DNA of 64,000 nucleotides from Methylobacterium sp. R2-1. Its GTDB lineage: Bacteria; Pseudomonadota; Alphaproteobacteria; Rhizobiales; Beijerinckiaceae. Shown here one piece after another: positions 1 through 64,000 of the stretch (the first letter of the stretch is position 1; every line of letters begins with the position of its first letter). A program made the translations under genes and the position numbers. A model generated the notes under the pieces. That model saw only the letters and a program-made list of their open reading frames with translations. It had not been told where the DNA came from and did not search any database. The stretch is taken from assembly GCF_014191355.1 (NCBI RefSeq), contig NZ_JACHWM010000006.1:1-64000 (forward strand), in the 5' to 3' direction.

Positions 1-401
1 ACCGAGAAGCGGTTCCGGTCACGGCCGAAGTCGACGTACTGGGCGTCGGCCTCGATACCGATCACGACGCCGGAGCCCGGGGTGAACTGGTAGTTGTAGC
101 CGATCTGACCACCGCCGACGAAGCCTTCGTCGCTGCGACGGTTGTTAAAGGCGATGGCAGCGATGCCGCCCGGAGCGACGAGGCCGCTGGCGGGGCCGAC
201 GCCGATCACGGTCGCGGCGTTGTTGTCGTCACCGGTGCCGAAGCCGTAACCGGCGTTGAAACCGGCGTAGAAGCCCGTCCAGGTGAAGACCGGCACCGGC
301 TGGAACACCGGCGGCGGCGCGGCGCGGCGCGGCAGGTCGGCGGCCGAGGCGGCCACGGTGGCGGCAACGAGCGCGCTCGAAGCGAGAAGCAGGCTTTTCA
401 T
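1..401 (-). CDS. Omp25/31-type outer-membrane beta-barrel porin (N-terminal part)
   Basis: Only the first ~133 residues are in the window; the gene continues beyond base 1. The translation starts MKSLLLASSALVAATVAASA followed by ADLP, a clear Sec signal peptide with an AXA cleavage site. After a Pro-rich linker comes FTWTGFYAGFNAGYGFG, the WTGFYxGxNxGYG strand typical of the Omp25/Omp31 surface-antigen family of Hyphomicrobiales, and then Gly/aromatic alternating strands (GFVGGGQIGYNYQ, GIEADAQY). It should sit in the outer membrane as a small 8-strand barrel. An AGGA Shine-Dalgarno lies about 8 bases before the ATG. The family is secure; the exact role (structural or diffusion) cannot be read from the sequence. 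Confidence 0.88.
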   Translation of the reverse strand, partial: MKSLLLASSALVAATVAASAADLPRRAAPPPVFQPVPVFTWTGFYAGFNAGYGFGTGDDNNAATVIGVGPASGLVAPGGIAAIAFNNRRSDEGFVGGGQIGYNYQFTPGSGVVIGIEADAQYVDFGRDRNRFS

Positions 402-755
402 CGTATCGTGTCCTGGTTTGGCGGGAGCCGGTGTTGGTGTGAAGTGGTCCGGGGGTCCTCCCCGGTATCCGTCGCCCTCCTGCGATGAAGCGATGAATGC
501 ACCGGAACCCGTCAACGAAAGGTGAAGCTTACCTGGTGATGAGCACTCGATCAGGCTCGATGTGTCATTGCGCACATCGACGGCTCGTCTTGTCGAAAAC
601 CAGCAACAGTCAAATCCCCGAGAGAAATTGGCTGGCAATACGGTTAATAACCTGTTACGCCGTCCTCGTAAGCACCCATTAACCTTGTTCGGGCGATCCT
701 CCGGCGTGCCGGCGTCCGATTCCGGAGCCGGCCGGCCCGATGGATTGCGCTGTTC
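402..755. other. Intergenic, no gene seen
   Basis: This is the divergent upstream region of the porin gene. It is less GC-rich than the flanks near 600-660. No convincing ORF, terminator or palindrome was found. It must contain the porin promoter, but no clear -35/-10 pair could be assigned. Confidence 0.5.
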
Positions 756-983
756 ATGTCCCTTGATTCCGGCTCGCCCAGACCGCGCGGTCCCCTTGGC
801 TGGTCGATCAAGATGGCGCTGATCGCTGGGCTCGGCGCCACGGCCCTCGCCCACCACATCGCCAAACCGGGCCAGCCCATGATCGACCCCGAGGTCACCG
901 GCTCGATCGGGATCAGGGCTCAGGCGACACGGCTCGATCCCTGCACGCTTCGCGGAAGCCTCGGTCAGACCGCGCGAAACTGA
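756..983 (+). CDS. Small hypothetical membrane-anchored protein with a TGSI motif
   Basis: This 75-codon ORF has a basic Pro-rich N-terminus, a short hydrophobic stretch (MALIAGLGATALA, residues 20-32) and then DPEVTGSIG. A TGSI/TGSV motif after a single hydrophobic segment recurs in small uncharacterised proteins of Methylobacterium and related genera; that statement is from memory of the group. No good Shine-Dalgarno precedes the ATG at 756 or the internal ATG at 813, so the start is uncertain. A chance ORF remains possible. Confidence 0.4.
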   Translation: MSLDSGSPRPRGPLGWSIKMALIAGLGATALAHHIAKPGQPMIDPEVTGSIGIRAQATRLDPCTLRGSLGQTARN

Positions 984-1284
984 CGCTCACGATCGCAGCC
1001 GGGCCGGCGCCCCGGACGGCATCCAGTCCATCCACGGGACGAAAACGGCGGTTCGGACGCGCTCGGGACGATCTCGGGATGCTTTGAGCGCAACCGTACC
1101 CGGCCCGTGCGGGAGGCGGATGCGCCAGCGCAGTCGATTGACAAGCAGGCAGAGCGGTCTAAGTGTCGCGCGCGTTCGGACGCGTGACGGCGTACCGCGC
1201 ACGGCTCTCGCGATCATCCGCCGGGCGCGAGCTCTGAGCCCCTGATCGGCCCACTCCACGCGCGCAAATGGTTTCCCACACCCG
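984..1284. other. Leader region of the DEAD-box helicase gene
   Basis: The region carries no supportable gene. A perfect -35-like TTGACA occurs at 1138-1143, but the best -10-like hexamer (TCTAAG, 1158-1163) is only 14 bases away, so a sigma-70 promoter is only tentative. Long untranslated leaders are common for cold-inducible RNA helicase genes, which would fit a start site near 1170, but no specific structure was identified. Confidence 0.3.
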
Positions 1285-2826
1285 ATGTCTTTCGCCGATC
1301 TTGGACTGAGTGACAAGGTACTCCAAGCCGTCTCCGCGGCCGGCTACACCGAGCCGACGCCGATCCAGGCCCAGGCGATCCCGCATGTGCTCGCCCGCCG
1401 CGACGTGCTCGGCATCGCCCAGACCGGCACCGGCAAGACCGCCGCCTTCACCCTGCCGATGCTGACCATGCTGGAGACCGGCCGCGCCCGGGCTCGCATG
1501 CCGCGTACGCTGATCCTGGAGCCGACCCGCGAGCTCGCGGCGCAGGTCGAGGAGAATTTCGAGCGCTACGGCACCAACCACAAGCTCAACGTGGCGCTGA
1601 TCATCGGCGGCGTCTCCTTCGCCGACCAGGACGCCAAGCTCACCCGCGGCACCGACGTGCTGATCGCGACGCCGGGACGGCTTCTCGACCATTTCGAGCG
1701 CGGCAAGCTGCTGCTCACCGGCGTCGAACTCCTCGTCATCGACGAGGCCGACCGGATGCTCGACATGGGCTTCATTCCCGATATCGAGCGCATCGTGAAG
1801 ATGGTGCCCTTCACGCGCCAGACGCTGTTCTTCTCCGCCACCATGCCGCCGGAGATCGAGCGGCTGGCGGACATGTTCCTGCACAACCCGCAGCGGGTCG
1901 AGGTGGCACGGCCCGCCTCCACCGCCACGACCATCGAGCAGCGCCTGGTGGCGACGGGGCCGGAGGGGCATGAGAAGCGCAAGGTGCTGCGCCATCTCAT
2001 CCGCTCGGCGAGCGAGCTGCAGAACGGCCTCATCTTCTGCAACCGCAAGCGCGACGTGGCGCTGCTGCAAAAGTCCCTGGCGAGTCACGGCTTCAACGTC
2101 GCCGCGCTCCACGGCGACATGGACCAGCGCGCCCGCACGGCCGCGCTCGACGGGTTCCGCAGTGGCGAGGTTCCTCTGCTCGTGGCCTCAGACGTCGCCG
2201 CCCGCGGCCTCGACATCCCCGCCGTCAGCCACGTCTTCAACTTCGACGTTCCGCATCATCCGGAGGACTACGTCCACCGGATCGGCCGCACCGGCCGCGC
2301 CGGGCGCTCCGGCCAAGCCTTCACCCTGGCGAGCCGCGCCGACGAGCGCTCGCTCGCGGCGATCGAGAGCCTGATCGGCCGGCCGATCGAGTGGCTCGAC
2401 GGCAACCTCACCTCCGTGCCCGACGATGCGGAGAGCGATGAGCCCCGCCGCCGTCGCGGAACCCGCCGGGCCAAGGGAAGCGAGAGGGGAAGCGAGAGGG
2501 GAAGCGAGAGGGGAAGCGAGAGGGGAACCGAGAGGAGCCCCGAGAAGGGAAGCGAGCGGGTGGCGGAGCGGCCGAGCGAGAGCCGTTCGCGCGGTGGTCG
2601 CCGCGCGGTCTCCGACCGCGGGCGCGGCGAGGATGCCCGCCGCGAGCCGATCCGCGAGCCGGAGCCGGTTTCCCCGGCCCGCGAGCCCGCCCGGAGCGCC
2701 CCCGAGCGCTCACGTTCCGAGCGCCGTCCCCCGCGCCGCGACGAGGACGACGATACGCCGGTCGGTCTCGGCTCGCACGTGCCGGCCTTCCTGCTGAAGC
2801 CGACCGGCTTCGGGAAGAGCAAGTAG
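1285..2826 (+). CDS. DEAD-box ATP-dependent RNA helicase
   Basis: A 513-residue superfamily 2 helicase of the RhlE/DeaD group that unwinds short RNA duplexes, probably in ribosome assembly or RNA decay. Motifs appear in order: Q motif (GYTEPTPIQ), motif I AQTGTGKT, Ia PTRELA, Ib TPGRLLD, II VIDEADRML, III SATMP, then the second RecA domain with ARGLDIP and VI HRIGRTGRAG. The core ends near residue 370. The last ~140 residues are an Arg/Glu/Ser-rich disordered tail with five tandem GSER-like units and RGG-like clusters, probably an RNA-binding extension. The ATG at 1285 begins MSFADLGLSDKV, the normal family start, although no strong ribosome-binding site precedes it. Confidence 0.95.
   Translation: MSFADLGLSDKVLQAVSAAGYTEPTPIQAQAIPHVLARRDVLGIAQTGTGKTAAFTLPMLTMLETGRARARMPRTLILEPTRELAAQVEENFERYGTNHKLNVALIIGGVSFADQDAKLTRGTDVLIATPGRLLDHFERGKLLLTGVELLVIDEADRMLDMGFIPDIERIVKMVPFTRQTLFFSATMPPEIERLADMFLHNPQRVEVARPASTATTIEQRLVATGPEGHEKRKVLRHLIRSASELQNGLIFCNRKRDVALLQKSLASHGFNVAALHGDMDQRARTAALDGFRSGEVPLLVASDVAARGLDIPAVSHVFNFDVPHHPEDYVHRIGRTGRAGRSGQAFTLASRADERSLAAIESLIGRPIEWLDGNLTSVPDDAESDEPRRRRGTRRAKGSERGSERGSERGSERGTERSPEKGSERVAERPSESRSRGGRRAVSDRGRGEDARREPIREPEPVSPAREPARSAPERSRSERRPPRRDEDDDTPVGLGSHVPAFLLKPTGFGKSK
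2476..2535 (+). repeat. 12-bp tandem repeat, five units, in the helicase tail
   Basis: The unit ggaagcgagagg is repeated four times exactly and once with one change (ggaaccgagagg), in frame, encoding GSER-GSER-GSER-GSER-GTER. The array keeps the reading frame at any copy number, so it is a likely site of length variation by slippage between strains. Confidence 0.9.
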
Positions 2827-2971
2827 CCGTCCCCGAACGTCACCGGTGAGAACGGCAGCGGCGGGCGTATTCTGTGCTCGCCTTAACGTCCTGGCGAGGT
2901 TCTGAAGCGACACTCCGGTGAAGCGGGCGACACGGGCGGTGGGCCCCGTCCGCAGGAGCCTACGTCACCGG

Positions 2972-4036
2972 ATGAGCCACGGCCCCGATCTCGACCGTGA
3001 TCGCAGTTTCGTGCTCGCGCAGCGCAGCTTCGAGCTGATGCGCGACTACTGCGCCTGCGCCACCCCGCGGGCCTACGCCGTGTGGTACCTCTACGTGTCC
3101 GGCACCCAGCCGCTGATGAACGACGCAATCAAGCGGCTCACCACGCAGAACGGCACGCTGACGAGCGCTGACATCGAAGGATTGCACGACGCCTACATCG
3201 ACGGGCGCCGCCTCGCCGTGGAGGTGGATCGGATGAATTCGAGCCTCATCGCCGAGGTCGAGGGCATCATGGAGATGATCGAAGTCTCGATCCGCTCCAC
3301 GACCCAGTACGGCGAGTCGCTCCAGGCCCTGTCGCAGGATATCGCCAACACGGCGACGACGCGGGCGCGCCTGCGTGAGGTCGTCACCACGATCATCGCC
3401 AATACCCGCGACGTGACCGCCAATAACCGCACGCTCGAAGCGCGGATGCGCGAGAGCCGCAGCGAGATCGAATCGCTGCGCGAGACGCTGGAGGCGGCCC
3501 GCCTGGAGAGCCTGACCGACGCCCTGACCGGCCTGGGCAACCGCAAGAGCTTCGAGACGGCGCTGCACCGGGCCTGCGGTGCGCCGGATGCCGGACGCCG
3601 GCCGACGAGCCTGATCGTCCTCGACATCGACTATTTCAAGCGCTTCAACGACCTCTACGGCCACCTGACCGGGGATCAGGTGCTGCGCCTCGTCGCCGTC
3701 GTCATGCGCGAGCATGTGGGGCAGCCGGGTGCGACGCTCGCCCGCTTCGGCGGCGAGGAATTCGGCATCGTCCTTCCGGAGACGGACCTGCCGGAGGCGC
3801 GCGCCGTCGCGGAACGGGTGCGCACCAGCGTGACCGGCCGCGAACTCGTGAAGCGGTCGACGGGAGAGTCGCTCGGCAAGGTTACCGTCTCGCTCGGCGT
3901 CGCGACCCGGCTTGAGGATGACAATGCCGTCTCGCTCCTGGAGCGGGCGGATGCCTGCCTGTTTGCCGCCAAGCGCGCCGGCCGCAACCGCACCCTCGAC
4001 GAGACAGAGGCAGCGGCCCTGCGCGACGTAGCCTGA
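2972..4036 (+). CDS. GGDEF-domain diguanylate cyclase
   Basis: Makes cyclic di-GMP from two GTP. The last ~180 residues form a GGDEF domain: DALTGLGNRKSFE at its start, DIDYFKRFND as the metal/nucleotide-binding strand, and an intact active site ARFGGEEFGIVLP. No RxxD inhibitory site is present five residues before GGEEF, so product inhibition through that site is unlikely. The N-terminal ~170 residues hold an uncharacterised helical domain (MRDYCACATPRAYAVWYLY) and a long coiled coil (about residues 120-180), with no membrane segment, so the enzyme is cytoplasmic. The ATG at 2972 is chosen because CAGGAG lies upstream; an in-frame GTG at 2918 is the alternative. Confidence 0.9.
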   Translation: MSHGPDLDRDRSFVLAQRSFELMRDYCACATPRAYAVWYLYVSGTQPLMNDAIKRLTTQNGTLTSADIEGLHDAYIDGRRLAVEVDRMNSSLIAEVEGIMEMIEVSIRSTTQYGESLQALSQDIANTATTRARLREVVTTIIANTRDVTANNRTLEARMRESRSEIESLRETLEAARLESLTDALTGLGNRKSFETALHRACGAPDAGRRPTSLIVLDIDYFKRFNDLYGHLTGDQVLRLVAVVMREHVGQPGATLARFGGEEFGIVLPETDLPEARAVAERVRTSVTGRELVKRSTGESLGKVTVSLGVATRLEDDNAVSLLERADACLFAAKRAGRNRTLDETEAAALRDVA

Positions 4037-4106
4037 GCCACAGGCAGGGACGGCGCCCGTCAACTGTGTCGCACCGATTGCCGCGACGGGCAGCCGCCCT
4101 CCCCGA

Positions 4107-4487
4107 TTAAGCCGGGGCGCCGGCCGCCAGGCGCTCCGGATTCGCGGGGGTGATCGCCACCGACTCACCGCAGCCGCAGGCCGAGGTCTGGTTCGGATTG
4201 TTGAACACGAACTGCGACGACAGCTTGGTCGTCTGGAAGTCCATCTCGGTGCCAAGCAGGAACAGCACCGCCTTGGGGTCGATGAACACGGTCACGCCCC
4301 GATCCTCGATCACGTCCTCGCCGGCCTTGCGCTCCTCGGCATATTCCATCGTGTAGGACATGCCGGCACAGCCGCCGTTCTTCACACCGACGCGAAGCCC
4401 CGCGATGGGGCGATCGGCATCGGCCATGATCGCTTTGATCCGATCCGCCGCGCGGTCGGTCAGCGTGATCACCTTGAAACCTGACAT
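4107..4487 (-). CDS. sufA: A-type Fe-S carrier protein SufA/HesB
   Basis: A 126-residue HesB/IscA/SufA family protein that receives Fe-S clusters from the SufBCD scaffold and passes them to apo-proteins. It has the three invariant cysteines: GGCAG (about residue 40) and the C-terminal CGCG pair. The start at 4487 is preceded by AGGAGAGAGA; the longer upstream extension has no homology. It is the last gene of the minus-strand suf operon, separated from sufT by ~470 bases that contain a Uma2 remnant on the other strand, so it may also have its own promoter. Confidence 0.95.
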   Translation of the reverse strand: MSGFKVITLTDRAADRIKAIMADADRPIAGLRVGVKNGGCAGMSYTMEYAEERKAGEDVIEDRGVTVFIDPKAVLFLLGTEMDFQTTKLSSQFVFNNPNQTSACGCGESVAITPANPERLAAGAPA

Positions 4488-4662
4488 CGTGGTCTCTCTC
4501 CTGCGGCCGGGTTCAAGGCCCGGGCGGGTGAGTCTTTCGTGGGTCTTCAAGAGATAAGCACTCCTCCACCGCTGGTCCACCGGGACCCTCGACGCACGGG
4601 TCGATTGCCGCGCGCTATGCTGAATCGGTGACGGAGGATGCGATGGCCGAGCAAGGCGGCGG

Positions 4663-4908
4663 ATGACGCCGGAAGAGTTCTTCGCGTGGCAGCTTCATCA
4701 AGAGGAATGCTACGAACTCGTCGGCGGCGTGCCAGTCCTGCGCCGCCGTGATGCCCGGCAGCAGCACGACCCGGCCACCGTCAACATCATCGTTTCGCTG
4801 CACACGCAACTGCGCGGCTCGGGCTGCCGGCCGATGACGGCAGACATCTATGACGGATTGACGTTCGGACCGCGATGGGATCCTGCCGGCACCCCGCCGG
4901 AGGGCTGA
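4663..4908 (+). pseudogene. Internally deleted Uma2-family (DUF820) nuclease remnant
   Basis: The first ~62 residues (MTPEEFFAWQLHQEECYEL to LRGSGCRPMTADI) match the N-terminus of Uma2-family putative endonucleases, which are about 190 residues long and multicopy in Methylobacterium. Directly after TADI the sequence becomes YDGLTFGPRW and ends, resembling the C-terminal tail of the family. The central ~100 residues carrying the PD-(D/E)XK-type catalytic core are missing, consistent with an in-frame internal deletion. It lies on the opposite strand between sufA and sufT. The family match is from recognition of the sequence and was not searched. Confidence 0.7.
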
Positions 4909-4957
4909 AGCGCGCCGACCTTGCAGAGGCCGCAAGGCCGACCGATTGGACGGTCCC

Positions 4958-5341
4958 TTACCACATATCCAGCGCGACGCGGGCCTCGTCGGACATCCGG
5001 CTCTGGTCCCACGGCGGGTCGAACACCATCGTGACGGAGCAGGACTGCACGCCGGGTACGGCCGAGACCGCGTTCTCGACCCAGCCCGGCATCTCGCCGG
5101 CCACGGGACAGCCCGGAGCGGTCAGGGTCATGTCGATCAGAACGCGCCGGTCGTCCTCGATCTGCACCCGGTAGATCAGGCCGAGCTCGTAGATGTCGGC
5201 GGGAATCTCGGGATCGTAGACGGATTTCAGCGCGGCGACGATGTCGTCGGTGAGGCGGTCGATCTCTTCCGCGGGAATCGCGGAGGCCGCCGCGAGGGCG
5301 GGGGTGTTGGTGCCCCCGGTGATGGTGGCGTCGGTGCTCAT
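4958..5341 (-). CDS. sufT: SUF system accessory protein SufT (MIP18/DUF59 family)
   Basis: This 127-residue protein has the DUF59 signature: DIVAALKSVYDPEIPADIYELGLIY, then TLTAPGCPVAGEMP with the conserved cysteine, then FDPPWDQSRMSDEAR. SufT helps Fe-S cluster maturation, especially under high demand. The start at 5341 has GGAAGGAG eight bases upstream. It sits ~50 bases after sufS in the same direction. The first ~20 residues (Ala/Thr-rich) are not part of the domain. Confidence 0.93.
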   Translation of the reverse strand: MSTDATITGGTNTPALAAASAIPAEEIDRLTDDIVAALKSVYDPEIPADIYELGLIYRVQIEDDRRVLIDMTLTAPGCPVAGEMPGWVENAVSAVPGVQSCSVTMVFDPPWDQSRMSDEARVALDMW

Positions 5342-5392
5342 CGGATCACTCCTTCCGGCCTCCGTCCACGGCGGCCGAAACTCCTAAAAGAA

Positions 5393-6637
5393 TCAGGCGA
5401 ACAGCATCTCGGCCTTGGCCAGCGCCTCGGCGAGGGCGTCAATCTCTGCGGTCGTATTATACAGACCGAACGAGGCGCGACAGGTCGAGGTCACGCCGAA
5501 GCGCGTGAGCAGGGGCATGGCGCAGTGGGTGCCCGCCCGCACCGCCACACCCTGGCGGTCGATCACGGTGGCGATGTCGTGGGCGTGCGCGCCCTTCACC
5601 TCGAAGGCGATGACGCCGCCCTTGTCGCGGGAATTGCCGATCTGGCGGATCGAATTCATCGCGCCGAGACGCTCCTGCGCGTAGGCGGTCAGCATCGCCT
5701 CGTGCGCGGCGATGTTTTCGCGGCCGAGATCCATCATGAATTCCAGCGCCGCGCCGAGGCCGACCGCCTCGATGATCGCCGGCGTGCCCGCCTCGAAGCG
5801 GTGCGGCGGGTCGTTGTAGCTGATCGCGTCCTGCGTCACCGTGCGGATCATCTCGCCGCCGCCCTGATAGGGCGGCAGCCGGTCCAACCACTCCTTCTTG
5901 CCGTAGAGCACGCCGATGCCGGTCGGCCCGTAGACCTTGTGGCCGGTGAAGACGAAGAAGTCGCAGTCGAGTGCGCGCACGTCGATCGGGCGATGCACCG
6001 CGCTCTGCGCGCCGTCGAGCAGCACCGGCACGCCGTGGGCATGGGCGATGCGCACGATCTCCTCCGCCGGCGTCACCGTGCCGAGCACGTTCGACATGTG
6101 GGTGATCGCCACCATCTTGGTGCGCGGCGTGAAGAGCTTCTCGTACTCCTCGACCAGGAAGTTGCCGTCGTCATCGACCGGCGCCCACTTGATGACGGCG
6201 CCGCGCCGCTCGCGCAGAAAATGCCAGGGCACGATGTTGGAGTGGTGCTCCATGATCGAGAGGATGATCTCGTCCCCCTCCCCGATCAGGCCCGCCCAGC
6301 CCATGGAGGAGGCCACGAGGTTGTAGGCCTCGGTGGCGTTGCGGGTGAAGATGATCTCGTCGGTCGAGGCGGCGTTGAGGAACTGGCGCGTGGTCTCGCG
6401 CGCACCCTCGAAACCCTCGGTCGCGGCATTGGCCATGTAGTGCAAGCCGCGATGGACGTTGGCGTAGCCGGTCTCCATGCAGGAAACCATCGCGTCGATG
6501 ACCCGCTTGGGCTTTTGCGACGAGGCGGCGTTGTCGAGATAGACCAGCGGCTTACCGTAGACTTTTTCCGAGAGGATCGGGAATTGCCTCCGGATCGCCT
6601 CGACGTCGTAGGGAGTGGCGGGGACGGGTGCGTTCAT
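5393..6637 (-). CDS. sufS: SUF-type cysteine desulfurase SufS (group II)
   Basis: A PLP enzyme that removes sulfur from L-cysteine to supply SufBCD. At 414 residues it matches the family length. FTGHKVYGPTGIGVLYG contains the PLP lysine, and the catalytic cysteine is in VRAGTHCAMPLL (about residue 372), the RxGxHCA context of group II desulfurases. NAASSQKP and HRGLHYMANAAT are SufS signatures. The start MNAPVPATPYDVEAIRR at 6637 is chosen for homology, with AAGG about ten bases before it; an in-frame ATG at 6673 is possible. This operon also has a second, IscS-like desulfurase at its 5' end. Confidence 0.95.
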   Translation of the reverse strand: MNAPVPATPYDVEAIRRQFPILSEKVYGKPLVYLDNAASSQKPKRVIDAMVSCMETGYANVHRGLHYMANAATEGFEGARETTRQFLNAASTDEIIFTRNATEAYNLVASSMGWAGLIGEGDEIILSIMEHHSNIVPWHFLRERRGAVIKWAPVDDDGNFLVEEYEKLFTPRTKMVAITHMSNVLGTVTPAEEIVRIAHAHGVPVLLDGAQSAVHRPIDVRALDCDFFVFTGHKVYGPTGIGVLYGKKEWLDRLPPYQGGGEMIRTVTQDAISYNDPPHRFEAGTPAIIEAVGLGAALEFMMDLGRENIAAHEAMLTAYAQERLGAMNSIRQIGNSRDKGGVIAFEVKGAHAHDIATVIDRQGVAVRAGTHCAMPLLTRFGVTSTCRASFGLYNTTAEIDALAEALAKAEMLFA

Positions 6638-6743
6638 GTTCGCGACCTTGGATCCTGTGCTGTCCGGGTCCATCGCCGCCCGCCGGAACAGGTTCGGCGC
6701 CAATGAGCTTGGCCGGTTCCTCGGGAGGAACCGGCCAGCAGGG

Positions 6744-8066
6744 TCAGCCGCGCGCCGCCAGCCAAGCCTCGATCCCACCGATCAGCGCGTCGCGCGCGCC
6801 CTCGTGCGTGACCGTCTCCACCGCCTCGCCGACGAAGGCCTGAACCAGCAGGCTCTCGGCGGTGGCGCGCGGCAAGCCGCGGGCCATGAGGTAGAACAGC
6901 AGGTCCTCGTCCGGCGCGCCGCAGGTGGCGCCGTGGCCGCAGGCGACGTCGTCGGCGAAGATCTCCAGCTCCGGCTTGTTCATCATCTGACCATCATCGG
7001 TCAGGAGCAGGCAGTCGGACTTCATCTTGCCGTCGGTCTGCTGCGCGACCTGACGGACGATGATCTTGCCCTGGAACACGCCGGTGGAATCGCCGTCGAT
7101 CACCGTCTTGAACATCTCGCGGCCAACGCCGCCCGTCGCCGCGTGGTCGGCGAGCAGGGTCGAATCCGCGAGTTGGCCGTGGCCGAGCAGCGTCGCGCCG
7201 TTGACCACGGCGTTGGCGTCCTCGCCCGCGACGTGCAGGTAGATCTGGTGACGCGAGAGCTTGGCGCCGGTGACGAGATTGACGGTTTCGAGCTGCGCCC
7301 GAGCGTCGAGCCGCACCGACAGCGTCGAGAGAGCGATGGCCGCGTCGCCTTCCCGGTTGAGACGGGTGTGGCGGAAGGCGGCCTCGGCGCCGATATGCAC
7401 GTCGAGCGCGTCGTTGGGCTGGTAGGTCAGCCCGGACGGTCCCTCGTGGCTCTCCAGCAGGAAGAACTCCGCGCCGGCGCCGATATCGACCAGCACGCGG
7501 GTCGCGGTCGAGAAGGCGGCCTCACCCATGCCGACGAAGCGCAGGTGCAGCGGCGTCGCCGGCTTGGCGCCGGGGACGACCGAGATCAGTGCGCCATCGG
7601 CCAGGAAGGCGGTGTTGAGCTGATAGATCGGGTTCTCGCGCACCTGCTCGACGGGGGCCAGAAGCTTGAGGCGCGCATCGCCCTTTCCCATCGCCTCGTT
7701 GAGCGGCGTGACCGTCACGCCCTCGGGCACCCGATCGAGATCCGACAGGGCGGCGACGAGGTGGCCGTTGACGAAGGTGAGGCGGACGGCCTCGACCCCG
7801 TTGAAGCCCGTGGCCCCGGCGACGGCGGCCCGGGCCGCGTCCTCGCTCGGCGCCTCGGCGGGCGGCGCGGCCTCGGTGATGGCGGCGCGCAGGTCGGTGT
7901 ACTTGAACGCCTCGACCCGGCGGCTCGGCAGGCCGGTCGCCTCGAAGAAGCGGAACGCCTCCTCGCGGCTGATCGCCTGCTCGCTGGCGAAGCCTTTCCG
8001 CGCGGACTCGAAGAGTTTGGAGAGGCCGGCCTCGGCGGGGGAGCGGAGATTGGTGACGTCGGCCAT
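6744..8066 (-). CDS. sufD: Fe-S assembly scaffold subunit SufD
   Basis: A 440-residue SufBD-family protein that pairs with SufB and two SufC to form the SufBC2D scaffold. The beta-helix core and C-terminal segment carry the family motif (DDVACGHGATCGAPDEDLLFYLMARGL), with the conserved His near the C-terminus where clusters are assembled with SufB. The ATG overlaps the sufC stop by one base (TGATG), a sign of translational coupling; a GTG just upstream is in frame but less likely. About 107 bases separate it from sufS. Confidence 0.95.
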   Translation of the reverse strand: MADVTNLRSPAEAGLSKLFESARKGFASEQAISREEAFRFFEATGLPSRRVEAFKYTDLRAAITEAAPPAEAPSEDAARAAVAGATGFNGVEAVRLTFVNGHLVAALSDLDRVPEGVTVTPLNEAMGKGDARLKLLAPVEQVRENPIYQLNTAFLADGALISVVPGAKPATPLHLRFVGMGEAAFSTATRVLVDIGAGAEFFLLESHEGPSGLTYQPNDALDVHIGAEAAFRHTRLNREGDAAIALSTLSVRLDARAQLETVNLVTGAKLSRHQIYLHVAGEDANAVVNGATLLGHGQLADSTLLADHAATGGVGREMFKTVIDGDSTGVFQGKIIVRQVAQQTDGKMKSDCLLLTDDGQMMNKPELEIFADDVACGHGATCGAPDEDLLFYLMARGLPRATAESLLVQAFVGEAVETVTHEGARDALIGGIEAWLAARG

Positions 8067-8818
8067 CACGCAGCCTCGCTCGTGCGGTATTCGGCGTAGC
8101 CGGAGGCTTCGAGTTCCAGCGCCAGCTCCTTGCCGCCGGTCTTCACGATCTGGCCCTTCGACATGACGTGCACGGTGTCGGGCACGATGTGGTTGAGGAG
8201 CCGCTGATAGTGGGTGATGACGAGGAAGGAGCGTCCTTCGGCGCGCAGCGCGTTCACACCCTCGGAGACGATGCGCAGCGCGTCGATGTCGAGGCCGGAA
8301 TCGGTCTCGTCGAGCACGCAGAACTTCGGCTGCAAGAGCGCCATCTGGAGGATCTCCATGCGCTTCTTCTCGCCGCCGGAGAAGCCGACGTTGAGTGCGC
8401 GCTTGAGCATCTCCTTGTTGATCTCGAGCTTGTCGGCCGCCGCGTTCACCGCGCGGATGAAGTCGGGAGTCGAGAGCTCGTCCTCGCCGCGGGCCTTGCG
8501 CTGCGCGTTGAGGCAGGCCTTGAGGAAGGTCATGGTGCCGACGCCGGGGATCTCCAACGGGTACTGGAAGGCCAGAAAGATGCCGGCGGCGGCGCGCTCG
8601 TCGGCCGCCATCTCCAGCACGTTCTGGCCGTCGAGCAGGATCTCGCCGTCGAGAACCTCGTAGTCCTCCTTACCGGCGATGACGTAGGAGAGCGTCGACT
8701 TGCCTGACCCGTTCGGGCCCATGATCGCGGCGACTTCGCCGTCGTTCACGGTGAGGTTCAGGCCGTTGAGGATGCGGTTGTCCTCGATCTGCACGACGAG
8801 GTTCTTGATCTCAAGCAT
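8066..8818 (-). CDS. sufC: Fe-S assembly ATPase SufC
   Basis: This 250-residue ABC-type ATPase powers the SufBC2D complex. It has Walker [10 protein letters not shown] (residues ~34-42), Q-loop [12 protein letters not shown], the signature [14 protein letters not shown] and Walker [13 protein letters not shown], whose DETDSGLD form distinguishes SufC from transport ATPases. It lacks membrane segments. Its stop overlaps the sufD start, and the small Cys-pair gene lies 15 bases upstream. Confidence 0.97.
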
Positions 8819-8833
8819 GTTCGTCCAAGTCCT

Positions 8834-9090
8834 TCAAAACCATTCCTGATGCATCGCCCGCAGGAAGGTGACACTCCCGGCCGGATAGCCGGACAGGTCA
8901 CCGATCACTGCGTCGATGCCGCACCGGGGGCACAGAGCGGTCGCGTCCTCGTCGATCCACTCCGCGATCTCATCCGGGGCGAAGACTTCCAGGCAGTAGA
9001 AGCAGCCGCACGCGGCGCTGCTTCTCACCTCTCCGGCGTGCCGCGCACTGTGCCGGTGGGCGGCACGCAGTACGTCCGTGTCGAAGCTCG

Positions 9091-9094
<4 letters not shown>
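8834..9094 (-). CDS. Small Cys-pair (zinc-ribbon-like) protein embedded in the suf operon
   Basis: About 86 residues: a helical start ([19 protein letters not shown]), then [22 protein letters not shown], then [13 protein letters not shown]. The CxxC...CPxCG arrangement suggests a zinc ribbon and matches a conserved family of small cytoplasmic proteins with no known function that I recognise. The homologous part begins almost exactly at the sufB stop codon, but no in-frame ATG, GTG or TTG exists there. The only candidate is CTG at 9092-9094, overlapping the sufB TGA. Otherwise translation would have to begin far inside sufB (ATG at 9340) with a compositionally implausible leader. It may be made by stop-restart coupling with sufB. 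A role in Fe-S assembly is only suggested by location. Confidence 0.75.
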
Positions 9095-10560
<1,466 letters not shown>

Positions 10561-10653
10561 TCAACGTCTCCTACCGACTCCGGCGTCAAGGACCGGGGGT
10601 TTCCAACGAACCGGCGGGTGTCCCACCGAAAAAATAGCTTGGGCGGGCGGCGC

Positions 10654-11826
10654 TCAGGCTGCCTGCCCTCGCCGCTGATATAGGGACGAAACGACCCGTT
10701 CGAACCCCGCAACGAAGCGTTCGAGGTCCGCAGCGCGCGAATTCCAACCGAAACTGACGCGCAGCGCCCCCGCGGCGAGCGCAGGGCTCACCCCCATCGC
10801 CGCGAGCACGGGGGAACGAGCCACCTTGCCCGAGGCGCAGGCCGAGCCCGACGAGACGGACAGGCCGGCGAGATCGAGGGCGATCAGCGCCGTGGAGGCC
10901 GCGAGCCCCGGCACGGCGAAGCTCAGCGTATTGGGCAGGCGCGGCGCGCCCTTTCCGAACACGACCGTATCCGGGGCGAGGACTCGCAGACGCGCTTCCA
11001 GGGCATCACGCAGGCCAGACAGCCGCGCTGCCTCGGTCTCCAGGGCGGCACGGGCGATCTCGGCCGCCTCACCCATCCCGGCGATGCCGGGAAGGTTCTC
11101 GGTGCCGCAGCGCTGGCGTGCCTCCTGGCCGCCGCCGCGCAGGAAGGCCGTCTCCAGGCTCACGCCCTCGGCCAGCATCATCGCGCCGGTACCTTTCGGC
11201 GCGGCGAACTTGTGGCCCGACAGGGTCAGGGCGTCGAGGCCGAGCGCGGCAAAGTCGAGCGGGATTTTTCCAACTGCCTGTACCGCGTCGCTGTGAACCA
11301 GGGCCTGCCCGTGGGCGCGGGCGAGCCGCACGATCTCGGTCAGCGGCTGCACAACCCCCGTCTCGTTGTTGGCCGCATGGACCGAGATCAGCACGGCCTC
11401 GTCCCGGCAGGCTTCGAGCCGGGCCGCGAGAGCATCGAGCCGCAGCAGGCCGGTTCCGTCCACCGGCAGCACCTCGACCACGTCCGGCGCGAAGCGGTGG
11501 CCCGCCGTGACGCAGGGATGCTCGGTGGCCGAGATCATCAGCCGGGTGGGCGCGGGAAGACCGGTTTTCCGAAGCGCGCCGGAGAGCACGGTGTTGGCGG
11601 CTTCCGTGCCACCGCTGGTGAAGGTGATGCGCTCAGGTGCCCCCCCGAGCAGGGCGGCGAGCCGCGCCCGCGCCGCCTGCAGCATCTGGCGCGCCGCGCG
11701 GCCCTCTTCATGGATCGAGGACGGATTGCCGGGCAGTGCCAGGGCGCGCGCGACCGCCACCGCAACCTCCGGACGCACCGGGGAGGTCGCATTGTGATCG
11801 AGATAGCTGCGCCCGCCTGACGTCAT
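10654..11826 (-). CDS. Cysteine desulfurase, IscS/NifS type (group I), first gene of the suf operon
   Basis: A 390-residue PLP-dependent desulfurase. The N-terminal YLDHNATSPVRPEV, TSGGTEAANT, the PLP-lysine segment LSGHKFAAPKGTGAM and the catalytic loop SSGSACASGKV (Cys about 330) are class I features and differ from SufS downstream. The ATG at 11826 follows GGCAGG. Having both a group I and a group II desulfurase in one suf operon is common in alphaproteobacteria. It may supply sulfur for SufBCD or for thiolation. The two Irr-like palindromes 120-155 bases upstream suggest iron control of the whole operon. Confidence 0.93.
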   Translation of the reverse strand: MTSGGRSYLDHNATSPVRPEVAVAVARALALPGNPSSIHEEGRAARQMLQAARARLAALLGGAPERITFTSGGTEAANTVLSGALRKTGLPAPTRLMISATEHPCVTAGHRFAPDVVEVLPVDGTGLLRLDALAARLEACRDEAVLISVHAANNETGVVQPLTEIVRLARAHGQALVHSDAVQAVGKIPLDFAALGLDALTLSGHKFAAPKGTGAMMLAEGVSLETAFLRGGGQEARQRCGTENLPGIAGMGEAAEIARAALETEAARLSGLRDALEARLRVLAPDTVVFGKGAPRLPNTLSFAVPGLAASTALIALDLAGLSVSSGSACASGKVARSPVLAAMGVSPALAAGALRVSFGWNSRAADLERFVAGFERVVSSLYQRRGQAA

Positions 11827-11945
11827 CCTGCCGATCCGCTCCGTATCGTCCTGCCAATCCTGATTTTCTTGATTTCGCCCCCCTCCCCCGTGCTAAGCCG
11901 CGCGAAACGCGCCTTATGCATCGCAGTTCGAGGCCCGACGAACAG

Positions 11946-11980
11946 TTTAGAATAGTTCTAATCGACTAGAATTATTCTAA
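11946..11980. promoter_or_regulatory. Two tandem iron control elements (Irr-box-like palindromes)
   Basis: Box 1 contains TTAGAA-TAG-TTCTAA (11947-11961), a perfect 6-3-6 palindrome. Box 2 contains TAGAA-TTA-TTCTA (11967-11979), extended by one A. Their centres are 19 bases apart, about two helical turns. The TTAGAA-N3-TTCTAA form is that of the ICE bound by the haem-sensing regulator Irr in Bradyrhizobium and relatives. The boxes lie in a local AT-rich island about 120 bases upstream of the desulfurase that begins the suf operon and about 105 bases upstream of the divergent hydrolase. Irr binding is inference. Confidence 0.75.
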
Positions 11981-12086
11981 GAGCGCTTGTAGGTGGCGCG
12001 CGCAACGAGTCAAGCCGTGACCGACTCGCCTCCCCCTGCCTTCGCGGGGGCATCAGGGGTGAGGGTCGGATCATCTCGAGGACACC

Positions 12087-12743
12087 ATGCCCGAAGTCAT
12101 TTTCTCCGGCCCCGCCGGCCGCCTGGAAGGCCGCTACCAAGCCCCCAAGAAGAAGGGGGCGCCGATCGCGATCGTGCTCCACCCGCACCCCCAGTTCGGG
12201 GGCACGATGAACAATCAAATTGTGTACAATCTTTTCTACACCTTCGCCAATCGCGGCTTCGCGGCCCTGCGCTTCAATTTCCGCGGGGTCGGTCGCAGCC
12301 AGGGTGCGTTCGATCACGGCTCGGGTGAACTCTCCGACGCCGCCGCTGCCCTCGACTGGGTGCAGTCGGTCAACCCGGAGGCGAAGTCCTGCTGGATCGC
12401 GGGCGTGTCGTTCGGCTCCTGGATCGGCATGCAACTCCTGATGCGCCGCCCGGAGATCGAGGGCTTCATCTCGATTGCCGCCATGGCCAACCGCTATGAC
12501 TTCACCTTCCTGGCACCGTGCCCCTCCTCCGGCCTGTTCGTGCACGGCTCCGAAGACCGGGTGGCACCGGCCCGTGAGGTGATCCCGGTGATCGAGAAGG
12601 TGAAGACGCAGAAGGGCGTCATCATCGAGCACCAGATGGTCGAGGGCGCCAACCACTTCTTCGACGGCAAGGTCGACGAGCTGACGCAGACCGTGGACAC
12701 CTACCTCGACAAGCGCCTCGGGGCGAAGACCGAGGCGGCCTGA
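12087..12743 (+). CDS. Alpha/beta hydrolase (COG2945-like)
   Basis: A 218-residue single-domain hydrolase with no signal peptide. The oxyanion/strand segment is VLHPHPQFGGTMNNQ, typical of COG2945 proteins. The nucleophile elbow is AGVSFGSWIG (GxSxG, Ser about 112), the acid is in HGSEDRVAP and the histidine in EGANHFF. The substrate is unknown; the family is often called a dienelactone-hydrolase-like or acyl hydrolase. It is divergent from the suf operon and shares the region with the iron boxes, so co-regulation is possible but unproven. Confidence 0.85.
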   Translation: MPEVIFSGPAGRLEGRYQAPKKKGAPIAIVLHPHPQFGGTMNNQIVYNLFYTFANRGFAALRFNFRGVGRSQGAFDHGSGELSDAAAALDWVQSVNPEAKSCWIAGVSFGSWIGMQLLMRRPEIEGFISIAAMANRYDFTFLAPCPSSGLFVHGSEDRVAPAREVIPVIEKVKTQKGVIIEHQMVEGANHFFDGKVDELTQTVDTYLDKRLGAKTEAA

Positions 12744-12750
12744 GAGTTTT

Positions 12751-12774
12751 CCCTCTCCCTGAAGCGGGAGAGGG
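12751..12774. terminator. Hairpin between convergent genes
   Basis: CCCTCTCCC, loop TGAAGC, GGGAGAGGG: a perfect 9-bp stem just after the hydrolase stop and facing the end of the Pls-type gene. There is no long U-run, but its position between convergent genes suggests a bidirectional terminator or mRNA 3'-end stabiliser. A second, imperfect pyrimidine/purine hairpin follows at about 12837-12860. Confidence 0.6.
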
Positions 12775-12860
12775 TGGGTCTCGCGTCAGCGGGGGTCGGG
12801 TGAGGGGAGCGCATTTCCGGAAGAACCTGAGCCGGCTCCTCTCCCGCAGAGGGGCGAGGG

Positions 12861-15800
12861 TTATCCCGCCCCATGCACCACCGGCACGGCGGGCGCCCCC
12901 TCCCATTCCGAGTGCGCCGGAATCGACTCGCCCTTCATCACGATGGTGAGCGGGCGCAGCCGCGCGTAATCGCCAACCCTCGTGTCGTAGAGGACGGTCG
13001 AGAAGGCTCCGACCGAGACGCCGCGCCCGACCATGACGCGGCCGACCTTCATGATGCGGTCCTCGTAGAGGTGGGTCTGGAGCGCGGCCGAGCGGTTGAT
13101 CGCCGCGAAGTCGCCGATCTCCACGCAGTCGAACTCGGTGATGTCGGTCATCAGGAGGCAGGCGCCCTTCCCCACCTTCACACCGAAGAGCCGCAGCACC
13201 CAGGGCAGGAACGGCGTGCCCATCAGGTGCTCCAGCAGCACCTTGCCGGCCAAGCCCCAGTAGGCGACGGCGATGGCCTCGGTCCGCATCGCCCACCACG
13301 ACCACATCGGCCGCATGCCGGGGCGGTAGACGCCCATCAGCAGCCATTTGAGGGCGATGACGCTGCTCGTCTGGATCAGAGCGATGACGACGCTCGCCGC
13401 GACGAAGGCCACCGCCAAGCCGACCCAGTCACCTTCGAGGATCTCGGGGTAGAACACCCAATCGATCGCGCAGATGGCGAGCGAGATGTAGAGCATCGGC
13501 GAGAACGAGGTGGCGAAGGCCTCGAACAGGCCGCGCCGGAGCTTGGCCCGGACGCTCGGCTCGAAGGTCTGTGCGCTTGATCCGAGATCGACCTTCTGCC
13601 GCACGGGCAGGCGGATCGGCGGCGAGCCGAACCACGTCTCGCCCGGACCCATCGCGGCATTGGCCGGAGGCTTCGACTTAATGCCGATCAGCACGTCGTC
13701 GGGCAGCCGCGTGCCCGGCGGCAACACGCCGTCATTGCCGACGAAGACGCGGGCGCCGGTTTCGACCGGATGGAGGTGCATCCAGCCGCGGCGGATCTCT
13801 TCTTCACCGACCACCACCTCGTCGGCGATGAAGTTGTTGGCGCCGACCGAGACGAGGTCGTGGCGCGAGCCGAGATTGGTCGAGATCTCGGCGCCCCGGC
13901 CCATCCGCGCGCCCATCAGACGGTACCACGCCCGCATGTAGACGGTGGCGAAGAGCGAGGAGAGCGTCTCCAGGGTCACCTCGGAGGCGAGCGCCACCAG
14001 CCACTTGCGCAAGTAGAAGCCCGACCAGATCGAGTAGGTGCCGCCTGTCACCCGCGGCAGCACCACCCAGCGGATGGCCGCGATGAGCAGCACCGTGCCC
14101 GCCGTCATCAGCATGGCCGTGGGCCAGGTCAGCAGCGGCAGGTAGAGGTGGTAGTCGAGATCGGTGACCTCCGAGAGATTGTCCGAGATCTGGTCGAAGA
14201 TGTAGAAGGCCGGAAAGATCGGCAGCAGCCCGACCGCCGGCACCGCCGCGAGCAGGAAGGCGTAGACCGCGCCGAAGGCCGCCCGGCGGGCGGGCGAGGC
14301 CGTGGCGGGTTCGGGCAAGGCGGAAAAGTCGACCGTGCCGACCCGGCGTCCCGGCGAGCCGTCCCAGGCCTCGGCCGGGCCGATCTCGGTGCCGGCGGGC
14401 ACGGTGGTGAGGTCGGCGACCTCGGCATGATCCCCGATCACCGTGCCGGGGCCGATGACGCAGGAGGTGCCGATGGCGACGTCCTCGCCGATCTCGACCC
14501 GGCCGATGACGAGTTCGTTGCCGACGACCTCGGCATTGGCGATGACGAGGCGCCCGCCGAGCGACGCGCCGCGGCCGATGGTGAGGAGGTCGGCGGCCCC
14601 GACATCGAGGTCGGAGATCAGCACGTCCTCGCCGATCCGCGCGCCGAGCAGACGCAGATAGGTGACGATGACGGGCGAGCCCTGAAGCCACTTGATGTGC
14701 ACCAGCGGCGTCAGGCGTTGCGCCAGCCACCAGCGGTAATAGTAGACGCCCCAGAGCGGATAGCGGCCTGCCTTAGTCCGCCCGAGGATCAGCCACTTGG
14801 CGGCGATCGCGATCGTCGCGGTCACGGCGTTGATGCCGATATAGACGAGCAAGAGGACGCCGAGTTCGCCCCAGAAGCCGAGCCCGCCGCCGGTGAGCAG
14901 CAGGTAGGTGACGAAGATGCCGAGCCACTGCGCGGTGGCGAGCGCGATCACGAACGGGAGTGCAACGGCCTGCGCCAGCCCACACAAGGCCCGGCGCAGG
15001 AGCGAGGGCGGGGCGAAGCTCAGGTCCCGCACGGCCGTCTGCGCGCCGGCCCCGCCGGTTCGCTCGATCAGACTCGCGGCCATCGCCCGCAGCGTGCGGC
15101 CGGCATAGACGTCCTGCAGGGTGATGCCGGCGAGGGCCGGGGTCTCGCGCACCGCGCCGACGAAGCGGGCGGCGAGCAGCGAGTGGCCGCCGAGTTCGGA
15201 GAAGAAGTCGGCCTCGAGCCCGATCGGCCCGTCGCCGAACACCTTCTTGGCGGCAGCCAGCAAGGCGGCCTCGGTCTCGTTGTCGGGGGCCTCTTGCTCG
15301 CCCTCCGCCACCGCGACCGTGAGCGGGGCGATCCGCAACGCCTTGCGGTCGACCTTGCCGGAGGTCAGGCGGGGCAGGGTCTCCACCGTCTCGAAATGGC
15401 CGGGCACCATGTAAGGCGGCATCTGCGCCGCCAGACTCTTTCGGAGCGCCGCGCGGTCGAGATCGGCGTCGCGCTCTGGGACAAGGAAGGCGACGAGGCG
15501 ATCGACCTCGTTGTCCCGGCGCAGCACCACCGCCGCTTGATTGACGCCCCCTTCTCCCCGGATACGGGCCTCGATCTCGCCGAGCTCCACGCGAAAGCCG
15601 CGGATCTTGACCTGATCGTCGATGCGGCCGTGGAAGACGATGTCGCCCTCCGGCGTCATCGAGACCGCGTCGCCCGAGCGGTAGAGCACCGGGTCGGTCC
15701 CGTCGGACGGGTAGGGGTTGGCGACGAATTTTTCGGCCGTCAATTCGGGCCGCTTGAGGTAGCCCGCGGCGACGCCGGGACCGCCGATGAGCAGTTCGCC

Positions 15801-16922
15801 TTGCTCGCCGGGCTTCAGGAGAGTCAGCGCCTCGTCGGCGACGTAGACCGAATAATTCGGGATCGGACCGCCGATGGTGACGGGCTGGCCCGGTCGCATC
15901 TCGGCGGCGGTCGCCACCACGGTGGCCTCGGTCGGACCGTAGGTGTTGAACAGGCGCCGCTGATCGGTCGCCCAGCGCGCCACCAGCGGCTCGGGCAGAG
16001 CCTCGCCGCCCAGAAGCACGAGGCGGACGCTGGGCAGGTCGCCGGGGATCATGGCGAGCAGGGTCGGCACCGTGTCGAGCACGGTGACGCCCGCTCCCGC
16101 GATGATCGCGGGCAGGGACTCGACATCTCCCATCATGGCCGGGCTCGCCACGAACAGGCAGGCGCCGACGAGATAGGGGACCCAGATCTCCTCCATCGAG
16201 AGATCGAAGGCGACGGAGGCGCCCTGGAACACCACATCGTCGGCGCGCATGCCGTAGACGGCGTTGCCCGAGCGCAGGAAGTGGCAGATGTTGGCGTGGC
16301 TGATGACGATGCCCTTCGGCACGCCGGTCGAGCCCGACGTGTAGATCAGGTAGGCCGGGTGCTCGGGCGTGAGGCCGGCGGCGGCGAGATCGGGCGCACA
16401 GGCCCCCTGCCCCGCCGTCAGCACCTCTTGCGTCGTCAGCGCGGGCGTGCCCTCCGGCGCCTGGAGCCGCAGGGCCTCCGAGACGAGGAGCGCCTTGGCC
16501 TCCGCGTCGCCCAGGCAGACCGCGACCCGGTCGGCGGGCGCCTCGGCATCGAAGGGGAGCCAGGCGGCGCCCGACTTGGTGATGCCGATCTGCGCGATCA
16601 GCAGTTCGGTGCCGCGGGCCATCCACAATCCCACCACATCCCCCGGGCCGATGCCGCGGGCGAGAAGCCCGGCGGCGATGGCGTCGGAGCGGGCATCGAC
16701 CTGTCCGTAGGTCAGGACCGGACGGCGCCCGCCCGACGCGGGCGCGGCGGCGTCGATCAGGCAGGGGGCGTCGGCGCGCTCCGCCGCGCTCGCCCGGAAC
16801 AGGTCGGCCAGGGTCTCCCGACGGATCAGGTCGGGGCGCGCCAGCCCCCGCAGGACGGCGCGGCCGACGAGGCTCCCGCCCGGCCCCTCGTCGGGCCGCG
16901 CCACCTCGGCGAGACCGCTCAT
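12861..16922 (-). CDS. Pls/PosA-family NRPS-like protein (A-PCP-membrane-beta-helix)
   Basis: A 1353-residue protein. Residues ~38-530 are an adenylation domain: LIYTSGSTGVPKG (192-204), FDLSMEEIWVP at the substrate pocket, NTYGPTEATV, YRSGDAV, RGFRVELGEIE and GKVDRKALR. Residues ~550-620 are a carrier domain with the phosphopantetheine Ser581 in ELGGHSLLAARF. The remaining ~700 residues alternate hydrophobic helices with left-handed beta-helix hexapeptide repeats, the C-terminal architecture of Pls-type synthetases (relatives of Streptomyces epsilon-poly-lysine synthetase). No condensation or thioesterase domain is present. The family activates an amino acid and probably extends or transfers it at the membrane; the product here is unknown. 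ATG 16922 (MSGLAEVARPDEG) is preferred to the upstream ATG 16991. Confidence 0.9.
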   Translation of the reverse strand: MSGLAEVARPDEGPGGSLVGRAVLRGLARPDLIRRETLADLFRASAAERADAPCLIDAAAPASGGRRPVLTYGQVDARSDAIAAGLLARGIGPGDVVGLWMARGTELLIAQIGITKSGAAWLPFDAEAPADRVAVCLGDAEAKALLVSEALRLQAPEGTPALTTQEVLTAGQGACAPDLAAAGLTPEHPAYLIYTSGSTGVPKGIVISHANICHFLRSGNAVYGMRADDVVFQGASVAFDLSMEEIWVPYLVGACLFVASPAMMGDVESLPAIIAGAGVTVLDTVPTLLAMIPGDLPSVRLVLLGGEALPEPLVARWATDQRRLFNTYGPTEATVVATAAEMRPGQPVTIGGPIPNYSVYVADEALTLLKPGEQGELLIGGPGVAAGYLKRPELTAEKFVANPYPSDGTDPVLYRSGDAVSMTPEGDIVFHGRIDDQVKIRGFRVELGEIEARIRGEGGVNQAAVVLRRDNEVDRLVAFLVPERDADLDRAALRKSLAAQMPPYMVPGHFETVETLPRLTSGKVDRKALRIAPLTVAVAEGEQEAPDNETEAALLAAAKKVFGDGPIGLEADFFSELGGHSLLAARFVGAVRETPALAGITLQDVYAGRTLRAMAASLIERTGGAGAQTAVRDLSFAPPSLLRRALCGLAQAVALPFVIALATAQWLGIFVTYLLLTGGGLGFWGELGVLLLVYIGINAVTATIAIAAKWLILGRTKAGRYPLWGVYYYRWWLAQRLTPLVHIKWLQGSPVIVTYLRLLGARIGEDVLISDLDVGAADLLTIGRGASLGGRLVIANAEVVGNELVIGRVEIGEDVAIGTSCVIGPGTVIGDHAEVADLTTVPAGTEIGPAEAWDGSPGRRVGTVDFSALPEPATASPARRAAFGAVYAFLLAAVPAVGLLPIFPAFYIFDQISDNLSEVTDLDYHLYLPLLTWPTAMLMTAGTVLLIAAIRWVVLPRVTGGTYSIWSGFYLRKWLVALASEVTLETLSSLFATVYMRAWYRLMGARMGRGAEISTNLGSRHDLVSVGANNFIADEVVVGEEEIRRGWMHLHPVETGARVFVGNDGVLPPGTRLPDDVLIGIKSKPPANAAMGPGETWFGSPPIRLPVRQKVDLGSSAQTFEPSVRAKLRRGLFEAFATSFSPMLYISLAICAIDWVFYPEILEGDWVGLAVAFVAASVVIALIQTSSVIALKWLLMGVYRPGMRPMWSWWAMRTEAIAVAYWGLAGKVLLEHLMGTPFLPWVLRLFGVKVGKGACLLMTDITEFDCVEIGDFAAINRSAALQTHLYEDRIMKVGRVMVGRGVSVGAFSTVLYDTRVGDYARLRPLTIVMKGESIPAHSEWEGAPAVPVVHGAG

Positions 16923-17178
16923 CCGATGCTCTGCTGCCGATTCCACGTGCTGTCCATTCCCGGATCGGTCGAACCTCGCGCCGACGCTCACGGCGCGCGA
17001 TCACCCGCCCCATGATCGGCACCCTTGGCGGTTTTACGACAGGATCGCGCCATACAAATGATTGTGGTCCGGCAATCCGCCCGGACGTCCCGCACGCGTT
17101 CCATATACGGGATGGACGGCCAGGAAACCGGTGCTCCTGAACACCCCGCCGCCGCGGCATCCGTCATGACCGCGTAGC
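16923..17178. other. Intergenic, no gene seen
   Basis: A 256-base gap between the NAD-kinase-like gene and the downstream Pls-type gene, both on the minus strand. It has no hairpin of note. The size suggests the Pls-type gene has its own promoter, but none was identified with confidence. Confidence 0.4.
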
Positions 17179-18105
17179 TCACCCGGTCACGAGGTGAAGA
17201 GTCCGGTCGGCCGGCGCGATCCGCACCCGCCGCCCCCAGCCGAACCCCAAAAAATCCTGCTCGATGCCGTCGGCGAAGACGACGCCGCCCTCGTTCATCC
17301 GCGAGGTGACGAGGAGAGGCGCGTCGGTCAGCTTGCCGGCCCGCAGCCGCGTGGCGGTGGCGACGCTCGGGAACGGCTCGCGCACCCAGTAGCCCACCGC
17401 CCGCTCATCGGGCGCGAGGCGGAAGGACAGACCGGTCGCCTCGGCGATCGAGCGGGCCCAGCCGCTGGCCCCGGTGCCGGAGGCGACGATGAGGCCGCTG
17501 GAGGAATGCTCCTCCGCCTCGATCGCCTCCCCTTGCGTCCGAGGTGATGCCGGCGCGGGCATCTCGATCCGGTAGCGGGCCGATTGATGGCTGCGATGGC
17601 CGACAAAGATCTCGTTGAGGGCAAACAGGCGCTCGGTCCCGTCGATCACCGCCTCGACCATGGTGCGCTGCTCGATCGCGGCCGCCCCGGCGGCACTCGC
17701 CGGCAGCAGCCGGGGGAGCCGCTCGACAGGGTTGCGCGCCAGCACGCCGTCGTAGAGGTCGGGCGCCGGATTTACCCCGATCACCGGCTGCGCGCCCAGA
17801 TACTTCGCGACGTTGGCGATCAGACCATCCTGCCCGACGGCGACGACCACGTCGTCTTGCCCGAACAGGAAGCGGTCGAGGTCGGCCCGCCGCACCAGGG
17901 TCTGGCGCCACTCGCCCGGCACCGCGGCCCGCGCCTGGGCCAGCACCGCGTGGAAGCGCTCGTGGCGTGCCTCGATTGCGGCGAGCCCCTGGCCGCGGCT
18001 CTCCAGGAAGAAGCGGGCCTGTCCCCGCGTGGCGTGCCGGGCAATCAGCAGCTCGTAATCGGTCTCGCGGGTGACGAAGACCGCCCGAGGGGTGAGCGCG
18101 GCCAT
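17179..18105 (-). CDS. Divergent NAD-kinase-like (ATP-NAD kinase superfamily) protein
   Basis: A 308-residue protein with the fold signatures of NAD kinases but diverged motifs. VVAVGQDGLIANVAKYL (GQDG at 91-94) corresponds to the GGDGT nucleotide/catalytic loop with Asp retained. RLFALNEIFVGH (NE at 164-165) corresponds to the conserved NE motif. SSGLIVASGTGASGW matches the downstream SxSTGSTA-like loop. An N-terminal ~60 residues (TDYELLIARHATRGQARFFLE) differ from housekeeping NadK. It is the third gene of a unit with an SPFH protein and an NrtR-like Nudix regulator, so its substrate is probably NAD or a related nucleotide. True NAD kinase activity is not established. Confidence 0.75.
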   Translation of the reverse strand: MAALTPRAVFVTRETDYELLIARHATRGQARFFLESRGQGLAAIEARHERFHAVLAQARAAVPGEWRQTLVRRADLDRFLFGQDDVVVAVGQDGLIANVAKYLGAQPVIGVNPAPDLYDGVLARNPVERLPRLLPASAAGAAAIEQRTMVEAVIDGTERLFALNEIFVGHRSHQSARYRIEMPAPASPRTQGEAIEAEEHSSSGLIVASGTGASGWARSIAEATGLSFRLAPDERAVGYWVREPFPSVATATRLRAGKLTDAPLLVTSRMNEGGVVFADGIEQDFLGFGWGRRVRIAPADRTLHLVTG

Positions 18106-18116
18106 GGGATCCTCCC

Positions 18117-19097
18117 TCAGCGGGCCGGAAGGCCGCTCGGTCGGCGGACCTCGCCGAGCAGGGTGGCGAGCAGGTCCGGCGTGACGTTGACGTGCTCGAT
18201 CGTGTCGAGCTTGCCCGCCAGCGCCTGGGCGGCGAGCCCGAGCAGGGTGCCCGGCGCCACGTCGCGGTAGATCGCGACCCGCGCCCGCTCGGCCTCGGCC
18301 CGCGCCCCCTCGACCATGCGGATGCGCTCGGCCTCCGCGCCGGCCTCGATGGCTTCCGCCTCGGCCCGCCCCTGCGCCCGGTTGCGGGCGTTCTGCGCCT
18401 CCTCCGCGATCAGCAGGCTCTCGCGCCGGGCCAGCTCGGTCCTGGTGGCGAGTTCGTTCTCGGCGATCGCCCGCTCCTTCTCCACCGCCAGCGCCCGGCG
18501 GGCGAAGGTGGCCTCGTCCGCCTTCTGCTGCAGCGCCTCGTAGGTCGGCGTCTGCAGGGCACGTTCCAACTCGCTTGACGGGGCGAGGTTGGTGAGCCGC
18601 ACCGAGACCACCGCCACGCCGATCTCGGCGAGCGAGGGCTCGGCGCCGAGGGTCGCCTGTAACTGCCCGCGCAGGGCTTCCGGCCCGGCATCGAGCAGCG
18701 CACGCACCGGCGCCTGTCCCAAAAACTGCAGCACGGTCTGGTTGGCCAGCCCGGCGATGCGCGCCTCGATCCGCTCGATCGGCTCACCCTGAGGACGGCC
18801 GGTGCGCAGGTCGACGGAAAAGTCGACGCGGGCGGCGAGCCGCTCGGGATCGGCGACGTGCCAGCCGATGCTGCCCTGCACTGCGACCGCCTGGAAATCC
18901 GCGCTGCGGCCGCGGACGAACAGCGTCATCTCGCGGTCATCCATCGGCAGTTCGCTGATGCTCGCGGTCTCCGGGCGGAACCAGAAGACGAGGCCGCGCC
19001 CGCTCTGGCGCGGGCGGCCGTTGCGGTAGCGGATCACGTAGTGGCTGGCCTCGCTCCGAAGCTGGGAGAGAACGCCGAAGCGGCGGATCGTGGCCAT
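18117..19097 (-). CDS. SPFH/Band 7 domain protein
   Basis: A 326-residue protein. Residues ~20-200 look like an SPFH domain (FRPETASISELPMDDREMTLFVRG, AVQGSIGWHVADPERLAARVDF, LAEIGVAVVSVRLTNLAPSSELERAL), followed by a long Ala/Glu/Arg coiled coil (~205-285) typical of prohibitin/stomatin relatives and a short C-terminal domain. There is no N-terminal membrane helix, unlike classical flotillins, so it may be peripheral. The start at 19097 has AAGGAG and lies one base after the stop of the Nudix-like gene, with the kinase-like gene 11 bases downstream. It is tightly coupled to both and probably scaffolds a complex. Confidence 0.85.
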   Translation of the reverse strand: MATIRRFGVLSQLRSEASHYVIRYRNGRPRQSGRGLVFWFRPETASISELPMDDREMTLFVRGRSADFQAVAVQGSIGWHVADPERLAARVDFSVDLRTGRPQGEPIERIEARIAGLANQTVLQFLGQAPVRALLDAGPEALRGQLQATLGAEPSLAEIGVAVVSVRLTNLAPSSELERALQTPTYEALQQKADEATFARRALAVEKERAIAENELATRTELARRESLLIAEEAQNARNRAQGRAEAEAIEAGAEAERIRMVEGARAEAERARVAIYRDVAPGTLLGLAAQALAGKLDTIEHVNVTPDLLATLLGEVRRPSGLPAR

Positions 19098-19098
19098 G

Positions 19099-19866
19099 TC
19101 ATTCTCCTTGCGAAAGGGTTGGCGAGGGGGGGTGCGAGGGATTTGGACGGAAGCGGTACAGTTCGGCGGGACGGTAGGACGTCCCCGTCTCGAACCGGCC
19201 GGTGGGTTCGAGCCAGCCGCGGTCGAGCATGCGGCGGCGGAAGGCGGGCTTGTTGAGGCGCGTGCCGAGGATCGCCTCGTGCACGTCCTGGAGCTGGCGC
19301 AGGGTGAAGAGCTCCGGCAACAGACTGAAGCCGACCGCCGAAGTGTCGAGCTTGCCCCGGAGCCGCCGCAGGGCGAGGGCGACGATCTCGGCATGGTCGA
19401 AGGCGAGCGGCAGCGCCGCGCCGTCGATCGCGTGGACCGTCACCGGCCCCTCACCCGCCGACGACGCCGCAATCGTGCCGGGATGCAGGGCCGGGGCACG
19501 CGCCAGCGCCTCGGCGAAGGCAGCCTCGGTCAGGAGCGCGAGATAGGCGACCGTGATGATGCGCATGCGCGGATCGCGCTCCACGGCGCCGAAGGTGTAG
19601 AGCTGTTCCAGATGCGCCCGCGCCCCGCCCGCCTTCTCGTGCAGGACCCGCGCGGCGGCCGCATCGAGCGCCTCGTCGATCCCGACGAAGCCGCCGGGCA
19701 GCGCGTGGCGCCCCGCATGCGGGTGGCGGTCGCGTTGCAGCAGCAGGATGGTGGGGCGGCCGCCGGGGAGCCCCAGCAGCATCAGATCGACGGCCACCGC
19801 GGGCCGGGCGTAATCGGCGGGATCATAGCGCGCCAGGAAGGCGGCCTCGGATTCGGTTCGGCTCAC
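19099..19866 (-). CDS. NrtR-like regulator: degenerate Nudix domain plus winged helix
   Basis: A 255-residue protein. Residues ~20-150 are a Nudix fold. The box at 59-80 is G-x5-E-x7-R-V-L-H-E-K-A-G, so two of the three catalytic Glu of REUXEE are replaced (V74, K78), which predicts loss of hydrolysis. Residues ~180-240 (LFTLRQLQDVHEAILGTRLNKPAFRRRMLDRG in pieces) match the winged helix of NrtR, which senses ADP-ribose-type ligands and represses NAD genes. The GTG at 19866, with GAGAGG before it, is preferred; a TTG at 19884 is in frame. It heads the SPFH/NAD-kinase-like operon and likely autoregulates through the palindrome just upstream. The last ~12 residues (SHPPSPTLSQGE) look like a read-through tail. 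Confidence 0.82.
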   Translation of the reverse strand: MSRTESEAAFLARYDPADYARPAVAVDLMLLGLPGGRPTILLLQRDRHPHAGRHALPGGFVGIDEALDAAAARVLHEKAGGARAHLEQLYTFGAVERDPRMRIITVAYLALLTEAAFAEALARAPALHPGTIAASSAGEGPVTVHAIDGAALPLAFDHAEIVALALRRLRGKLDTSAVGFSLLPELFTLRQLQDVHEAILGTRLNKPAFRRRMLDRGWLEPTGRFETGTSYRPAELYRFRPNPSHPPSPTLSQGE

Positions 19867-19885
19867 GGAAGCCCTCTCGAACAAG

Positions 19886-19934
19886 CATATATCCGCTATG
19901 CGTATTAGTTATTATCATGCTGGATATATGTCAA
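19886..19934 (-). promoter_or_regulatory. Promoter with long inverted repeat upstream of the NrtR-like operon
   Basis: CATATATCC (19886-19894) and GGATATATG (19922-19930) form a perfect 9-bp inverted repeat with a 27-base AT-rich spacer. On the minus strand a consensus -35 TTGACA (19929-19934) overlaps the outer arm; the -10 lies in the AT-rich spacer (TAACTA at 17-base spacing is the best fit). A dimeric or tetrameric regulator bound here would cover the promoter, as expected for an autoregulated NrtR-type repressor. Confidence 0.6.
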
Positions 19935-20098
19935 TGCGGACGAGGGAGGCGAGGGGCTTCGTTCCGGCTCCGTCGGGCTCCGAAGCGCGCTCCGACGGCG
20001 CGCACCCGCACGCTTCGAACGTCATGACGCGCCGCAACCAAGCGGCGGTCCGGACCGTTCAGAGGACCGCAACCAACCCCGAAAACGGGAAACCCGCC

Positions 20099-20710
20099 AT
20101 GAAGACGAACGTCCTGCGCCTCACCGCGGCCACTGGCCTCCTCGCCCTGATGACGGGCATCAGTGCGGCCCAGAATCCCGACCTGACCAAGAACCCGGAA
20201 AACACCGGTCGGGCGACCAGCGCAACGGAGGCCACCAAGTCCAACAGCGATCTCAAGGAGTGGCAGGTCGCCAAGTCGGCCAAGGTCGGCCTCGCCCAGG
20301 CCATCGCCACGGCCGAGGGGAAGGGCGAGGAGAAGGGTGGCCGGGCCATCGACGCCGATTTCGAGAAGGCCGACAGCAAGAACCCGGCGCGCTACGCGAT
20401 CAAGGTCGTGTACCCGAGCGGCAAGCTCGTCGAGCACGGCGTCAACGCCGACACGGGCGAGCTCTACAAGAGCGAGAATCAGCCGATCGAGCGCTACTTC
20501 ACCCGCCTGAAGGCGAGCGACTTCCAGAACGCCAAGGTCTCCCTGAAGGACGCGATCGCGCTGGCCGAGCAGAAAGCCCCCGGCAGCAAGGCCTACGAGG
20601 CCGAAGTCGAGCGCGAGGGCAACGCGGTCGAGTACGAGATCAAGCTGGCGCTCACCGACCGCGAGCAGGAGGTCAAGGTCGGCCCGGACGGCACGGTGAA
20701 GAACGACTGA
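20099..20710 (+). CDS. Secreted PepSY-domain protein
   Basis: A 203-residue periplasmic protein. MKTNVLRLTAATGLLALMTGISAAQ is a signal peptide with probable cleavage after SAA. Two PepSY-like repeats follow: VGLAQAIATAEGK...YAIKVVYPSGKLVEHGVNADTGEL and VSLKDAIALAEQKAPGSKAYEAEVEREG...VEYEIKLALTDREQEVKVGPDG. PepSY domains are thought to inhibit or chaperone extracytoplasmic proteases or bind metals. ATG 20099 follows GGGAAACCCGCC. The longer upstream in-frame extension overlaps the divergent NrtR promoter and is not coding. Confidence 0.82.
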   Translation: MKTNVLRLTAATGLLALMTGISAAQNPDLTKNPENTGRATSATEATKSNSDLKEWQVAKSAKVGLAQAIATAEGKGEEKGGRAIDADFEKADSKNPARYAIKVVYPSGKLVEHGVNADTGELYKSENQPIERYFTRLKASDFQNAKVSLKDAIALAEQKAPGSKAYEAEVEREGNAVEYEIKLALTDREQEVKVGPDGTVKND

Positions 20711-20723
20711 TCCGGCTCAAGCC

Positions 20724-20743
20724 CCCTCTTCCCGAGGAGAGGG
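20724..20743 (+). terminator. Hairpin after the PepSY gene
   Basis: CCCTCT, loop TCCCGAGG, AGAGGG begins 14 bases after the stop codon. No U-run follows, so it may act as a Rho-assisted or mRNA-end structure. Confidence 0.5.
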
Positions 20744-20758
20744 ATCGAGCGGATGCCG

Positions 20759-20802
20759 CGAAGGATCGTGCGGGAACCGTCCGGAACCCGGATGATCCTT
20801 CG
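20759..20802. repeat. Long inverted repeat in the PepSY 3' region
   Basis: CGAAGGATC (20759-20767) and GATCCTTCG (20794-20802) are perfect 9-bp arms around a 26-base GC-rich loop that can itself pair. It adds a second structured element between the PepSY gene and the convergent small secreted gene. The rest of 20803-21013 shows nothing. Confidence 0.5.
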
Positions 20803-21013
20803 CTGACGCACCCCTCAGAGATGGGCGGCGGAGCAACAATCTTCGCTGACAGCGGCCCCGTCGGAGCCTCGGCATCGACGAATGCCGGATCGTATCGGAC
20901 TCTCGCTTGATCCCGAGAAGTGGCGACCGGCTTGCCTGAAAGGCGATGCGAGATCGAAAACCGAGCGAAGCGCCCTGGATCAGATGTCCGGGGCGCCGCG
21001 CCCTGGCCCCACG

Positions 21014-21280
21014 CTAACGGGCGTCGTGGCCCTTACCCTTGGCGCCGGGGGACGAACCAGAGCCGGCATCGTTCGGACCCGTGCTGTTGGCCGTACCGGA
21101 TCGGCTCTTGTCACCGGAGGTCGGGCCGCTGCCGGCCGCCCCGGGCGAGGCTCCGGAACCGGCATCGTTCGGCCCCGTGCTGTCGGCGGTGCCGGAGCGG
21201 CTGGTGCCCGAACCTTCGGCAGCGAAGGCGGCGGGCGTGAACAGGAGGGTGCTCGCGAGAGCGAGGGTCAGGGCCTTCAT
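21014..21280 (-). CDS. Small secreted Gly/Ser/Asn-rich protein with a duplicated unit
   Basis: An 88-residue protein with signal peptide MKALTLALASTLLFTPAAFA. The mature part carries two near-identical copies of SRSGTA(D/N)STGPNDAGSG(A/S)SPGA separated by a short linker, and ends in KGKGHDAR. The composition suggests a disordered periplasmic or extracellular peptide. The start at 21280 has GGGAGA eight bases upstream. No function recognised. Confidence 0.75.
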   Translation of the reverse strand: MKALTLALASTLLFTPAAFAAEGSGTSRSGTADSTGPNDAGSGASPGAAGSGPTSGDKSRSGTANSTGPNDAGSGSSPGAKGKGHDAR

Positions 21281-22083
21281 GGCGTGTCTCCCTGTTGCTG
21301 GCATGATGGGCCCTCGGGAAACCGACGCTCCGGGATGCTGTTCCGTCCCGGCCCTCTTCACCCTGCCTCATCGGCACTCCGCCCCGTTAGACAGCGCGTC
21401 CGGTGCGGTGGCGGCGTTCGGTGGCCCCGTCCTTCGACGAGGCCGGCGCGCCTTCGACGACCGGCTGACACCGCCAACCCGCCGCCCTCGGAGGCGCCGG
21501 ATCATTTCGGCCGGCTCAGCATGAAGGGGGTGCGGGCCGGCGCCTTGCCGGGTTGGACCACCCTGACAGTGGCCGCATTCTCCTCGTCTCGCGGTTCCGA
21601 CGCTCTGGGAAACCGTCCCGATCGGACAGGACACCCGGTCCCCGGCGGCGCAACGATCGGGATCGTGCGTCACCCTGCCTTTTCAAGCGGGCGGCCTCAC
21701 GCGCCTTCCGAGCCTGGGCAGATCGAGAGCACTTGCCCCGCCGCGCGTCAGGACCCGAGCCGTTAGACTTGCAGCACCGCGCGACAAGGCTCTGCTCGGA
21801 AGCGGGCATGTCTTGCGAAAGATTCGGTACGCGTCCTTGATCTTCTGCCACGAGCGCATCCCCGCGCTGCGATGGGCCTAGAGACGCCATCGTCAAGCCT
21901 TTCGCGGGCGAACGCACGATAATTTGATCAATAGAACCAGCCAGATCTGGCGGCCATCAACGCTTCATTATTGAGAAAATGTTCTTTCGAGCACATCTAC
22001 ACCCTACGCTGCCACATTGAATAGTTTTGTCCGTTGCATTAGCCTCAAAGGACCCACGAATACGTTCCGGTCAGGGAAGGGCG
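21281..22083. other. 803-base region without a supportable gene
   Basis: Short ORFs on both strands here have Arg/Pro-rich translations without recognisable domains, signal peptides or ribosome-binding sites and are treated as noise. The right end (21900-22040) is AT-rich and probably carries the promoter of the small gene at 22084. Nothing else identifiable. Confidence 0.5.
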
Positions 22084-22287
22084 ATGCCGACGAACGACGC
22101 TGATGCCATCGCTGAGGTTGCCGCCTTGTGTGCGGCCGCCCGCGCGAAGCTTCCGGCATCGGGCTTCCGTCGGCTCCGCGTCCTGCTCGACATGCTCCTG
22201 ATCGACCTCGGCCACGCGGCTCCGCCCGCTGACGAGCCTGTACCGGATCTCCGGCCGGATGCGACGGCTTCCACGGACCACCCTTGA
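22084..22287 (+). CDS. Small hypothetical protein
   Basis: A 67-residue acidic protein (MPTNDADAIAEVAALCAAA...) with an amphipathic helical core FRRLRVLLDMLLIDLGHA and a Pro/Asp-rich tail. The ATG is preceded by GGGAAGGGCG, a strong ribosome-binding site, and by an AT-rich upstream stretch, which support it being real. No family recognised and no signal peptide or membrane helix. Confidence 0.6.
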   Translation: MPTNDADAIAEVAALCAAARAKLPASGFRRLRVLLDMLLIDLGHAAPPADEPVPDLRPDATASTDHP

Positions 22288-22403
22288 TCCCCCGACCGCC
22301 CTGGCAGACGGGGCCGCGATCGCGGCCGCGTCGTCAGGTCGGCCGTCATGTCGAGGAAGGAGGCCGTCTCCATACGGTGCTCTGCGCGACCGCCCCAGCG
22401 ATC

Positions 22404-22634
22404 TCAGCCGTCATCGATCTGGCAGACGAGGCGGATCGTCATGACGCCGTCGCCGTCGCTGTTGCGGACCGTCAGAACCAGCGTGCAATCCTGGCTGTCC
22501 TCGGCCTCCGCAGCCATCAGGGTCGTCATCACCCGCAGGGCCTCGCGGCGCAGGGCGAGCGGGTCGCGGATCTCGCGACCCACCTCGTCCTTCAGATCCG
22601 TGCCGTCGTTGATGTCGAAATAGTAACGCGGCAT
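22404..22634 (-). CDS. DUF6894-type small protein
   Basis: A 76-residue protein beginning MPRYYFDINDGTDLKDEVG and containing REIRDPLALRREALRVMTTLMAAEAEDSQDCTLVLTVRNSDGDGV in pieces, the pattern of DUF6894 proteins (MPxYYFDxxDG) that are multicopy in Methylobacterium and Bradyrhizobium. Function unknown. The start lies ~16 bases downstream of the poly-U end of the terminator for the glt operon, so expression may depend on read-through or on a promoter overlapping that terminator. Confidence 0.85.
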   Translation of the reverse strand: MPRYYFDINDGTDLKDEVGREIRDPLALRREALRVMTTLMAAEAEDSQDCTLVLTVRNSDGDGVMTIRLVCQIDDG

Positions 22635-22650
22635 CCAAGAAAAGCAGTGT

Positions 22651-22702
22651 AAAAAAAAACCGTCCCGTCTTGATCAAGCTCGGAACCGCCCCACGGGACG
22701 GT
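22651..22702 (-). terminator. Rho-independent terminator of the amino-acid ABC operon
   Basis: On the minus strand, ACCGTCCCGT/ACGGGACGGT (22693-22702 and 22659-22668) form a perfect 10-bp stem with a 24-base loop, followed directly by nine U residues (22651-22659). It lies 135 bases after the ATPase gene stop and just before the DUF6894 start. Confidence 0.85.
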
Positions 22703-22837
22703 GTGTTCCGAACTCGACTCGGACAGAGCCCCCACGTCGTCGCAACGTTAAGAAAACAGGGCTGGTTTCAGCGGCACAAGCGGCCAACATACAGCCGGAA
22801 CGTGCCTTCGGGGAGGGCCAGGGGCCACAAATCCGCG

Positions 22838-23635
22838 TTAATGAGCGAGGATCTTCGACAAGAATTGCTGAGCCCGCTCGCTGCGGGGCCGATCGAAGAA
22901 GGTGTCCTTCGGGACATCCTCGACGATCTCGCCGCGATCCATGAACACCACCCGGTCGGCCACCTTGCGGGCGAACCCCATCTCGTGGGTCACGACCATC
23001 ATGGTCATGCCGTCGCGGGCCAGTTCCACCATCACATCCAGCACCTCGCCGACCATCTCGGGGTCGAGCGCCGAGGTCGGCTCGTCGAACAGCATCACCA
23101 CCGGGTCCATGGCGAGCGCTCGGGCGATCGCCACCCGCTGCTGCTGCCCGCCCGAGAGCTGGCCCGGATGTTTTTGCGCGTGAGCCGAGAGGCCGACGCG
23201 GGCCAGCAGGTCGAGCCCGCGCCGGACCGCCGCCTCCCGCGAACGCCCGAGCACCTTGCGCGGAGCGAGCGTGAGGTTGTCGATGACGCTGAGATGCGGG
23301 AACAGCTCGAAATGCTGGAACACCATGCCGACCCGCGCCCGCAGCCGCGGCAGGTTGGTGGCCCTGTCCCGCACCCGCGTGCCATCGACGGTGATCTGCC
23401 CCTCCTGGAACGGCTCCAGGGCGTTGACGCATTTCAGCAGCGTCGACTTGCCCGAACCGGAGGGGCCGCAGACCACCACCACCTCGCCGCGCGTCACCGC
23501 GGTGGAGCAGCCGGACAGGACGCGGACCTCGCCGTACCACTTCGACACCGCCTCGATGGCGATCATCGGGCCACCCGCGGCGGCCGGTTGCGGGGCTGAG
23601 GTCCCAGGGTCTGAAGTCATGGGAGCTGAGGTCAT
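22838..23635 (-). CDS. Acidic amino-acid ABC transporter ATP-binding protein (GltL-like)
   Basis: A 265-residue ABC ATPase of the polar amino-acid class. Walker [12 protein letters not shown]-loop [13 protein letters not shown], signature [15 protein letters not shown], Walker [15 protein letters not shown] and H-loop VVTHEMGFA are all intact. The ATG at 23635 follows GATGAGGA; a GTG at 23665 overlapping the permease stop is an alternative. The first ~25 residues (Thr/Ser/Pro-rich) are an extra extension before [12 protein letters not shown]. It is last in the operon, with a strong terminator downstream. Confidence 0.93.
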
Positions 23636-23661
23636 GGGCCCATCCTCATCGCGCTTCCCCC

Positions 23662-24354
23662 TCACCGGACGATCGCCGTGCGGGCCTGGAGCCGGCGCAC
23701 CAGCAGCGAGGCCGCGAAGCAGACGGCGAAGTAGACGAGTGCGGCGAACAGGTACATCTCCACGAGCCGCCCGTCGCGCTGCGCGACCTTGGAGGCGGCG
23801 CCGAGGAAATCGGTCAGCGAGAGCACGTAGACGAGCGAGGTGTCCTGGAACAGCACGATCGTCTGGGTCAGCAGCAGCGGCAGCATGTTGCGGAAGGCCT
23901 GCGGCAGCACCACGAGCCGCATCGTCTGTGCGTAGCTCATGCCGAGCGCCCGGGCCGCCGCGCTCTGCCCCTTCGGGATCGACTGGATGCCCGCCCGAAC
24001 GATCTCGGAGAAGTAGGCCGCCTCGAACAGGGTGAAGGTGACGAGCGCGCTGGCAAACGCCCCGACCTGGATCGGCGTCGCCGAGCCGATCGCCCAGGCG
24101 CCGAGATAGGGCACGAGGAAGTAGAACCAGAATATCACCAGCACGAGCGGCAGGGCCCGCATCAGCTCGACATAGAACTTGGCCGCGTGCGTCAGGCCCG
24201 GCACGCCCGAGAGCCGCAGCAGCGCCAGCCCGGTGCCGAGCACGATGCCGCCGCTCGCCGCGAGCGCGGTCAGCGTCAGCGTGAACACCATGCCCTCGGC
24301 AAACAGGTAGGGCAGCGCGTCGACGATGACGGAGAGGTCGAAATGCCCGAACAT
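23662..24354 (-). CDS. Amino-acid ABC transporter permease (GltK-like)
   Basis: A 230-residue inner-membrane permease with the HisMQ-type EAA loop: [34 protein letters not shown]. About five hydrophobic segments are visible, from [19 protein letters not shown] to [12 protein letters not shown]. Its ATG overlaps the stop of the preceding permease gene (TGATG), so the two are coupled. It forms the heterodimeric channel with the GltJ-like protein. Confidence 0.92.
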
Positions 24355-25076
24355 CAGCGCCCTCCCGGCACGGCCACGCGCCGCTCCAGCAGGGTCGCGC
24401 CCGCGATCACCACGAGGTTGAGGGCGACGTAGAGCAGGGTCGCCGCGGTGAAGGCCTCGAACACGTGGAACGAGAATTCCTGCATCGAGCGGGCCCGCGC
24501 CGTGAGCTCCAGGAGGCCGATGGTGAGCGCCACCGAAGTGTTCTTGAGGTTGTTGAGGAATTCCGAGGTGAGCGGCGGCAGGAGGATCCGGTAGGCGTTG
24601 GGCAGAAGCACGGCGCGGTAGGTCTGCCCCCAGGTGAGGCCGAGCGCGAGGCCCGCCTGCGCCTGTCCCCGCGGCAGGGCGCGGATGCCCGCCCGCACCT
24701 GCTCGGCCACCCGCGCGGCGGTGAAGAAGCCCAGGCACAAAACCGCGGTGTAGAACGGCGCGTCCGGCATCTGCTTGATGGCCGAGCCCAGGCGCGCGGG
24801 CAGGAGTTCCGGCAGCACGAAGTACCACAGGAACATCTGCACCAGCAGCGGGACGTTGCGGAACCCCTCGACATAGGCGGCGCCGACCGCGTTGGCGGTG
24901 CGCGAGGGCAGCGTGCGCATCACGCCGACCACCGAGCCGAGGGTGAAGGCGATCACCCAGGAGCACAGGGCCGTGAGCACCGTCCAGGCCAACCCCGAGA
25001 GCAGCATGTCGGCATAGGTGCCGGCGCCCTCGGGGGACGGCTCCAGGAAGATGCCCCAGTTCCAGGTGTAGTTCAT
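24354..25076 (-). CDS. Amino-acid ABC transporter permease (GltJ-like)
   Basis: A 240-residue permease starting [17 protein letters not shown], a characteristic GltJ opening. The EAA-type loop [34 protein letters not shown] is intact and several hydrophobic helices flank it. An upstream in-frame start (25085) is possible but only adds three residues. It follows the binding-protein gene by ~60 bases and overlaps the next permease gene. Confidence 0.92.
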
Positions 25077-25137
25077 CGGACGCAAGTCATTGGGGGCCAG
25101 TCATCGGAGGTCGGTCACCGCATGCGGTCCGGGGCGG

Positions 25138-26046
25138 TCAGTAGGCCGCCGGGTCCGGGCTGTCGCTGGGACTGCCGCAGGCCTTCCGCATCGCCTCGCT
25201 CATCGGGAGCTTCAGGTTGATGCCCCGCGGCGGGATCGGTTGAGTGAACCACTTGTCGTAGAGCGCCCTGCCCTCAGGGCTCTTGTAGAGGGCGGCGGTC
25301 GCCGCATCGATCACGGCCTTGAAGGCCGCGTCGTCCTTGCGCAGCATGATGCCGTAGGGCTCCGGCCGCGACTGGGCCTCCGACGAGATCGTGTAGGCCT
25401 CGGGCGTCTTCGATCCGGCGACGAGGGCGGCGAGCAGCACGTCGTCCATCACGAAGGCATCGGCACGCCCGGTCTCGACCATCAGGAAGGCCTCGGCATG
25501 GTCCTTGGCCGGCAGGATCCGCATCCCGAGACCCCGGGCCGCGTTGATCTCGTTGATCTGGCGGATGTTGGTCGTGCCCGAGGTCGAGACCACGGTGCGG
25601 CCCTTGAGGTCGTCGGTCTTGTCGAGCCCCTTTTCGCGCTTGGCGACGAAGCGCGTCGCGGTGAGGAAGTGGGTGTTGGTGAAGGCCGCCTGCCGCTGCC
25701 GATCGGCGTTGTTGGTGGTCGAGCCGCATTCGAGGTCGATCGTCCCGTTGGCGATCAGGGGGATGCGGGTCGCGGAGGTGACGGGATTGAGCCGCACATC
25801 CAGTTTGTCGAGTCCGAGATGCGCTTTGACCGCGTCGGCGACCTTCAGGCAGATCTCAAAGGCGTAGCCCACCGGCTTCTGGCTACCGTCGAGATAGGAG
25901 AAAGGCACCGAGGCGTCGCGGTAGCCGATGGTGAGGGCGCCGGCTTCCTTTACCTTCTTCAGCGTCCCGGTGAGATCCTGCGCCGAGGCCGGTGCGGAAG
26001 CCGCAACGGTGAGAGCGACGAGCAGGAGCGCGTCCGTGAGGCGCAT
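25138..26046 (-). CDS. Glutamate/aspartate ABC transporter substrate-binding protein (GltI-like)
   Basis: A 302-residue periplasmic protein. The signal peptide is MRLTDALLLVALTVAASAPASA. The mature protein has the SBP_bac_3 fold with DVRLNPVTSATRIPLIANGTIDLECGSTTN, close to the GltI motif (R and GTxDxECG contacts for acidic side chains), DLKGRTVVSTSGTTN and YGIMLRKDD. It binds Glu/Asp for the GltJK-L transporter. GGAAGGG precedes the ATG. It is the first gene of the operon, so promoter elements lie in 26047-26300. Confidence 0.93.
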   Translation of the reverse strand: MRLTDALLLVALTVAASAPASAQDLTGTLKKVKEAGALTIGYRDASVPFSYLDGSQKPVGYAFEICLKVADAVKAHLGLDKLDVRLNPVTSATRIPLIANGTIDLECGSTTNNADRQRQAAFTNTHFLTATRFVAKREKGLDKTDDLKGRTVVSTSGTTNIRQINEINAARGLGMRILPAKDHAEAFLMVETGRADAFVMDDVLLAALVAGSKTPEAYTISSEAQSRPEPYGIMLRKDDAAFKAVIDAATAALYKSPEGRALYDKWFTQPIPPRGINLKLPMSEAMRKACGSPSDSPDPAAY

Positions 26047-26497
26047 CGGCGACCCTTCCGATCTTTGGAGCCGCCCGGCGGGCGGCAGAGGCGGTCATAG
26101 TGGGCCCGGTGGCCGCACTTGTCATCCGTCGAGACCGACAGAAGGCACAGCCTCGCACGGAGCGGTTGCGCGGCGGGCGCCGCTCCGTCGGTCCCGGGCA
26201 TATCACGGTTTTAATCCCGTAAGAGGCGGCAATACTGGACATTTCATGGTGACGTTGCTTCGGAGGGACAAGGCTCCAGCGAGCGGAGTTGACGCACACA
26301 CTAGTCATAAATGACTGATTTGAATGATATTTATGGGCTGATTACCGCGTGGAAAACCGGCTCTCACCGGACGCGCGGCCTCGCGGCTCACCAAGAAAAT
26401 GCGCGAGTAAACGCAAGGCTTCTTGCGCTGTTATACGTGATTGGGTGATTTTTAGCTTCGTTCGAAGAGATTTTCCATAAAATCAGGAGGCAACGCC
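26047..26497. promoter_or_regulatory. Divergent regulatory region between gltI-like gene and porin gene
   Basis: A 451-base region, notably AT-rich at 26290-26490. It contains a 14-base palindrome AGTCAT-AA-ATGACT (26303-26316) with TTGACG (26289-26294) beside it; no clean -10 could be paired. The porin gene has an excellent AGGAGG site at 26487-26492. The palindrome could bind a regulator controlling both the transporter and the porin. Confidence 0.45.
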
Positions 26498-28012
26498 GTG
26501 AAGCGGTCGGCTCTGTACGCGTCTTTGCTTTCCGGCATTTTCATCGTCCCTCTCGCGGGACCCGTCCATGCTGAGGGAGCGCCCGTGCTCCCGGTCCTGA
26601 CGGAGCCAGAAACCGCCGCGGCGCAGGCCGCGAAGGCGCGTGAGGGGCAGGCCGGCCCGTACTTCGCGGCCGCGCCGGCCCAACCGCCGAACGTCCTCTA
26701 CAGGGCGCTCGGCGAGCCCGAGAACTGGCGCATCAGCGGCTCGTTCCGGCCGCGGGTGGAGGGTATCGCCAACCAGTTCCGCCCGGTGCCGACCTTCCCC
26801 GCCAACGACATCCTGAACTCGTATCTCACCACGCTGCACGTGGAGTACGGCATCAAGGGGCCGGTGCGGCTCGGCGTCGAACTGTTCGACAGCCGCGGCT
26901 ATTTCCAGCAGCGCAACTCCTCCGCCTTCACCACGGAGATCAACGCCCTCGAACCGGGCCAGGCCTATCTCAACATCGATACGGGCGATGTCGGCGGCGA
27001 GGGCTCGAAGAGCAGCCTGACGATGGGCCGCTTCACCAAGAACATCGGCTCGCGCCGTCTCGTCTCGCGCCAGCAGTTCCGCAACACCATTAACGCCTAT
27101 ACCGGCCTCAGCTTCGACTGGCAGGGCGCGGACAAGGATAAGTTCACCGCCCTGTGGGTGATGCCGCACACCCGGCTGCCCGACGACGTCAACGGCATCC
27201 TCGACAACGGCATCGCGTTCGACCGCGAGAGCCTCGACCTGCAACTGTTCGGCGCCTCCTACACCTTCGCCGGGATCTTCGGCGGCTCGTTCGAGCTCTA
27301 CGGCTACGGTCTCTACGAGCAGGATTCGGGCACCGGCCTGCGCTCGGTCCAGACCCGCGACCGGCGCCTGTTCACCCCCGGCATGCGGCTCGCGCGCCCG
27401 CCGCGGGTCGGCGCGTTCGACTACGATTTCGAGGCGATCTACCAGACCGGGCTTGCCCGCGAGACCGCCGCGGCCACCGACCTGCGCGACCTCACGGTCT
27501 CGGCCTACTTCGTCCATGCCGAGGTCGGCTACACCCTCGATCACGCGTGGAAGCCGAGGCTGTCGCTGCACTACGACCATGCCAGCGGTGACCGGGCCAA
27601 CGACGGCAAGTTCAGCCGCTTCGACACCCTGTTCGGCGCCCGGCGCTTCGAGTATGGCCCGACCGGCCTCTACGGCCCGGTGCAGCGCGCCAACCTGATC
27701 TCGCCGGCGATCCGCGCCGAGATCACCCCGAGCAAGGTGTGGGACGCCTTCATCGCCTACCGGCCGCTCTGGCTGGAGAGCGCCACCGACACCTTCGCCG
27801 CGACCCTGATCCGCGACCGAACCGGCCGCTCCGGCACCTTTGCCGGCCACCAGATCGAGGGCCGCCTGCGCTATTGGATCATCCCCAACGAGATGATCCT
27901 CGATACGGGCCTGGCCTATCTCGCCAAGGGCGACTTCCTGCGCAAGGCCCCGAACGCCCCCGATACCGGCGATACGTTCTACGGATACCTCAACACGACG
28001 CTGTTCTTCTGA
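26498..28012 (+). CDS. Alginate-export-family outer-membrane porin
   Basis: A 504-residue outer-membrane beta-barrel. GTG start with CAGGAGGCAACGCC upstream; signal peptide MKRSALYASLLSGIFIVPLAGPVHA. The mature protein resembles the Alginate_exp (AlgE-like) family: WRISGSFRPRVEGI, VRLGVELFDSRGY, LTMGRFTKNIGSRRLVSRQQFRNT, YDHASGDRANDGKFSRFDTLFGARRFEYGPTGLYG (in pieces) and a C-terminal aromatic strand TLFF. Its place between an acidic amino-acid transporter and aspartate ammonia-lyase suggests it admits anionic substrates such as dicarboxylates or Asp/Glu; alginate export is unlikely because no alginate genes are nearby. Confidence 0.82.
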   Translation: MKRSALYASLLSGIFIVPLAGPVHAEGAPVLPVLTEPETAAAQAAKAREGQAGPYFAAAPAQPPNVLYRALGEPENWRISGSFRPRVEGIANQFRPVPTFPANDILNSYLTTLHVEYGIKGPVRLGVELFDSRGYFQQRNSSAFTTEINALEPGQAYLNIDTGDVGGEGSKSSLTMGRFTKNIGSRRLVSRQQFRNTINAYTGLSFDWQGADKDKFTALWVMPHTRLPDDVNGILDNGIAFDRESLDLQLFGASYTFAGIFGGSFELYGYGLYEQDSGTGLRSVQTRDRRLFTPGMRLARPPRVGAFDYDFEAIYQTGLARETAAATDLRDLTVSAYFVHAEVGYTLDHAWKPRLSLHYDHASGDRANDGKFSRFDTLFGARRFEYGPTGLYGPVQRANLISPAIRAEITPSKVWDAFIAYRPLWLESATDTFAATLIRDRTGRSGTFAGHQIEGRLRYWIIPNEMILDTGLAYLAKGDFLRKAPNAPDTGDTFYGYLNTTLFF

Positions 28013-28191
28013 ACCCTCCCGCCGGCCCTGCGTCGTCCATGCGAATGCTGACGGCGTGGCGCTCCTGACACGTCAACCAGACCACGAACCGTTGACAGTC
28101 CGGCACGCGAGGATCTGAACACCGACACGACGGTCACCGGCCGCTGGAACCGAAGATTCGGCCGCTCATCCGACGCATCGGGGAGACTTCC

Positions 28192-29901
28192 GTGGCGAAG
28201 ACGGGATCCGACACCAAGGCCAGGCGCTCCGCCAAGGATCGAGCCGGCGGCAAGGATGCGGCCAAGAGGGTCAAGGACACGAACGGCACGGGGAAGAAGG
28301 CGGCCAAAGGCGCAGCCAAGACCACCGCCAAGACCACTGCCAAGGCCGCAGCCATCGCGGCAGCCGAGAGAGCCGCCCGCCCGGAGACGCCCGGGACGGC
28401 GGCGAGCGCCGCCGTCGAGAATCCGCCCCAGGAGGAGGATCTCGCCGTCGCCACCGTGCGCAAGGTGGCGATGGAGGCGGAAAAGACCCGCTCGGAGCAC
28501 GACCTGCTCGGGGACGGCGAGGTGCCGGCGGACGCCCTGTGGGGCATCCACACCAAGCGGGCGGTGGCGAATTTTCCGATCACCGGCGTACCGGTGGGCC
28601 ATTACCCGGAACTGGTGCGGGCGCTGGCTCTGGTGAAGCAGGCCGCCGCGCGGGCCAACCACCGGCTCGGCTACCTGCCCAAGGGGAAGGCGGCCGTGAT
28701 CGACGAGGCCTGCACCCTCGTCGCGAACGACCCCGTTTACGCCGAATCCTTCGTCGTCGACGCGATCCAGGGTGGGGCCGGCACCTCGACCAACATGAAC
28801 GCCAACGAGGTCATCGCCAATGTCGGCTTAAGGCTGATGGGCAGGGCGCCCGGCGACTACGCCGCGCTGCACCCCAACGACGACGTCAACATGGCCCAAT
28901 CGACCAACGACGCCTATCCGACGGCGCTGCGGCTCGCGGTGATCTTCGCCACGCAACCGCTGGTGAAGGCGCTCGACGACCTCGCCTACGCCTTCAAGAG
29001 CAAGGCGGTGGAGTTCGCCGACGTGCTCAAGATGGGCCGCACCCAGCTCCAGGACGCGGTGCCGATGACGCTCGGCCAGGAATTCGACGGCTTCCACGCC
29101 ACCATCAAGGAGGATGTGGCCCGGCTCACCGAGATCGTCGGCCTGTTCCGCGAGGTGAATCTCGGCGCCACCGCGATCGGCACCGGCCTCAACGCCGACC
29201 CGCGCTACGCCGCGCTTGCCGTGGAGGAACTGTCGCGGCTCGCCGGCCAGCCGATGGTGCTCGCCTCCAACCTGATCGAGGCGACCTCGGATCTCGGCGC
29301 CTTCGTGCTGTTCTCCGGCACCCTCAAGCGCGTCGCCGTCAAGCTCTCGAAGATCTGCAACGACCTGCGCCTGCTCTCCTCGGGCCCCCGCACCGGCTTC
29401 GGCGAGATCCGGCTGCCCGCGGTGCAGGCGGGCTCCTCGATCATGCCGGGCAAGGTCAACCCGGTGATCCCGGAGGTGGTCAACCAAGTGGCCTACATGG
29501 TGATCGGCCACGACCTCACGGTGACGCTCTGCGCCGAGGGCGGCCAGCTCCAGCTCAATGCCTTCGAGCCCACCCTCGGCTACTGCGTGCTGAGTTCCTT
29601 GCGGATGCTGACCGCGGCCATCGACACCCTGACCAAGCGCTGCGTCGAGGGCATCGAGGCGGATCGCGAGCGCTGCCGCAGCCTCGTCCAGGGCTCGATC
29701 GGCCTCGTCACGGCGCTGGCGCCGACGCTCGGCTACGAGACCAGCTCCCGCATCGCCCGCCGCGCGCTCAAGGAGAATCGCGCGGTAGCGGATCTGGTGC
29801 TCGAGGAGGGCCTGCTGACGGAGGCCCAGCTCAACAGTCTGCTCGAACTGGAGGCCATGACCCATCCGACCCGGCGGCAGAAGGCCGGAACGGTGGGGTG
29901 A
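28192..29901 (+). CDS. aspA: Aspartate ammonia-lyase with a Lys/Ala-rich N-terminal extension
   Basis: A 569-residue protein. From about residue 100 it is a fumarase/aspartase superfamily enzyme converting L-aspartate to fumarate and ammonia: GEVPADALWGIHTKRAVANF, GGAGTSTNMNANEVIAN, HPNDDVNMAQSTND, KMGRTQLQDAVPMTLGQEF and the signature GSSIMPGKVNP (about 413-423). The first ~93 residues are basic, with KKAAKGAAKTTAKTTAKAAA resembling a histone H1 tail, which is absent from ordinary AspA. The GTG at 28192 has GGGAGA; an ATG at 28471 would yield a normal-length enzyme. It pairs with the acidic amino-acid transporter upstream for Asp use as carbon and nitrogen source. Confidence 0.9.
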   Translation: MAKTGSDTKARRSAKDRAGGKDAAKRVKDTNGTGKKAAKGAAKTTAKTTAKAAAIAAAERAARPETPGTAASAAVENPPQEEDLAVATVRKVAMEAEKTRSEHDLLGDGEVPADALWGIHTKRAVANFPITGVPVGHYPELVRALALVKQAAARANHRLGYLPKGKAAVIDEACTLVANDPVYAESFVVDAIQGGAGTSTNMNANEVIANVGLRLMGRAPGDYAALHPNDDVNMAQSTNDAYPTALRLAVIFATQPLVKALDDLAYAFKSKAVEFADVLKMGRTQLQDAVPMTLGQEFDGFHATIKEDVARLTEIVGLFREVNLGATAIGTGLNADPRYAALAVEELSRLAGQPMVLASNLIEATSDLGAFVLFSGTLKRVAVKLSKICNDLRLLSSGPRTGFGEIRLPAVQAGSSIMPGKVNPVIPEVVNQVAYMVIGHDLTVTLCAEGGQLQLNAFEPTLGYCVLSSLRMLTAAIDTLTKRCVEGIEADRERCRSLVQGSIGLVTALAPTLGYETSSRIARRALKENRAVADLVLEEGLLTEAQLNSLLELEAMTHPTRRQKAGTVG

Positions 29902-29927
29902 ATCTCTGGAGGTGAGGCCCATGACGG

Positions 29928-30989
29928 TCACGGGATGACCCGGTCCGCCCGCAGGCGCGTGAACAGGTCGAAGAACGCATCGTCCGAGGGCTGGTAGTCG
30001 AGGAAGCCGAGACGCCGGCTCTTGCTCATGTCGGTGACGACCTCGATCGGGCGGCCGAGGTCGGCATCGGTGTGCCATGCGGAGGCGAGGCGGTTCAGGT
30101 CGGGCTCGATCAGCCCGTGGCGCTCGGCCAACTCGGCCCAGAGCGGGGCGGCGCCCGCCAGTTGGTGTTCGAGCGGGTTGACCGCGCCGTCGAAGGGTGC
30201 CGGCTCGACCCCGAACCATTGGGCGAGCCGCCCCCACATCCATTGCCAGCGGAAGACGTCGCCGTTGACGACGTTGAAGGCCTCGTTGTGCGCCGCCTCC
30301 GTCAGCGCCGCCCATTCGAGGTGGCGGGCGAGCAGCCGCGCGTCGGTCACGTCGGTGAGCCCGTTCCACTGCGCCGCCGAGCCGGGGAAGCGGAAGGGAC
30401 GCCCGGTCTCGCGGCAGAGGGTGGCGTAGACGGCGAGCGTCACGCCCATGTTCATGGCGTTGCCGAGCGCGTAGCCGATGATCGTGTGGGGCCGGTGCAC
30501 GCTCCAGGTGAAGTTTTGGCGCGCGGATGCCTCGAACACCGCATCCTCCTGCGCGTAATAGAAGTTTTCGACCGGGAGGCGCGGCAGGTCTTCGCGAAAC
30601 GGCGTCGGCGGCAGGCTGCCCTTCCCGTAGGCCTCGAACGGCCCGAGATAGTGCTTGAGCCCCGTCACCAGCGCGACGTGGCGGACGCTTGCCGTAGGGC
30701 GTAGCGCTTCGAGGAGGTTTGCGACCATCGCCGCGTTGACGCGGATGTTCTCCGCCTCCGTCGCCTGGCGCAGCCAGGTCGCGAGGAAGACGTGGCTCGG
30801 CGCGCGGCCCGCCAATGCCCGGGCCAGCGCCGCCGGGTCGAGCAGGTCGGCGGCGACCGGCGTGACCCCGGCGATGTCCGGCGGGCGGCGGGCCAGCCCC
30901 TCGACGCGCCAGCCCCGCGCCACGAGGTGCCGCGCGAGGTTGTTGCCGACGATGCCGCCGACGCCCGCGATCAGTGCTGTTTTCGCCAT
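29928..30989 (-). CDS. PRISE-type short-chain dehydrogenase/reductase
   Basis: A 353-residue extended SDR. AKTALIAGVGGIVGNNLARHL is the Rossmann glycine motif and WRVEGLARRPP the cofactor-recognition strand. LVTGLKHYLGPFEAYG contains the K of the PRISE (progesterone 5-beta-reductase/iridoid synthase-like) motif, and NFYYAQEDAVFE the corresponding Y. Bacterial members reduce activated C=C or aldehyde substrates, but the natural substrate is unknown. Start MAKTALIAG at 30989 with GGGGAC upstream. It converges on aspA with a 26-base gap. Confidence 0.8.
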   Translation of the reverse strand: MAKTALIAGVGGIVGNNLARHLVARGWRVEGLARRPPDIAGVTPVAADLLDPAALARALAGRAPSHVFLATWLRQATEAENIRVNAAMVANLLEALRPTASVRHVALVTGLKHYLGPFEAYGKGSLPPTPFREDLPRLPVENFYYAQEDAVFEASARQNFTWSVHRPHTIIGYALGNAMNMGVTLAVYATLCRETGRPFRFPGSAAQWNGLTDVTDARLLARHLEWAALTEAAHNEAFNVVNGDVFRWQWMWGRLAQWFGVEPAPFDGAVNPLEHQLAGAAPLWAELAERHGLIEPDLNRLASAWHTDADLGRPIEVVTDMSKSRRLGFLDYQPSDDAFFDLFTRLRADRVIP

Positions 30990-31133
30990 GCCAGTCCCCG
31001 GTCCCGCTGCTCCGGGCCGCCCGACGAGCGAGGCCGGGGCCGCCCCTTCCGCTGGCAATCCGGCGGCTGCATGCCTTTGTTCCGAGACCTCGGGTGGGCA
31101 CGCTCCCTTCTGAAAACCGCCCGTCGGGCAGCG

Positions 31134-32546
31134 TCAGACCAAACCGGTCAGGTAATAGACCCCGATCACGACGAACACGGCCACGGTCTTGATGATCGTG
31201 ATGGCGAAGATGTCGCCGTAGGACTGACGGTGGGTGAGCCCGGTGACGGCCAGAAGCGTGATCACCGCGCCGTTATGGGGCAGGGTGTCCATGCCGCCGC
31301 TCGCCATGGAGGCGACCCGATGCATCACCTCCAGCGGGATGCCCGCCGCCTGCGCCGCCTCGACGAAGCGGCCTGACAGGGCGCCGAGCGCGATCGAGAG
31401 GCCGCCCGAGGCCGAGCCGGTGACGCCGGCCAGCACGTTGACCGTCACCGCCTCGTTGATCAGCGGGTTCGGGATCGCCGAGAGCGCGTCCGAGATCACC
31501 TTGAAGCCGGGGAGCGCGGCGATGACCGCGCCGAAGCCGTACTCGGTGGCGGTGTTCATGCCGGCGAGCAGCGAGCCCGCGACCGCCGCCTTCGAGCCCT
31601 CGGAAAACCGTTCGGCGAGGTTGCGGTAGCCGAGGATCACCGTGGCGAGGACGCCGAGGAGCAGCGCGCCCTGCACCGCCCAGATCGCCGCCACGGTCTT
31701 GACCTGTACGGTGACGGGGTTAGCCGCCATCTCCGGCGTCAGCGCCGCGCTCGCCTGCTCGCCGTAAGAGGCCGTAATCCAGGCCAGAAGCAGCTTGTTG
31801 CCGATCCCGACGATGAGGAGCGGCAGGATCGCCACCGCCGGATGGATGACCACCTTGTCCTCGACCGCCTGCGGCTCGTTGGTGTGGCCCTCGCCGTAGC
31901 CCTCCTCCCCGGCCCGGCGACGGCGCCATTCGAGGTAGGCGACGCCGACGGCGAACACGAAGAGCGCGCCGATCACCCCGAGCCACGGGGCGGCATAAGC
32001 GTCCGTCTTGAAGAAGGAGGCCGGGATGATGTTCTGGATCTGCGGAGTACCGGGCAGGGTGTCCATGGTGAAGGTGAAGGCGCCGAGCGCGATCGTCCCC
32101 GGGATCAGGCGCTTCGGAATATTCGAGCGGCGAAAAAGCTCGGCGGCGAAGGGGTAGACCGCGAACACCGCCACGAACAGCGAGACGCCGCCATAGGTGA
32201 GGATCGCGCCCACCAGCACGATGGCGACGATCGCCCTGCCCTCGCCCAGAAGCCCCGTCACGGCACCGACGATGGAGCGGGCAAACCCCGAGATCTCGAT
32301 GAGCTTGCCGAACACGGCGCCGAGCAGGAAGACGGGAAAGTACAGCTTCAGGAAGCCGACGAGCTTCTCCATGAACAGCCCGGAGAAGAGGGTCGGCACG
32401 GCCGACGGGTCGGTGAGCAGCACCGCGCCCATGGCGGCGACGGGGGCGAACAGGATCACCGAGAAGCCGCGATAGGCGATCCCCATCAGGAAGAAGAGCG
32501 CCGCGAGGCAGATCAGGAAGCTCAAGGCAGGTGCCCTCCCCTGCAT
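31134..32546 (-). CDS. GntP-family permease
   Basis: A 470-residue inner-membrane protein with about 12 hydrophobic segments starting LSFLICLAALFFLMGIAYRG. It fits the GntP family (gluconate, D-serine, beta-hydroxybutyrate permeases): GALLTYGGVSLFVAVFAVYPFA-like segment, FTFTMDTLPGTPQIQN, GSASGGLSIALGALSGRF and MASGGMDTLPHNGAVITLL. The paired TLPG/TLPH segments are the substrate-site repeats. The family transports organic acids by proton symport; the substrate cannot be assigned. GGGAGAGG precedes the ATG. Confidence 0.88.
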   Translation of the reverse strand: MQGRAPALSFLICLAALFFLMGIAYRGFSVILFAPVAAMGAVLLTDPSAVPTLFSGLFMEKLVGFLKLYFPVFLLGAVFGKLIEISGFARSIVGAVTGLLGEGRAIVAIVLVGAILTYGGVSLFVAVFAVYPFAAELFRRSNIPKRLIPGTIALGAFTFTMDTLPGTPQIQNIIPASFFKTDAYAAPWLGVIGALFVFAVGVAYLEWRRRRAGEEGYGEGHTNEPQAVEDKVVIHPAVAILPLLIVGIGNKLLLAWITASYGEQASAALTPEMAANPVTVQVKTVAAIWAVQGALLLGVLATVILGYRNLAERFSEGSKAAVAGSLLAGMNTATEYGFGAVIAALPGFKVISDALSAIPNPLINEAVTVNVLAGVTGSASGGLSIALGALSGRFVEAAQAAGIPLEVMHRVASMASGGMDTLPHNGAVITLLAVTGLTHRQSYGDIFAITIIKTVAVFVVIGVYYLTGLV

Positions 32547-32611
32547 CGCCTCTCCCGCGATGCGCGGTGATCAATCTGTCCCAAGCACGGCCGTGTTCAA
32601 TGGATGCGGGG

Positions 32612-33103
32612 TTACAGGCTCCGGTGCATCACCAGCGCGTCGACCGGCCCGTGCTCGGGGTGGCGGAACACGCCGGGCAGGCGGCCGACCTCCCTGAGGC
32701 CGAGGCTCGTCCAGAGGGCGACGGCGTGGCTGTTGGTGGCGACGACGAGGTTGAACTGCATCGCGGAAAAGCCCAGCGCTCGGGCGGCCTCGAAGGAGTG
32801 CAGTCCCATGGCGCGAGCCACGCCCCGGCCCCGCGCGGCCGGGTGCGTGGCGTAGGTGCCGTTGGCGACATGGTCGCCGGCCCCGAGCTGGTTGGCACGG
32901 ATGTAGTAGCTGCCCAGGATCACACCTGCGGCTTCCGCGACGAAGACATGGTGGGCCGGAGAGAACCAGTAGGCGAGCGCCCGCTCCCGGTTCCAGTCCC
33001 GCGGCAGGGCGTAGGTCTCACCCTCACGCAGGATCGGCTCCAGGGTCGACCAGATCGCGTCGTGATCGTGACGTTGCGCCGGGCGGATCAGGAGGTCGGT
33101 CAT
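32612..33103 (-). CDS. GNAT-family acetyltransferase
   Basis: A 163-residue N-acetyltransferase: LLIRPAQRHDHDAIW opening, VFVAEAAGVILGSYYI strand, motif [21 protein letters not shown] (RGRGVA binds acetyl-CoA pyrophosphate), and the C-terminal ATNSHAVALWTSLGLREVG. It belongs to the phosphinothricin/L-amino-acid acetyltransferase-like branch, substrate unknown. No Shine-Dalgarno is visible, and the inverted-repeat element starts only 22 bases upstream of its ATG, so its original promoter may have been displaced. Confidence 0.88.
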   Translation of the reverse strand: MTDLLIRPAQRHDHDAIWSTLEPILREGETYALPRDWNRERALAYWFSPAHHVFVAEAAGVILGSYYIRANQLGAGDHVANGTYATHPAARGRGVARAMGLHSFEAARALGFSAMQFNLVVATNSHAVALWTSLGLREVGRLPGVFRHPEHGPVDALVMHRSL

Positions 33104-33238
33104 CGCATTCGGGACGGGTCCGGTGGGTAGTGTCTCAGTTTAGAGTCTCCTGACGGATTGACGCGACTCGCGCTCCCGTCCCCTCGCAACCCCCCTCCCT
33201 CTGGCATATGCTTGGCGCCAAGCTGAAGGTCGCCTCCG

Positions 33239-33502
33239 ATGTCAGACAGACGGGAATTGTATCGAAGTCCTAACGGGGATGCTTGGTTTCTCGGACGGCA
33301 GCCTGAGGATGGAAGGGTGTTCATCATCCACCAGCCCAACACCCCTTCCGGTGGGCGGCTCAGCCACAAGAGGCAGGGCAGTGCGACCGTCACAGGAGTA
33401 CTCTCTTATTCGGGAGCGACCGATGAGCATGGCTTCAGACTTTGTAGAACTGTACAAGGCGCTTTTAGAAACCATCGAAAAGCTTGCGTATTGGACAGAT
33501 AG
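33239..33502 (+). CDS. RELYRSPNGD-family small protein, C-terminus diverged, inside the mobile element
   Basis: An 87-residue ORF. The first ~42 residues (MSDRRELYRSPNGDAWFL, then RQPEDGRVFIIHQPNTPSGG) match a small alphaproteobacterial family of unknown function that I recognise by its RELYRSPNGD start. Family members usually continue with an IEIGxFL segment and a GPEHQALLRLIG-like end; here the sequence instead becomes SHKRQGSATVTGVLSYSG, so the gene is truncated or frameshifted about residue 44. GAAGG nine bases before the ATG supports translation. It overlaps the next ORF by 80 bases in a different frame. Confidence 0.55.
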   Translation: MSDRRELYRSPNGDAWFLGRQPEDGRVFIIHQPNTPSGGRLSHKRQGSATVTGVLSYSGATDEHGFRLCRTVQGAFRNHRKACVLDR

Positions 33503-33899
33503 GGACAGGCGGCATGCCGTCGCCCTCATTAATAAAATTGTTGATAAGCTGGAAATATCCCGCGATCATTTAATGGCCAACTCGATCCCAACAGAGGAGT
33601 CGCATCATCTCGATAGCTTGCTCAATATTCTAAAAACAGACCTTCAACAATTCGAGGAGGTTCCAAGCCTAAGGGGTGCATTTTCAAAATATCTTCCAAA
33701 AGCCAGGGCGCTCATGAGGAAGGCCGACCGAATAATTGTTGGACAGAAAATTGAGTTCCCGGGATCGGACCACCGATACGTCAAAGAAGCCTGCCGCGAA
33801 ATTGACAGGGCAATCGGTGAGCTTAAGGGTGCGGTCGATGCGCTCTCACGGCCCGGAGCGCTGGTCCGCCCCCTGGCCCCGCCCAGAAATTCAAACTGA
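33423..33899 (+). CDS. Hypothetical helical protein carried by the mobile element
   Basis: A 158-residue ORF starting MSMASDFVELYKALLETIEKL, mostly helical and mixed-charge, with an AT-rich codon choice (ATT, AAA, AAT, TTT) unlike all neighbours, so it was probably acquired. CGGGAGCGACCG before the ATG is a good ribosome-binding site. No domain was recognised, and no transposase signature (DDE, HUH or Ser/Tyr recombinase) is seen. Its stop codon lies inside the right inverted repeat. It could be a cargo gene, for instance a partner of a toxin-antitoxin or defence function, but nothing in the sequence shows this. Confidence 0.7.
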   Translation: MSMASDFVELYKALLETIEKLAYWTDRDRRHAVALINKIVDKLEISRDHLMANSIPTEESHHLDSLLNILKTDLQQFEEVPSLRGAFSKYLPKARALMRKADRIIVGQKIEFPGSDHRYVKEACREIDRAIGELKGAVDALSRPGALVRPLAPPRNSN

Positions 33900-33913
33900 G
33901 ACACTACTGTCCG

Positions 33914-34321
33914 GTGGACGGAATGGTCCCCGGCGCTGGTAGCACGAATCAACGGAACGAGGTCAAGCTCCAGCAGACCGCCTCCGGGCTCAATACCGGC
34001 CCCGGCACCCCGCTCGACGGCGCCCGGGTGCAGTGGGTGGAGACCGTCACGCTCAAGAACGGCCAGGGGCCGGTGGAAGGCACCATCACCTTCACGACTC
34101 CCGGCGGCTCGACCTCGAGCCTCTACCGGGGCACGGTCAGCACCGACGCCCAGGGCCGCGTCACGGCGACGGGGACCTACCGGGACAGCGCAGCCACCGG
34201 CGAGTTCGCCGGCGCGAAGGGCAAGGGCAGCTTCTCCCTCGCCTACACTTCGAAGACCGAGTTCTCCGGCCAGTGGCAGGGCGAGGTGACGCTGCCGGGC
34301 CGGACATCGTCGAAGCGCTGA
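33914..34321 (+). CDS. Hypothetical beta-rich protein lacking a signal peptide, beside the element
   Basis: A 135-residue ORF rich in Thr/Gly with alternating strands (VQWVETVTLKNGQGPVEGTITFTT, YRGTVSTDAQGRVTATGTYRD, GEFAGAKGKGSFSLAYT), like small secreted beta-barrel proteins of the dirigent/allene-oxide-cyclase style. Such proteins normally have a signal peptide; here the N-terminus starts within bases of the right target duplication (GTG 33914 or ATG 33923). The gene is therefore probably 5'-truncated or had its start region altered. It converges with the DUF3750 gene. Confidence 0.55.
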   Translation: MDGMVPGAGSTNQRNEVKLQQTASGLNTGPGTPLDGARVQWVETVTLKNGQGPVEGTITFTTPGGSTSSLYRGTVSTDAQGRVTATGTYRDSAATGEFAGAKGKGSFSLAYTSKTEFSGQWQGEVTLPGRTSSKR

Positions 34322-34340
34322 GTCCCACCGCGAAGCCGGC

Positions 34341-35186
34341 TCAGCCGGAGACCGAATCGGTTGCCGGGCGGCGCTCCGGTCTCGCGACCGTCGGCGCCGC
34401 CTTGTCCGCGTCGCCGGGGATCAGCGCGATCCGGCCCCAGCCCGGCAGCTTCAGGGCCGGGCGGCGCCAGTCGAGGCCCGCTACCGCCCCGAGCAGGTTG
34501 AGCTCGAGCCCGTCGACCCAGCCAACCGTGAGGCCGACATAGCCGCGCCAGGACAGGCGCAGGCCGGTGCCACTCGGGGTGCGCTCGGCGGTGCGGCCCG
34601 GCGGCGTCCAGTCCTTGCCGAGCGCCGTGGGCGGCAACGGCACGTCGTTGTCGGGGATACGCGCGACGACGTGGGCGGCGAACGTGTTCGAGTTCGGTCC
34701 CGGCCACGCCTGGTACGAGCCCTGGCTGCGGTAGGGATAGTCCGCCACCGCCGCGCGGATCTGGGGAATCGCGCGCCGCGCGGCTTCGCCGTCGAGCCCG
34801 AGTACGATCTCGGGCGCGTTGCCGAACCAGCGCCCATCCGGGGCGTAGGCATCGGTGCGCACGGGTGTTCCCCAGCCGACCACGTCGTAGCGGGTGTAGC
34901 GGGGGGCACCTGCCTCCTTGATCACCACCCAGCTGTGATGGGCGAAGATGCCCCGCCAGCGCCCAACCCGGGCGGCGTAGACCCGCACCATCGCCCCCGG
35001 CACGGCGGCGGCCGGCGGCAGCAGGCCGGCGCTCGACCAGTCCGCCGTCGACCAACTCTGCGCGCGCCCACCCTTCGCGGTCCACCACAGGGCATGGGCC
35101 GCGAGCGGAACGAGGAAGAGAAGGACGAGGAGGGCGAGACCGAGGAGGAAGAAGCGGAGGGCAGGCAGAAGCACGTCGGCAGGCAT
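34341..35186 (-). CDS. DUF3750-family membrane-anchored protein
   Basis: A 281-residue protein: one N-terminal membrane helix (ALRFFLLGLALLVLLFLVPLAAHAL) followed by a periplasmic domain with the DUF3750 motifs VYAARVGRWRGIFAHHSWVVIKE, YTRYDVVGWGTPVR, PNSNTFAAHVVARIPD and a conserved GLRLSWRGYVGLTVGWVDGLELNLLGAVAGLD-like segment. The H..SW and N..T residues recall papain-like NlpC/DUF830 folds, but no activity is known. Start MPADVLLPALRFF at 35186. Confidence 0.82.
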   Translation of the reverse strand: MPADVLLPALRFFLLGLALLVLLFLVPLAAHALWWTAKGGRAQSWSTADWSSAGLLPPAAAVPGAMVRVYAARVGRWRGIFAHHSWVVIKEAGAPRYTRYDVVGWGTPVRTDAYAPDGRWFGNAPEIVLGLDGEAARRAIPQIRAAVADYPYRSQGSYQAWPGPNSNTFAAHVVARIPDNDVPLPPTALGKDWTPPGRTAERTPSGTGLRLSWRGYVGLTVGWVDGLELNLLGAVAGLDWRRPALKLPGWGRIALIPGDADKAAPTVARPERRPATDSVSG

Positions 35187-35395
35187 CGGGTTCCGAAAGA
35201 CAGCAGATCCCGACAAGGCGGCAGGCTCCTCCGGGAGCCCCAATGTCACGTTCGGCCCCGCTCGGCACAAGCGCCCGCGACGCCGTGAACCGGGGCACGG
35301 CGCGCGCACCGTGCAGCAGCGCACCGGACCAATCCCTGATGCAGGCCGGTCACACACCGGTTTCGCGACGGCGGGCGCGGCGGATAAGGCTTGCA

Positions 35396-35431
35396 ACATT
35401 GTAACATTCCGATGATGAAACGTTGTAACGT
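35396..35431 (+). promoter_or_regulatory. Tandem operator-like boxes upstream of the TonB receptor
   Basis: ACATTGTAACAT (35396-35407) and ACGTTGTAACGT (35420-35431) share 10 of 12 bases; the second is a perfect 5-2-5 palindrome. Their starts are 24 bases apart, and the second ends 15 bases before the receptor ATG, so a bound protein would block transcription or translation initiation. Zur- or Fur-family control would fit the ZnuD-like product, but the sites do not exactly match a consensus I can quote. Confidence 0.55.
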
Positions 35432-35446
35432 GATCAGTCTGGATCG

Positions 35447-37624
35447 ATGGGAATGCGGCGCGGGCGCTCGAAACGGATGCTGCTGGCGGCGGGGGCGTTG
35501 CTGACGGCCGCGCCCGGACTCGCCCCCGTGGTGCGGGCACAGGAGGCGGCCACGCTGGAGGAGATCAGCGTGACCTCGGTGAGCCCGATCCAGGGCCGGT
35601 CTGCCGCTCCCTCGCCCGTCCCATCCCCTGCCCCATCCCCTGCCTCGGTCCCTCTGGCGGCACGAGCGGCCGAGGTGCTGCCGGTGGTGGCGACCACCTT
35701 CTCGCCGGTCACCGTGATCCCGCAGGACCGGATCGCTCGCGACCAGCCGCGCACGCTCGGCGATGCGCTGTTCGACCGGCCCGGCATCTCGTCCTCGACC
35801 TACGCGCCGGGGGCGGCCTCGCGGCCGATCATCCGCGGTCTCGACAACGCTCGGGTGCGCATTCAGGAGAACGGCATCGTCAACGGCGGCGTGTCGGATC
35901 TCGGCGAGGACCACGCGGTTCCGGTCAACCCGCTGAACGCCAGCCGGATCGAGGTGATCCGCGGCCCCGCGACGCTCCGCTACGGCTCCGGCGCGATCGG
36001 CGGCGTGGTCTCGGCCGAGAACAACCAGGTGCCGACCTTCATCCCGGCCCGCGGGGTCACCGGACAGGTCACGACCGGCTACACCACGGTCGACAACGGC
36101 CGGCTCGGGGCGGCCAGCGTCGATGCCGGCGCCGATGGCATCGCGGTCCACGCCGACGGCTTCAAGACCGCGACCGATTCCTATGCCATTCCCGGCGGCA
36201 TTCAGCGCAACTCGGCCACGGAATCGCAGGGCGGAGCGTTCGGCATCTCGGCGATCGGCGACCGCGGCTTCGTCGGCGTCGCCTACAGCCACTACGACGC
36301 GATCTACCAGATCCCCGGCGGCGAGGCCGAGGAGTCGCGCACCCGGCTGACCCCGAACCAGGACCGCCTGCTCGCCCGCGGCGAGTATCGGCCGCTGAGC
36401 GGACCGTTCGAGGTGCTGCGCTTCTGGGCCGGCGGCTCCGTCTACCGTCACGAGGAGATCGGCATCGGCGAGGACGGGGTCGACGGCGTCCAGGCGATCT
36501 TCAAGAACCGCGAGGTCGAGGCGCGCTTCGAGGCGCAGCACGTCCCGGTCTTCACCGCGCTCGGCACGCTCACCGGCGCGATCGGCGTCCAGGCGGGCCG
36601 GCGCGTGCTGAACTCGCAGCTCGAGAGCTTCCTGCCGCCGACCGAGTCGCGCGTGCTGGCCGGCTACCTGTTCGAGGAACTCGCCGTCGGCAACGGCCTG
36701 CGGTTCCAGGCCGCGGGCCGGATCGAGGGCGATCGGCTCAACAGCACCGCGACGCAGTTCCCCGACAGCTACCTGCCGACGGACGGTGATCCGTTCAGCT
36801 ACGCCCTGACCCGCCGCTTCGCCCCGAAGAGCGCCAGCATCGGTGCCCTGCAGGAGCTGCCCTACGGCTTCGTGGCGAGCCTCAACGGTTCCTATGTCGA
36901 GCGCGCACCCACCGGCTACGAGCTGTTCTCGCAAGGGCCGCACGACGCGACCGCGACCTTCGAGATCGGCGACCCGACCCTGCGGCTTGAGCGCGCCCGC
37001 ACGGTCGAGATCTCGTTGCGCCGGGCGGAGGGGCCGCTGCGCCTGGACGCCACCGGCTACTACACGCGCTATACCGGCTTCATCTACAAGCGCGACACCG
37101 GCAATCGCTGCGACGACGACTTTGCCTCCTGCGGCAGTGGCGACGAATTGCGCCAAGTGGTCTACTCGCAGGCCAACGCCACCTTCTACGGCGCCGAGAT
37201 CGGGGCGCAGCTCGACCTCCTGCCCGTCGGCGACGGCTGGGCGGGCCTGGAGGCGCAGTACGATTTCGTTCGCGCCCAGTTCGACGACGGCTCCTACGTC
37301 CCGCGCATCCCGCCGCACCGGCTCGGTGGCGGCGCCTTCGTGCGGGCGGGCGGCTGGTTCGCGCGGATCAACCTGCTGCACGCCTTCGACCACACCGAGA
37401 TCGCCCCGTTCGAGACGACGACGCCGGGCTGGAACGATCTGCGGGCCGAACTCGCCTACACCCAGGCCCTCGACCCGGCGGTCTACGGCGCCACCGAGGT
37501 GACGCTCGGCCTCCAGGGCCGCAACCTGCTCGACGACGACATCCGCAACTCGGCCTCGTTCAAGAAGGACGAGATCCTGCTGCCGGGCCGCAACCTCCGC
37601 CTGTTCCTGACGGCACGGTTCTGA
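35447..37624 (+). CDS. TonB-dependent outer-membrane receptor, ZnuD-like
   Basis: A 725-residue receptor. Signal peptide through PVVRAQ, TonB-box-like ATLEEISVTSVS, then a Pro/Ser/Ala linker. The plug has VIPQDRIARDQPRTLGDALFDRPGIS, RPIIRGLDNARVRIQENGI, EDHAVPVNPLNASRIEVIRGPATLRYGSGAIGG, with the SxDHA-like segment seen in zinc receptors of the ZnuD group. The barrel includes an extracellular loop with NRCDDDFASCGSG (two Cys plus acidic residues) and ends LFLTARF. It probably imports a metal or metal chelate, zinc being the best guess. Two start codons (35447, 35453) are possible. No inner-membrane transporter is adjacent. Confidence 0.85.
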   Translation: MGMRRGRSKRMLLAAGALLTAAPGLAPVVRAQEAATLEEISVTSVSPIQGRSAAPSPVPSPAPSPASVPLAARAAEVLPVVATTFSPVTVIPQDRIARDQPRTLGDALFDRPGISSSTYAPGAASRPIIRGLDNARVRIQENGIVNGGVSDLGEDHAVPVNPLNASRIEVIRGPATLRYGSGAIGGVVSAENNQVPTFIPARGVTGQVTTGYTTVDNGRLGAASVDAGADGIAVHADGFKTATDSYAIPGGIQRNSATESQGGAFGISAIGDRGFVGVAYSHYDAIYQIPGGEAEESRTRLTPNQDRLLARGEYRPLSGPFEVLRFWAGGSVYRHEEIGIGEDGVDGVQAIFKNREVEARFEAQHVPVFTALGTLTGAIGVQAGRRVLNSQLESFLPPTESRVLAGYLFEELAVGNGLRFQAAGRIEGDRLNSTATQFPDSYLPTDGDPFSYALTRRFAPKSASIGALQELPYGFVASLNGSYVERAPTGYELFSQGPHDATATFEIGDPTLRLERARTVEISLRRAEGPLRLDATGYYTRYTGFIYKRDTGNRCDDDFASCGSGDELRQVVYSQANATFYGAEIGAQLDLLPVGDGWAGLEAQYDFVRAQFDDGSYVPRIPPHRLGGGAFVRAGGWFARINLLHAFDHTEIAPFETTTPGWNDLRAELAYTQALDPAVYGATEVTLGLQGRNLLDDDIRNSASFKKDEILLPGRNLRLFLTARF

Positions 37625-37645
37625 AGAAGCCCCTCGCTTCCGAAG

Positions 37646-38086
37646 CTACTTGCTGCGGGCCGGCTTCGCCGCCGGCCGCTCGGGCGGCGTGACGGCGCCC
37701 GCTACCGTCCAGTGGCACACTGCCGTGCCCTTGAGGATGAGGCAGTCGTAGGCGCGACCGTTGAGGGCGACGTGGTCGGCGAGCCCCATGACCGCGGCGC
37801 GGTCCACGGGGCTGCAGCCGAGATCGGATTTCGGATCGGTCGCGGCCGCGAGTGCGGCGGCCCGGTCCTCCCCCGTGTTGCGCAGAAGACTGCGCAGATT
37901 GGCCAGCGAGGTGCATCCGATCACGGAAGCGGGCCGGGCCGGGCCCTTCTGATCGCCCGGACGATTCCCGGTGCCGGACGCTGTGCCCTGTGCCGCGGCG
38001 GACTCGGCAAGGCCGGAGGCGCAGAGGCCCGCGACCGCGAGGATCAGGGCGGCGGGCAAGGAAAGGCGAAACAGCGGGCGGGGCAT
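37646..38086 (-). CDS. Secreted Cys-containing hypothetical protein
   Basis: A 146-residue protein with signal peptide MPRPLFRLSLPAALILAVAGLCASGLAESAAAQ. The mature part has a Gly/Pro linker and then GCTSLANLRSLLRNTG, GCSPVDRAAVMGLADHVALNGRAYDCLILKGTAVCHWTVAG. Four Cys (GCTS, GCSP, YDCL, VCHW) probably form two periplasmic disulfides. No family recognised. It is convergent with the receptor gene (21-base gap), which argues against a shared transcript. Confidence 0.72.
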   Translation of the reverse strand: MPRPLFRLSLPAALILAVAGLCASGLAESAAAQGTASGTGNRPGDQKGPARPASVIGCTSLANLRSLLRNTGEDRAAALAAATDPKSDLGCSPVDRAAVMGLADHVALNGRAYDCLILKGTAVCHWTVAGAVTPPERPAAKPARSK

Positions 38087-38161
38087 CGGCGGCTCACGGG
38101 CAAGGAGCGCAGTCGGATGGGCGCAGCCATAGCACGAAGCCCATCGCATGACGGCCCGCCC

Positions 38162-38677
38162 TCACGTTTCCGTTCGCGCCCGCTGCGCCCGCAGCTTGCC
38201 GTAGCGCTTGAGGACCCGGTCGCGGCGCAGCCGGCTCAGCCGGTCGATCCAGAAGATGCCGTCGAGCTGATCGATCTCGTGCTGCAGGCAGGCGGCGCGC
38301 AGGCCCTCGGCCTCCTCCTCCTGCTCGGCGCCGTCGAGGTCGCGGTAGCGCACCCGGACCCGGGCCGGCCGCTCCACCGGCTCGACCACGCCCGGCATCG
38401 AGACGCTGCCCTCCGGATGCGAGGCCCGTTCAGGTGAGGCCCAGGCGACGACGGGATCGACGTAGACCGCGTGCGGCTCGTCCGGCTGGAGGCGGATCAC
38501 CACCACCCGCTCCGGCTGCCCAATATGGATCGCGGTCAGCCCCATCGCCGAGACGGCGCCGAGGGTGTCGAGCACGTCCCCCGCAAGTGCACGCACCGTC
38601 TCGCCGGGAGCGGAGATCGGACCGGCGGCCTGATGCAGGCGCGCATCGGGATAGAGGATCAGTGGGCGGACGGGCAT
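38162..38677 (-). CDS. Peptide-deformylase homologue with lost metal ligands
   Basis: A 171-residue protein aligned end to end with peptide deformylases (VRPLILYPDARLHQAAGPI start). Motif 1 GxGxAAxQ is changed to GLTAIHIGQ, motif 2 EGCLS to EGSVS (metal-binding Cys to Ser), and motif 3 QHExDHLDG to QHEIDQLDG (second His to Gln). With two of three Fe2+/Zn2+ ligands gone, formyl-peptide hydrolysis is unlikely. Since the frame is intact and the rest conserved, it may act as a regulator or bind formyl peptides. Alphaproteobacteria commonly have a true def elsewhere, beside fmt. Confidence 0.88.
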   Translation of the reverse strand: MPVRPLILYPDARLHQAAGPISAPGETVRALAGDVLDTLGAVSAMGLTAIHIGQPERVVVIRLQPDEPHAVYVDPVVAWASPERASHPEGSVSMPGVVEPVERPARVRVRYRDLDGAEQEEEAEGLRAACLQHEIDQLDGIFWIDRLSRLRRDRVLKRYGKLRAQRARTET

Positions 38678-39068
38678 GCGAACGGCTTCCGGGGCCTGAA
38701 CCAGGAGGGACTGAACGATGTTCGCCTCGGGCAGAGCTTCCGGAGCGGGACATGCGCCGGCTCACCCATATCACCCATACCAGAAGGCGGCAGGTCCGAA
38801 GCCTCGTCCTCGGCGAACGCCCGACCATCCGTGACAGACCGAGGATGGCCTGCGGCACGAGCCATCCCTCCGCTCAAGCCAGCCGCTGCCAAGCCTCTAC
38901 GTTGTCCGCAACACCTGCCCGACTTCGAAAATCGAGAAAATCCGCTTCGATGGGAAGCGTCCGTGGTCGAGATCCAGTCTATCTCCACGGATCGATCGGA
39001 CCCTGCAAATGCTGGAACCTGGACAACATCGGCGCATGAGGCCCGAATTCCAGACGGAGCACGCTATC
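38678..39068. other. Intergenic, no gene seen
   Basis: A 391-base divergent region between the deformylase-like gene and a small secreted gene. ORFs inside lack codon bias or homology. It presumably carries two promoters; none assigned. Confidence 0.5.
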
Positions 39069-39341
39069 ATGATGAAGACCATGACGACCCTGCTCGCTGG
39101 CACTGTCGTGGCCGCGACGATGATCGCCGCGGCGCCGGCCACCGCACAGTCGATCACGATCGGCCCGGACGGCCCAGGCATCGACCTGCGGTCTCAAGGT
39201 CAGCCTCAAGGTCAGCGTGAGCGCGGTTATCGCCGCGAGATGCGCATGCGCGACCGGGATGATCATTACCGTGAACAGCGCTTCCGGGATCGCGACCCGT
39301 TCGACCGACGCGGCTATAACCGCCGCGGCCACGATTATTGA
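39069..39341 (+). CDS. Small secreted Arg/Asp-rich protein
   Basis: A 90-residue protein: signal peptide (M)MKTMTTLLAGTVVAATMIAAAPATAQ, short SITIGPDGPGIDL, then a highly charged tail rich in RD/RR/YR (MRMRDRDDHYREQRFRDRD) ending RRGHDY. Such charged periplasmic peptides occur widely in Methylobacterium without known function. GGAG lies ~12 bases before the paired ATGs (39069 and 39072). A strong terminator follows 80 bases downstream. Confidence 0.75.
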   Translation: MMKTMTTLLAGTVVAATMIAAAPATAQSITIGPDGPGIDLRSQGQPQGQRERGYRREMRMRDRDDHYREQRFRDRDPFDRRGYNRRGHDY

Positions 39342-39422
39342 CGGGCGCGCAGTCCGCGCCGTCAGGAGTACGCCTCGACCGAGTGCGGTGACGGCGCGGC
39401 CGCCATGGCCTGAGTGGCAAAG

Positions 39423-39447
39423 AGGGCCGGGGGACCGGCCCTTTATT
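39423..39447 (+). terminator. Rho-independent terminator
   Basis: AGGGCCGG, loop GGGA, CCGGCCCT followed by TTATT. A perfect 8-bp GC-rich stem with a short U-tract, 80 bases downstream of the small secreted gene. Confidence 0.8.
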
Positions 39448-39981
39448 CGTGGCTGCGAATGCGCGGCACGCGAAGTCGTCCGCGAGCGAGTGCCTCGCTG
39501 AAGCCGCGACCGTGCACTCGAAACCAGGGTTGCCGACGCGATTGCCATGTCCGCCGCGGCTCCTTCGAGGCGCCGATTACTCCGATTACTCCGAGCTCGG
39601 AGGCATGACTCGACCGAGTCGTGAGAAGACCTCACCCTACAACAAATGTTGTTCTCACGACAATGTTAGACAGAAGCAGTCGGGCCAAGATCCTCACCAT
39701 CCCAACGTACTCGTCCCAAATGGCCAAGTTTCTGCCACGAATTTCCGACTTGAATGGCGAGCCCTATTGGAGGGAAACCTTTGCGCCGGTTGTGGGTTTG
39801 CCTCACCGAACATAACTATGCCTCGTCGATTGGTGGCCGCCTCTGACAAGGCCTTCGATGCTCCCGGAAGGGACGCGGCACCGGCTTATTTCCTCGGTCG
39901 CTTTGACGAACGGGACGGCCTTTTCGGCCGATGACGGGACGCATTTCACACGGGGTGCCGCGGCGCGCAGGAGGAATCCGG
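39448..39981. other. Region upstream of the cold-shock gene, partly AT-rich
   Basis: Bases 39610-39830 are much less GC-rich than the surroundings and hold overlapping ORFs (such as an ATG at 39663 encoding MLDRSSRAKILTIPTYSSQ) with no recognisable family, so they may be remnants of acquired DNA or the long promoter/leader of the cold-shock gene. A small hairpin GGCC-TTTT-CGGCC lies near 39918. No gene is called. Confidence 0.4.
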
Positions 39982-40191
39982 ATGCATACTGGTACCGTGA
40001 AATGGTTCGATGAGATCAAGGGCTACGGGTTCATCCAGCCCGATACCGGCGGCAAGGATGTGTTCGTCCATATCTCCGCCGTCCAGCAGGCGGGTCTGCG
40101 CGGCCTCGTCGAGGGGCAGAAGGTGACCTTCGACGTCGAGAACGACCGCCGCAGCGGCAAGCCGGCCGCGGTCAACCTGCAGGCCTCCTGA
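39982..40191 (+). CDS. Cold-shock protein (CspA family)
   Basis: A 69-residue single cold-shock domain: GTVKWFDEIKGYGFIQPD with RNP1 (KGYGFIQ), then DVFVHISAVQQAG with RNP2 (VFVHI), and EGQKVTFDVENDRRSGKPAAVNL. It binds single-stranded RNA/DNA and melts RNA structure. The ATG at 39982 follows AGGAGGAATCCGG; the longer in-frame ORF upstream has no homology. Confidence 0.95.
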   Translation: MHTGTVKWFDEIKGYGFIQPDTGGKDVFVHISAVQQAGLRGLVEGQKVTFDVENDRRSGKPAAVNLQAS

Positions 40192-40410
40192 AGCTGGATC
40201 CTCGGGATTCCCGCCCCAAATCTGCTTCCGTATCGCAACAGGCCCAAAAATGTTATCGGAGCCGCCCCGAACAGGGGCGACATCTGTTGCGTGTTGCGGC
40301 GCACTCGTGCATCGACTGCGCCGGTCTATCTTAACCCAGCGCCGAATTCCGACCGTCCGGAAGCAGGATCGATCCGGCCGTCGGTCGTGTCACCGCATGA
40401 GAAAGGTCAT

Positions 40411-40791
40411 ATGAGCGCATTCGACTTCAGGAACTTCGAAGACCGCCGTCAGAACTCTCAGGCCGCCAAGGCGGCATTGCTCGAGAAGTTCAAGGCCCGT
40501 CCGGCTCTGGACGATCCGGAGGTGCGCGCCAAGGCCCAGGCCCGTGCCGAGGTCGCTCGCGCCCGCGATGAGCGCGCCCGCGAGCGTGAGCGCATCCGGA
40601 TCGAGACCGAGCGCAAGGCGGCTGAGGAGAAGCGCCTGCGTGAGGAAGCGGAACTCGCCGCTCAGCTCGCCCGCGAGGCGGCCGAGGCTGCTGCCCTCGC
40701 CGAGCGCAAGGCTGCCGAAGCCGCGGAGAAGAAGGCGGCTCGCGACGCGCGCTACGCCGCCCGCAAGGCCAATGTGAAGATCCGCCGCTAA
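40411..40791 (+). CDS. DUF6481-family coiled-coil protein
   Basis: A 126-residue protein: MSAFDFRNFEDRRQNSQAAKAALLEKFKARPALDDPEV, then a long Ala/Glu/Arg helix (about residues 45-118) and a basic end KANVKIRR. It matches a small alphaproteobacterial family (DUF6481) with no known function; the basic end suggests RNA or ribosome association, which is speculation. GAGAAAGG precedes the ATG, and two terminator-like hairpins follow. Confidence 0.85.
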   Translation: MSAFDFRNFEDRRQNSQAAKAALLEKFKARPALDDPEVRAKAQARAEVARARDERARERERIRIETERKAAEEKRLREEAELAAQLAREAAEAAALAERKAAEAAEKKAARDARYAARKANVKIRR

Positions 40792-40803
40792 GTCTCCAGC
40801 GCT

Positions 40804-40822
40804 GCTCCCAGCTCCTGGGAGC
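40804..40822 (+). terminator. Hairpin after the DUF6481 gene
   Basis: GCTCCCAG, loop CTC, CTGGGAGC: a perfect 8-bp stem 13 bases after the stop codon. No U-run, so probably a 3'-end stabiliser ahead of the true terminator at 40868. Confidence 0.55.
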
Positions 40823-40867
40823 TTCGCGGAACCCTCTGCCAAGAGGTCCCCATTCAGGACGATCCCA

Positions 40868-40904
40868 CGCGCCGGACGCTTCGAGCCCGGCGCGTTTTCT
40901 TTTG
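40868..40904 (+). terminator. Strong Rho-independent terminator
   Basis: CGCGCCGG (40868-40875), 11-base loop, CCGGCGCG (40887-40894), followed by TTTTCTTTT. It ends the DUF6481 transcript. Confidence 0.9.
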
Positions 40905-41188
40905 CAGGAAGCTTCGCCGAAGCCTCACCCGGGCTCGCCCCGATGCAGCACAAGGCGCCCCGCGAGCCGCGGCTCACGCTGCAGCGCAACAACGCCGTGC
41001 AAGGCCCTGTTCGAGGCCCCGTACAAGGTCACCTCGGCGGCCCTGCCGACGGCATTCCTTGTGGGCAGACTACGCAGTTCCGGGCCGGGATCGCCCGGCA
41101 ACGCTTGGCAAATCCGCTTCCCCCGACATTAGAGTGCCGGACGCTTCGATGGTGCGCCCCGCCCGGGGTGAACAGGGAGGGCCAAACC
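40905..41188. other. Intergenic, no gene seen
   Basis: A 284-base gap before the TTG-started secreted gene. No supported ORF or repeat. Confidence 0.4.
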
Positions 41189-41518
41189 TTGCGTATCCTG
41201 AGCCACCATCTCCGCTCGCCAGCGCGACGGCGGCGCGGCCTGATCGCGGCCGGCCTGTATCTCGGCGCAATTTTGGGACTGGGCCTCGGGGTCGGCCTCG
41301 GATCGTCGCCGGCCGCTGCGCAGGGCGAACCCCCGATCCGCAGCGCGGAGGATGCGTTCTGCCGCAGCGAAGCGCGGGCGCAGGTCTTCTCCGCCCCGGA
41401 CCCGCTCAATCTGGGCTTACGCGAGATCGGCCGCCGCATCTGGGCAAGCTGCATGGAGCGGACTCAGCGGAAGGGACAGAGCAAGGGACAGAAGCCCCGT
41501 AAGCGCCGTCACCGCTGA
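41189..41518 (+). CDS. Small membrane-anchored or secreted basic protein (TTG start)
   Basis: A 109-residue protein: basic N-terminus (RILSHHLRSPARRRRG), hydrophobic LIAAGLYLGAILGLGLGVGLG ending SSPAAAQG (signal peptide or anchor), then a domain with FCRSEARAQVFSAPDPLNLGLREIGRRIWASCMERT (two Cys) and a Lys/Arg-rich tail KGQKPRKRRHR. The TTG at 41189 is chosen because GGGAGGG lies nine bases upstream and no ATG is in frame. No family recognised. Confidence 0.65.
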   Translation: MRILSHHLRSPARRRRGLIAAGLYLGAILGLGLGVGLGSSPAAAQGEPPIRSAEDAFCRSEARAQVFSAPDPLNLGLREIGRRIWASCMERTQRKGQSKGQKPRKRRHR

Positions 41519-41587
41519 AGCGGCCGAAGGTCCCTCGCGCGGGAGCGGGACCGGCCCCACATCCTCACCGGATACTGGAGGCGAACG

Positions 41588-41962
41588 ATGGGCTTTCTCG
41601 ACGGGCTGCTCGGGCACGGCAGCGACCTCTCGGCGGACGAGGTGGACCGGCAGCTCGCCGGGGTGCTGGCACCGGGCGAAAGCGTGCGCGTCGCCTTCAA
41701 GGTGATCCGCGACCTGATGGTCTTCACCGACCGGCGGCTGATCCTGGTAGACCGCCAGGGCATGACCGGCCGCAAGGTCGAGTACCTGACCGTGCCATAC
41801 CGGGCGATCACCTCGTTCTCGGTCGAGACCGCAGGCAGCTTCGACATGGATTCGGAGCTCAAGATCTGGATTTCGGGCCGGCCCGAGCCGATCCAGCGCA
41901 CCCTGAAGCGAGGCGCCGACATCCTGGGAATCCAGCAGGCCATCGCCGGCTCGCTGAAATAG
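41588..41962 (+). CDS. Bacterial PH-domain (YokE-like) protein
   Basis: A 124-residue protein with a bacterial pleckstrin-homology domain: LAPGESVRVAFKVIRDLMVFTDRRLILVDRQGMTGRKVEYLTVPYRAITSFSVETAG (in pieces), the FTDRRLI...YRxI pattern being diagnostic. No signal peptide or membrane helix. GGAGG precedes the ATG. Function of the family is unknown; it may bind phospholipids or peptides. Confidence 0.87.
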   Translation: MGFLDGLLGHGSDLSADEVDRQLAGVLAPGESVRVAFKVIRDLMVFTDRRLILVDRQGMTGRKVEYLTVPYRAITSFSVETAGSFDMDSELKIWISGRPEPIQRTLKRGADILGIQQAIAGSLK

Positions 41963-42375
41963 GTTTTCCGCGTGGTGCCGAAGGACAGGGCCGAGCCCGC
42001 CTTCGCAGTCCGGCGCCTCGGATCCAGCGAAGGCCCGGCGAAGGCTAGGTGCTCTCGCTCGACGACCGGCGCTGCACTCGCGAAGCCGTGCTGCATTTCG
42101 ACCTGCTCGTCGACACGTCACCCTTGCCTTGAGGCGAAAATCCCTCTAAGGCGCGGCCTTCGCGTTCGCTCCGGCCGGGGGCTGAACGGACGGTGCCGTT
42201 TGTGTACGGCACAGGGTTCTTCAAAAACCCGTCGTCCGGTGTCTCCGCCTTCGATCAACCGCTCGGGCCATCATCACGGCTCGAAGGGCTTGGCGCCGAG
42301 AGAATGCGAGACGAACCGGCCCGACACACCCGCGACGCGCGGTCGGGCTTCCTTATGGCAAGGAAAGGCCCAAAA
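41963..42375. promoter_or_regulatory. rpsF: Leader region of the rpsF operon
   Basis: A 413-base gene-free region upstream of rpsF. It contains a structured segment at 42319-42348 close to the start codon (see the separate entry); upstream parts show no gene. A long ORF beginning at 42193 in the rpsF frame is not coding by composition. Confidence 0.5.
42319..42348 (+). promoter_or_regulatory. Bulged hairpin in the rpsF leader, possible S6:S18 autoregulatory site
   Basis: GCCCGAC (42319-42325) pairs with GTCGGGC (42342-42348); inside, a 5-base bulge ACACC on one side and an inner stem CGCG-ACG-CGCG. It ends 27 bases before the S6 start codon. A bulged stem with a CC-G element in this place resembles the S6:S18-binding leader motif known from other bacteria, which mimics 16S helix 22. 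The match is by eye. Confidence 0.45.
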
Positions 42376-42831
42376 ATGCCTCTCTACGAGCACGTCTTCC
42401 TGGCGCGCCAGGACGTGACGGCCCAGCAGGTCGAGACCATGGTCGAGACCTACAAGGGCGTCATCGAGACGGGCGGCGGCACGATCGAGAAGATCGAGTC
42501 CTGGGGCGTCAAGTCCCTCGCCTACCGTATCAAGAAGAACCGCAAGGCGCATTTCACGCTCCTCAACATCTCCGCCCCCCCGGCTGCCGTGGCCGAGATG
42601 GAGCGCCAGATGCAGATCTCCGAGGACGTACTGCGCTTCATGACCGTTCGTGTCGAGCAGTTGGAGGCCGAGCCCTCCGCGATGATGCAGAAGCGCGACC
42701 GCGACGACCGCAAGGACCGCGACCGCGGTGACCGTCCGCGCCGCCGCGACGACGACTTCGGTGGCGGAGACCGTGGTGATCGCGGCGACCGCGGTGACCG
42801 TCCCGAGCGCAACTTCGGCGGGGAGAACTGA
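42376..42831 (+). CDS. rpsF: 30S ribosomal protein S6
   Basis: A 151-residue S6. The core [62 protein letters not shown] and [12 protein letters not shown] is standard. After residue ~100 there is a long Asp/Arg/Gly tail ([36 protein letters not shown]), an extension common in alphaproteobacterial S6 but quite long and repetitive here. AAGGAAAGG precedes the ATG. It forms a dimer with S18, whose gene follows two bases later. Confidence 0.97.
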
Positions 42832-42833
42832 TC

Positions 42834-43088
42834 ATGGCATTCGGTGCTGGTGGTGGCGGCGGTGGCCGTCGTCCGTTCTTCCGTCGTCGCAAGAGCTGCC
42901 CGTTCTCGGGCGAGAACGCTCCCAAGATCGACTACAAGGACGTGAAGCTGCTCTCCCGCTACGTCTCGGAGCGCGGCAAGATCGTTCCCTCGCGCATCAC
43001 CGCGGTCTCGGCCAAGAAGCAGCGCGAACTCGCCCAGGCAATCAAGCGCTCGCGCTTCCTCGGCCTGCTGCCCTACGTCATCAAGTAG
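42834..43088 (+). CDS. rpsR: 30S ribosomal protein S18
   Basis: An 84-residue S18: Gly-rich start ([25 protein letters not shown]), [51 protein letters not shown]. The single KSCPFSG cysteine region is usual. Translationally linked to rpsF (2-base gap). Confidence 0.98.
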
Positions 43089-43224
43089 AGCGTTTCCCGG
43101 CCCGCTTCCTGCGGGCCGATCGACACCGTGAGGGCGGCCCTCCGAAAAGGGGCCGTCCGATCGTTGGGGCATCGTTTCCCGCCCCTAACCCTGCCCATCA
43201 CGGGACAGCGGGACAGCGGACTTC

Positions 43225-44319
43225 ATGACCAAGGACATTCCTGTCGGCGCCGGTGCCGGACTCGTGGCTGCGCTCCTGTTCGGAGTGCTGCTCAAGGCCA
43301 CGACGCTCTCCATTCTCCTCTACCTGCTCGCCCCGCTGCCGATCCTGATCGTCGGTTTGGGCTGGAGTCACCGCGCGGCGCTCGCCGCTGTGGTCTCGGG
43401 CGCTCTGGCGCTCGCGCTCTTCGTCTCGCCCTATCTCGGCCTCGCCTTCGCGGCCTACCTCGCCATCCCCGCGTGGTGGCTCGCCTACCTCGCTCTGCTC
43501 GGGCGGCCAAAAGCGGACGGCACGGCGGACGGCACGATCGAGTGGTATCCCACGGGGCGCCTGCTCGCCTGGGTCGCGGGCACCGCGGCGCTCGCCTTCA
43601 TCGCGATCGCCGTCATCGCTTCGCCCGACTACGACACCTTCCGCGCGCAGCTCACCGCGATGAGCCGCCGGGTCGTGCAGGTCCAGGTTCAGCGCGGCCG
43701 GATCCCCGCCCCTCCGCCGAGCGGCACCACGAACGAGATTCCGGCCGGCAGCGCCGAAAAACCCGCCGAGTCCGCCGCTCCGCAGCCGAAGCCGCAGGGC
43801 GATGAACCTGCCAAGGATGCGTCGGCCGAGGCGGATACGAAGACGGATCCGAAGACCGACGACCTCGCCAGCGAGGTGGCCGATGCGCTGGCGACCGTTG
43901 CACCCGCGATCGCCGCCCAGGGTCTCACGATCCTGTTCACCTTCTACCTCTGGGCCGCCGCCCGCATCGTGCAGATCTCGGGGCGCCTGCTCCGGCCCTG
44001 GCCCGACCTCCCCTCCACGATGATGCCGCGCTCCACGCTGCTGGTCTTCGCCGCCGCCCTGACGCTGGCGATGGTGCCCGGCTATCCGGGCGCGCTCGGC
44101 ATCGCCCTGATCGGCGCCTTCAGCGCGGCCTTCGCGCTCCAGGGGCTCGCCGCCTTCCATGACCGCAGCCGCGGCCGGCCGGGGCGCTTCGCCCTGCTCG
44201 CCGGCCTCTACGTGCTGCTGTTCCTCACCCAGGGCGTGGCCATGCTCGCCCTGATCCTGTTCGGCATTGCCGATACCGCCCTCGACCGGCGCCGTCCGAA
44301 AACTCGCGGCGACGCCTGA
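43225..44319 (+). CDS. DUF2232-family membrane protein
   Basis: A 364-residue integral membrane protein with about eight hydrophobic segments ([38 protein letters not shown] at the start; [29 protein letters not shown] at the end) and a ~60-residue Pro/Ala/Lys-rich cytoplasmic insert near residues 155-210. It belongs to DUF2232, which lies between rpsR and rplI in many alphaproteobacteria. Its role is unknown; the conserved place suggests a link with ribosome or envelope biogenesis. Confidence 0.88.
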
Positions 44320-44356
44320 TCGCACCCGCTTCCAAGCAACCTCAAGGAGAAGCCCC

Positions 44357-44929
44357 ATGGAAGTCATCCTGCTCGAACGCGTCGCCAAGCTCGGCCAGAT
44401 GGGCGAGACCGTGAACGTGCGTCCCGGCTACGCCCGCAACTTCCTGCTCGCCCGCGGCAAGGCCCTGCGCGCCACCGAGAACAACAAGAAGCATTTCGAG
44501 GCCCAGCGCGCCCAGCTCGAAGCCCGCAACCTCGAGCGCCGCAACGAGGCCCAGACGGTGGCCGAGAAGCTCGACGGCCAGAGCTTCGTGCTGATCCGCC
44601 AGTCCGGTGAGACCGGCGTGCTCTACGGCTCGGTCTCGACCCGCGACCTCGCCGAGGTCGTGACCAAGGAAGGCTTCAGCGTCGAGCGCGGGCAGTTCGT
44701 GCTCAACCAGCCGATCAAGACGCTCGGCCTGCACACCGTGCCGGTGACCCTGCACCCCGAGGTCGAGGTCAAGGTAACCGTCAACATCGCCCGCTCGCCG
44801 GAAGAGGCCGAGCGTCAGGCCCGCGGCGAGTCCGTGACCGAGCGCGAGCAGTTCAACCTCGACGACCTCGGCCTCGAAGTCGGCCAGGCCCTGGCCGATG
44901 CCGGCGAGGGCGCCGACGACCGCGGCTGA
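44357..44929 (+). CDS. rplI: 50S ribosomal protein L9
   Basis: A 190-residue L9: N-terminal domain [37 protein letters not shown], the connecting helix ([23 protein letters not shown]), and the C-terminal rRNA-binding domain. An acidic ~40-residue C-terminal extension ([26 protein letters not shown]) is longer than in E. coli but usual in the order. CAAGGAGA precedes the ATG. Followed by a multi-hairpin repeat. Confidence 0.97.
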
Positions 44930-44940
44930 TCCTGGGCTGC

Positions 44941-45035
44941 AAAGGGATCATCCCTTTGGCGGGGTCTCGGGGCAGCGCCCCGAGCTCCCTTCACCAGGGC
45001 TCCGCCCTGGACCCGCGAAAGGACTTGTCCTTTCG
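44941..45035. repeat. Four-hairpin intergenic repeat, copy 1
   Basis: Four consecutive perfect hairpins: AAAGGGA-TCA-TCCCTTT (44941-44957); CTCGGGGC-AGC-GCCCCGAG (44966-44984); CCAGGGC-TCC-GCCCTGG (44994-45010); CGAAAGGAC-TT-GTCCTTTCG (45016-45035). The same modules occur in the reverse order and strand at 60825-60916. The element looks like a composite REP/BIME-type repeat placed after a gene's 3' end. The rest of the rplI-dnaB gap (45036-45297) shows no gene. Confidence 0.85.
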
Positions 45036-45297
45036 AAACCCATGACTTCGCGGTGGAGAACGGGGACACGCCGGCCTCCGGCGTTGACTTGTTCTCAATC
45101 CGTTCCAGCATGACGCCCGCGATTCCCGCGCCACGGGAGCCGCGGGCGTCTCGCGTTCCGGGGCCCGTGGCGTGCGTGTCGCAGCCGGCTCAGGTTGGGT
45201 CGGCTAAGGAAGGCTTCACCATCCCGAGGCAAGGTCCGGCGGGCATGAAACGGGGCGGCCGACCGGGCCGCCCGCACTGGAGCGACGGACAAGCGCC

Positions 45298-46785
45298 ATG
45301 GCCCTGCCCAACGCCCTCACGGCCAATCTCGAGACGGTGCAACCCGAGTATCGGGTGCCGCCGCACAACATCGACGCGGAGCAGGCCCTGCTCGGCGCGA
45401 TCATGGTCAACAACGACGCCTATTACCGCGTCTCGGACTTCCTTCTCCCTGAGCACTTCATGGAGGCGGTCCACCGCCAGATCTTCGAGGTCGCGGTCTC
45501 GCTGATCAAGGCGGGCAAGCTCGCCACACCGATCACGCTCAAGACCTATCTCGGCGATATCGATCTCGGCGGCGTCACGCCGATGCAATACCTCGCCCGG
45601 CTGGCGGCGGAGGCGACCACCGTCATCAACGCGGGCGAGTACGGCCGCACCATCTACGACCTGGCAATCCGCCGTCGCCTCATCACCATCGGCGAGGATC
45701 TGGTCAACGGCGCCTACGAGGCGCCGGTCGAGTCCAGGCCCCGCGACCAGATCGAGGCGACCGAGCGCCGGCTCTACGAACTCGCCGAATCCGGCAAGTA
45801 CGACGGCGGCTTCCAGAAGTTCTCCGACGCGCTGACCGCGGCCATCGATATGGCGGCGAAAGCCTACCAGCGCGACGGCAAGCTCTCGGGCATCTCCACG
45901 GGGCTCACCGACCTCGACGCCAAGATGGGCGGACTGCAGCCCTCCGACCTCATTATCCTCGCGGGGCGCCCGGCCATGGGCAAGACTTCGCTCGTGACCA
46001 ACATCGCCTTCAACATCGCCAAGGCCTATCGCGGCGAGAAGCAGCCCGACGGCACCATGCAGACCGTCAACGGCGGCATCGTCGGCTTCTTCTCGCTGGA
46101 AATGTCGGCCGAGCAATTGGCGACCCGTATCATCGCCGAGCAATCCGGCGTGCCCTCCTACAAGATCCGCCGCGGCGACATCCGCCCGGAGGACTTCTAC
46201 AAGATCACCGATGCCGCCCGGGACATGCAGACGATCCCGTTCTACATCGACCAGACCGGCGGCATCTCGATCGCCCAGCTCGCCGCCCGCGCGCGCCGCC
46301 TCAAGCGCCAGAAGGGCCTCGACCTCCTCATCATCGACTACCTCCAGCTCCTGTCAGGAAGCGGCAAGAAGAGCGACAACCGCGTGCAGGAGATGACCGA
46401 GATCACCACCGGGATGAAGGCTTTGGCCAAGGAGCTGGCGGTGCCGATCATCGGCCTGTCGCAGCTCTCGCGTCAGGTCGAGAACCGCGACGACAAGCGG
46501 CCCCAGCTCTCGGACCTGCGCGAATCCGGCTCGATCGAGCAGGATGCCGACGTGGTGATGTTCGTGTTCCGCGAGGAGTACTACGTCGGCAACAAGAAGC
46601 CGCGCGAGGGCACGGAGGAGTTCTTCGCCTGGGAAGCGGAGATGCAGCGCGTTCACGGCAAGGCCGAGGTCATCCTGGGCAAGCAGCGTCACGGCCCGAC
46701 CGGCACGGTGGAGCTGCAGTTCGACGCCAACATCACCCGGTTCTCGAACCTGGCGCAGAGCGACCGGATGCCCGAGCAGATGTGA
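45298..46785 (+). CDS. dnaB: Replicative DNA helicase DnaB
   Basis: A 495-residue replicative helicase. The N-terminal domain VPPHNIDAEQALLGAIMVNNDAYYRVSDFLLPEHF binds primase; the RecA-type domain has Walker A AGRPAMGKTSLV, GFFSLEMSAEQLA, the Walker B region LLIIDYLQLL and SQLSRQVENRDDKRPQLSDLRESGSIEQDAD. No intein is present. ATG 45298 follows GGAGCGACGGACAAGCGCC. It is followed 35 bases later by a gene that duplicates its N-terminal domain. Confidence 0.98.
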   Translation: MALPNALTANLETVQPEYRVPPHNIDAEQALLGAIMVNNDAYYRVSDFLLPEHFMEAVHRQIFEVAVSLIKAGKLATPITLKTYLGDIDLGGVTPMQYLARLAAEATTVINAGEYGRTIYDLAIRRRLITIGEDLVNGAYEAPVESRPRDQIEATERRLYELAESGKYDGGFQKFSDALTAAIDMAAKAYQRDGKLSGISTGLTDLDAKMGGLQPSDLIILAGRPAMGKTSLVTNIAFNIAKAYRGEKQPDGTMQTVNGGIVGFFSLEMSAEQLATRIIAEQSGVPSYKIRRGDIRPEDFYKITDAARDMQTIPFYIDQTGGISIAQLAARARRLKRQKGLDLLIIDYLQLLSGSGKKSDNRVQEMTEITTGMKALAKELAVPIIGLSQLSRQVENRDDKRPQLSDLRESGSIEQDADVVMFVFREEYYVGNKKPREGTEEFFAWEAEMQRVHGKAEVILGKQRHGPTGTVELQFDANITRFSNLAQSDRMPEQM

Positions 46786-46820
46786 TAAGATCAATCGAGA
46801 TGGATTGATCGGAGCTTCCC

Positions 46821-47633
46821 TTGGCTCTCGCACCGAAGGCGCGACCGCCCGCGCCACCGACGCTGAACGAGGTCTTCGAGGCCGAGCAGCAGCTCGTCGG
46901 CCTCATCCTGGTCGAGCCCGCCGCCTATGCCCGGATCGCTGCGATCCTACGCGCCGAGGACTGGACACAGAACCTTCATCGCGGCGTGTTCGAGGTTGTA
47001 GGCCGCCTCATTGAGGAGGGGCGACCCGTCTCGCCTGCGTCGGTCTTGCCAAAGGTCAGTGACGTGGCGCCGGACGGTGGGCCAGCCGATCGCTATCTCA
47101 TCGCACTCGTCGCGGGCGCCCCCTCTTCGGCGTTCGCCGAACCCCTCGCGCGTCGGCTCGCCGAGGCCGCCCACGCACGCTCGGGTCCCGATCACCTCGA
47201 CCGGGACCTCTACGCCTGGGCCTACGAGCAAGCCCTCGCCCTCCGGCGTGGGCAGTTCGACGCCCTCGACGCACTCAATCTGGCCGAGGAGATCGAGGAC
47301 TTGGGCGGCGCGATCTACAACCAAATGGAGAGCGCGCTGCGGCTCACGCTGATGCATCTTTTGAAGTGGAATCATCAGCCGGAGAAACGGACGCGAAGCT
47401 GGCATCTCTCGATCCGCAATGGCCGCCTTGATGTCGAGGAACTGCTGGAGCGCCATCCGAGCCTGAAGCACAGGCTTCCCGGCGCCATCGCCCGCGCCTA
47501 TCGCCGCGCCCGCATCGATGCCGCGGGCGAGACCGACCTCGACGAAGACGTGTTTCCCGCTGAGTGCCCCTATGCGTTCGAAGAGATCATGACCCGGCCC
47601 GTCTCCTGGCCGTCCGCGGGCAGGAAGTCTTGA
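46821..47633 (+). CDS. DnaB N-terminal-domain / DUF29 fusion protein
   Basis: A 270-residue protein of two parts. Residues ~14-105 (TLNEVFEAEQQLVGLILVEP, YARIAAILRAEDWTQNLHRGVFEVVGRLIEEG) align with the DnaB N-terminal domain, including the AExxLxGxIL and HRxxFE patterns. Residues ~120-262 are DUF29: DLYAWAYEQALALRRGQFDALDALNLAEEIEDLG, LTLMHLLKWNHQPEKRTRSW, LLERHPSLKHRLP, FPAECPYAFEEIM. No helicase ATPase part exists. TTG start with CGGAGC upstream. It lies between dnaB and alr and overlaps alr by four bases. It could bind primase or DnaB and modulate replication; no such function is known. Confidence 0.82.
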   Translation: MALAPKARPPAPPTLNEVFEAEQQLVGLILVEPAAYARIAAILRAEDWTQNLHRGVFEVVGRLIEEGRPVSPASVLPKVSDVAPDGGPADRYLIALVAGAPSSAFAEPLARRLAEAAHARSGPDHLDRDLYAWAYEQALALRRGQFDALDALNLAEEIEDLGGAIYNQMESALRLTLMHLLKWNHQPEKRTRSWHLSIRNGRLDVEELLERHPSLKHRLPGAIARAYRRARIDAAGETDLDEDVFPAECPYAFEEIMTRPVSWPSAGRKS

Positions 47634-48721
47634 TCATCGCCGCGGATGCTTCCCCCGGCCACGGCGCACGCCTGACGATCGATCTCGCGGCCATCGTTGC
47701 CAACTGGCGGTCTCTCGCGGCGCACGCGCCGCAGACCGAGTGCGGCGCCGTGGTGAAGGCTGACGCCTATGGCTGCGGCCTCGCTGCAGTCGCCCCGGCC
47801 CTGTGGCGGGCGGGCTGCCGGACGTTCTTCGTGGCGCATCTCTCAGAGGGCATCGCCGCCCGCGCCGCGCTGCCGGAGGCCGCGCTCTACGTGCTCAACG
47901 GCCTGCCGCCCGGCAGCGCGGAGACGTTCTGCGCCCACCGCCTGCGCCCGGTCCTGGGAGACGCGCAGGAACTCGCCGAGTGGGCCGACGCCACGCAGGG
48001 CGCGTGGCCGGCCGCGCTCCATGTCGATACCGGCATGAACCGGCTCGGCCTCTCCGTGGCGGAGGCTCTGGCGCTGGCCGGCGATCCGGTGATCGCGCGG
48101 GCCGGCATCGATCTCGTGATGAGCCATCTCGTCAGCGCGGAACTGCCCGGCGATCCGCTCAACGCGCGCCAAGCCGCCGATTTCGCCCGGGTGAGGGCGG
48201 CCTTTCCGCATATGCGCGCCTCGCTCGCCAATTCCGCGGGGACCTGCCTCGCGAGCGGCGCCCGCCACGACCTGCTGCGGCCGGGCTACTCGCTCTTCGG
48301 CGGCAACCCGGAGCCGGGCAAACCCAACCCGATGCGGCCGGTGGTGCGGTTGGAGGCGACGATCCTGCAGGTCCGTGACGTCGAGGCCGGCGCGACCTGC
48401 GGCTACAACGCCCGCTGGCAGGCCCCCGCCCCGCGCCGGCTGGCCACGCTCTCGCTCGGCTACGCCGACGGCTATCCCCGCTCCGCGAGCAATTCCGGCC
48501 ACGCGCTGGTCGGCGGCATGCCCTGCCCGATCGTCGGCCTGATCTCGATGGACCTCATCATCCTCGACGTCACCGGCGCACCGCAGGCCCGGCGCGGCGG
48601 CAAAGCCACGCTGATCGGCGATGCCCTCGACATCGACACGGTGGGGCAAGCCGCCGGCACCATCGGCTACGAGATCCTGACGGGGCTGGGTTCCCGTTAT
48701 GTTCGCTCTTATGTAGAGTGA
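47630..48721 (+). CDS. alr: Alanine racemase
   Basis: A 363-residue PLP racemase interconverting L- and D-alanine for peptidoglycan. The PLP lysine is K43 in AVVKADAYGCG; the catalytic tyrosine is in ATCGYNARW; HVDTGMNRLGL and SLGYADGYPR are family motifs, and GLISMDLIILDVT is near the C-terminus. The start is TTG at 47630, overlapping the previous stop (TTGA), with AGGA six bases before; no closer ATG exists. Coupled to the DnaB-N/DUF29 gene. Confidence 0.93.
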   Translation: MIIAADASPGHGARLTIDLAAIVANWRSLAAHAPQTECGAVVKADAYGCGLAAVAPALWRAGCRTFFVAHLSEGIAARAALPEAALYVLNGLPPGSAETFCAHRLRPVLGDAQELAEWADATQGAWPAALHVDTGMNRLGLSVAEALALAGDPVIARAGIDLVMSHLVSAELPGDPLNARQAADFARVRAAFPHMRASLANSAGTCLASGARHDLLRPGYSLFGGNPEPGKPNPMRPVVRLEATILQVRDVEAGATCGYNARWQAPAPRRLATLSLGYADGYPRSASNSGHALVGGMPCPIVGLISMDLIILDVTGAPQARRGGKATLIGDALDIDTVGQAAGTIGYEILTGLGSRYVRSYVE

Positions 48722-48768
48722 TCAACGGCCGCCCCGCCGGTCTCCTTCACAGACGCCCTCCTCCCCGA

Positions 48769-50214
48769 ATGGCCAAGATCCAACAGACCTTCGTCTGCCA
48801 GTCCTGCGGGGCGGTCTACAACCGCTGGCGCGGGCGCTGCGAGGCCTGCAACGGCTGGAACACGATTCAGGAGGAAGTCGCCTCCGCCGGCCCCCAATCC
48901 GGCCCGGCGGCGACCCGGCCCTCGCGGGCGCGGGGCCGCGTCTTCCCCCTCGAAGGCCTGACCGGCGAAGCCAAGGAGGCGCCGCGCACGCCTTCCGGCA
49001 TCAACGAGCTCGACCGCGTCACCGGTGGCGGCTTCGTGCGCGGCTCGGTGATTCTGCTCGGCGGCGATCCCGGCATCGGCAAGTCGACCCTGCTGATGCA
49101 GGCCTCCGCCGCCATGGCCAAGAGCGGGGAGCGCGTCGCCTACATCTCCGGCGAGGAGGCGGTGGGGCAGGTGCGCCTGCGCGCCGAGCGGCTGGGGCTC
49201 GCCAAGTACCCGGTGGAGTTGGCGGCGCAGACCAATGTCGAGGACATCGTCGAGACGCTGTCGCAGGGTCAGCCGCCGGCGCTCGTCATCATCGACTCGA
49301 TCCAGACCATGTGGACCGAGACGGTGGAATCGGCGCCGGGCACGGTCACCCAGGTGCGGAGTTCGGCCCAGGCCCTGATCCGCTTTGCCAAGACCACCGG
49401 CACGGCCGTCATCCTCGTCGGCCACGTCACCAAGGACGGGCAGATCGCGGGGCCGCGCGTGGTCGAGCACATGGTCGATGCGGTCGCCTCGTTCGAGGGC
49501 GACCAGGGCCATCACTTCCGCATCCTGCGGGCGGTCAAGAACCGGTTCGGGCCGACCGACGAGATCGGCGTCTTCGAGATGACCGATGCCGGGCTCGCCG
49601 AGGTGCCGAACCCCTCCGCCCTGTTCCTGGCCGGGCGCGATCACGCCGCGCCGGGCACCGCGGTCTTCGCCGGGATGGAGGGCACGCGACCGCTTCTCGT
49701 CGAGATCCAGGCACTGGTCGCCCCCTCCTCCCTCGGCATGCCGCGCCGCGCCGTGGTGGGGTGGGATCCCAACCGTCTCTCGATGGTGCTCGCCGTGCTG
49801 GAGGCCCATGGCGGCATCCGGCTCGGTGGCCACGACGTCTACCTCAACGTCGCCGGAGGCCTGCGCATCTCCGAGCCCGCCGCGGATCTCGCGGTCGCGG
49901 CCGCGCTCGTCTCCTCGCTCTCGGGAGCGGCACTCCCCTCCGACTCGGTCTATTTCGGCGAACTCGGCCTGTCGGGGGCGGTGCGGCCGGTCTCGCAGGC
50001 GCCCGCTCGGCTGAAGGAGGCGCTGAAGCTCGGTTTCGGCAAGGCGATCACCCCGCAGGGGCGCGGCGAGACCGGCGAGCGGGCCCTGCCGACGGAGGCG
50101 CTGCGCCACATCGCCGATCTCGTCGCCGGCATCGCCTCGGGCGCCCCGCGGCGGGTCGGGGGCAGGCGCGAGCGCGGGCGCGACGAGTATGCGGTGCCGG
50201 ACGATCCGTTCTGA
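48769..50214 (+). CDS. radA: DNA repair protein RadA (Sms)
   Basis: A 481-residue protein: N-terminal zinc finger CQSCGAVYNRWRGRCEAC, RecA-like ATPase with Walker A GGDPGIGKST, the RadA-specific KNRFG (RAVKNRFGPTDEIGVF), and the C-terminal Lon-protease-like domain (GLRISEPAADLAVAAALVSSL, GELGLSGAVRPV). It promotes branch migration in recombination. Start MAKIQQTFVCQSCG at 48769. Follows alr by 47 bases. Confidence 0.96.
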   Translation: MAKIQQTFVCQSCGAVYNRWRGRCEACNGWNTIQEEVASAGPQSGPAATRPSRARGRVFPLEGLTGEAKEAPRTPSGINELDRVTGGGFVRGSVILLGGDPGIGKSTLLMQASAAMAKSGERVAYISGEEAVGQVRLRAERLGLAKYPVELAAQTNVEDIVETLSQGQPPALVIIDSIQTMWTETVESAPGTVTQVRSSAQALIRFAKTTGTAVILVGHVTKDGQIAGPRVVEHMVDAVASFEGDQGHHFRILRAVKNRFGPTDEIGVFEMTDAGLAEVPNPSALFLAGRDHAAPGTAVFAGMEGTRPLLVEIQALVAPSSLGMPRRAVVGWDPNRLSMVLAVLEAHGGIRLGGHDVYLNVAGGLRISEPAADLAVAAALVSSLSGAALPSDSVYFGELGLSGAVRPVSQAPARLKEALKLGFGKAITPQGRGETGERALPTEALRHIADLVAGIASGAPRRVGGRRERGRDEYAVPDDPF

Positions 50215-50420
50215 GGCGGCCGCCGTCCGCACCCCGCACCGATCCCTGCCCGCCGGGCGGCCGGCGAAATCGGCCGTCCGACAAACCCGCCGGTCCCGAA
50301 GGTGACGGCCGAGGTTCGCCAGGGTATATGGTTAAGGACCAGAGCGGACGCGCGGCCCGGGGGAGCCGGCGTCGTCCGGGCAAGGCTGCCCCGTCCCGCC
50401 CCAGCGAACCATATCCTGCG

Positions 50421-51014
50421 ATGCCGTTTTCCGTCCTCGACCTCGTGGTGCTCGGCATCGTGCTCGTCTCGGCGCTCCTCGCCGCCGTGCGCGGCGTGAC
50501 CCGCGAGGTGCTCGCGATCATTGCCTGGGTGGCCGCTGCCGCGGTGGCGTGGTCGCTCCACCCGCTGCTCCTGCCCACCGTCAAGCAGCACGTCTCCAGC
50601 GACACCGTGGCGCTCGTCGCCTCCATCGCCGCGATCTTCCTCGCCACCCTGATCGTGGTCTCGCTGGTGACGGTGAAGATCTCCGACCTCGTGCTCGATT
50701 CGCGCATCGGCGCCGTCGACCGTTCGCTCGGCTTCCTGTTCGGGGCGGGCCGCGGCTTCCTGATCTGCGTGATCGGCTGGGTGTTCCTGGCCTGGCTCGT
50801 TCAGGGCAAGGTTCCGGACTGGGCGGCGCAGGCCAAGAGCCGATCGCTGCTCGAGAGCTCGGGCGAAGCGCTGGTGGCGCAACTGCCCGACAATCCGGAG
50901 GGCTTCCTCAAGCAGTTCCGCAAGCCTAAGGGCGACGGGCCGGAGGAGCCGCCGCCGGAGACCGACCTCCCCGCCCAGCGCCGCAGCGAGGCTGGGCCTG
51001 AGCCGAAGCGCTGA
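50421..51014 (+). CDS. cvpA: CvpA-family membrane protein
   Basis: A 197-residue protein with four hydrophobic segments: VLDLVVLGIVLVSALLAAVRG, EVLAIIAWVAAAAVAWSL, LVASIAAIFLATLIVVSLV and FGAGRGFLICVIGWVFLAWLV, containing the CvpA motif DRSLGFLFGAGRG, and an acidic Pro-rich tail. It was named for colicin V production and usually lies next to purF, as here. Its function is unclear. ATG 50421 follows a poor ribosome-binding site; the long upstream ORF is a radA shadow. Confidence 0.92.
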   Translation: MPFSVLDLVVLGIVLVSALLAAVRGVTREVLAIIAWVAAAAVAWSLHPLLLPTVKQHVSSDTVALVASIAAIFLATLIVVSLVTVKISDLVLDSRIGAVDRSLGFLFGAGRGFLICVIGWVFLAWLVQGKVPDWAAQAKSRSLLESSGEALVAQLPDNPEGFLKQFRKPKGDGPEEPPPETDLPAQRRSEAGPEPKR

Positions 51015-51254
51015 GACCCACCGAAAGGACCCATCCCGAATATCCGTGGTGCGCAAGCAATGCGCGCGGACGACGAAGGATATGCTGGAATCGGTCTTGG
51101 TTGCGACGCGATCCGCGCCTAGGTAACGGTTTCACGACGGTCCCGGTGTCATCCCTCGCGGCAGAGGCTGCAGGCGGAGACGCCTTCGGCCGTTTCCTGC
51201 CGTGCCGGATGCGAGGCCCGCGAGACCCGCGCGCCTCCAGGATTCGAGATCGAC

Positions 51255-52730
51255 ATGTCAGCTGTCAGCGCGAGCGCCGATGTCCGCGACCTGGACATCG
51301 ACGGGGATACGCTTCGCGAGGAATGCGGCGTCTTCGGCATCTACGGGCACGACGATGCCTCGGCCATCACGGCGCTCGGCCTCCACGCCCTGCAGCATCG
51401 CGGCCAGGAGGCGGCGGGCATCGTCTCCTACGACGACGGCGTGTTCCACTCCGAGCGCCGCCAAGGGCTCGTCGGCGATTCCTTCTCCGACCGCGCCACG
51501 ATCGAGCGGCTGGCCGGCCGCTCGGCCATCGGCCACGTGCGCTACTCGACCACCGGCGGCACCATCCTGCGCAACGTCCAGCCGCTGTTCGCCGAACTCG
51601 CCAGCGGCGGGCTGGCGGTCGCCCATAACGGCAACCTGACCAACGCGCTCTCGATCCGCCGCGACCTCGTGCGCGACGGCGCCATCACGCAATCGACCTC
51701 GGACACCGAGGTGATCCTGCACTTGGCCGCCCGCTCGCGCAAACCGCGCATCGTCGAGCGCTTCATCGACGCGCTGCAGCAGATCCAGGGCGCCTATGCC
51801 ATCGTCGCGCTGACCAACAAGAAGCTCATCGGCGCCCGCGACCCCCTCGGCATCCGCCCGCTGGTGCTCGGCGAGCTCGACGGGCGCTACATCCTCGCCT
51901 CCGAATCCTGCGCCCTCGACATCATCGGCGCGCGCTTCATCCGCGACGTCGAGAACGGCGAGGTGGTCGTGATCTCGGAAGAGGGGGTCGAGTCGATCCG
52001 CTTCGCCGAGAAGCAGCCGATGCGGCCCTGCATCTTCGAGTACATCTACTTCGCCCGCCCCGACTCGGTGGTGAACGGCAAGAGCGTCTACGGCGTGCGC
52101 AAGGCCATCGGTCAGGAACTCGCCCGCGAGGCTCTGCCGGAGGCCGACGTCGTGATCCCGGTGCCGGATTCCGGCGTGCCGGCGGCGCTCGGCTTCGCGC
52201 AGGAGGCCGGCCTGCCGTTCGAGATGGGCATCATCCGCAACCACTATGTCGGGCGCACCTTCATCCAGCCGACCCAGACCGTGCGCGAACTGGGCGTGCG
52301 GATGAAGCACTCGGCCAACCGCGCCGCGGTCGAGGGCAAGCGCATCGTGCTCGTCGACGACAGCCTCGTGCGCGGCACCACCTCGGTGAAGATCGTGCGG
52401 ATGATGCGCGACGCCGGCGCCCGCGAGGTGCATTTTCGCATCGCCTCGCCGCCGATCACCTATCCCGATTTCTACGGCATCGACACGCCCGAGCGCGAGA
52501 AGCTGCTCGCCGCTACCCACGATCTCGAGGGCATGCGGAAATACATCGGTGCCGATTCGCTGGCCTTCCTGTCAATCCCCGGCCTCTACCGGGCGATGGG
52601 CGAGGAGGCGCGCAACGCCGCCTGCCCGCAATACACCGACCACTGCTTCACCGGTGACTACCCGACCGGCTTGACCGACTTGGCGATTGCCGGGCCCAAG
52701 CGCTTCGCGATGCTGGCCGAAGCGGACTGA
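51255..52730 (+). CDS. purF: Amidophosphoribosyltransferase
   Basis: A 491-residue first enzyme of purine synthesis, which makes phosphoribosylamine from PRPP and glutamine. The catalytic cysteine is Cys24 in REECGVFGIYGHDDA, exposed after removal of a 23-residue propeptide. HALQHRGQEAAGI, GHVRYSTTGG and AHNGNLTN form the glutaminase site; VLVDDSLVRGTTS is the PRPP loop. No 4Fe-4S cysteine set of the Bacillus type was noticed. Followed at once by an SDR gene. Confidence 0.97.
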   Translation: MSAVSASADVRDLDIDGDTLREECGVFGIYGHDDASAITALGLHALQHRGQEAAGIVSYDDGVFHSERRQGLVGDSFSDRATIERLAGRSAIGHVRYSTTGGTILRNVQPLFAELASGGLAVAHNGNLTNALSIRRDLVRDGAITQSTSDTEVILHLAARSRKPRIVERFIDALQQIQGAYAIVALTNKKLIGARDPLGIRPLVLGELDGRYILASESCALDIIGARFIRDVENGEVVVISEEGVESIRFAEKQPMRPCIFEYIYFARPDSVVNGKSVYGVRKAIGQELAREALPEADVVIPVPDSGVPAALGFAQEAGLPFEMGIIRNHYVGRTFIQPTQTVRELGVRMKHSANRAAVEGKRIVLVDDSLVRGTTSVKIVRMMRDAGAREVHFRIASPPITYPDFYGIDTPEREKLLAATHDLEGMRKYIGADSLAFLSIPGLYRAMGEEARNAACPQYTDHCFTGDYPTGLTDLAIAGPKRFAMLAEAD

Positions 52731-52735
52731 GCGCC

Positions 52736-53479
52736 ATGGCCGACAAGATCCTCGACGGCCGCATCGCCGTCGTCACCGGCGCCTCCCGCGGCATCGGCCG
52801 GGCCGCTGCGCTGGCTCTGGCGCAGGCTGGAGCCCATGTCGTCGCAGTCGCCCGCACGCAGGGTGGGTTGGAGGAACTCGACGACGCGATCCGGCAGGCC
52901 GGCGGCCACGCGACGCTGGTGCCCCTCGACCTCACCGATTACGACGCGATCGACCGTCTCGGCGCGGCGCTCAATGAGCGCTGGGGCCGGCTCGACGCGG
53001 TGGTCGGCAATGCCGGCATCCTCGGCAACCTGATGCCGGTGAGCCACGTCACGCCGAAGGTGTGGGATCAGGTGATGGCGATCAACGTCACCGCCAACTG
53101 GCGCCTGATCCGCTCGTTCGACCCGCTCTTGCAGCGCTCCGATGGCGGACGCGCGATCTTCGTCTCCTCCGGGGCGGCTTCGAAATGCCGGGCCTATTGG
53201 GGTCCCTACTCCGTCTCGAAGGCGGCGTTGGAGGCGATGGTGCGCACCTACGCCGCCGAGAACGCGAGCACGCGGGTGCGCGCCATGCTGCTCAACCCGG
53301 GTCCGCTCCGCACGAGCATGCGCGCGGCGGCGATGCCGGGCGAAGATCCGGCCACGCTGAAGACCCCGGAGGCGCTGGCACCGCATTTCGTGCGGTTGGC
53401 TTCCTCCGATTGGAACGAGACGGGCAAACTCTACGATTTCCCCAGCGACCGGGTTCTGGATTTCCAGGCTCCCCAGTAA
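52736..53479 (+). CDS. Short-chain dehydrogenase/reductase
   Basis: A 247-residue classical SDR: VVTGASRGIGRAAAL (TGxxxGIG cofactor motif), NAGILG, a catalytic serine in IFVSSGAASKCRAY and YSVSK (YxxxK). It starts six bases after purF and is probably co-transcribed, an arrangement found in many alphaproteobacteria. Substrate unknown. A terminator-like structure follows. Confidence 0.9.
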   Translation: MADKILDGRIAVVTGASRGIGRAAALALAQAGAHVVAVARTQGGLEELDDAIRQAGGHATLVPLDLTDYDAIDRLGAALNERWGRLDAVVGNAGILGNLMPVSHVTPKVWDQVMAINVTANWRLIRSFDPLLQRSDGGRAIFVSSGAASKCRAYWGPYSVSKAALEAMVRTYAAENASTRVRAMLLNPGPLRTSMRAAAMPGEDPATLKTPEALAPHFVRLASSDWNETGKLYDFPSDRVLDFQAPQ

Positions 53480-53485
53480 GGGGGT

Positions 53486-53538
53486 CCGGGGCCAAGGCCC
53501 CGGCGGGGTTGCGGGCAGAGCCCGCTTTCTATGTTTTT
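53486..53538 (+). terminator. Double hairpin with U-run after the SDR gene
   Basis: CCGGGGCC-AA-GGCCCCGG (53486-53503) and GCGGGC-AGA-GCCCGC (53511-53525) followed by TTTCTATGTTTTT. The second works as a Rho-independent terminator of the purF-SDR transcript. It lies immediately before the DmrA-like gene, whose start is at 53551, so that gene must read through or have a promoter inside this region. Confidence 0.75.
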
Positions 53539-53550
53539 CGGGTTTCAGCC

Positions 53551-53958
53551 ATGATCGACGTCCGCTGCATCTGCGCCATCGGCCAGCGGGGCCAGCTCGG
53601 CCTCAATGGGCATCTCCCCTGGGAGGGCAACACCGATCCGCTCTTCGTGGAGGACGTGACGCGCTTCTTTGCGCTCACCATGGGCCACGTGCTGATCGCC
53701 GGCCCGAAGACCGTGGCTTCGGTGCCGGACTTCGCGTTCAAGGACCGCACCATCGACGTGATCCGCTCGCACGAGGATCCGGAGGCGGTGCTGAAGCGCT
53801 ATCCCGGCCGGCGCATCTTCGTCGGCGGCGGCATCGCGGTCTGGAACGTCTACGCGAAATACATCCAGCATTGGGACATCACCCGCCTGCCCTACGACGG
53901 CGAGGCCGACCGCTGGTTCGACCCGGCTTGGCTCGTCGGTGGGACTCTGAGGAGCTGA
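53551..53958 (+). CDS. dmrA: Dihydromethanopterin reductase DmrA (DHFR-like)
   Basis: A 135-residue DHFR-fold protein: [21 protein letters not shown] (the LGxxGxLPW motif), [17 protein letters not shown] (Met20-loop/cofactor region) and [18 protein letters not shown] (GGxxV/IW cofactor motif). It is shorter than FolA and the catalytic Asp region is altered. The M. extorquens enzyme DmrA, which reduces dihydromethanopterin to tetrahydromethanopterin, the C1 carrier of methylotrophy, is of this size and type; I recognise the gene as dmrA from that knowledge rather than from a search. It is not in an obvious methylotrophy cluster here. Confidence 0.72.
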
Positions 53959-54091
53959 GATCCTTTCGCCCGCGCGACGGACGCCCCTGCCTCTCCGCAT
54001 CCCCGCTGCCGCATGGCGGTTCCATCCGGCATTCGCTAAGGAGGCTCGGCCAAGCCGGCGGCGTCGGCGGGCAAGCGCAGGATGTGATCGG

Positions 54092-54871
54092 ATGAGCGGA
54101 ACGGACGCGAGAGCCGGCGACACGGAAGCCACCGCCGATTTCGGCTACGAGCGCGTGCGCCTCTCCGAGAAGCAGGCCCGCGTCGACGACGTGTTCCGCT
54201 CGGTCGCGCGCCGCTACGACCTGATGAACGACCTGATGTCGGGCGGGCTGCACCGGGCCTGGAAGTCGCACCTGATCTCGATGCTGCGCCCGTCGCGCAC
54301 CCGCCCCTACCACCATCTCGATGTGGCCGGCGGCACCGGCGACATCGCCTTCCGGACGCTCGCTGCGGGCGGACCCGACACCCACGTCACCGTGCTCGAC
54401 ATCAACGAGGCGATGCTGCGGGTCGGCGCCGAGCGGGCCGGGCACAAATACGACGGCCGCATCGATTTCGTGACCGGCAATGCCGAGACGCTGCCCCTGC
54501 CGTCGAACCATTTCGACAGCTACACCATCGCCTTCGGCATCCGGAACGTGCCGCGCATCGACGTGGCGCTGCGCGAGGCGCACCGGGTGCTCAAGCCCGG
54601 CGGGCGCTTCCTGTGCCTGGAATTCTCACGGGTCGACCTGCCGGTTCTCGAAAAGATCTACGACGCCTACTCCTTCCACGTGATCCCGCGCATCGGCGAG
54701 CGGGTGGCAGGCGACCGCGAGTCCTACCAATACCTCGTCGAGTCGATCCGCAAGTTCCCCTCCCCCGACAGCTTCGCCCGGATGATCGAGGCGGCGGGCT
54801 TCGGCCATGTCAGCCACCGCCGGCTCTCGGGCGGCATCGTCGCGATCCATTCCGGCTGGAAGATTTCTTGA
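54092..54871 (+). CDS. ubiE: Ubiquinone/menaquinone C-methyltransferase UbiE
   Basis: A 259-residue SAM-dependent methyltransferase: [25 protein letters not shown] (UbiE signature 1), [13 protein letters not shown] (SAM motif I), [44 protein letters not shown] (signature 2) and [17 protein letters not shown]. It methylates the quinone ring carbon in ubiquinone synthesis. Followed by ubiB, the usual alphaproteobacterial order. Confidence 0.97.
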
Positions 54872-54995
54872 TCGATTTCCGGTCCCGAACATCGGCTGCC
54901 GTCTCGGCGCGGCCGAGGCCCGCTGCGCGGGAGCCTCTTCGCGCCCGCCATCCGGTGCGATCTCTCTTCGGCGACACACCTGACAGGGTTCGCGG

Positions 54996-56558
54996 ATGCT
55001 AGGCGCCGTCTTCCACCTCGCCCGCGGCGCCCATGTCGGATTCGTGCTCGCCCGCGAGGGCGGGCTGGCGCTGATCGATCCGGCGCAACTGCCGCCGCAC
55101 TTACGGCTCGCGCTGAAACTCGGCCGCTCCCTGGAGCGGCGCGGCATCGCCGAAGTGCCCGGTGCGAGCCCGCTGGAGCGGGCGCTGACCCGGCTCGGCC
55201 CCTCCTACGTCAAGTTCGGCCAGTTCCTGGCGACGCGGCCCGACATCGTCGGCATGGCTGCGGCGCGCGACCTCGAACGGCTTCAGGACCGGGTGCCGCC
55301 CTTCCCGCAGGGGGTGGCGCTGCGGGTCGTCGAGCAGGAACTCGGCAAACCGGTCTCGGCGCTGTTCACCGCCTTCAGCGAGCCGGTGGCCGCGGCCTCG
55401 ATCGCCCAGGTGCACAAGGCGACCGTGCTCGACGCCGACGGCACGCAGCGCACCGTAGCCGTCAAAGTGATGCGGCCCGGCGTGCGCGAGCGCTTCGCCA
55501 AGGATCTGCAGGCGATGCGGTTCATGGCCCGCATCGTCAACGCGCTGCTACCGGACGCCGAGCGCCTGCGCCCCCGCGAAGTCGTCGAGATTCTGGCCCG
55601 CTCCGTCACCATGGAGATGGATTTCCGGCTCGAAGCGGCGGCGATGTCGGAACTCGCACAGAACACCAAGGGCGACGAGGATTTCCGCACGCCGCGCCCC
55701 GAATGGGCGCTGACGGCGCGCGACGTGCTGACCTCCGAGTGGATCGACGGCGTGCGCCTCAACGACCGCGCCGGCATCGTCGCGGCGGGCCATGACCCGA
55801 AGGCGCTGGGCCGGGTGGTGATTCAGTCTTTCCTCAGGCAGGCGATCCGCGACGGCTTCTTCCACGCCGACATGCATCCGGGAAACCTGTTCGTCGATCC
55901 GCAGAGCCGGCTCGTCGCGGTCGATTTCGGCATCATGGGCCGGCTCGGCCACGCCGAGCGGCGCTTCCTCGCCGAGATTCTTCTGGGCTTCATCACCCGC
56001 GATTATCGCCGGGTGGCGCAGGTGCATTTCGAGGCCGGCTACGTGCCGCGCCACCACTCGGTGGACGATTTCGCGCAGGCGATCCGGGCGATCGGCGAGC
56101 CGATCCATCAGCGCCGGGCCGACGAGATCTCCATGGCCAAGGTGCTCACGCTCCTGTTCGACGTGACCGCCCTGTTCGACATGAGCACCCGCACCGAACT
56201 GGTGATGCTGCAGAAGACCATGGTGGTGGTGGAGGGCGTCGCCCGCTCGCTCGATCCGCAGCTCGACATGTGGACCGGCGCCGAGCCGGTGGTGCGCTCG
56301 TGGATCACCCGCCATCTCGGCCCTGTTGGCAGGCTCGAAGGCGGCGCCCGTGCCGCGATGACGCTCGCCGAGGTCGTCTCCGACATCCCCGACATCGCCC
56401 AGCGCATCCGCCGCATCATGATCCGCCTCGACGAGGAGGGCTCGCGCGATACCAAGGCGATCGAGCGGCTGGTCAAGCTGGAGCGCCGCCACGCGCTCCT
56501 GACCACCCTGGCCCTGTGGGGAATCGCGGTGGGCGCGCTGGTGCTGGCGTTCCGGTGA
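54996..56558 (+). CDS. ubiB: Ubiquinone biosynthesis accessory kinase UbiB
   Basis: A 520-residue atypical ABC1/ADCK-family kinase-like ATPase: the KxGQ motif in SYVKFGQFLATRPD, the Ala-rich loop AAASIAQVHKA, VAVKVMRPGVR, HADMHPGNLF and AVDFGIMGRL (DFG). Hydrophobic segments at the C-terminus (LLTTLALWGIAVGALVLAF) anchor it in the membrane. It helps extract or organise quinone intermediates. Confidence 0.95.
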   Translation: MLGAVFHLARGAHVGFVLAREGGLALIDPAQLPPHLRLALKLGRSLERRGIAEVPGASPLERALTRLGPSYVKFGQFLATRPDIVGMAAARDLERLQDRVPPFPQGVALRVVEQELGKPVSALFTAFSEPVAAASIAQVHKATVLDADGTQRTVAVKVMRPGVRERFAKDLQAMRFMARIVNALLPDAERLRPREVVEILARSVTMEMDFRLEAAAMSELAQNTKGDEDFRTPRPEWALTARDVLTSEWIDGVRLNDRAGIVAAGHDPKALGRVVIQSFLRQAIRDGFFHADMHPGNLFVDPQSRLVAVDFGIMGRLGHAERRFLAEILLGFITRDYRRVAQVHFEAGYVPRHHSVDDFAQAIRAIGEPIHQRRADEISMAKVLTLLFDVTALFDMSTRTELVMLQKTMVVVEGVARSLDPQLDMWTGAEPVVRSWITRHLGPVGRLEGGARAAMTLAEVVSDIPDIAQRIRRIMIRLDEEGSRDTKAIERLVKLERRHALLTTLALWGIAVGALVLAFR

Positions 56559-56610
56559 GAGGCCTTCCTCGCCCCTTGACGCGCGGGCCGCAAATCCCCG
56601 TTCTGCGCTC

Positions 56611-57891
56611 ATGTCCTCTTCATCCGCAAAACCCCTCGCCGGCCGCCGCGTCCTGCTGATCGTCGGCGGCGGGATCGCGGCCTACAAGGCGCTCGACCTG
56701 ATCCGGCGCCTGCGCGAGCGCGGAGCGCAGGTACGCCCGCTGCTGACCGATTCGGCCCAGGAATTCGTCACGCCGCTGGCGGCCGCCGCGCTCGCCGGGG
56801 AGCGGGCCCATACCGACCTGTTCGACCGGGAGAGTGAGGCCGATATCGGCCATATCCGACTCGCCCGAGACGCCGATGCGATCGTGGTGGCGCCGGCCAC
56901 GGCCAATTTGATGGCGCGGATGGCGACCGGCCACGCGCCGGACCTCGCCTCGACGGTGCTGCTCGCCACCACCCTGCCGATCCTGATCGCACCGGCGATG
57001 AACGTGCGGATGTGGCAACATCCCGCGACGCAGCGCAACCTCGCGACGCTGAAAGCCGACGGCGTCGCGGTGGTCGGGCCCAACGAGGGCGCCATGGCCG
57101 AGGCCGAGTTCGGTCCCGGGCGGCTGGCCGAGCCGCACGAGATCGCAGATGCCCTCGAAACCCTGCTGGCGCAGCGCGCCGAGAGCCCCGGCTTCGGCTT
57201 CCTGGCCGGCCGCGACACCCCGAAGAAACCGCTGACGGGACGCCACGTGCTGGTGACCTCCGGCCCGACCCACGAGGCGATCGACCCCGTGCGCTATCTC
57301 GCCAACCGCTCTTCGGGGCGGCAGGGTCACGCGGTCGCCGCAGCCGCAGCCGAGGCCGGCGCCCGGGTCACCCTGGTCTCGGGGCCGGTGGCGGTTCCCG
57401 ATCCGGCGGGCGTCACCGTCGTGCGGGTGGAGAGCGCCCGCGAGATGCTCGCCGCGGTCGAGGCGGTCCTGCCGGCCGATCTCGCGATCTTCGCCGCCGC
57501 GGTCGGCGACTGGCGCCCGGCGGAGACGCGAGCGGGCAAGATCAAGAAGGACGGCAGCACCCCCGCGCCGCTGCAACTGGTCGAGAACCCAGACATCCTC
57601 GCCACCATCGCCGGCCGAAGCGAGGGGCGCCCGGCCCTCGTCGTGGGCTTCGCCGCCGAGACCGACGACGTGATCGTCAACGCGCAGAAGAAGATCGCGC
57701 GCAAGGGCTGCGACCTGATCGTGGCCAACGACGTCTCGGCGGAAGGCGGCGTGATGGGTGGCACCGAGAACACGGTGCACCTCGTGGCGCGCGAGGGCGG
57801 TATCGAGACCTGGCCGAAGCTCGGCAAGGAGGAGGTCGGACGGCGGCTGGTGGCGCGGTTCGCGGAATTGCTGACAGCGAAGTCGCGCTGA
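56611..57891 (+). CDS. coaBC: Bifunctional CoaBC (PPC decarboxylase / PPC synthetase)
   Basis: A 426-residue coenzyme A enzyme. CoaC part: VGGGIAAYKALDLIRRL flavin loop, active His in DIGHIRLAR, PAMNVRMW. The substrate-flap motif, usually ACGxxGxGRM, is AEAEFGPGRL here, so the conserved cysteine is absent. CoaB part from ~residue 205: TGRHVLVTSGPTHEAIDPVRYLANRSSG, AAVGDWRP, KIKKD and GFAAETDD, VANDVS. It makes 4'-phosphopantetheine. The altered motif matters for function if not a lineage feature. Confidence 0.93.
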   Translation: MSSSSAKPLAGRRVLLIVGGGIAAYKALDLIRRLRERGAQVRPLLTDSAQEFVTPLAAAALAGERAHTDLFDRESEADIGHIRLARDADAIVVAPATANLMARMATGHAPDLASTVLLATTLPILIAPAMNVRMWQHPATQRNLATLKADGVAVVGPNEGAMAEAEFGPGRLAEPHEIADALETLLAQRAESPGFGFLAGRDTPKKPLTGRHVLVTSGPTHEAIDPVRYLANRSSGRQGHAVAAAAAEAGARVTLVSGPVAVPDPAGVTVVRVESAREMLAAVEAVLPADLAIFAAAVGDWRPAETRAGKIKKDGSTPAPLQLVENPDILATIAGRSEGRPALVVGFAAETDDVIVNAQKKIARKGCDLIVANDVSAEGGVMGGTENTVHLVAREGGIETWPKLGKEEVGRRLVARFAELLTAKSR

Positions 57892-58064
57892 GCATCCCCT
57901 GTCGGCAACAAGGCAAGACCACGCCGATCGCCTGGGCCGATCGCCTGGAACGCGAAAATGTTCCTCGGCAAAAGACCTTTAAGTTTTCTTCTGCTCAGCT
58001 TGCTCTCTTCGCTCCCGAGCCCAGATCGTTCCTCCACGCTATCGACAGCGACAGGAGCGACATC

Positions 58065-58379
58065 ATGGCCAAGGCCGACCGGCACAGCATGGGTCCCGGT
58101 GCGCAGGGCAAAGGCGACGGCACCGGCGCCATGACCGAGCTGCCCGAGGGCATGCTCGGCGAGAACGAGGTGCTGAGCAACCGCGACAAGTCCCAGCACT
58201 CCGACGCGCGCGGCCTCGACAGCCGCCACGTCCAGACCGAGCAGTACCACGACCATGTCGGCGCCCGCCAAAGCGACGACCGCGCGGGCGAGGAGGAAGC
58301 CAATTCCAGCGGCCCCGCCGGACCGATGACGAACACATCGGGCGATACCAGCAGCCTGCGCTCGCAGCAGCGGGGCTGA
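58065..58379 (+). CDS. Small hydrophilic, probably disordered protein
   Basis: A 104-residue protein with no hydrophobic stretch, rich in Gly, Asp, Gln, Ser and His: MAKADRHSMGPGAQGKGDG, LPEGMLGENEVLSNRDKSQHS, YHDHVGARQSDDRAGEE, ending SLRSQQRG. ACAGGAG nine bases before the ATG supports it. Hydrophilin-like composition suggests a stress role, but no family was recognised. Confidence 0.7.
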   Translation: MAKADRHSMGPGAQGKGDGTGAMTELPEGMLGENEVLSNRDKSQHSDARGLDSRHVQTEQYHDHVGARQSDDRAGEEEANSSGPAGPMTNTSGDTSSLRSQQRG

Positions 58380-58431
58380 GCCGCGACGTCGAGAGGTGGG
58401 GAGCCTCCTCACCCCTCGAACCCCCTTGCGG

Positions 58432-59436
58432 TCAGATCTGGCGCAGGAACAGGGCGGTCGCGGCGGCGCGGCGGACGAAGGTGTTGCGCGCGTAGATCCA
58501 GGTCGGTCCGCCCTGGACCACGTTGCGGCTCAGGGCCCGCTTGAAGTCGAAGACGCCGCGGTTGCCGGCCGGGTCGACGCCGCCGAAATCGAAGCGGCGG
58601 GCGCCCTCCTGCCGGGCGCGCTCGACGATCTGCCACACGGCGAAGCTGGCCGCGCCGGTCGCCCGGGCCCGCTCGTTCGAGGCGGTGAAGAAATCGGTCC
58701 AGCGCTCCCGCGCGGTGTGGACGATGCGCACCAGGATCGGCGCCCCGCCCTCGCGGATCTCGAGGAAGAGCAGGTGCGGGTCGGACGCCGCGAGATCGCG
58801 ATAGGCGGCCGTGTCGAGGTCGCTCGAGAAGCCCTTGCGCTGCTGCAGGGCGGCATACATCCGCACGAAGGTGTCGAAGGCCCGCAGGCGCTCGTCCGGA
58901 TCCGTCAGGAAGACGGCGGTGAGATCGGGCTGGCCCTTCGCCTTGTTAACCTCCCGCCGCCAGCGTCGGTCGGAAGCGGCCAGGATCGCGTCGGTGCCGG
59001 GCGTCAGGTCGAGCTCGATCGTGTGGTCCTTAGCCGTAACGACGGGCACGAAGCCGTGCGACAGGAGGGCGGTGATGCCCTCCGGATCGTGCGGCCGGTA
59101 GCTCTTCACCGCGAGCAGGTCCGCCGGGCGCAGGGCGAGATGGTCGAGGAAGGCGGCGAGCACCGCTTCCGCCCGGGACTGCCCGCGGGCGGTGAGGACC
59201 GGCCCGCCCTGCACGAAGATCCGGCGCAGGGGACCGGATCGGCGCTCCTGGTACTGGATGTAGGCGAGATCCTCACCGTTGTCGCACAAGGCCACCCGCC
59301 GGACGGTCCAGCCGAGCCGCCCCTTGTAATCGCCCCAGCTCCGCGCCGCGTAGATGGCGGCGGCAGGCTGCTGCCAGAGAACCTCGTCCCAATCCGCAGC
59401 CTCCGAACGATCGATGACCGCGATCTGAGCTGCCAT
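58432..59436 (-). CDS. FemAB/BioF2-like aminoacyl- or acetyltransferase
   Basis: A 334-residue double-GNAT protein of the FemAB-like family (PEP-CTERM/BioF2 type): WDEVLWQQPAAAIYAARSWGDYKGRLGW, RIFVQGGPVL, KSYRPHDPEGITALLSHGF, DRRWRREVNKAKGQPDL, YAALQQRKGF and DFGGVDPAGNRGVFDFKRALS, the last being the FemAB hallmark (FxGxxP...GVxxFKxxF). Gram-negative members may transfer amino-acyl or acyl groups to cell-envelope substrates. GGAGG precedes the ATG. Confidence 0.83.
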   Translation of the reverse strand: MAAQIAVIDRSEAADWDEVLWQQPAAAIYAARSWGDYKGRLGWTVRRVALCDNGEDLAYIQYQERRSGPLRRIFVQGGPVLTARGQSRAEAVLAAFLDHLALRPADLLAVKSYRPHDPEGITALLSHGFVPVVTAKDHTIELDLTPGTDAILAASDRRWRREVNKAKGQPDLTAVFLTDPDERLRAFDTFVRMYAALQQRKGFSSDLDTAAYRDLAASDPHLLFLEIREGGAPILVRIVHTARERWTDFFTASNERARATGAASFAVWQIVERARQEGARRFDFGGVDPAGNRGVFDFKRALSRNVVQGGPTWIYARNTFVRRAAATALFLRQI

Positions 59437-59503
59437 GAACCGTCATCCTCCATCTGCCGTCTGGTCCCGGCTCGGCTTCGAACGCCGATCCGCCCCTCGA
59501 TCA

Positions 59504-59536
59504 GGCTTGCCGAGAAAGCTTGCCGAGAAGGCTTGG
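59504..59536 (+). repeat. 13-base tandem repeat in a divergent promoter region
   Basis: GGCTTGCCGAGAA, AGCTTGCCGAGAA and a partial GGCTTGG. It lies between the FemAB-like gene and the ureohydrolase gene (gap 59437-59741) and may be a regulator-binding direct repeat or slippage product. The gap otherwise has no supported ORF. Confidence 0.5.
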
Positions 59537-59741
59537 CCATATCACGAGCCCGGCCCCCCAACGCCATCGGGAGCCAATGTATCCGCTCTCCGGGCTTCCT
59601 CTGCGTAGTCTGCGCCGGCCGGAATCTGGCGCCGGGGCATGGCACCGGGGCATGGCGATGCGGGCGGGAAGAGGCTTGCGGGCGGGCGATCCGGACGGCT
59701 TGATGCGGATCGCGAGAGGCGCCGCGCTGGGGAGGATCGTC

Positions 59742-60788
59742 ATGGCGGATGACAGGGAGGACGACAGGGCGGAGATGCGGGCGCAGCGCTTGGCGCGGTT
59801 CCAGCCGGCTTCGGGGATGGTGACGCCGCGCTTCTCGGGGCTCGCGAGCTTCATGCGGCTTCCGGTGCTCGATCCGGCCGAGGCGGCGGGTGAAGGAGCC
59901 GGCAAAGGGACGGGGCGAGTCGAGATCGGCCTGATCGGCATCCCCTTCGACGGCACCACCACCAACCGGCCCGGCGCACGGCTCGGGCCCCGGGCCGTGC
60001 GCGAGGCCTCCACCGGCACGCGGGCGCTCAACCCCGCCACGGGCGTGGCGCCCTATGCCCTGGCGGCCTGCGCCGATCTCGGCGACGTGCCGGTCAACCC
60101 GGTGGACGCCGCCGAGACGGCCCGGCGCATCGAGACCTTCTATCGGCCGCTCGCCGAGGCGGGCATCGTGCCGCTGTCGGTCGGCGGCGACCACTTCATC
60201 ACCTATCCCGTGCTGCGGGCGCTCGGGGCGGCCCGGCCGCTCGGACTGATCCACATCGACGCCCACAGCGACACCGATGACGCGCAGTATGGCGGCGCGC
60301 AGTCCGACGGGTCGCGGCTGACCCACGGCACGCCGTTCCGGCGCGCGGTCGAGGACGGTGTGCTCGACCCGCGCCGCTGCATCCAGATCGGCCTGCGCGG
60401 CAGCATGGACGCGGCCGACGAGCGCGATTGGGCGCTGGCGCAGGGCATGCGCATCCTCGCGATGGAGGAGGTCTGCGCCCGCGGCCTGCCGGAGGTGGCC
60501 GCGGAAGCCCGGACCGTGGTGGGCGACGGCCCGACCTATCTCAGCTTCGACATCGACGCCCTCGATCCCGCCTTCGCCCCCGGCACCGGCACGGCGGAGA
60601 TCGGCGGCTTCACCACGCGGGAGGCGCTGCACCTGCTGCGGGGCCTGCGCGGTCTCGATCTCGTTGGGGCGGATGTGGTGGAGGTCGCCCCCTCTCTCGA
60701 TTCCGCCGGCATCACGGCGCTGGCTGGCGCGGGCATCGCCTTCGAGATCCTGTGCCTGCTGGCCGAGCGGGTGGCGGCCCGCGGCTGA
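59742..60788 (+). CDS. Agmatinase-family ureohydrolase
   Basis: A 348-residue Mn-dependent ureohydrolase: LIGIPFDGTTTNRPGARLGPRAVREAS, SVGGDHFITYP (metal His), LIHIDAHSDTDD (metal Asp/His), YLSFDIDALDPAFAPGTGTAEIGGFT (metal Asp x2, substrate loop). It hydrolyses a guanidino substrate to urea; agmatine is only one possibility, guanidinobutyrate, guanidinopropionate and others are not excluded. Residues 1-40 (MADDREDDRAEMRAQRLA) are a charged extension. ATG 59742 has GGAGG eight bases before. Confidence 0.87.
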   Translation: MADDREDDRAEMRAQRLARFQPASGMVTPRFSGLASFMRLPVLDPAEAAGEGAGKGTGRVEIGLIGIPFDGTTTNRPGARLGPRAVREASTGTRALNPATGVAPYALAACADLGDVPVNPVDAAETARRIETFYRPLAEAGIVPLSVGGDHFITYPVLRALGAARPLGLIHIDAHSDTDDAQYGGAQSDGSRLTHGTPFRRAVEDGVLDPRRCIQIGLRGSMDAADERDWALAQGMRILAMEEVCARGLPEVAAEARTVVGDGPTYLSFDIDALDPAFAPGTGTAEIGGFTTREALHLLRGLRGLDLVGADVVEVAPSLDSAGITALAGAGIAFEILCLLAERVAARG

Positions 60789-60824
60789 TCGCGCCGCGAA
60801 GGAGCGGGTTTCGAAGAACCGGGT

Positions 60825-60916
60825 TTCGAAGGGCAAGCCGTTTCGCGGGTCCAGGGCCGAGCCCTGGAAAGAGATCGGGGCGCCGCCCCGGTGCCCTGCC
60901 AAAGGGATGACCCTTT
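60825..60916. repeat. Multi-hairpin intergenic repeat, copy 2
   Basis: The same modules as at 44941-45035 in opposite orientation: an imperfect CGAAGGGC/GCCGTTTCG hairpin (about 60827-60845), CCAGGGC-CGA-GCCCTGG (60851-60867), CGGGGC-GCC-GCCCCG (60877-60891) and AAAGGG-ATGA-CCCTTT (60901-60916). It lies between the convergent ureohydrolase and HD-GYP genes and can also terminate both. Confidence 0.82.
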
Positions 60917-60928
60917 GGGCTCCCGGGA

Positions 60929-62116
60929 TCAGCCCAGCACGGACGGTCCGCTGGCGGCGGCGCCGGCGCGGGCGATGATCGGACGATAGGCCCGGAGCAG
61001 ATCGGAATCGAGCTGGCCGGCCTGGGCCTCCATGATCGCGACGGCCTCCGCGGCGGAGAGGGGCGGGCGGTAGACCCGGCGCTCGGTCAGGGCCGAATGC
61101 ACATCGCAGATCGCCACGAGCCGCACGAGATCACCGATCTGCGCGCCCTTCAGGCCCTCCGGATAGCCGGACCCGTCGAGGCGCTCGTGATGGTAGCGCA
61201 CCACGTCGAGGATATCGGGTCCGAAGTCGCCCTCCTTGGCCAGCAGGTCGGCGCCGAGCGCGGCATGGGTGCGCATCACCGCCATCTCGTCCGGCGTGAG
61301 GGGGCCCGGCTTGTTGAGGATGGCGTGGGGGATCAGAGCCTTGCCGACGTCGTGCAGGAGCGCGGCCTTGGCGAGACGCTGCCGGTCATCCCGGGAGAAG
61401 CCGAGTTCGGCGGCGAAGGCGGCGGCGAAGCCCGCCACGCTCAGGGAATGCTGGTAGACTTGAATGTCGTGGCGCCAGACGAGGTCGAGCCAGGCGCGGA
61501 TGCCGACCTCGGACACCGTATCGAGCACGATCTGCGTGCCTTCCTCAGCCTCCTCCGGGCTCGGCGGCTGGCCGGAAGCGGCGCTGTCGAACAGGTGAAT
61601 GACGAGGGTCGTGGCCCGCTCGACCTGCACCTCGGGCGGTCCGCCAGCCGCTCCCTGCATGCCACCGCGCGTCGCCCTCGCCTTCCCAGCCGCGACGAGG
61701 CGTCGAAGCGTCGGGACGATGCCGGCGGACTGGCGCGGATCGATCACGGTCGGCGTGCCGAGCAAGGTCACGGCCGCCGCGTCATGGATTGCGTTGCCGC
61801 GGGCGAGATAGAGGCAGGGCAGTCCGCTCTCGCGGATATTCGTGGCGAGCCACGCGATCCAGGCATGCCCCCGGTCGCCGTTTCGGTCCGCGGCCAGGTC
61901 CGTGGCGAGATCGACGACGAAGGCGATGGGCCGGCCGGCCGGCAAGCCCGCGCCGGGCTCGATCACGCGGCAGGGCAGGACGAGCGCGATGCCGCGGGCC
62001 AGACGCTCCGCCCGTTCGCGGCGATCCGAGACGAGGACGACGACATCCTCGGAGCGCCTGTCCCGGCGTCGCTCGTGGGCGTTTTGGCGTTCCTGTCGGT
62101 CTCGAGGTTCCCGCAT
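60929..62116 (-). CDS. HD-GYP domain phosphodiesterase-like protein
   Basis: A 395-residue protein. The C-terminal ~210 residues are an HD-GYP domain: HSLSVAGFAAAFAAELGF, LLHDVGKALIPH (HD), HAALGADLL, YHHERLDGSGYPEGL (HHExxDGxGYP, intact), predicting c-di-GMP hydrolysis. The N-terminal ~150 residues (DVVVLVSDRRERAERLARGIAL, FVVDLATDL, VIDPRQSAG) look like a receiver-type domain without a clear phospho-acceptor pocket. The first ~20 residues are basic. With the cyclase at 2972 it gives the window one enzyme on each side of c-di-GMP turnover. Confidence 0.88.
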   Translation of the reverse strand: MREPRDRQERQNAHERRRDRRSEDVVVLVSDRRERAERLARGIALVLPCRVIEPGAGLPAGRPIAFVVDLATDLAADRNGDRGHAWIAWLATNIRESGLPCLYLARGNAIHDAAAVTLLGTPTVIDPRQSAGIVPTLRRLVAAGKARATRGGMQGAAGGPPEVQVERATTLVIHLFDSAASGQPPSPEEAEEGTQIVLDTVSEVGIRAWLDLVWRHDIQVYQHSLSVAGFAAAFAAELGFSRDDRQRLAKAALLHDVGKALIPHAILNKPGPLTPDEMAVMRTHAALGADLLAKEGDFGPDILDVVRYHHERLDGSGYPEGLKGAQIGDLVRLVAICDVHSALTERRVYRPPLSAAEAVAIMEAQAGQLDSDLLRAYRPIIARAGAAASGPSVLG

Positions 62117-62503
62117 CGATCATCCATCGGCCGCAAGGCCCGTGGTGGACGCGAAGCGGTATTCTGTCCCGGATACATCAAAAGTGTTGCGAAAAACTTC
62201 GCGCCGCCTCGATGATGCAACCCTGACGTACTCGCGCAATGCAGAGCCCGGCGGCCGATGTGGCTGCAGCCTTGCCGAAAGACGCTCCGCGCATCGTCCT
62301 GGCGACGGCTCGTGGGGCGCTACACGAGGCCCTTGAGCTGTCACCCATTTTCGAGACGATCCGCGAGCCGCCGCCTGCGCCGGGCAGGGGCATCCGTCCC
62401 ATTCCCGGTTGGGAAATGATAACCGGCCCGCGCGGCCGTTAGTACAATCTGTTCGATTTGTTCGGGAGAACAGATTTCGCGTTTTGTTCGAGCGAGAGCC
62501 GGT
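62117..62503. other. Intergenic between HD-GYP and RND genes
   Basis: Contains a perfect 9-bp inverted repeat AATCTGTTC (62446-62454)/GAACAGATT (62468-62476) with a 13-base spacer, in an AT-rich patch. It lies ~30 bases after the RND gene's end on the minus strand and could be a terminator without U-run or a palindromic operator. A 67-codon plus-strand ORF at 62239 (MQSPAADVAAALPKDAPRIVL) lacks a ribosome-binding site and is not called. Confidence 0.5.
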
Positions 62504-64000
62504 TCACTCGGCGGCGGTCGGTCGACGGGCGAGACCGCCGGCGTTGGCGGGCAAACCCGGGCGATACGCATCGTCCAAATGTCTGACTTCTTGCCCTGCC
62601 TCCGGCTCGTCCGCCCCGCCGACGAAGCGGCCGAACAGGCGCACGAACAGCCGCGACAGGTCGTCGACCAAGAGGAAGATCGCCGGCACGAAGACGAGCG
62701 AGAGCCCGGTCGAGACGATCAGCCCGCCGATCACCGCCACCGCCATCGGCGCGCGGAACTCGCCGCCGATGCCGAGCGCCATGGCAGACGGCACCATGCC
62801 GGCGGCCATGGCGATGGTGGTCATCACGATGGGGCGCGCCCGCTTGCGCCCGGCATCGACGATGGCAGTGACGCGATCGACGCCGCGGGCCATCTCTTCG
62901 ATGGCGAAGTCGACCAGCATGATCGCGTTCTTCGTCACCACGCCCATCAGCATCAGGATGCCGATGACGACCGGCATCGAGATCGGCATGTGGAAGACGA
63001 GCAGCCCGAGGATCGCCCCGCCGATCGAGAGCGGAAGCGAGAACAGGATGGTGAGCGGCTGGAGGAAGTTGCCGAACAGCAGCACGAGGACGCCGAACAC
63101 CATCATCAGCCCGGCACCCATGGCGAGCGCGAAGCCCTCGAACACCTCGCCCATGATCTCGGCATCGCCCGTCTGCCGGATGGTCACGCCCTCGGGAAGC
63201 AGGGTCGCGGCGGGCAGCGCCATCACCTGCTCGATAATCGAGCCCAGCGCGTCCGAGCCCTGAAGGTCGCCCTCGACGGCGACGCGGACGGTGCGGTCGT
63301 AGCGGTCGATGGCCGTGGGGCCGCGCCCGAGCGTCAGGTCGGCCACGGTCGCGAGCGGCACCGCCGCGCCCGTCTTCACCGGCACCTTCAAGCTGGCGAT
63401 CTCGGGCAGTTGCCCGCGCAAGCGTTCGGGCAGCATCACCCGGATCGGGATCTGGCGATCCTTGGCGTTGAACTTGGCGAGATTGGCCGCGATGTCGCCG
63501 ATGGTGCCGACCCGCACCGTCTCGGCGATGACGTCGGTCGAGACGCCGAGATCGGCGGCCACGCCCGGTTTGGGGGTGATGCGGAGCTCGGTGCGGTCGA
63601 GGGGTGCGGTCGAGATCACGTTGACGAGGTGGGGCACGCCCATGGCCTCGCGCTGGAGGCGGGCGGCCACATCGGCGACCACCGCCTTGTCGGGGCCCGA
63701 GACGATCAGCGCAAATTCCCGCTGCCCGCCCTCCTGCAGTGACCAGAAGCGGATGTCGGGCACCTGCCGCAGGATGTTCGCGATCTTGAGATCGACCTGC
63801 TTCTGGGTCAGCGCCCGCTCGCTCTTCGGGGTGAGGTTGACGGTGAGGCTTGCCAGCCGCACCTCCTTCTTGCCCGGAAGCTGGCGCCCCCCATCGACGA
63901 AGACGCTTCTGACTTCCGGCATCGCCCGGATCGTCTCGACGATGCCGTCGGAGACGCGGCTCGTGTCGTCGAGCCGGGCCCCGGGGGGCAGCTCGACCAC
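62504..64000 (-). CDS. RND (HAE1/AcrB-like) efflux transporter, C-terminal part
   Basis: Partial gene of at least 498 residues; the start is beyond base 64000. It shows porter subdomains (LRITPKPGVAADLGVSTDVIAETVRVGTIGDIAANL, VPLATVADLTLGRGPTAIDRYDR), then the second membrane half: VFGVLVLLFGNFLQPLTILFSLPLSIGGAILGLLVF, IGILMLMGVVTKNAIMLVDFAIEE with the proton-relay Lys, ARPIVMTTIAMAAGMVPSAMALG and a final helix before LLVDDLSRLFVRLF. It exports drugs, solvents or other hydrophobic compounds across both membranes with a periplasmic adaptor and outer-membrane channel, which must be encoded outside the window. The last ~45 residues are an unconserved tail. Confidence 0.93.
   Translation of the reverse strand: MVELPPGARLDDTSRVSDGIVETIRAMPEVRSVFVDGGRQLPGKKEVRLASLTVNLTPKSERALTQKQVDLKIANILRQVPDIRFWSLQEGGQREFALIVSGPDKAVVADVAARLQREAMGVPHLVNVISTAPLDRTELRITPKPGVAADLGVSTDVIAETVRVGTIGDIAANLAKFNAKDRQIPIRVMLPERLRGQLPEIASLKVPVKTGAAVPLATVADLTLGRGPTAIDRYDRTVRVAVEGDLQGSDALGSIIEQVMALPAATLLPEGVTIRQTGDAEIMGEVFEGFALAMGAGLMMVFGVLVLLFGNFLQPLTILFSLPLSIGGAILGLLVFHMPISMPVVIGILMLMGVVTKNAIMLVDFAIEEMARGVDRVTAIVDAGRKRARPIVMTTIAMAAGMVPSAMALGIGGEFRAPMAVAVIGGLIVSTGLSLVFVPAIFLLVDDLSRLFVRLFGRFVGGADEPEAGQEVRHLDDAYRPGLPANAGGLARRPTAAE

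What the first reader, a model, noticed from the sequence alone, without database searches (positions are those of the whole stretch)
17179..19934. Three-gene unit: NrtR-like Nudix regulator, SPFH protein, NAD-kinase-like protein
The genes are packed with gaps of 1 and 11 bases. The first has a Nudix box missing two of its three catalytic Glu plus an NrtR-type winged helix, so it should sense a nucleotide (ADP-ribose type) and not hydrolyse it. The third is a divergent NAD-kinase-fold protein with GQDG and NE motifs, and the middle is a soluble SPFH scaffold. Together this reads as a ligand-regulated NAD(P)-related complex that is not a biosynthetic operon. Possible roles: NAD homeostasis under stress, or a defence/damage response to NAD cleavage. 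The combination is not one I can name.
Basis: partly seen in the sequence, partly recalled or inferred. Interest (0 to 1): 0.8.

Follow-up and report, generated by a model that had tools for sequence, protein, structure and literature searches.

The report
Nudix-repressor, SPFH, NADK2-like kinase module
Three neighbouring bacterial genes (a repressor that looks built to sense ADP-ribose, a ring-scaffold protein, and a second NAD-kinase-like enzyme resembling the human mitochondrial one) recur together in many bacteria under a single dedicated DNA switch, pointing to an undescribed way of adjusting NAD/NADP when NAD is being broken down.

Summary
In detail: nrtR-like, SPFH and NAD-kinase-like genes lie on the minus strand with gaps of 1 and 11 bases. 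They are a real module. In 80 related genome loci SPFH lies directly upstream of the kinase in 78 and the regulator is present in 75; the SPFH-kinase pair also occurs in Actinomycetota and Spirochaetota. A 45-bp composite palindrome (19886-19930), overlapping a TTGACA box, precedes the operon and is its only copy in this genome; 21 chosen module-bearing genomes also show one site each, plus one weak half-site. The regulator lacks two Nudix catalytic Glu but keeps most ADP-ribose contact residues reported for Shewanella NrtR. The kinase has the NAD-kinase fold; among solved structures human mitochondrial NADK2 is closest, yet 110 of 110 relatives carry GQDG, not GGDG. A housekeeping NAD kinase is encoded elsewhere. 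Best reading: an ADP-ribose-type ligand releases the repressor and switches on an SPFH-scaffolded accessory NAD kinase. Ligand, activity and complex formation are inferred. No defence evidence was found, and no description in the open papers searched.

The parts
19099..19866 (-). nrtR-like repressor gene: Nudix-like sensor domain without full catalytic box plus NrtR winged helix (a longer ORF from TTG 19884 is possible)
   Evidence: Pfam NUDIX and NrtR_WHD; NCBIfam NF050029 160.6 bits, below its cut-off of 400; PDB relatives AraR 5e-35 and the SoNrtR entry 3gz5 6e-30 (that 3gz5 is SoNrtR is inferred from residues matching PMC4666351); ADP-ribose contact residues
18117..19097 (-). SPFH/Band 7 gene, 326 aa, no N-terminal membrane segment, long C-terminal helix
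   Evidence: Pfam Band_7 2.4e-14; AlphaFold2 model pLDDT 75.5, pTM 0.43, helix 186-278; leading fold matches are SPFH proteins: HflK/C, prohibitin, stomatin, erlin, and vault; hydropathy of windows in the first 60 residues at most 0.53
17179..18105 (-). NADK2-like kinase gene, 308 aa, GQDG in place of GGDG
   Evidence: AlphaFold2 pLDDT 85.9; best structural match human NADK2, Foldseek E 6e-19, Z 25.8 over 280 residues, 24% identity; family profile E 2.5e-21 to NADK2 against 9e-7 to the best other NAD kinase in the PDB
19886..19930 (-). 45-bp composite palindromic operator: outer arms CATATATCC/GGATATATG around an inner, partly palindromic core
   Evidence: inverted repeat; conserved in 72 of 80 related loci; only site in the genome
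19929..19934 (-). TTGACA, candidate -35 box overlapping the outer operator arm
   Evidence: TTGACA or TTGACT at this place in 62 of 72 conserved sites; the last two letters belong to the operator itself; the consensus scanner found no full promoter

Best explanation
A self-contained, autoregulated metabolic switch. At rest the Nudix-type repressor, probably as one or two dimers, sits on the 45-bp operator across the -35 region and keeps its own operon off. When an ADP-ribose-like dinucleotide (a product of NAD breakdown) or a related molecule accumulates, it binds the degenerate Nudix pocket and the repressor lets go. The operon then makes an SPFH protein, which oligomerises into a ring or cage, and an accessory NADK2-type kinase acting on NAD(H) or a close relative, scaffolded by the SPFH ring. 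The result would be a local or inducible rise in NADP(H), or protection of the dinucleotide pool, on top of housekeeping NAD kinase. Shown here by computation: gene unit, its conservation, the dedicated operator-like site, the fold and kinship of each protein, conserved ADP-ribose contact positions, and a separate housekeeping NAD kinase. Inferred: the ligand, the sign of regulation, kinase activity and substrate, SPFH oligomerisation, and SPFH-kinase contact.
For: Beyond the three genes and ORFs overlapping them, no neighbour family is shared by more than 13 of the 80 loci. Operator: 72 of 80 loci, shuffle maximum 0.4 against scores mostly 30-56, single site in own genome, one site in each of 21 module-bearing genomes plus one weak half-site in G582; three Rhizobium-type loci show the same 45-bp geometry with different letters. 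Sensor: SoNrtR Arg41, Arg98 and Lys76 and an aromatic at Phe15 are kept in 91, 91, 87 and 87 of 93 linked regulators; arabinose-binding BtAraR lacks Arg98 and Lys76 (residue roles from passages of PMC4666351). Four linked regulators have a complete Nudix box. Kinase: NADK2 kinship and fold. Housekeeping NadK elsewhere: own genome, 19 of 20 module-bearing genomes, 18 above the cut-off.
Against: GGDG, a hallmark of NAD kinases, is GQDG in 110 of 110, so activity or substrate may differ. Of the SoNrtR contacts Asn43 is kept in 4 of 93 and Tyr10 in 77 of 93, only 3 of 16 in the further lineages, where Lys76 is 12 of 16. NrtR relatives can bind other ligands (arabinose in BtAraR, NAD in NdnR: PMC4666351 passages). 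No nrtR was found near the pair in the Streptomyces, Kitasatospora and Roseomonas plasmid loci or in L112 (contig edge), L120, L123, so the pair can exist without it. The operator matrix and model were built from sequences they then score; L096 and L099 have nrtR but no scoring site, and eight Mesorhizobium sites score only 13-23. The SPFH frame is broken in L088 and L094. The window's own kinase is a weaker NADK2 match than many relatives (25 bits by phmmer; not in the best 40).
Confidence: 0.5

Rival explanations
1. The kinase is not an NAD kinase in action: with GQDG it is a pseudokinase or NAD(P)-binding subunit that gates the SPFH ring, or it phosphorylates another nucleotide such as ADP-ribose itself, clearing the inducing ligand.
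For: GQDG in 110 of 110 members, a change fixed in sequences from three phyla, while NE is ND in 17 of 110; public annotation varies between 'sugar kinase', 'ATP-NAD kinase PpnK-type' and hypothetical; the single-sequence Pfam match is below cut-off.
Against: The Asp of the motif, the N of NE, the SSG motif, the TG.G....W loop in the sequences listed, and the NADK fold are kept; dead enzymes usually lose such residues unevenly (general knowledge).
Confidence: 0.3
2. Anti-phage or damage-response module triggered by NAD cleavage: ADP-ribose released by a NADase induces the kinase and scaffold to restore or shelter the NAD(P) pool.
For: Ligand class inferred from the sensor pocket; sporadic distribution (12 of 397 phylum genomes; 14 of 199 order genomes with E below 1e-40) and occurrence on plasmids.
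Against: No PADLOC match for the three proteins, no phage match, one partial viral-contig match, no neighbour family shared by more than 13 of 80 loci. The neighbours themselves were not scanned for defence genes.
Confidence: 0.12
3. An ordinary NrtR-controlled NAD biosynthesis regulon in which this operon is one of several targets.
For: Winged helix and Nudix domains are NrtR-type; NCBIfam's best model is an ADPR responsive repressor, though far below its cut-off.
Against: No biosynthetic gene in the unit; one operator place per genome in 22 genomes, apart from one weak half-site; the genome has another protein with an NrtR-type winged helix.
Confidence: 0.05

Closest known systems
NrtR family of Nudix-related repressors (SoNrtR, MsNrtR, NdnR; AraR as a sugar-binding cousin)
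   Same: Nudix-like sensor plus NrtR winged helix, degenerate catalytic box, most ADP-ribose contact residues, palindromic site at its own promoter
   Different: Target is an SPFH-kinase pair, not NAD synthesis or salvage genes; a 45-bp composite site found once per genome, against a 23-bp palindrome in mycobacteria (PMC6800001 passage) and 27-bp duplexes used for SoNrtR and BtAraR (PMC4666351 passages)
Human mitochondrial NAD kinase NADK2 and NAD kinases generally
   Same: Full-length fold, NE, SSG and TG.G....W signature shared with NADK2, Asp of the GxDG motif
   Different: GQDG instead of GGDG; bacterial; paired with an SPFH gene in 78 of 80 named loci and 9 of 9 plasmid loci tested, with a 390-770 nt gap in two genomes of one genus
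SPFH proteins (HflK/C, prohibitin, stomatin, flotillin, erlin, vault shoulder)
   Same: SPFH domain followed by a long helix, as in ring and cage formers
   Different: No N-terminal membrane segment; gene partner is a kinase and not NfeD or FtsH-linked. The 2009 survey lists two apparently soluble prokaryotic subfamilies, SPFH8 and SPFH9 (PMC2636767, passages read); whether this is one of them was not tested

Membership tests
NrtR repressor family | Nudix-like domain fused to NrtR winged helix | tested here: met
   Pfam NUDIX 8.6e-9 and NrtR_WHD 6.5e-24
NrtR repressor family | Loss of Nudix catalytic residues | tested here: met
   Two of three catalytic Glu replaced in this protein; four linked relatives have a complete box
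NrtR repressor family | ADP-ribose contact residues as in SoNrtR | tested here: met
   Of six contacts named in PMC4666351 the window protein keeps Tyr10, Arg41, Lys76, Arg98, has Tyr for Phe15 and Arg for Asn43; across 93 relatives 77, 91, 87, 91, 87 (aromatic) and 4
NrtR repressor family | Ligand-released DNA binding | not testable with these tools
   Operator-like site found; binding and ligand need experiment
NrtR repressor family | Controls NAD metabolism genes | tested here: inconclusive
   Target is an NADK2-like kinase of unproven activity; no second full site in 22 genomes
NAD kinase (NADK2-type) | NAD kinase fold | tested here: met
   Foldseek E 6e-19, Z 25.8 to NADK2; other NAD kinases among the 50 entries shown Z 19.8-22.4
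NAD kinase (NADK2-type) | GGDG motif | tested here: not met
   GQDG in 110 of 110 distinct members
NAD kinase (NADK2-type) | NE/D motif | tested here: met
   NE 93, ND 17 of 110
NAD kinase (NADK2-type) | Curated family score | tested here: not met
   Pfam NAD_kinase 14.9 bits against cut-off 25.5
NAD kinase (NADK2-type) | Phosphorylates NAD(H) | not testable with these tools
   Needs assay
SPFH superfamily | SPFH/Band 7 domain | tested here: met
   Pfam Band_7 54.2 bits over cut-off 23.6; SPFH structures top the fold lists
SPFH superfamily | Oligomeric ring or cage | not testable with these tools
   Single-chain model only
Known anti-phage systems (PADLOC) | Match to a defence protein model | tested here: not met
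   No match for any of the three proteins

The most novel reading that the evidence does not exclude
The SPFH-linked GQDG kinases are the nearest prokaryotic relatives of the mitochondrial NADK2 clade, whose provenance is called unknown in one phylogeny (PMC6675116, passages), and the module is a bacterial counterpart of a scaffold-bound, breakdown-sensing NADP(H) generator, comparable to NADK2 working in an organelle that also depends on SPFH prohibitin rings.
Probability: 0.2. Interest if true: 0.85.

Novelty: new variant of a known kind. Interest (0 to 1): 0.62.

Why it matters
NAD and NADP balance is usually taken to rest on one NAD kinase gene in most prokaryotes (PMC6675116, passages). 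A separately inducible kinase tied to an SPFH scaffold and to a sensor of NAD breakdown would add a regulated layer to NADP(H) supply, give SPFH proteins a metabolic partner other than proteases and NfeD, and offer a bacterial model for the mitochondrial NADK2 family. Every step is testable with three purified proteins and one 45-bp DNA.

Tried and rejected
Chance adjacency: rejected by the counts. Biosynthetic NAD regulon: judged unlikely from one operator place per genome. Defence: looked for with PADLOC on the three proteins, phages, viral contigs (one partial 36% match at a contig end, L153, not followed) and shared neighbours; nothing found, but neighbours were not scanned for defence genes. 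Arabinose-type ligand: BtAraR lacks the Lys and Arg that this family keeps, so judged unlikely.

NADK2 kinship, reverse test: joined fragments of human NADK2 score by phmmer 31.8-47.9 bits against the best family members printed, whose print was cut to 40 rows. In one search, 36 family rows range 24.7-48.7 and five canonical NadK genes 26.0-30.2, so eight family rows fall below the best canonical one. The best other solved NAD kinase scores 24.1, human cytosolic NADK 14.1. A BLAST-based genome search with the same fragments was not decisive: 15 of 397 genomes matched, 7 through the SPFH-linked kinase and 8 through other genes, and 5 of the 12 module-bearing genomes gave no match, the own genome among them. 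A tree was not built: no cytosolic NADK sequence was at hand, and without it the question would stay open. PMC8553519 (passage) reports that human mitochondrial NADK is believed to have come from alphaproteobacteria; PMC6675116 (passages) calls its provenance unknown.

Operator model R1 was built from 59 sites (58 loci and the window); of the 62 loci printed the four lowest-scoring (L046, L050, L054, L063) were left out, as were all weaker sites. Seventeen of the 21 genomes were named through loci that gave training sites, so what adds is the absence of further sites. The shuffles kept base content only. Consensus sigma-70 scan found no promoter. In one search part of the printed warnings was cut, not the table of the 60 largest clusters.

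Papers: the searches (NrtR with SPFH and NAD kinase; NADK2 with bacterial homolog; NrtR regulons; NADK2 structure; SPFH with sugar kinase and Nudix; band 7 with NAD kinase; SPFH neighbourhoods; SPFH with Nudix and stress) listed no paper that I recognised as describing this unit, among the openly licensed papers held; the longer lists were capped and subscription papers are not covered. Passages only were read of PMC6675116, PMC4666351, PMC8553519, PMC6800001, PMC2636767 and PMC13086221.
Full report
The three minus-strand ORFs lie at 19099-19884, 18117-19097 and 17179-18105, with 1 and 11 bases between them. The regulator most likely starts at GTG 19866, behind GAGAGGG (read by eye). SPFH and kinase have Shine-Dalgarno-like AAGGAG and GGAGG just before their starts (read by eye).

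The unit is conserved. A search of named genomes gave 129 confirmed relatives of the kinase, of which the best 80 were kept: Methylobacterium/Methylorubrum, Mesorhizobium, Sphingomonas, Novosphingobium, Aureimonas and others. In these 80, an SPFH gene ends within 178 bases of the kinase in 78 (median 10, some overlapping); the other two are a contig edge (L100) and a locus where only the 3' end of SPFH remains (L037). In L088 and L094 the SPFH frame is broken. An nrtR-like gene is on the same strand in 75; of the five without it, three are contig edges (L086, L098, L100), one is L037 and one (L080) lacks it. In L065 the regulator is truncated. Apart from these genes and ORFs overlapping them, no neighbour family is shared by more than 13 of the 80 loci, so the three genes are the unit.

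Distribution is sporadic. In the order, 16 of 199 genomes match at E 0.001, 14 of them with E below 1e-40, which I count as the family. In the phylum 12 of 397 match at 1e-12, all above 340 bits. Sixty-eight plasmid records match, 57 over at least 80% of the query. I fetched ten of these regions and tested nine for SPFH: nine of nine have it next to the kinase, including Kitasatospora, Streptomyces and Treponema. Six of the nine have an nrtR-type gene, in Treponema 4.3 kb away. Two genomes of one genus (loci L009, L011, L123) have SPFH 390-770 bases upstream and fall outside the distance cut used. Phage records have none.

The switch. The region before the operon holds an inverted repeat, CATATATCC/GGATATATG. 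Seventy-five related upstream regions and the window's own gave a 45-bp composite palindrome, about CATATATcCAataTGCATATTAcTAATATGCAtatTGgATATATG. Seventy of 76 regions score above 8, against a maximum of 0.4 in 1520 shuffles, but the matrix was trained on these sequences. Over whole loci 72 of 80 have a site above 10; of the eight without, six have no, truncated or cut-off nrtR, and two (L096, L099) are real misses. Eight Mesorhizobium sites score only 13-23, with ATATATG arms in other places. TTGACA or TTGACT sits at the left end in 62 of 72. A model of 59 sites finds only this place in the 5.8-Mb genome at E up to 10 and, at E up to 0.1, one place in each of 21 module-bearing genomes, plus a half-site at E 0.06 in G582. 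Three Rhizobium-type loci share the 45-bp geometry with other letters (CTTAGTG, TCAACTAAGTTAGTTGA, CACTAAG). So the repressor appears to have a single target, its own operon.

The sensor. Its nearest solved relatives are AraR and the protein of entry 3gz5, which I take to be SoNrtR because all six residue names given in PMC4666351 fit it with one offset. That paper (passages) names residues touching ADP-ribose. Arg41, Arg98, Lys76 and an aromatic at Phe15 are kept in 91, 91, 87 and 87 of 93 linked regulators; Tyr10 in 77, Asn43 in 4. In 16 regulators from further lineages the numbers are 16, 16, 12, 13 and, for Tyr10, 3. BtAraR has neither Lys76 nor Arg98. In four linked regulators the Nudix box is complete, so part of this branch may hydrolyse its ligand. 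This favours an ADP-ribose-type dinucleotide over a sugar, without proving it.

The kinase. AlphaFold2 gives pLDDT 85.9. The 50 structural matches shown are NAD kinases, human NADK2 first: Foldseek 6e-19, Z 25.8 over 280 residues, against Z 22.4 and below for others. The family profile finds NADK2 at 2.5e-21 and the best other NAD kinase at 9e-7; the window's protein alone finds only NADK2 among NAD kinases at E up to 10. NADK2 and this family share SSG, TG.G....W and the PVIGVN..P....G stretch, where the canonical enzymes compared differ. The reverse comparisons agree mostly, not wholly (see Tried and rejected). The family signature GQDG, in 110 of 110 distinct sequences, departs from GGDG. 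The genome's housekeeping NAD kinase is on another contig, and 19 of 20 module-bearing genomes have an NAD_kinase match elsewhere, 18 above the cut-off, the exception being 61% complete.

The scaffold. The SPFH model is moderate (pLDDT 75.5, pTM 0.43), with a helix of 93 residues; its best matches are HflK/C, prohibitin, stomatin, erlin, and further down vault. In 36 sequences no window in the first 60 residues exceeds hydropathy 0.79; windows near residue 148, inside the SPFH domain, reach 1.97 in some. A soluble or peripherally bound ring is likely.

Mechanism. I commit to an ADP-ribose-type induced, SPFH-scaffolded accessory NAD kinase, at 0.5 for the whole chain and about 0.9 for the anatomy (dedicated repressor and operator controlling an SPFH-kinase pair). 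The weakest link is activity, because of GQDG; the pseudokinase or other-substrate rival gets 0.3. Defence is possible but unsupported.

Novelty. Each part belongs to a known superfamily, so I call it a new variant of a known kind; the combination, its single-copy operator, and the GQDG NADK2-like family were not found in the papers searched.

Noticed in passing
L134 (Acinetobacter lwoffii plasmid) 4980-7841; L154 (Proteus mirabilis) 4001-6828: The kinase gene of this module lies directly beside tetR(H)-tet(H) in one record and close to tet(J) in another; several small plasmids match only a 3' part of the kinase gene. Whether those small plasmids also carry tet genes was not checked.
   Followed up: no
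L130 7541-7867; L119 8401-8694: A short second copy of the kinase's C-terminal stretch lies downstream of the module in two Rhizobium-type loci, perhaps a duplication remnant.
   Followed up: partly
G000:C16:101521-101832 (L003): A second protein with an NrtR-type winged helix (395-aa open frame), possibly NadQ-like by recall; its targets were not examined.
   Followed up: partly
window 12861-16991: A 1376-aa ORF that looks like an AMP-binding domain joined to membrane and hexapeptide-repeat acyltransferase parts, read by eye.
   Followed up: no
window 21014-21361: A small ORF of a likely secreted protein with an internal repeat (SRSGTA.STGPNDAGSG.SPGA), read by eye.
   Followed up: no
L115, L121, L122, L125: Linked regulators with an apparently complete Nudix catalytic box and the NrtR winged helix, possible bifunctional hydrolase-repressors.
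   Followed up: partly
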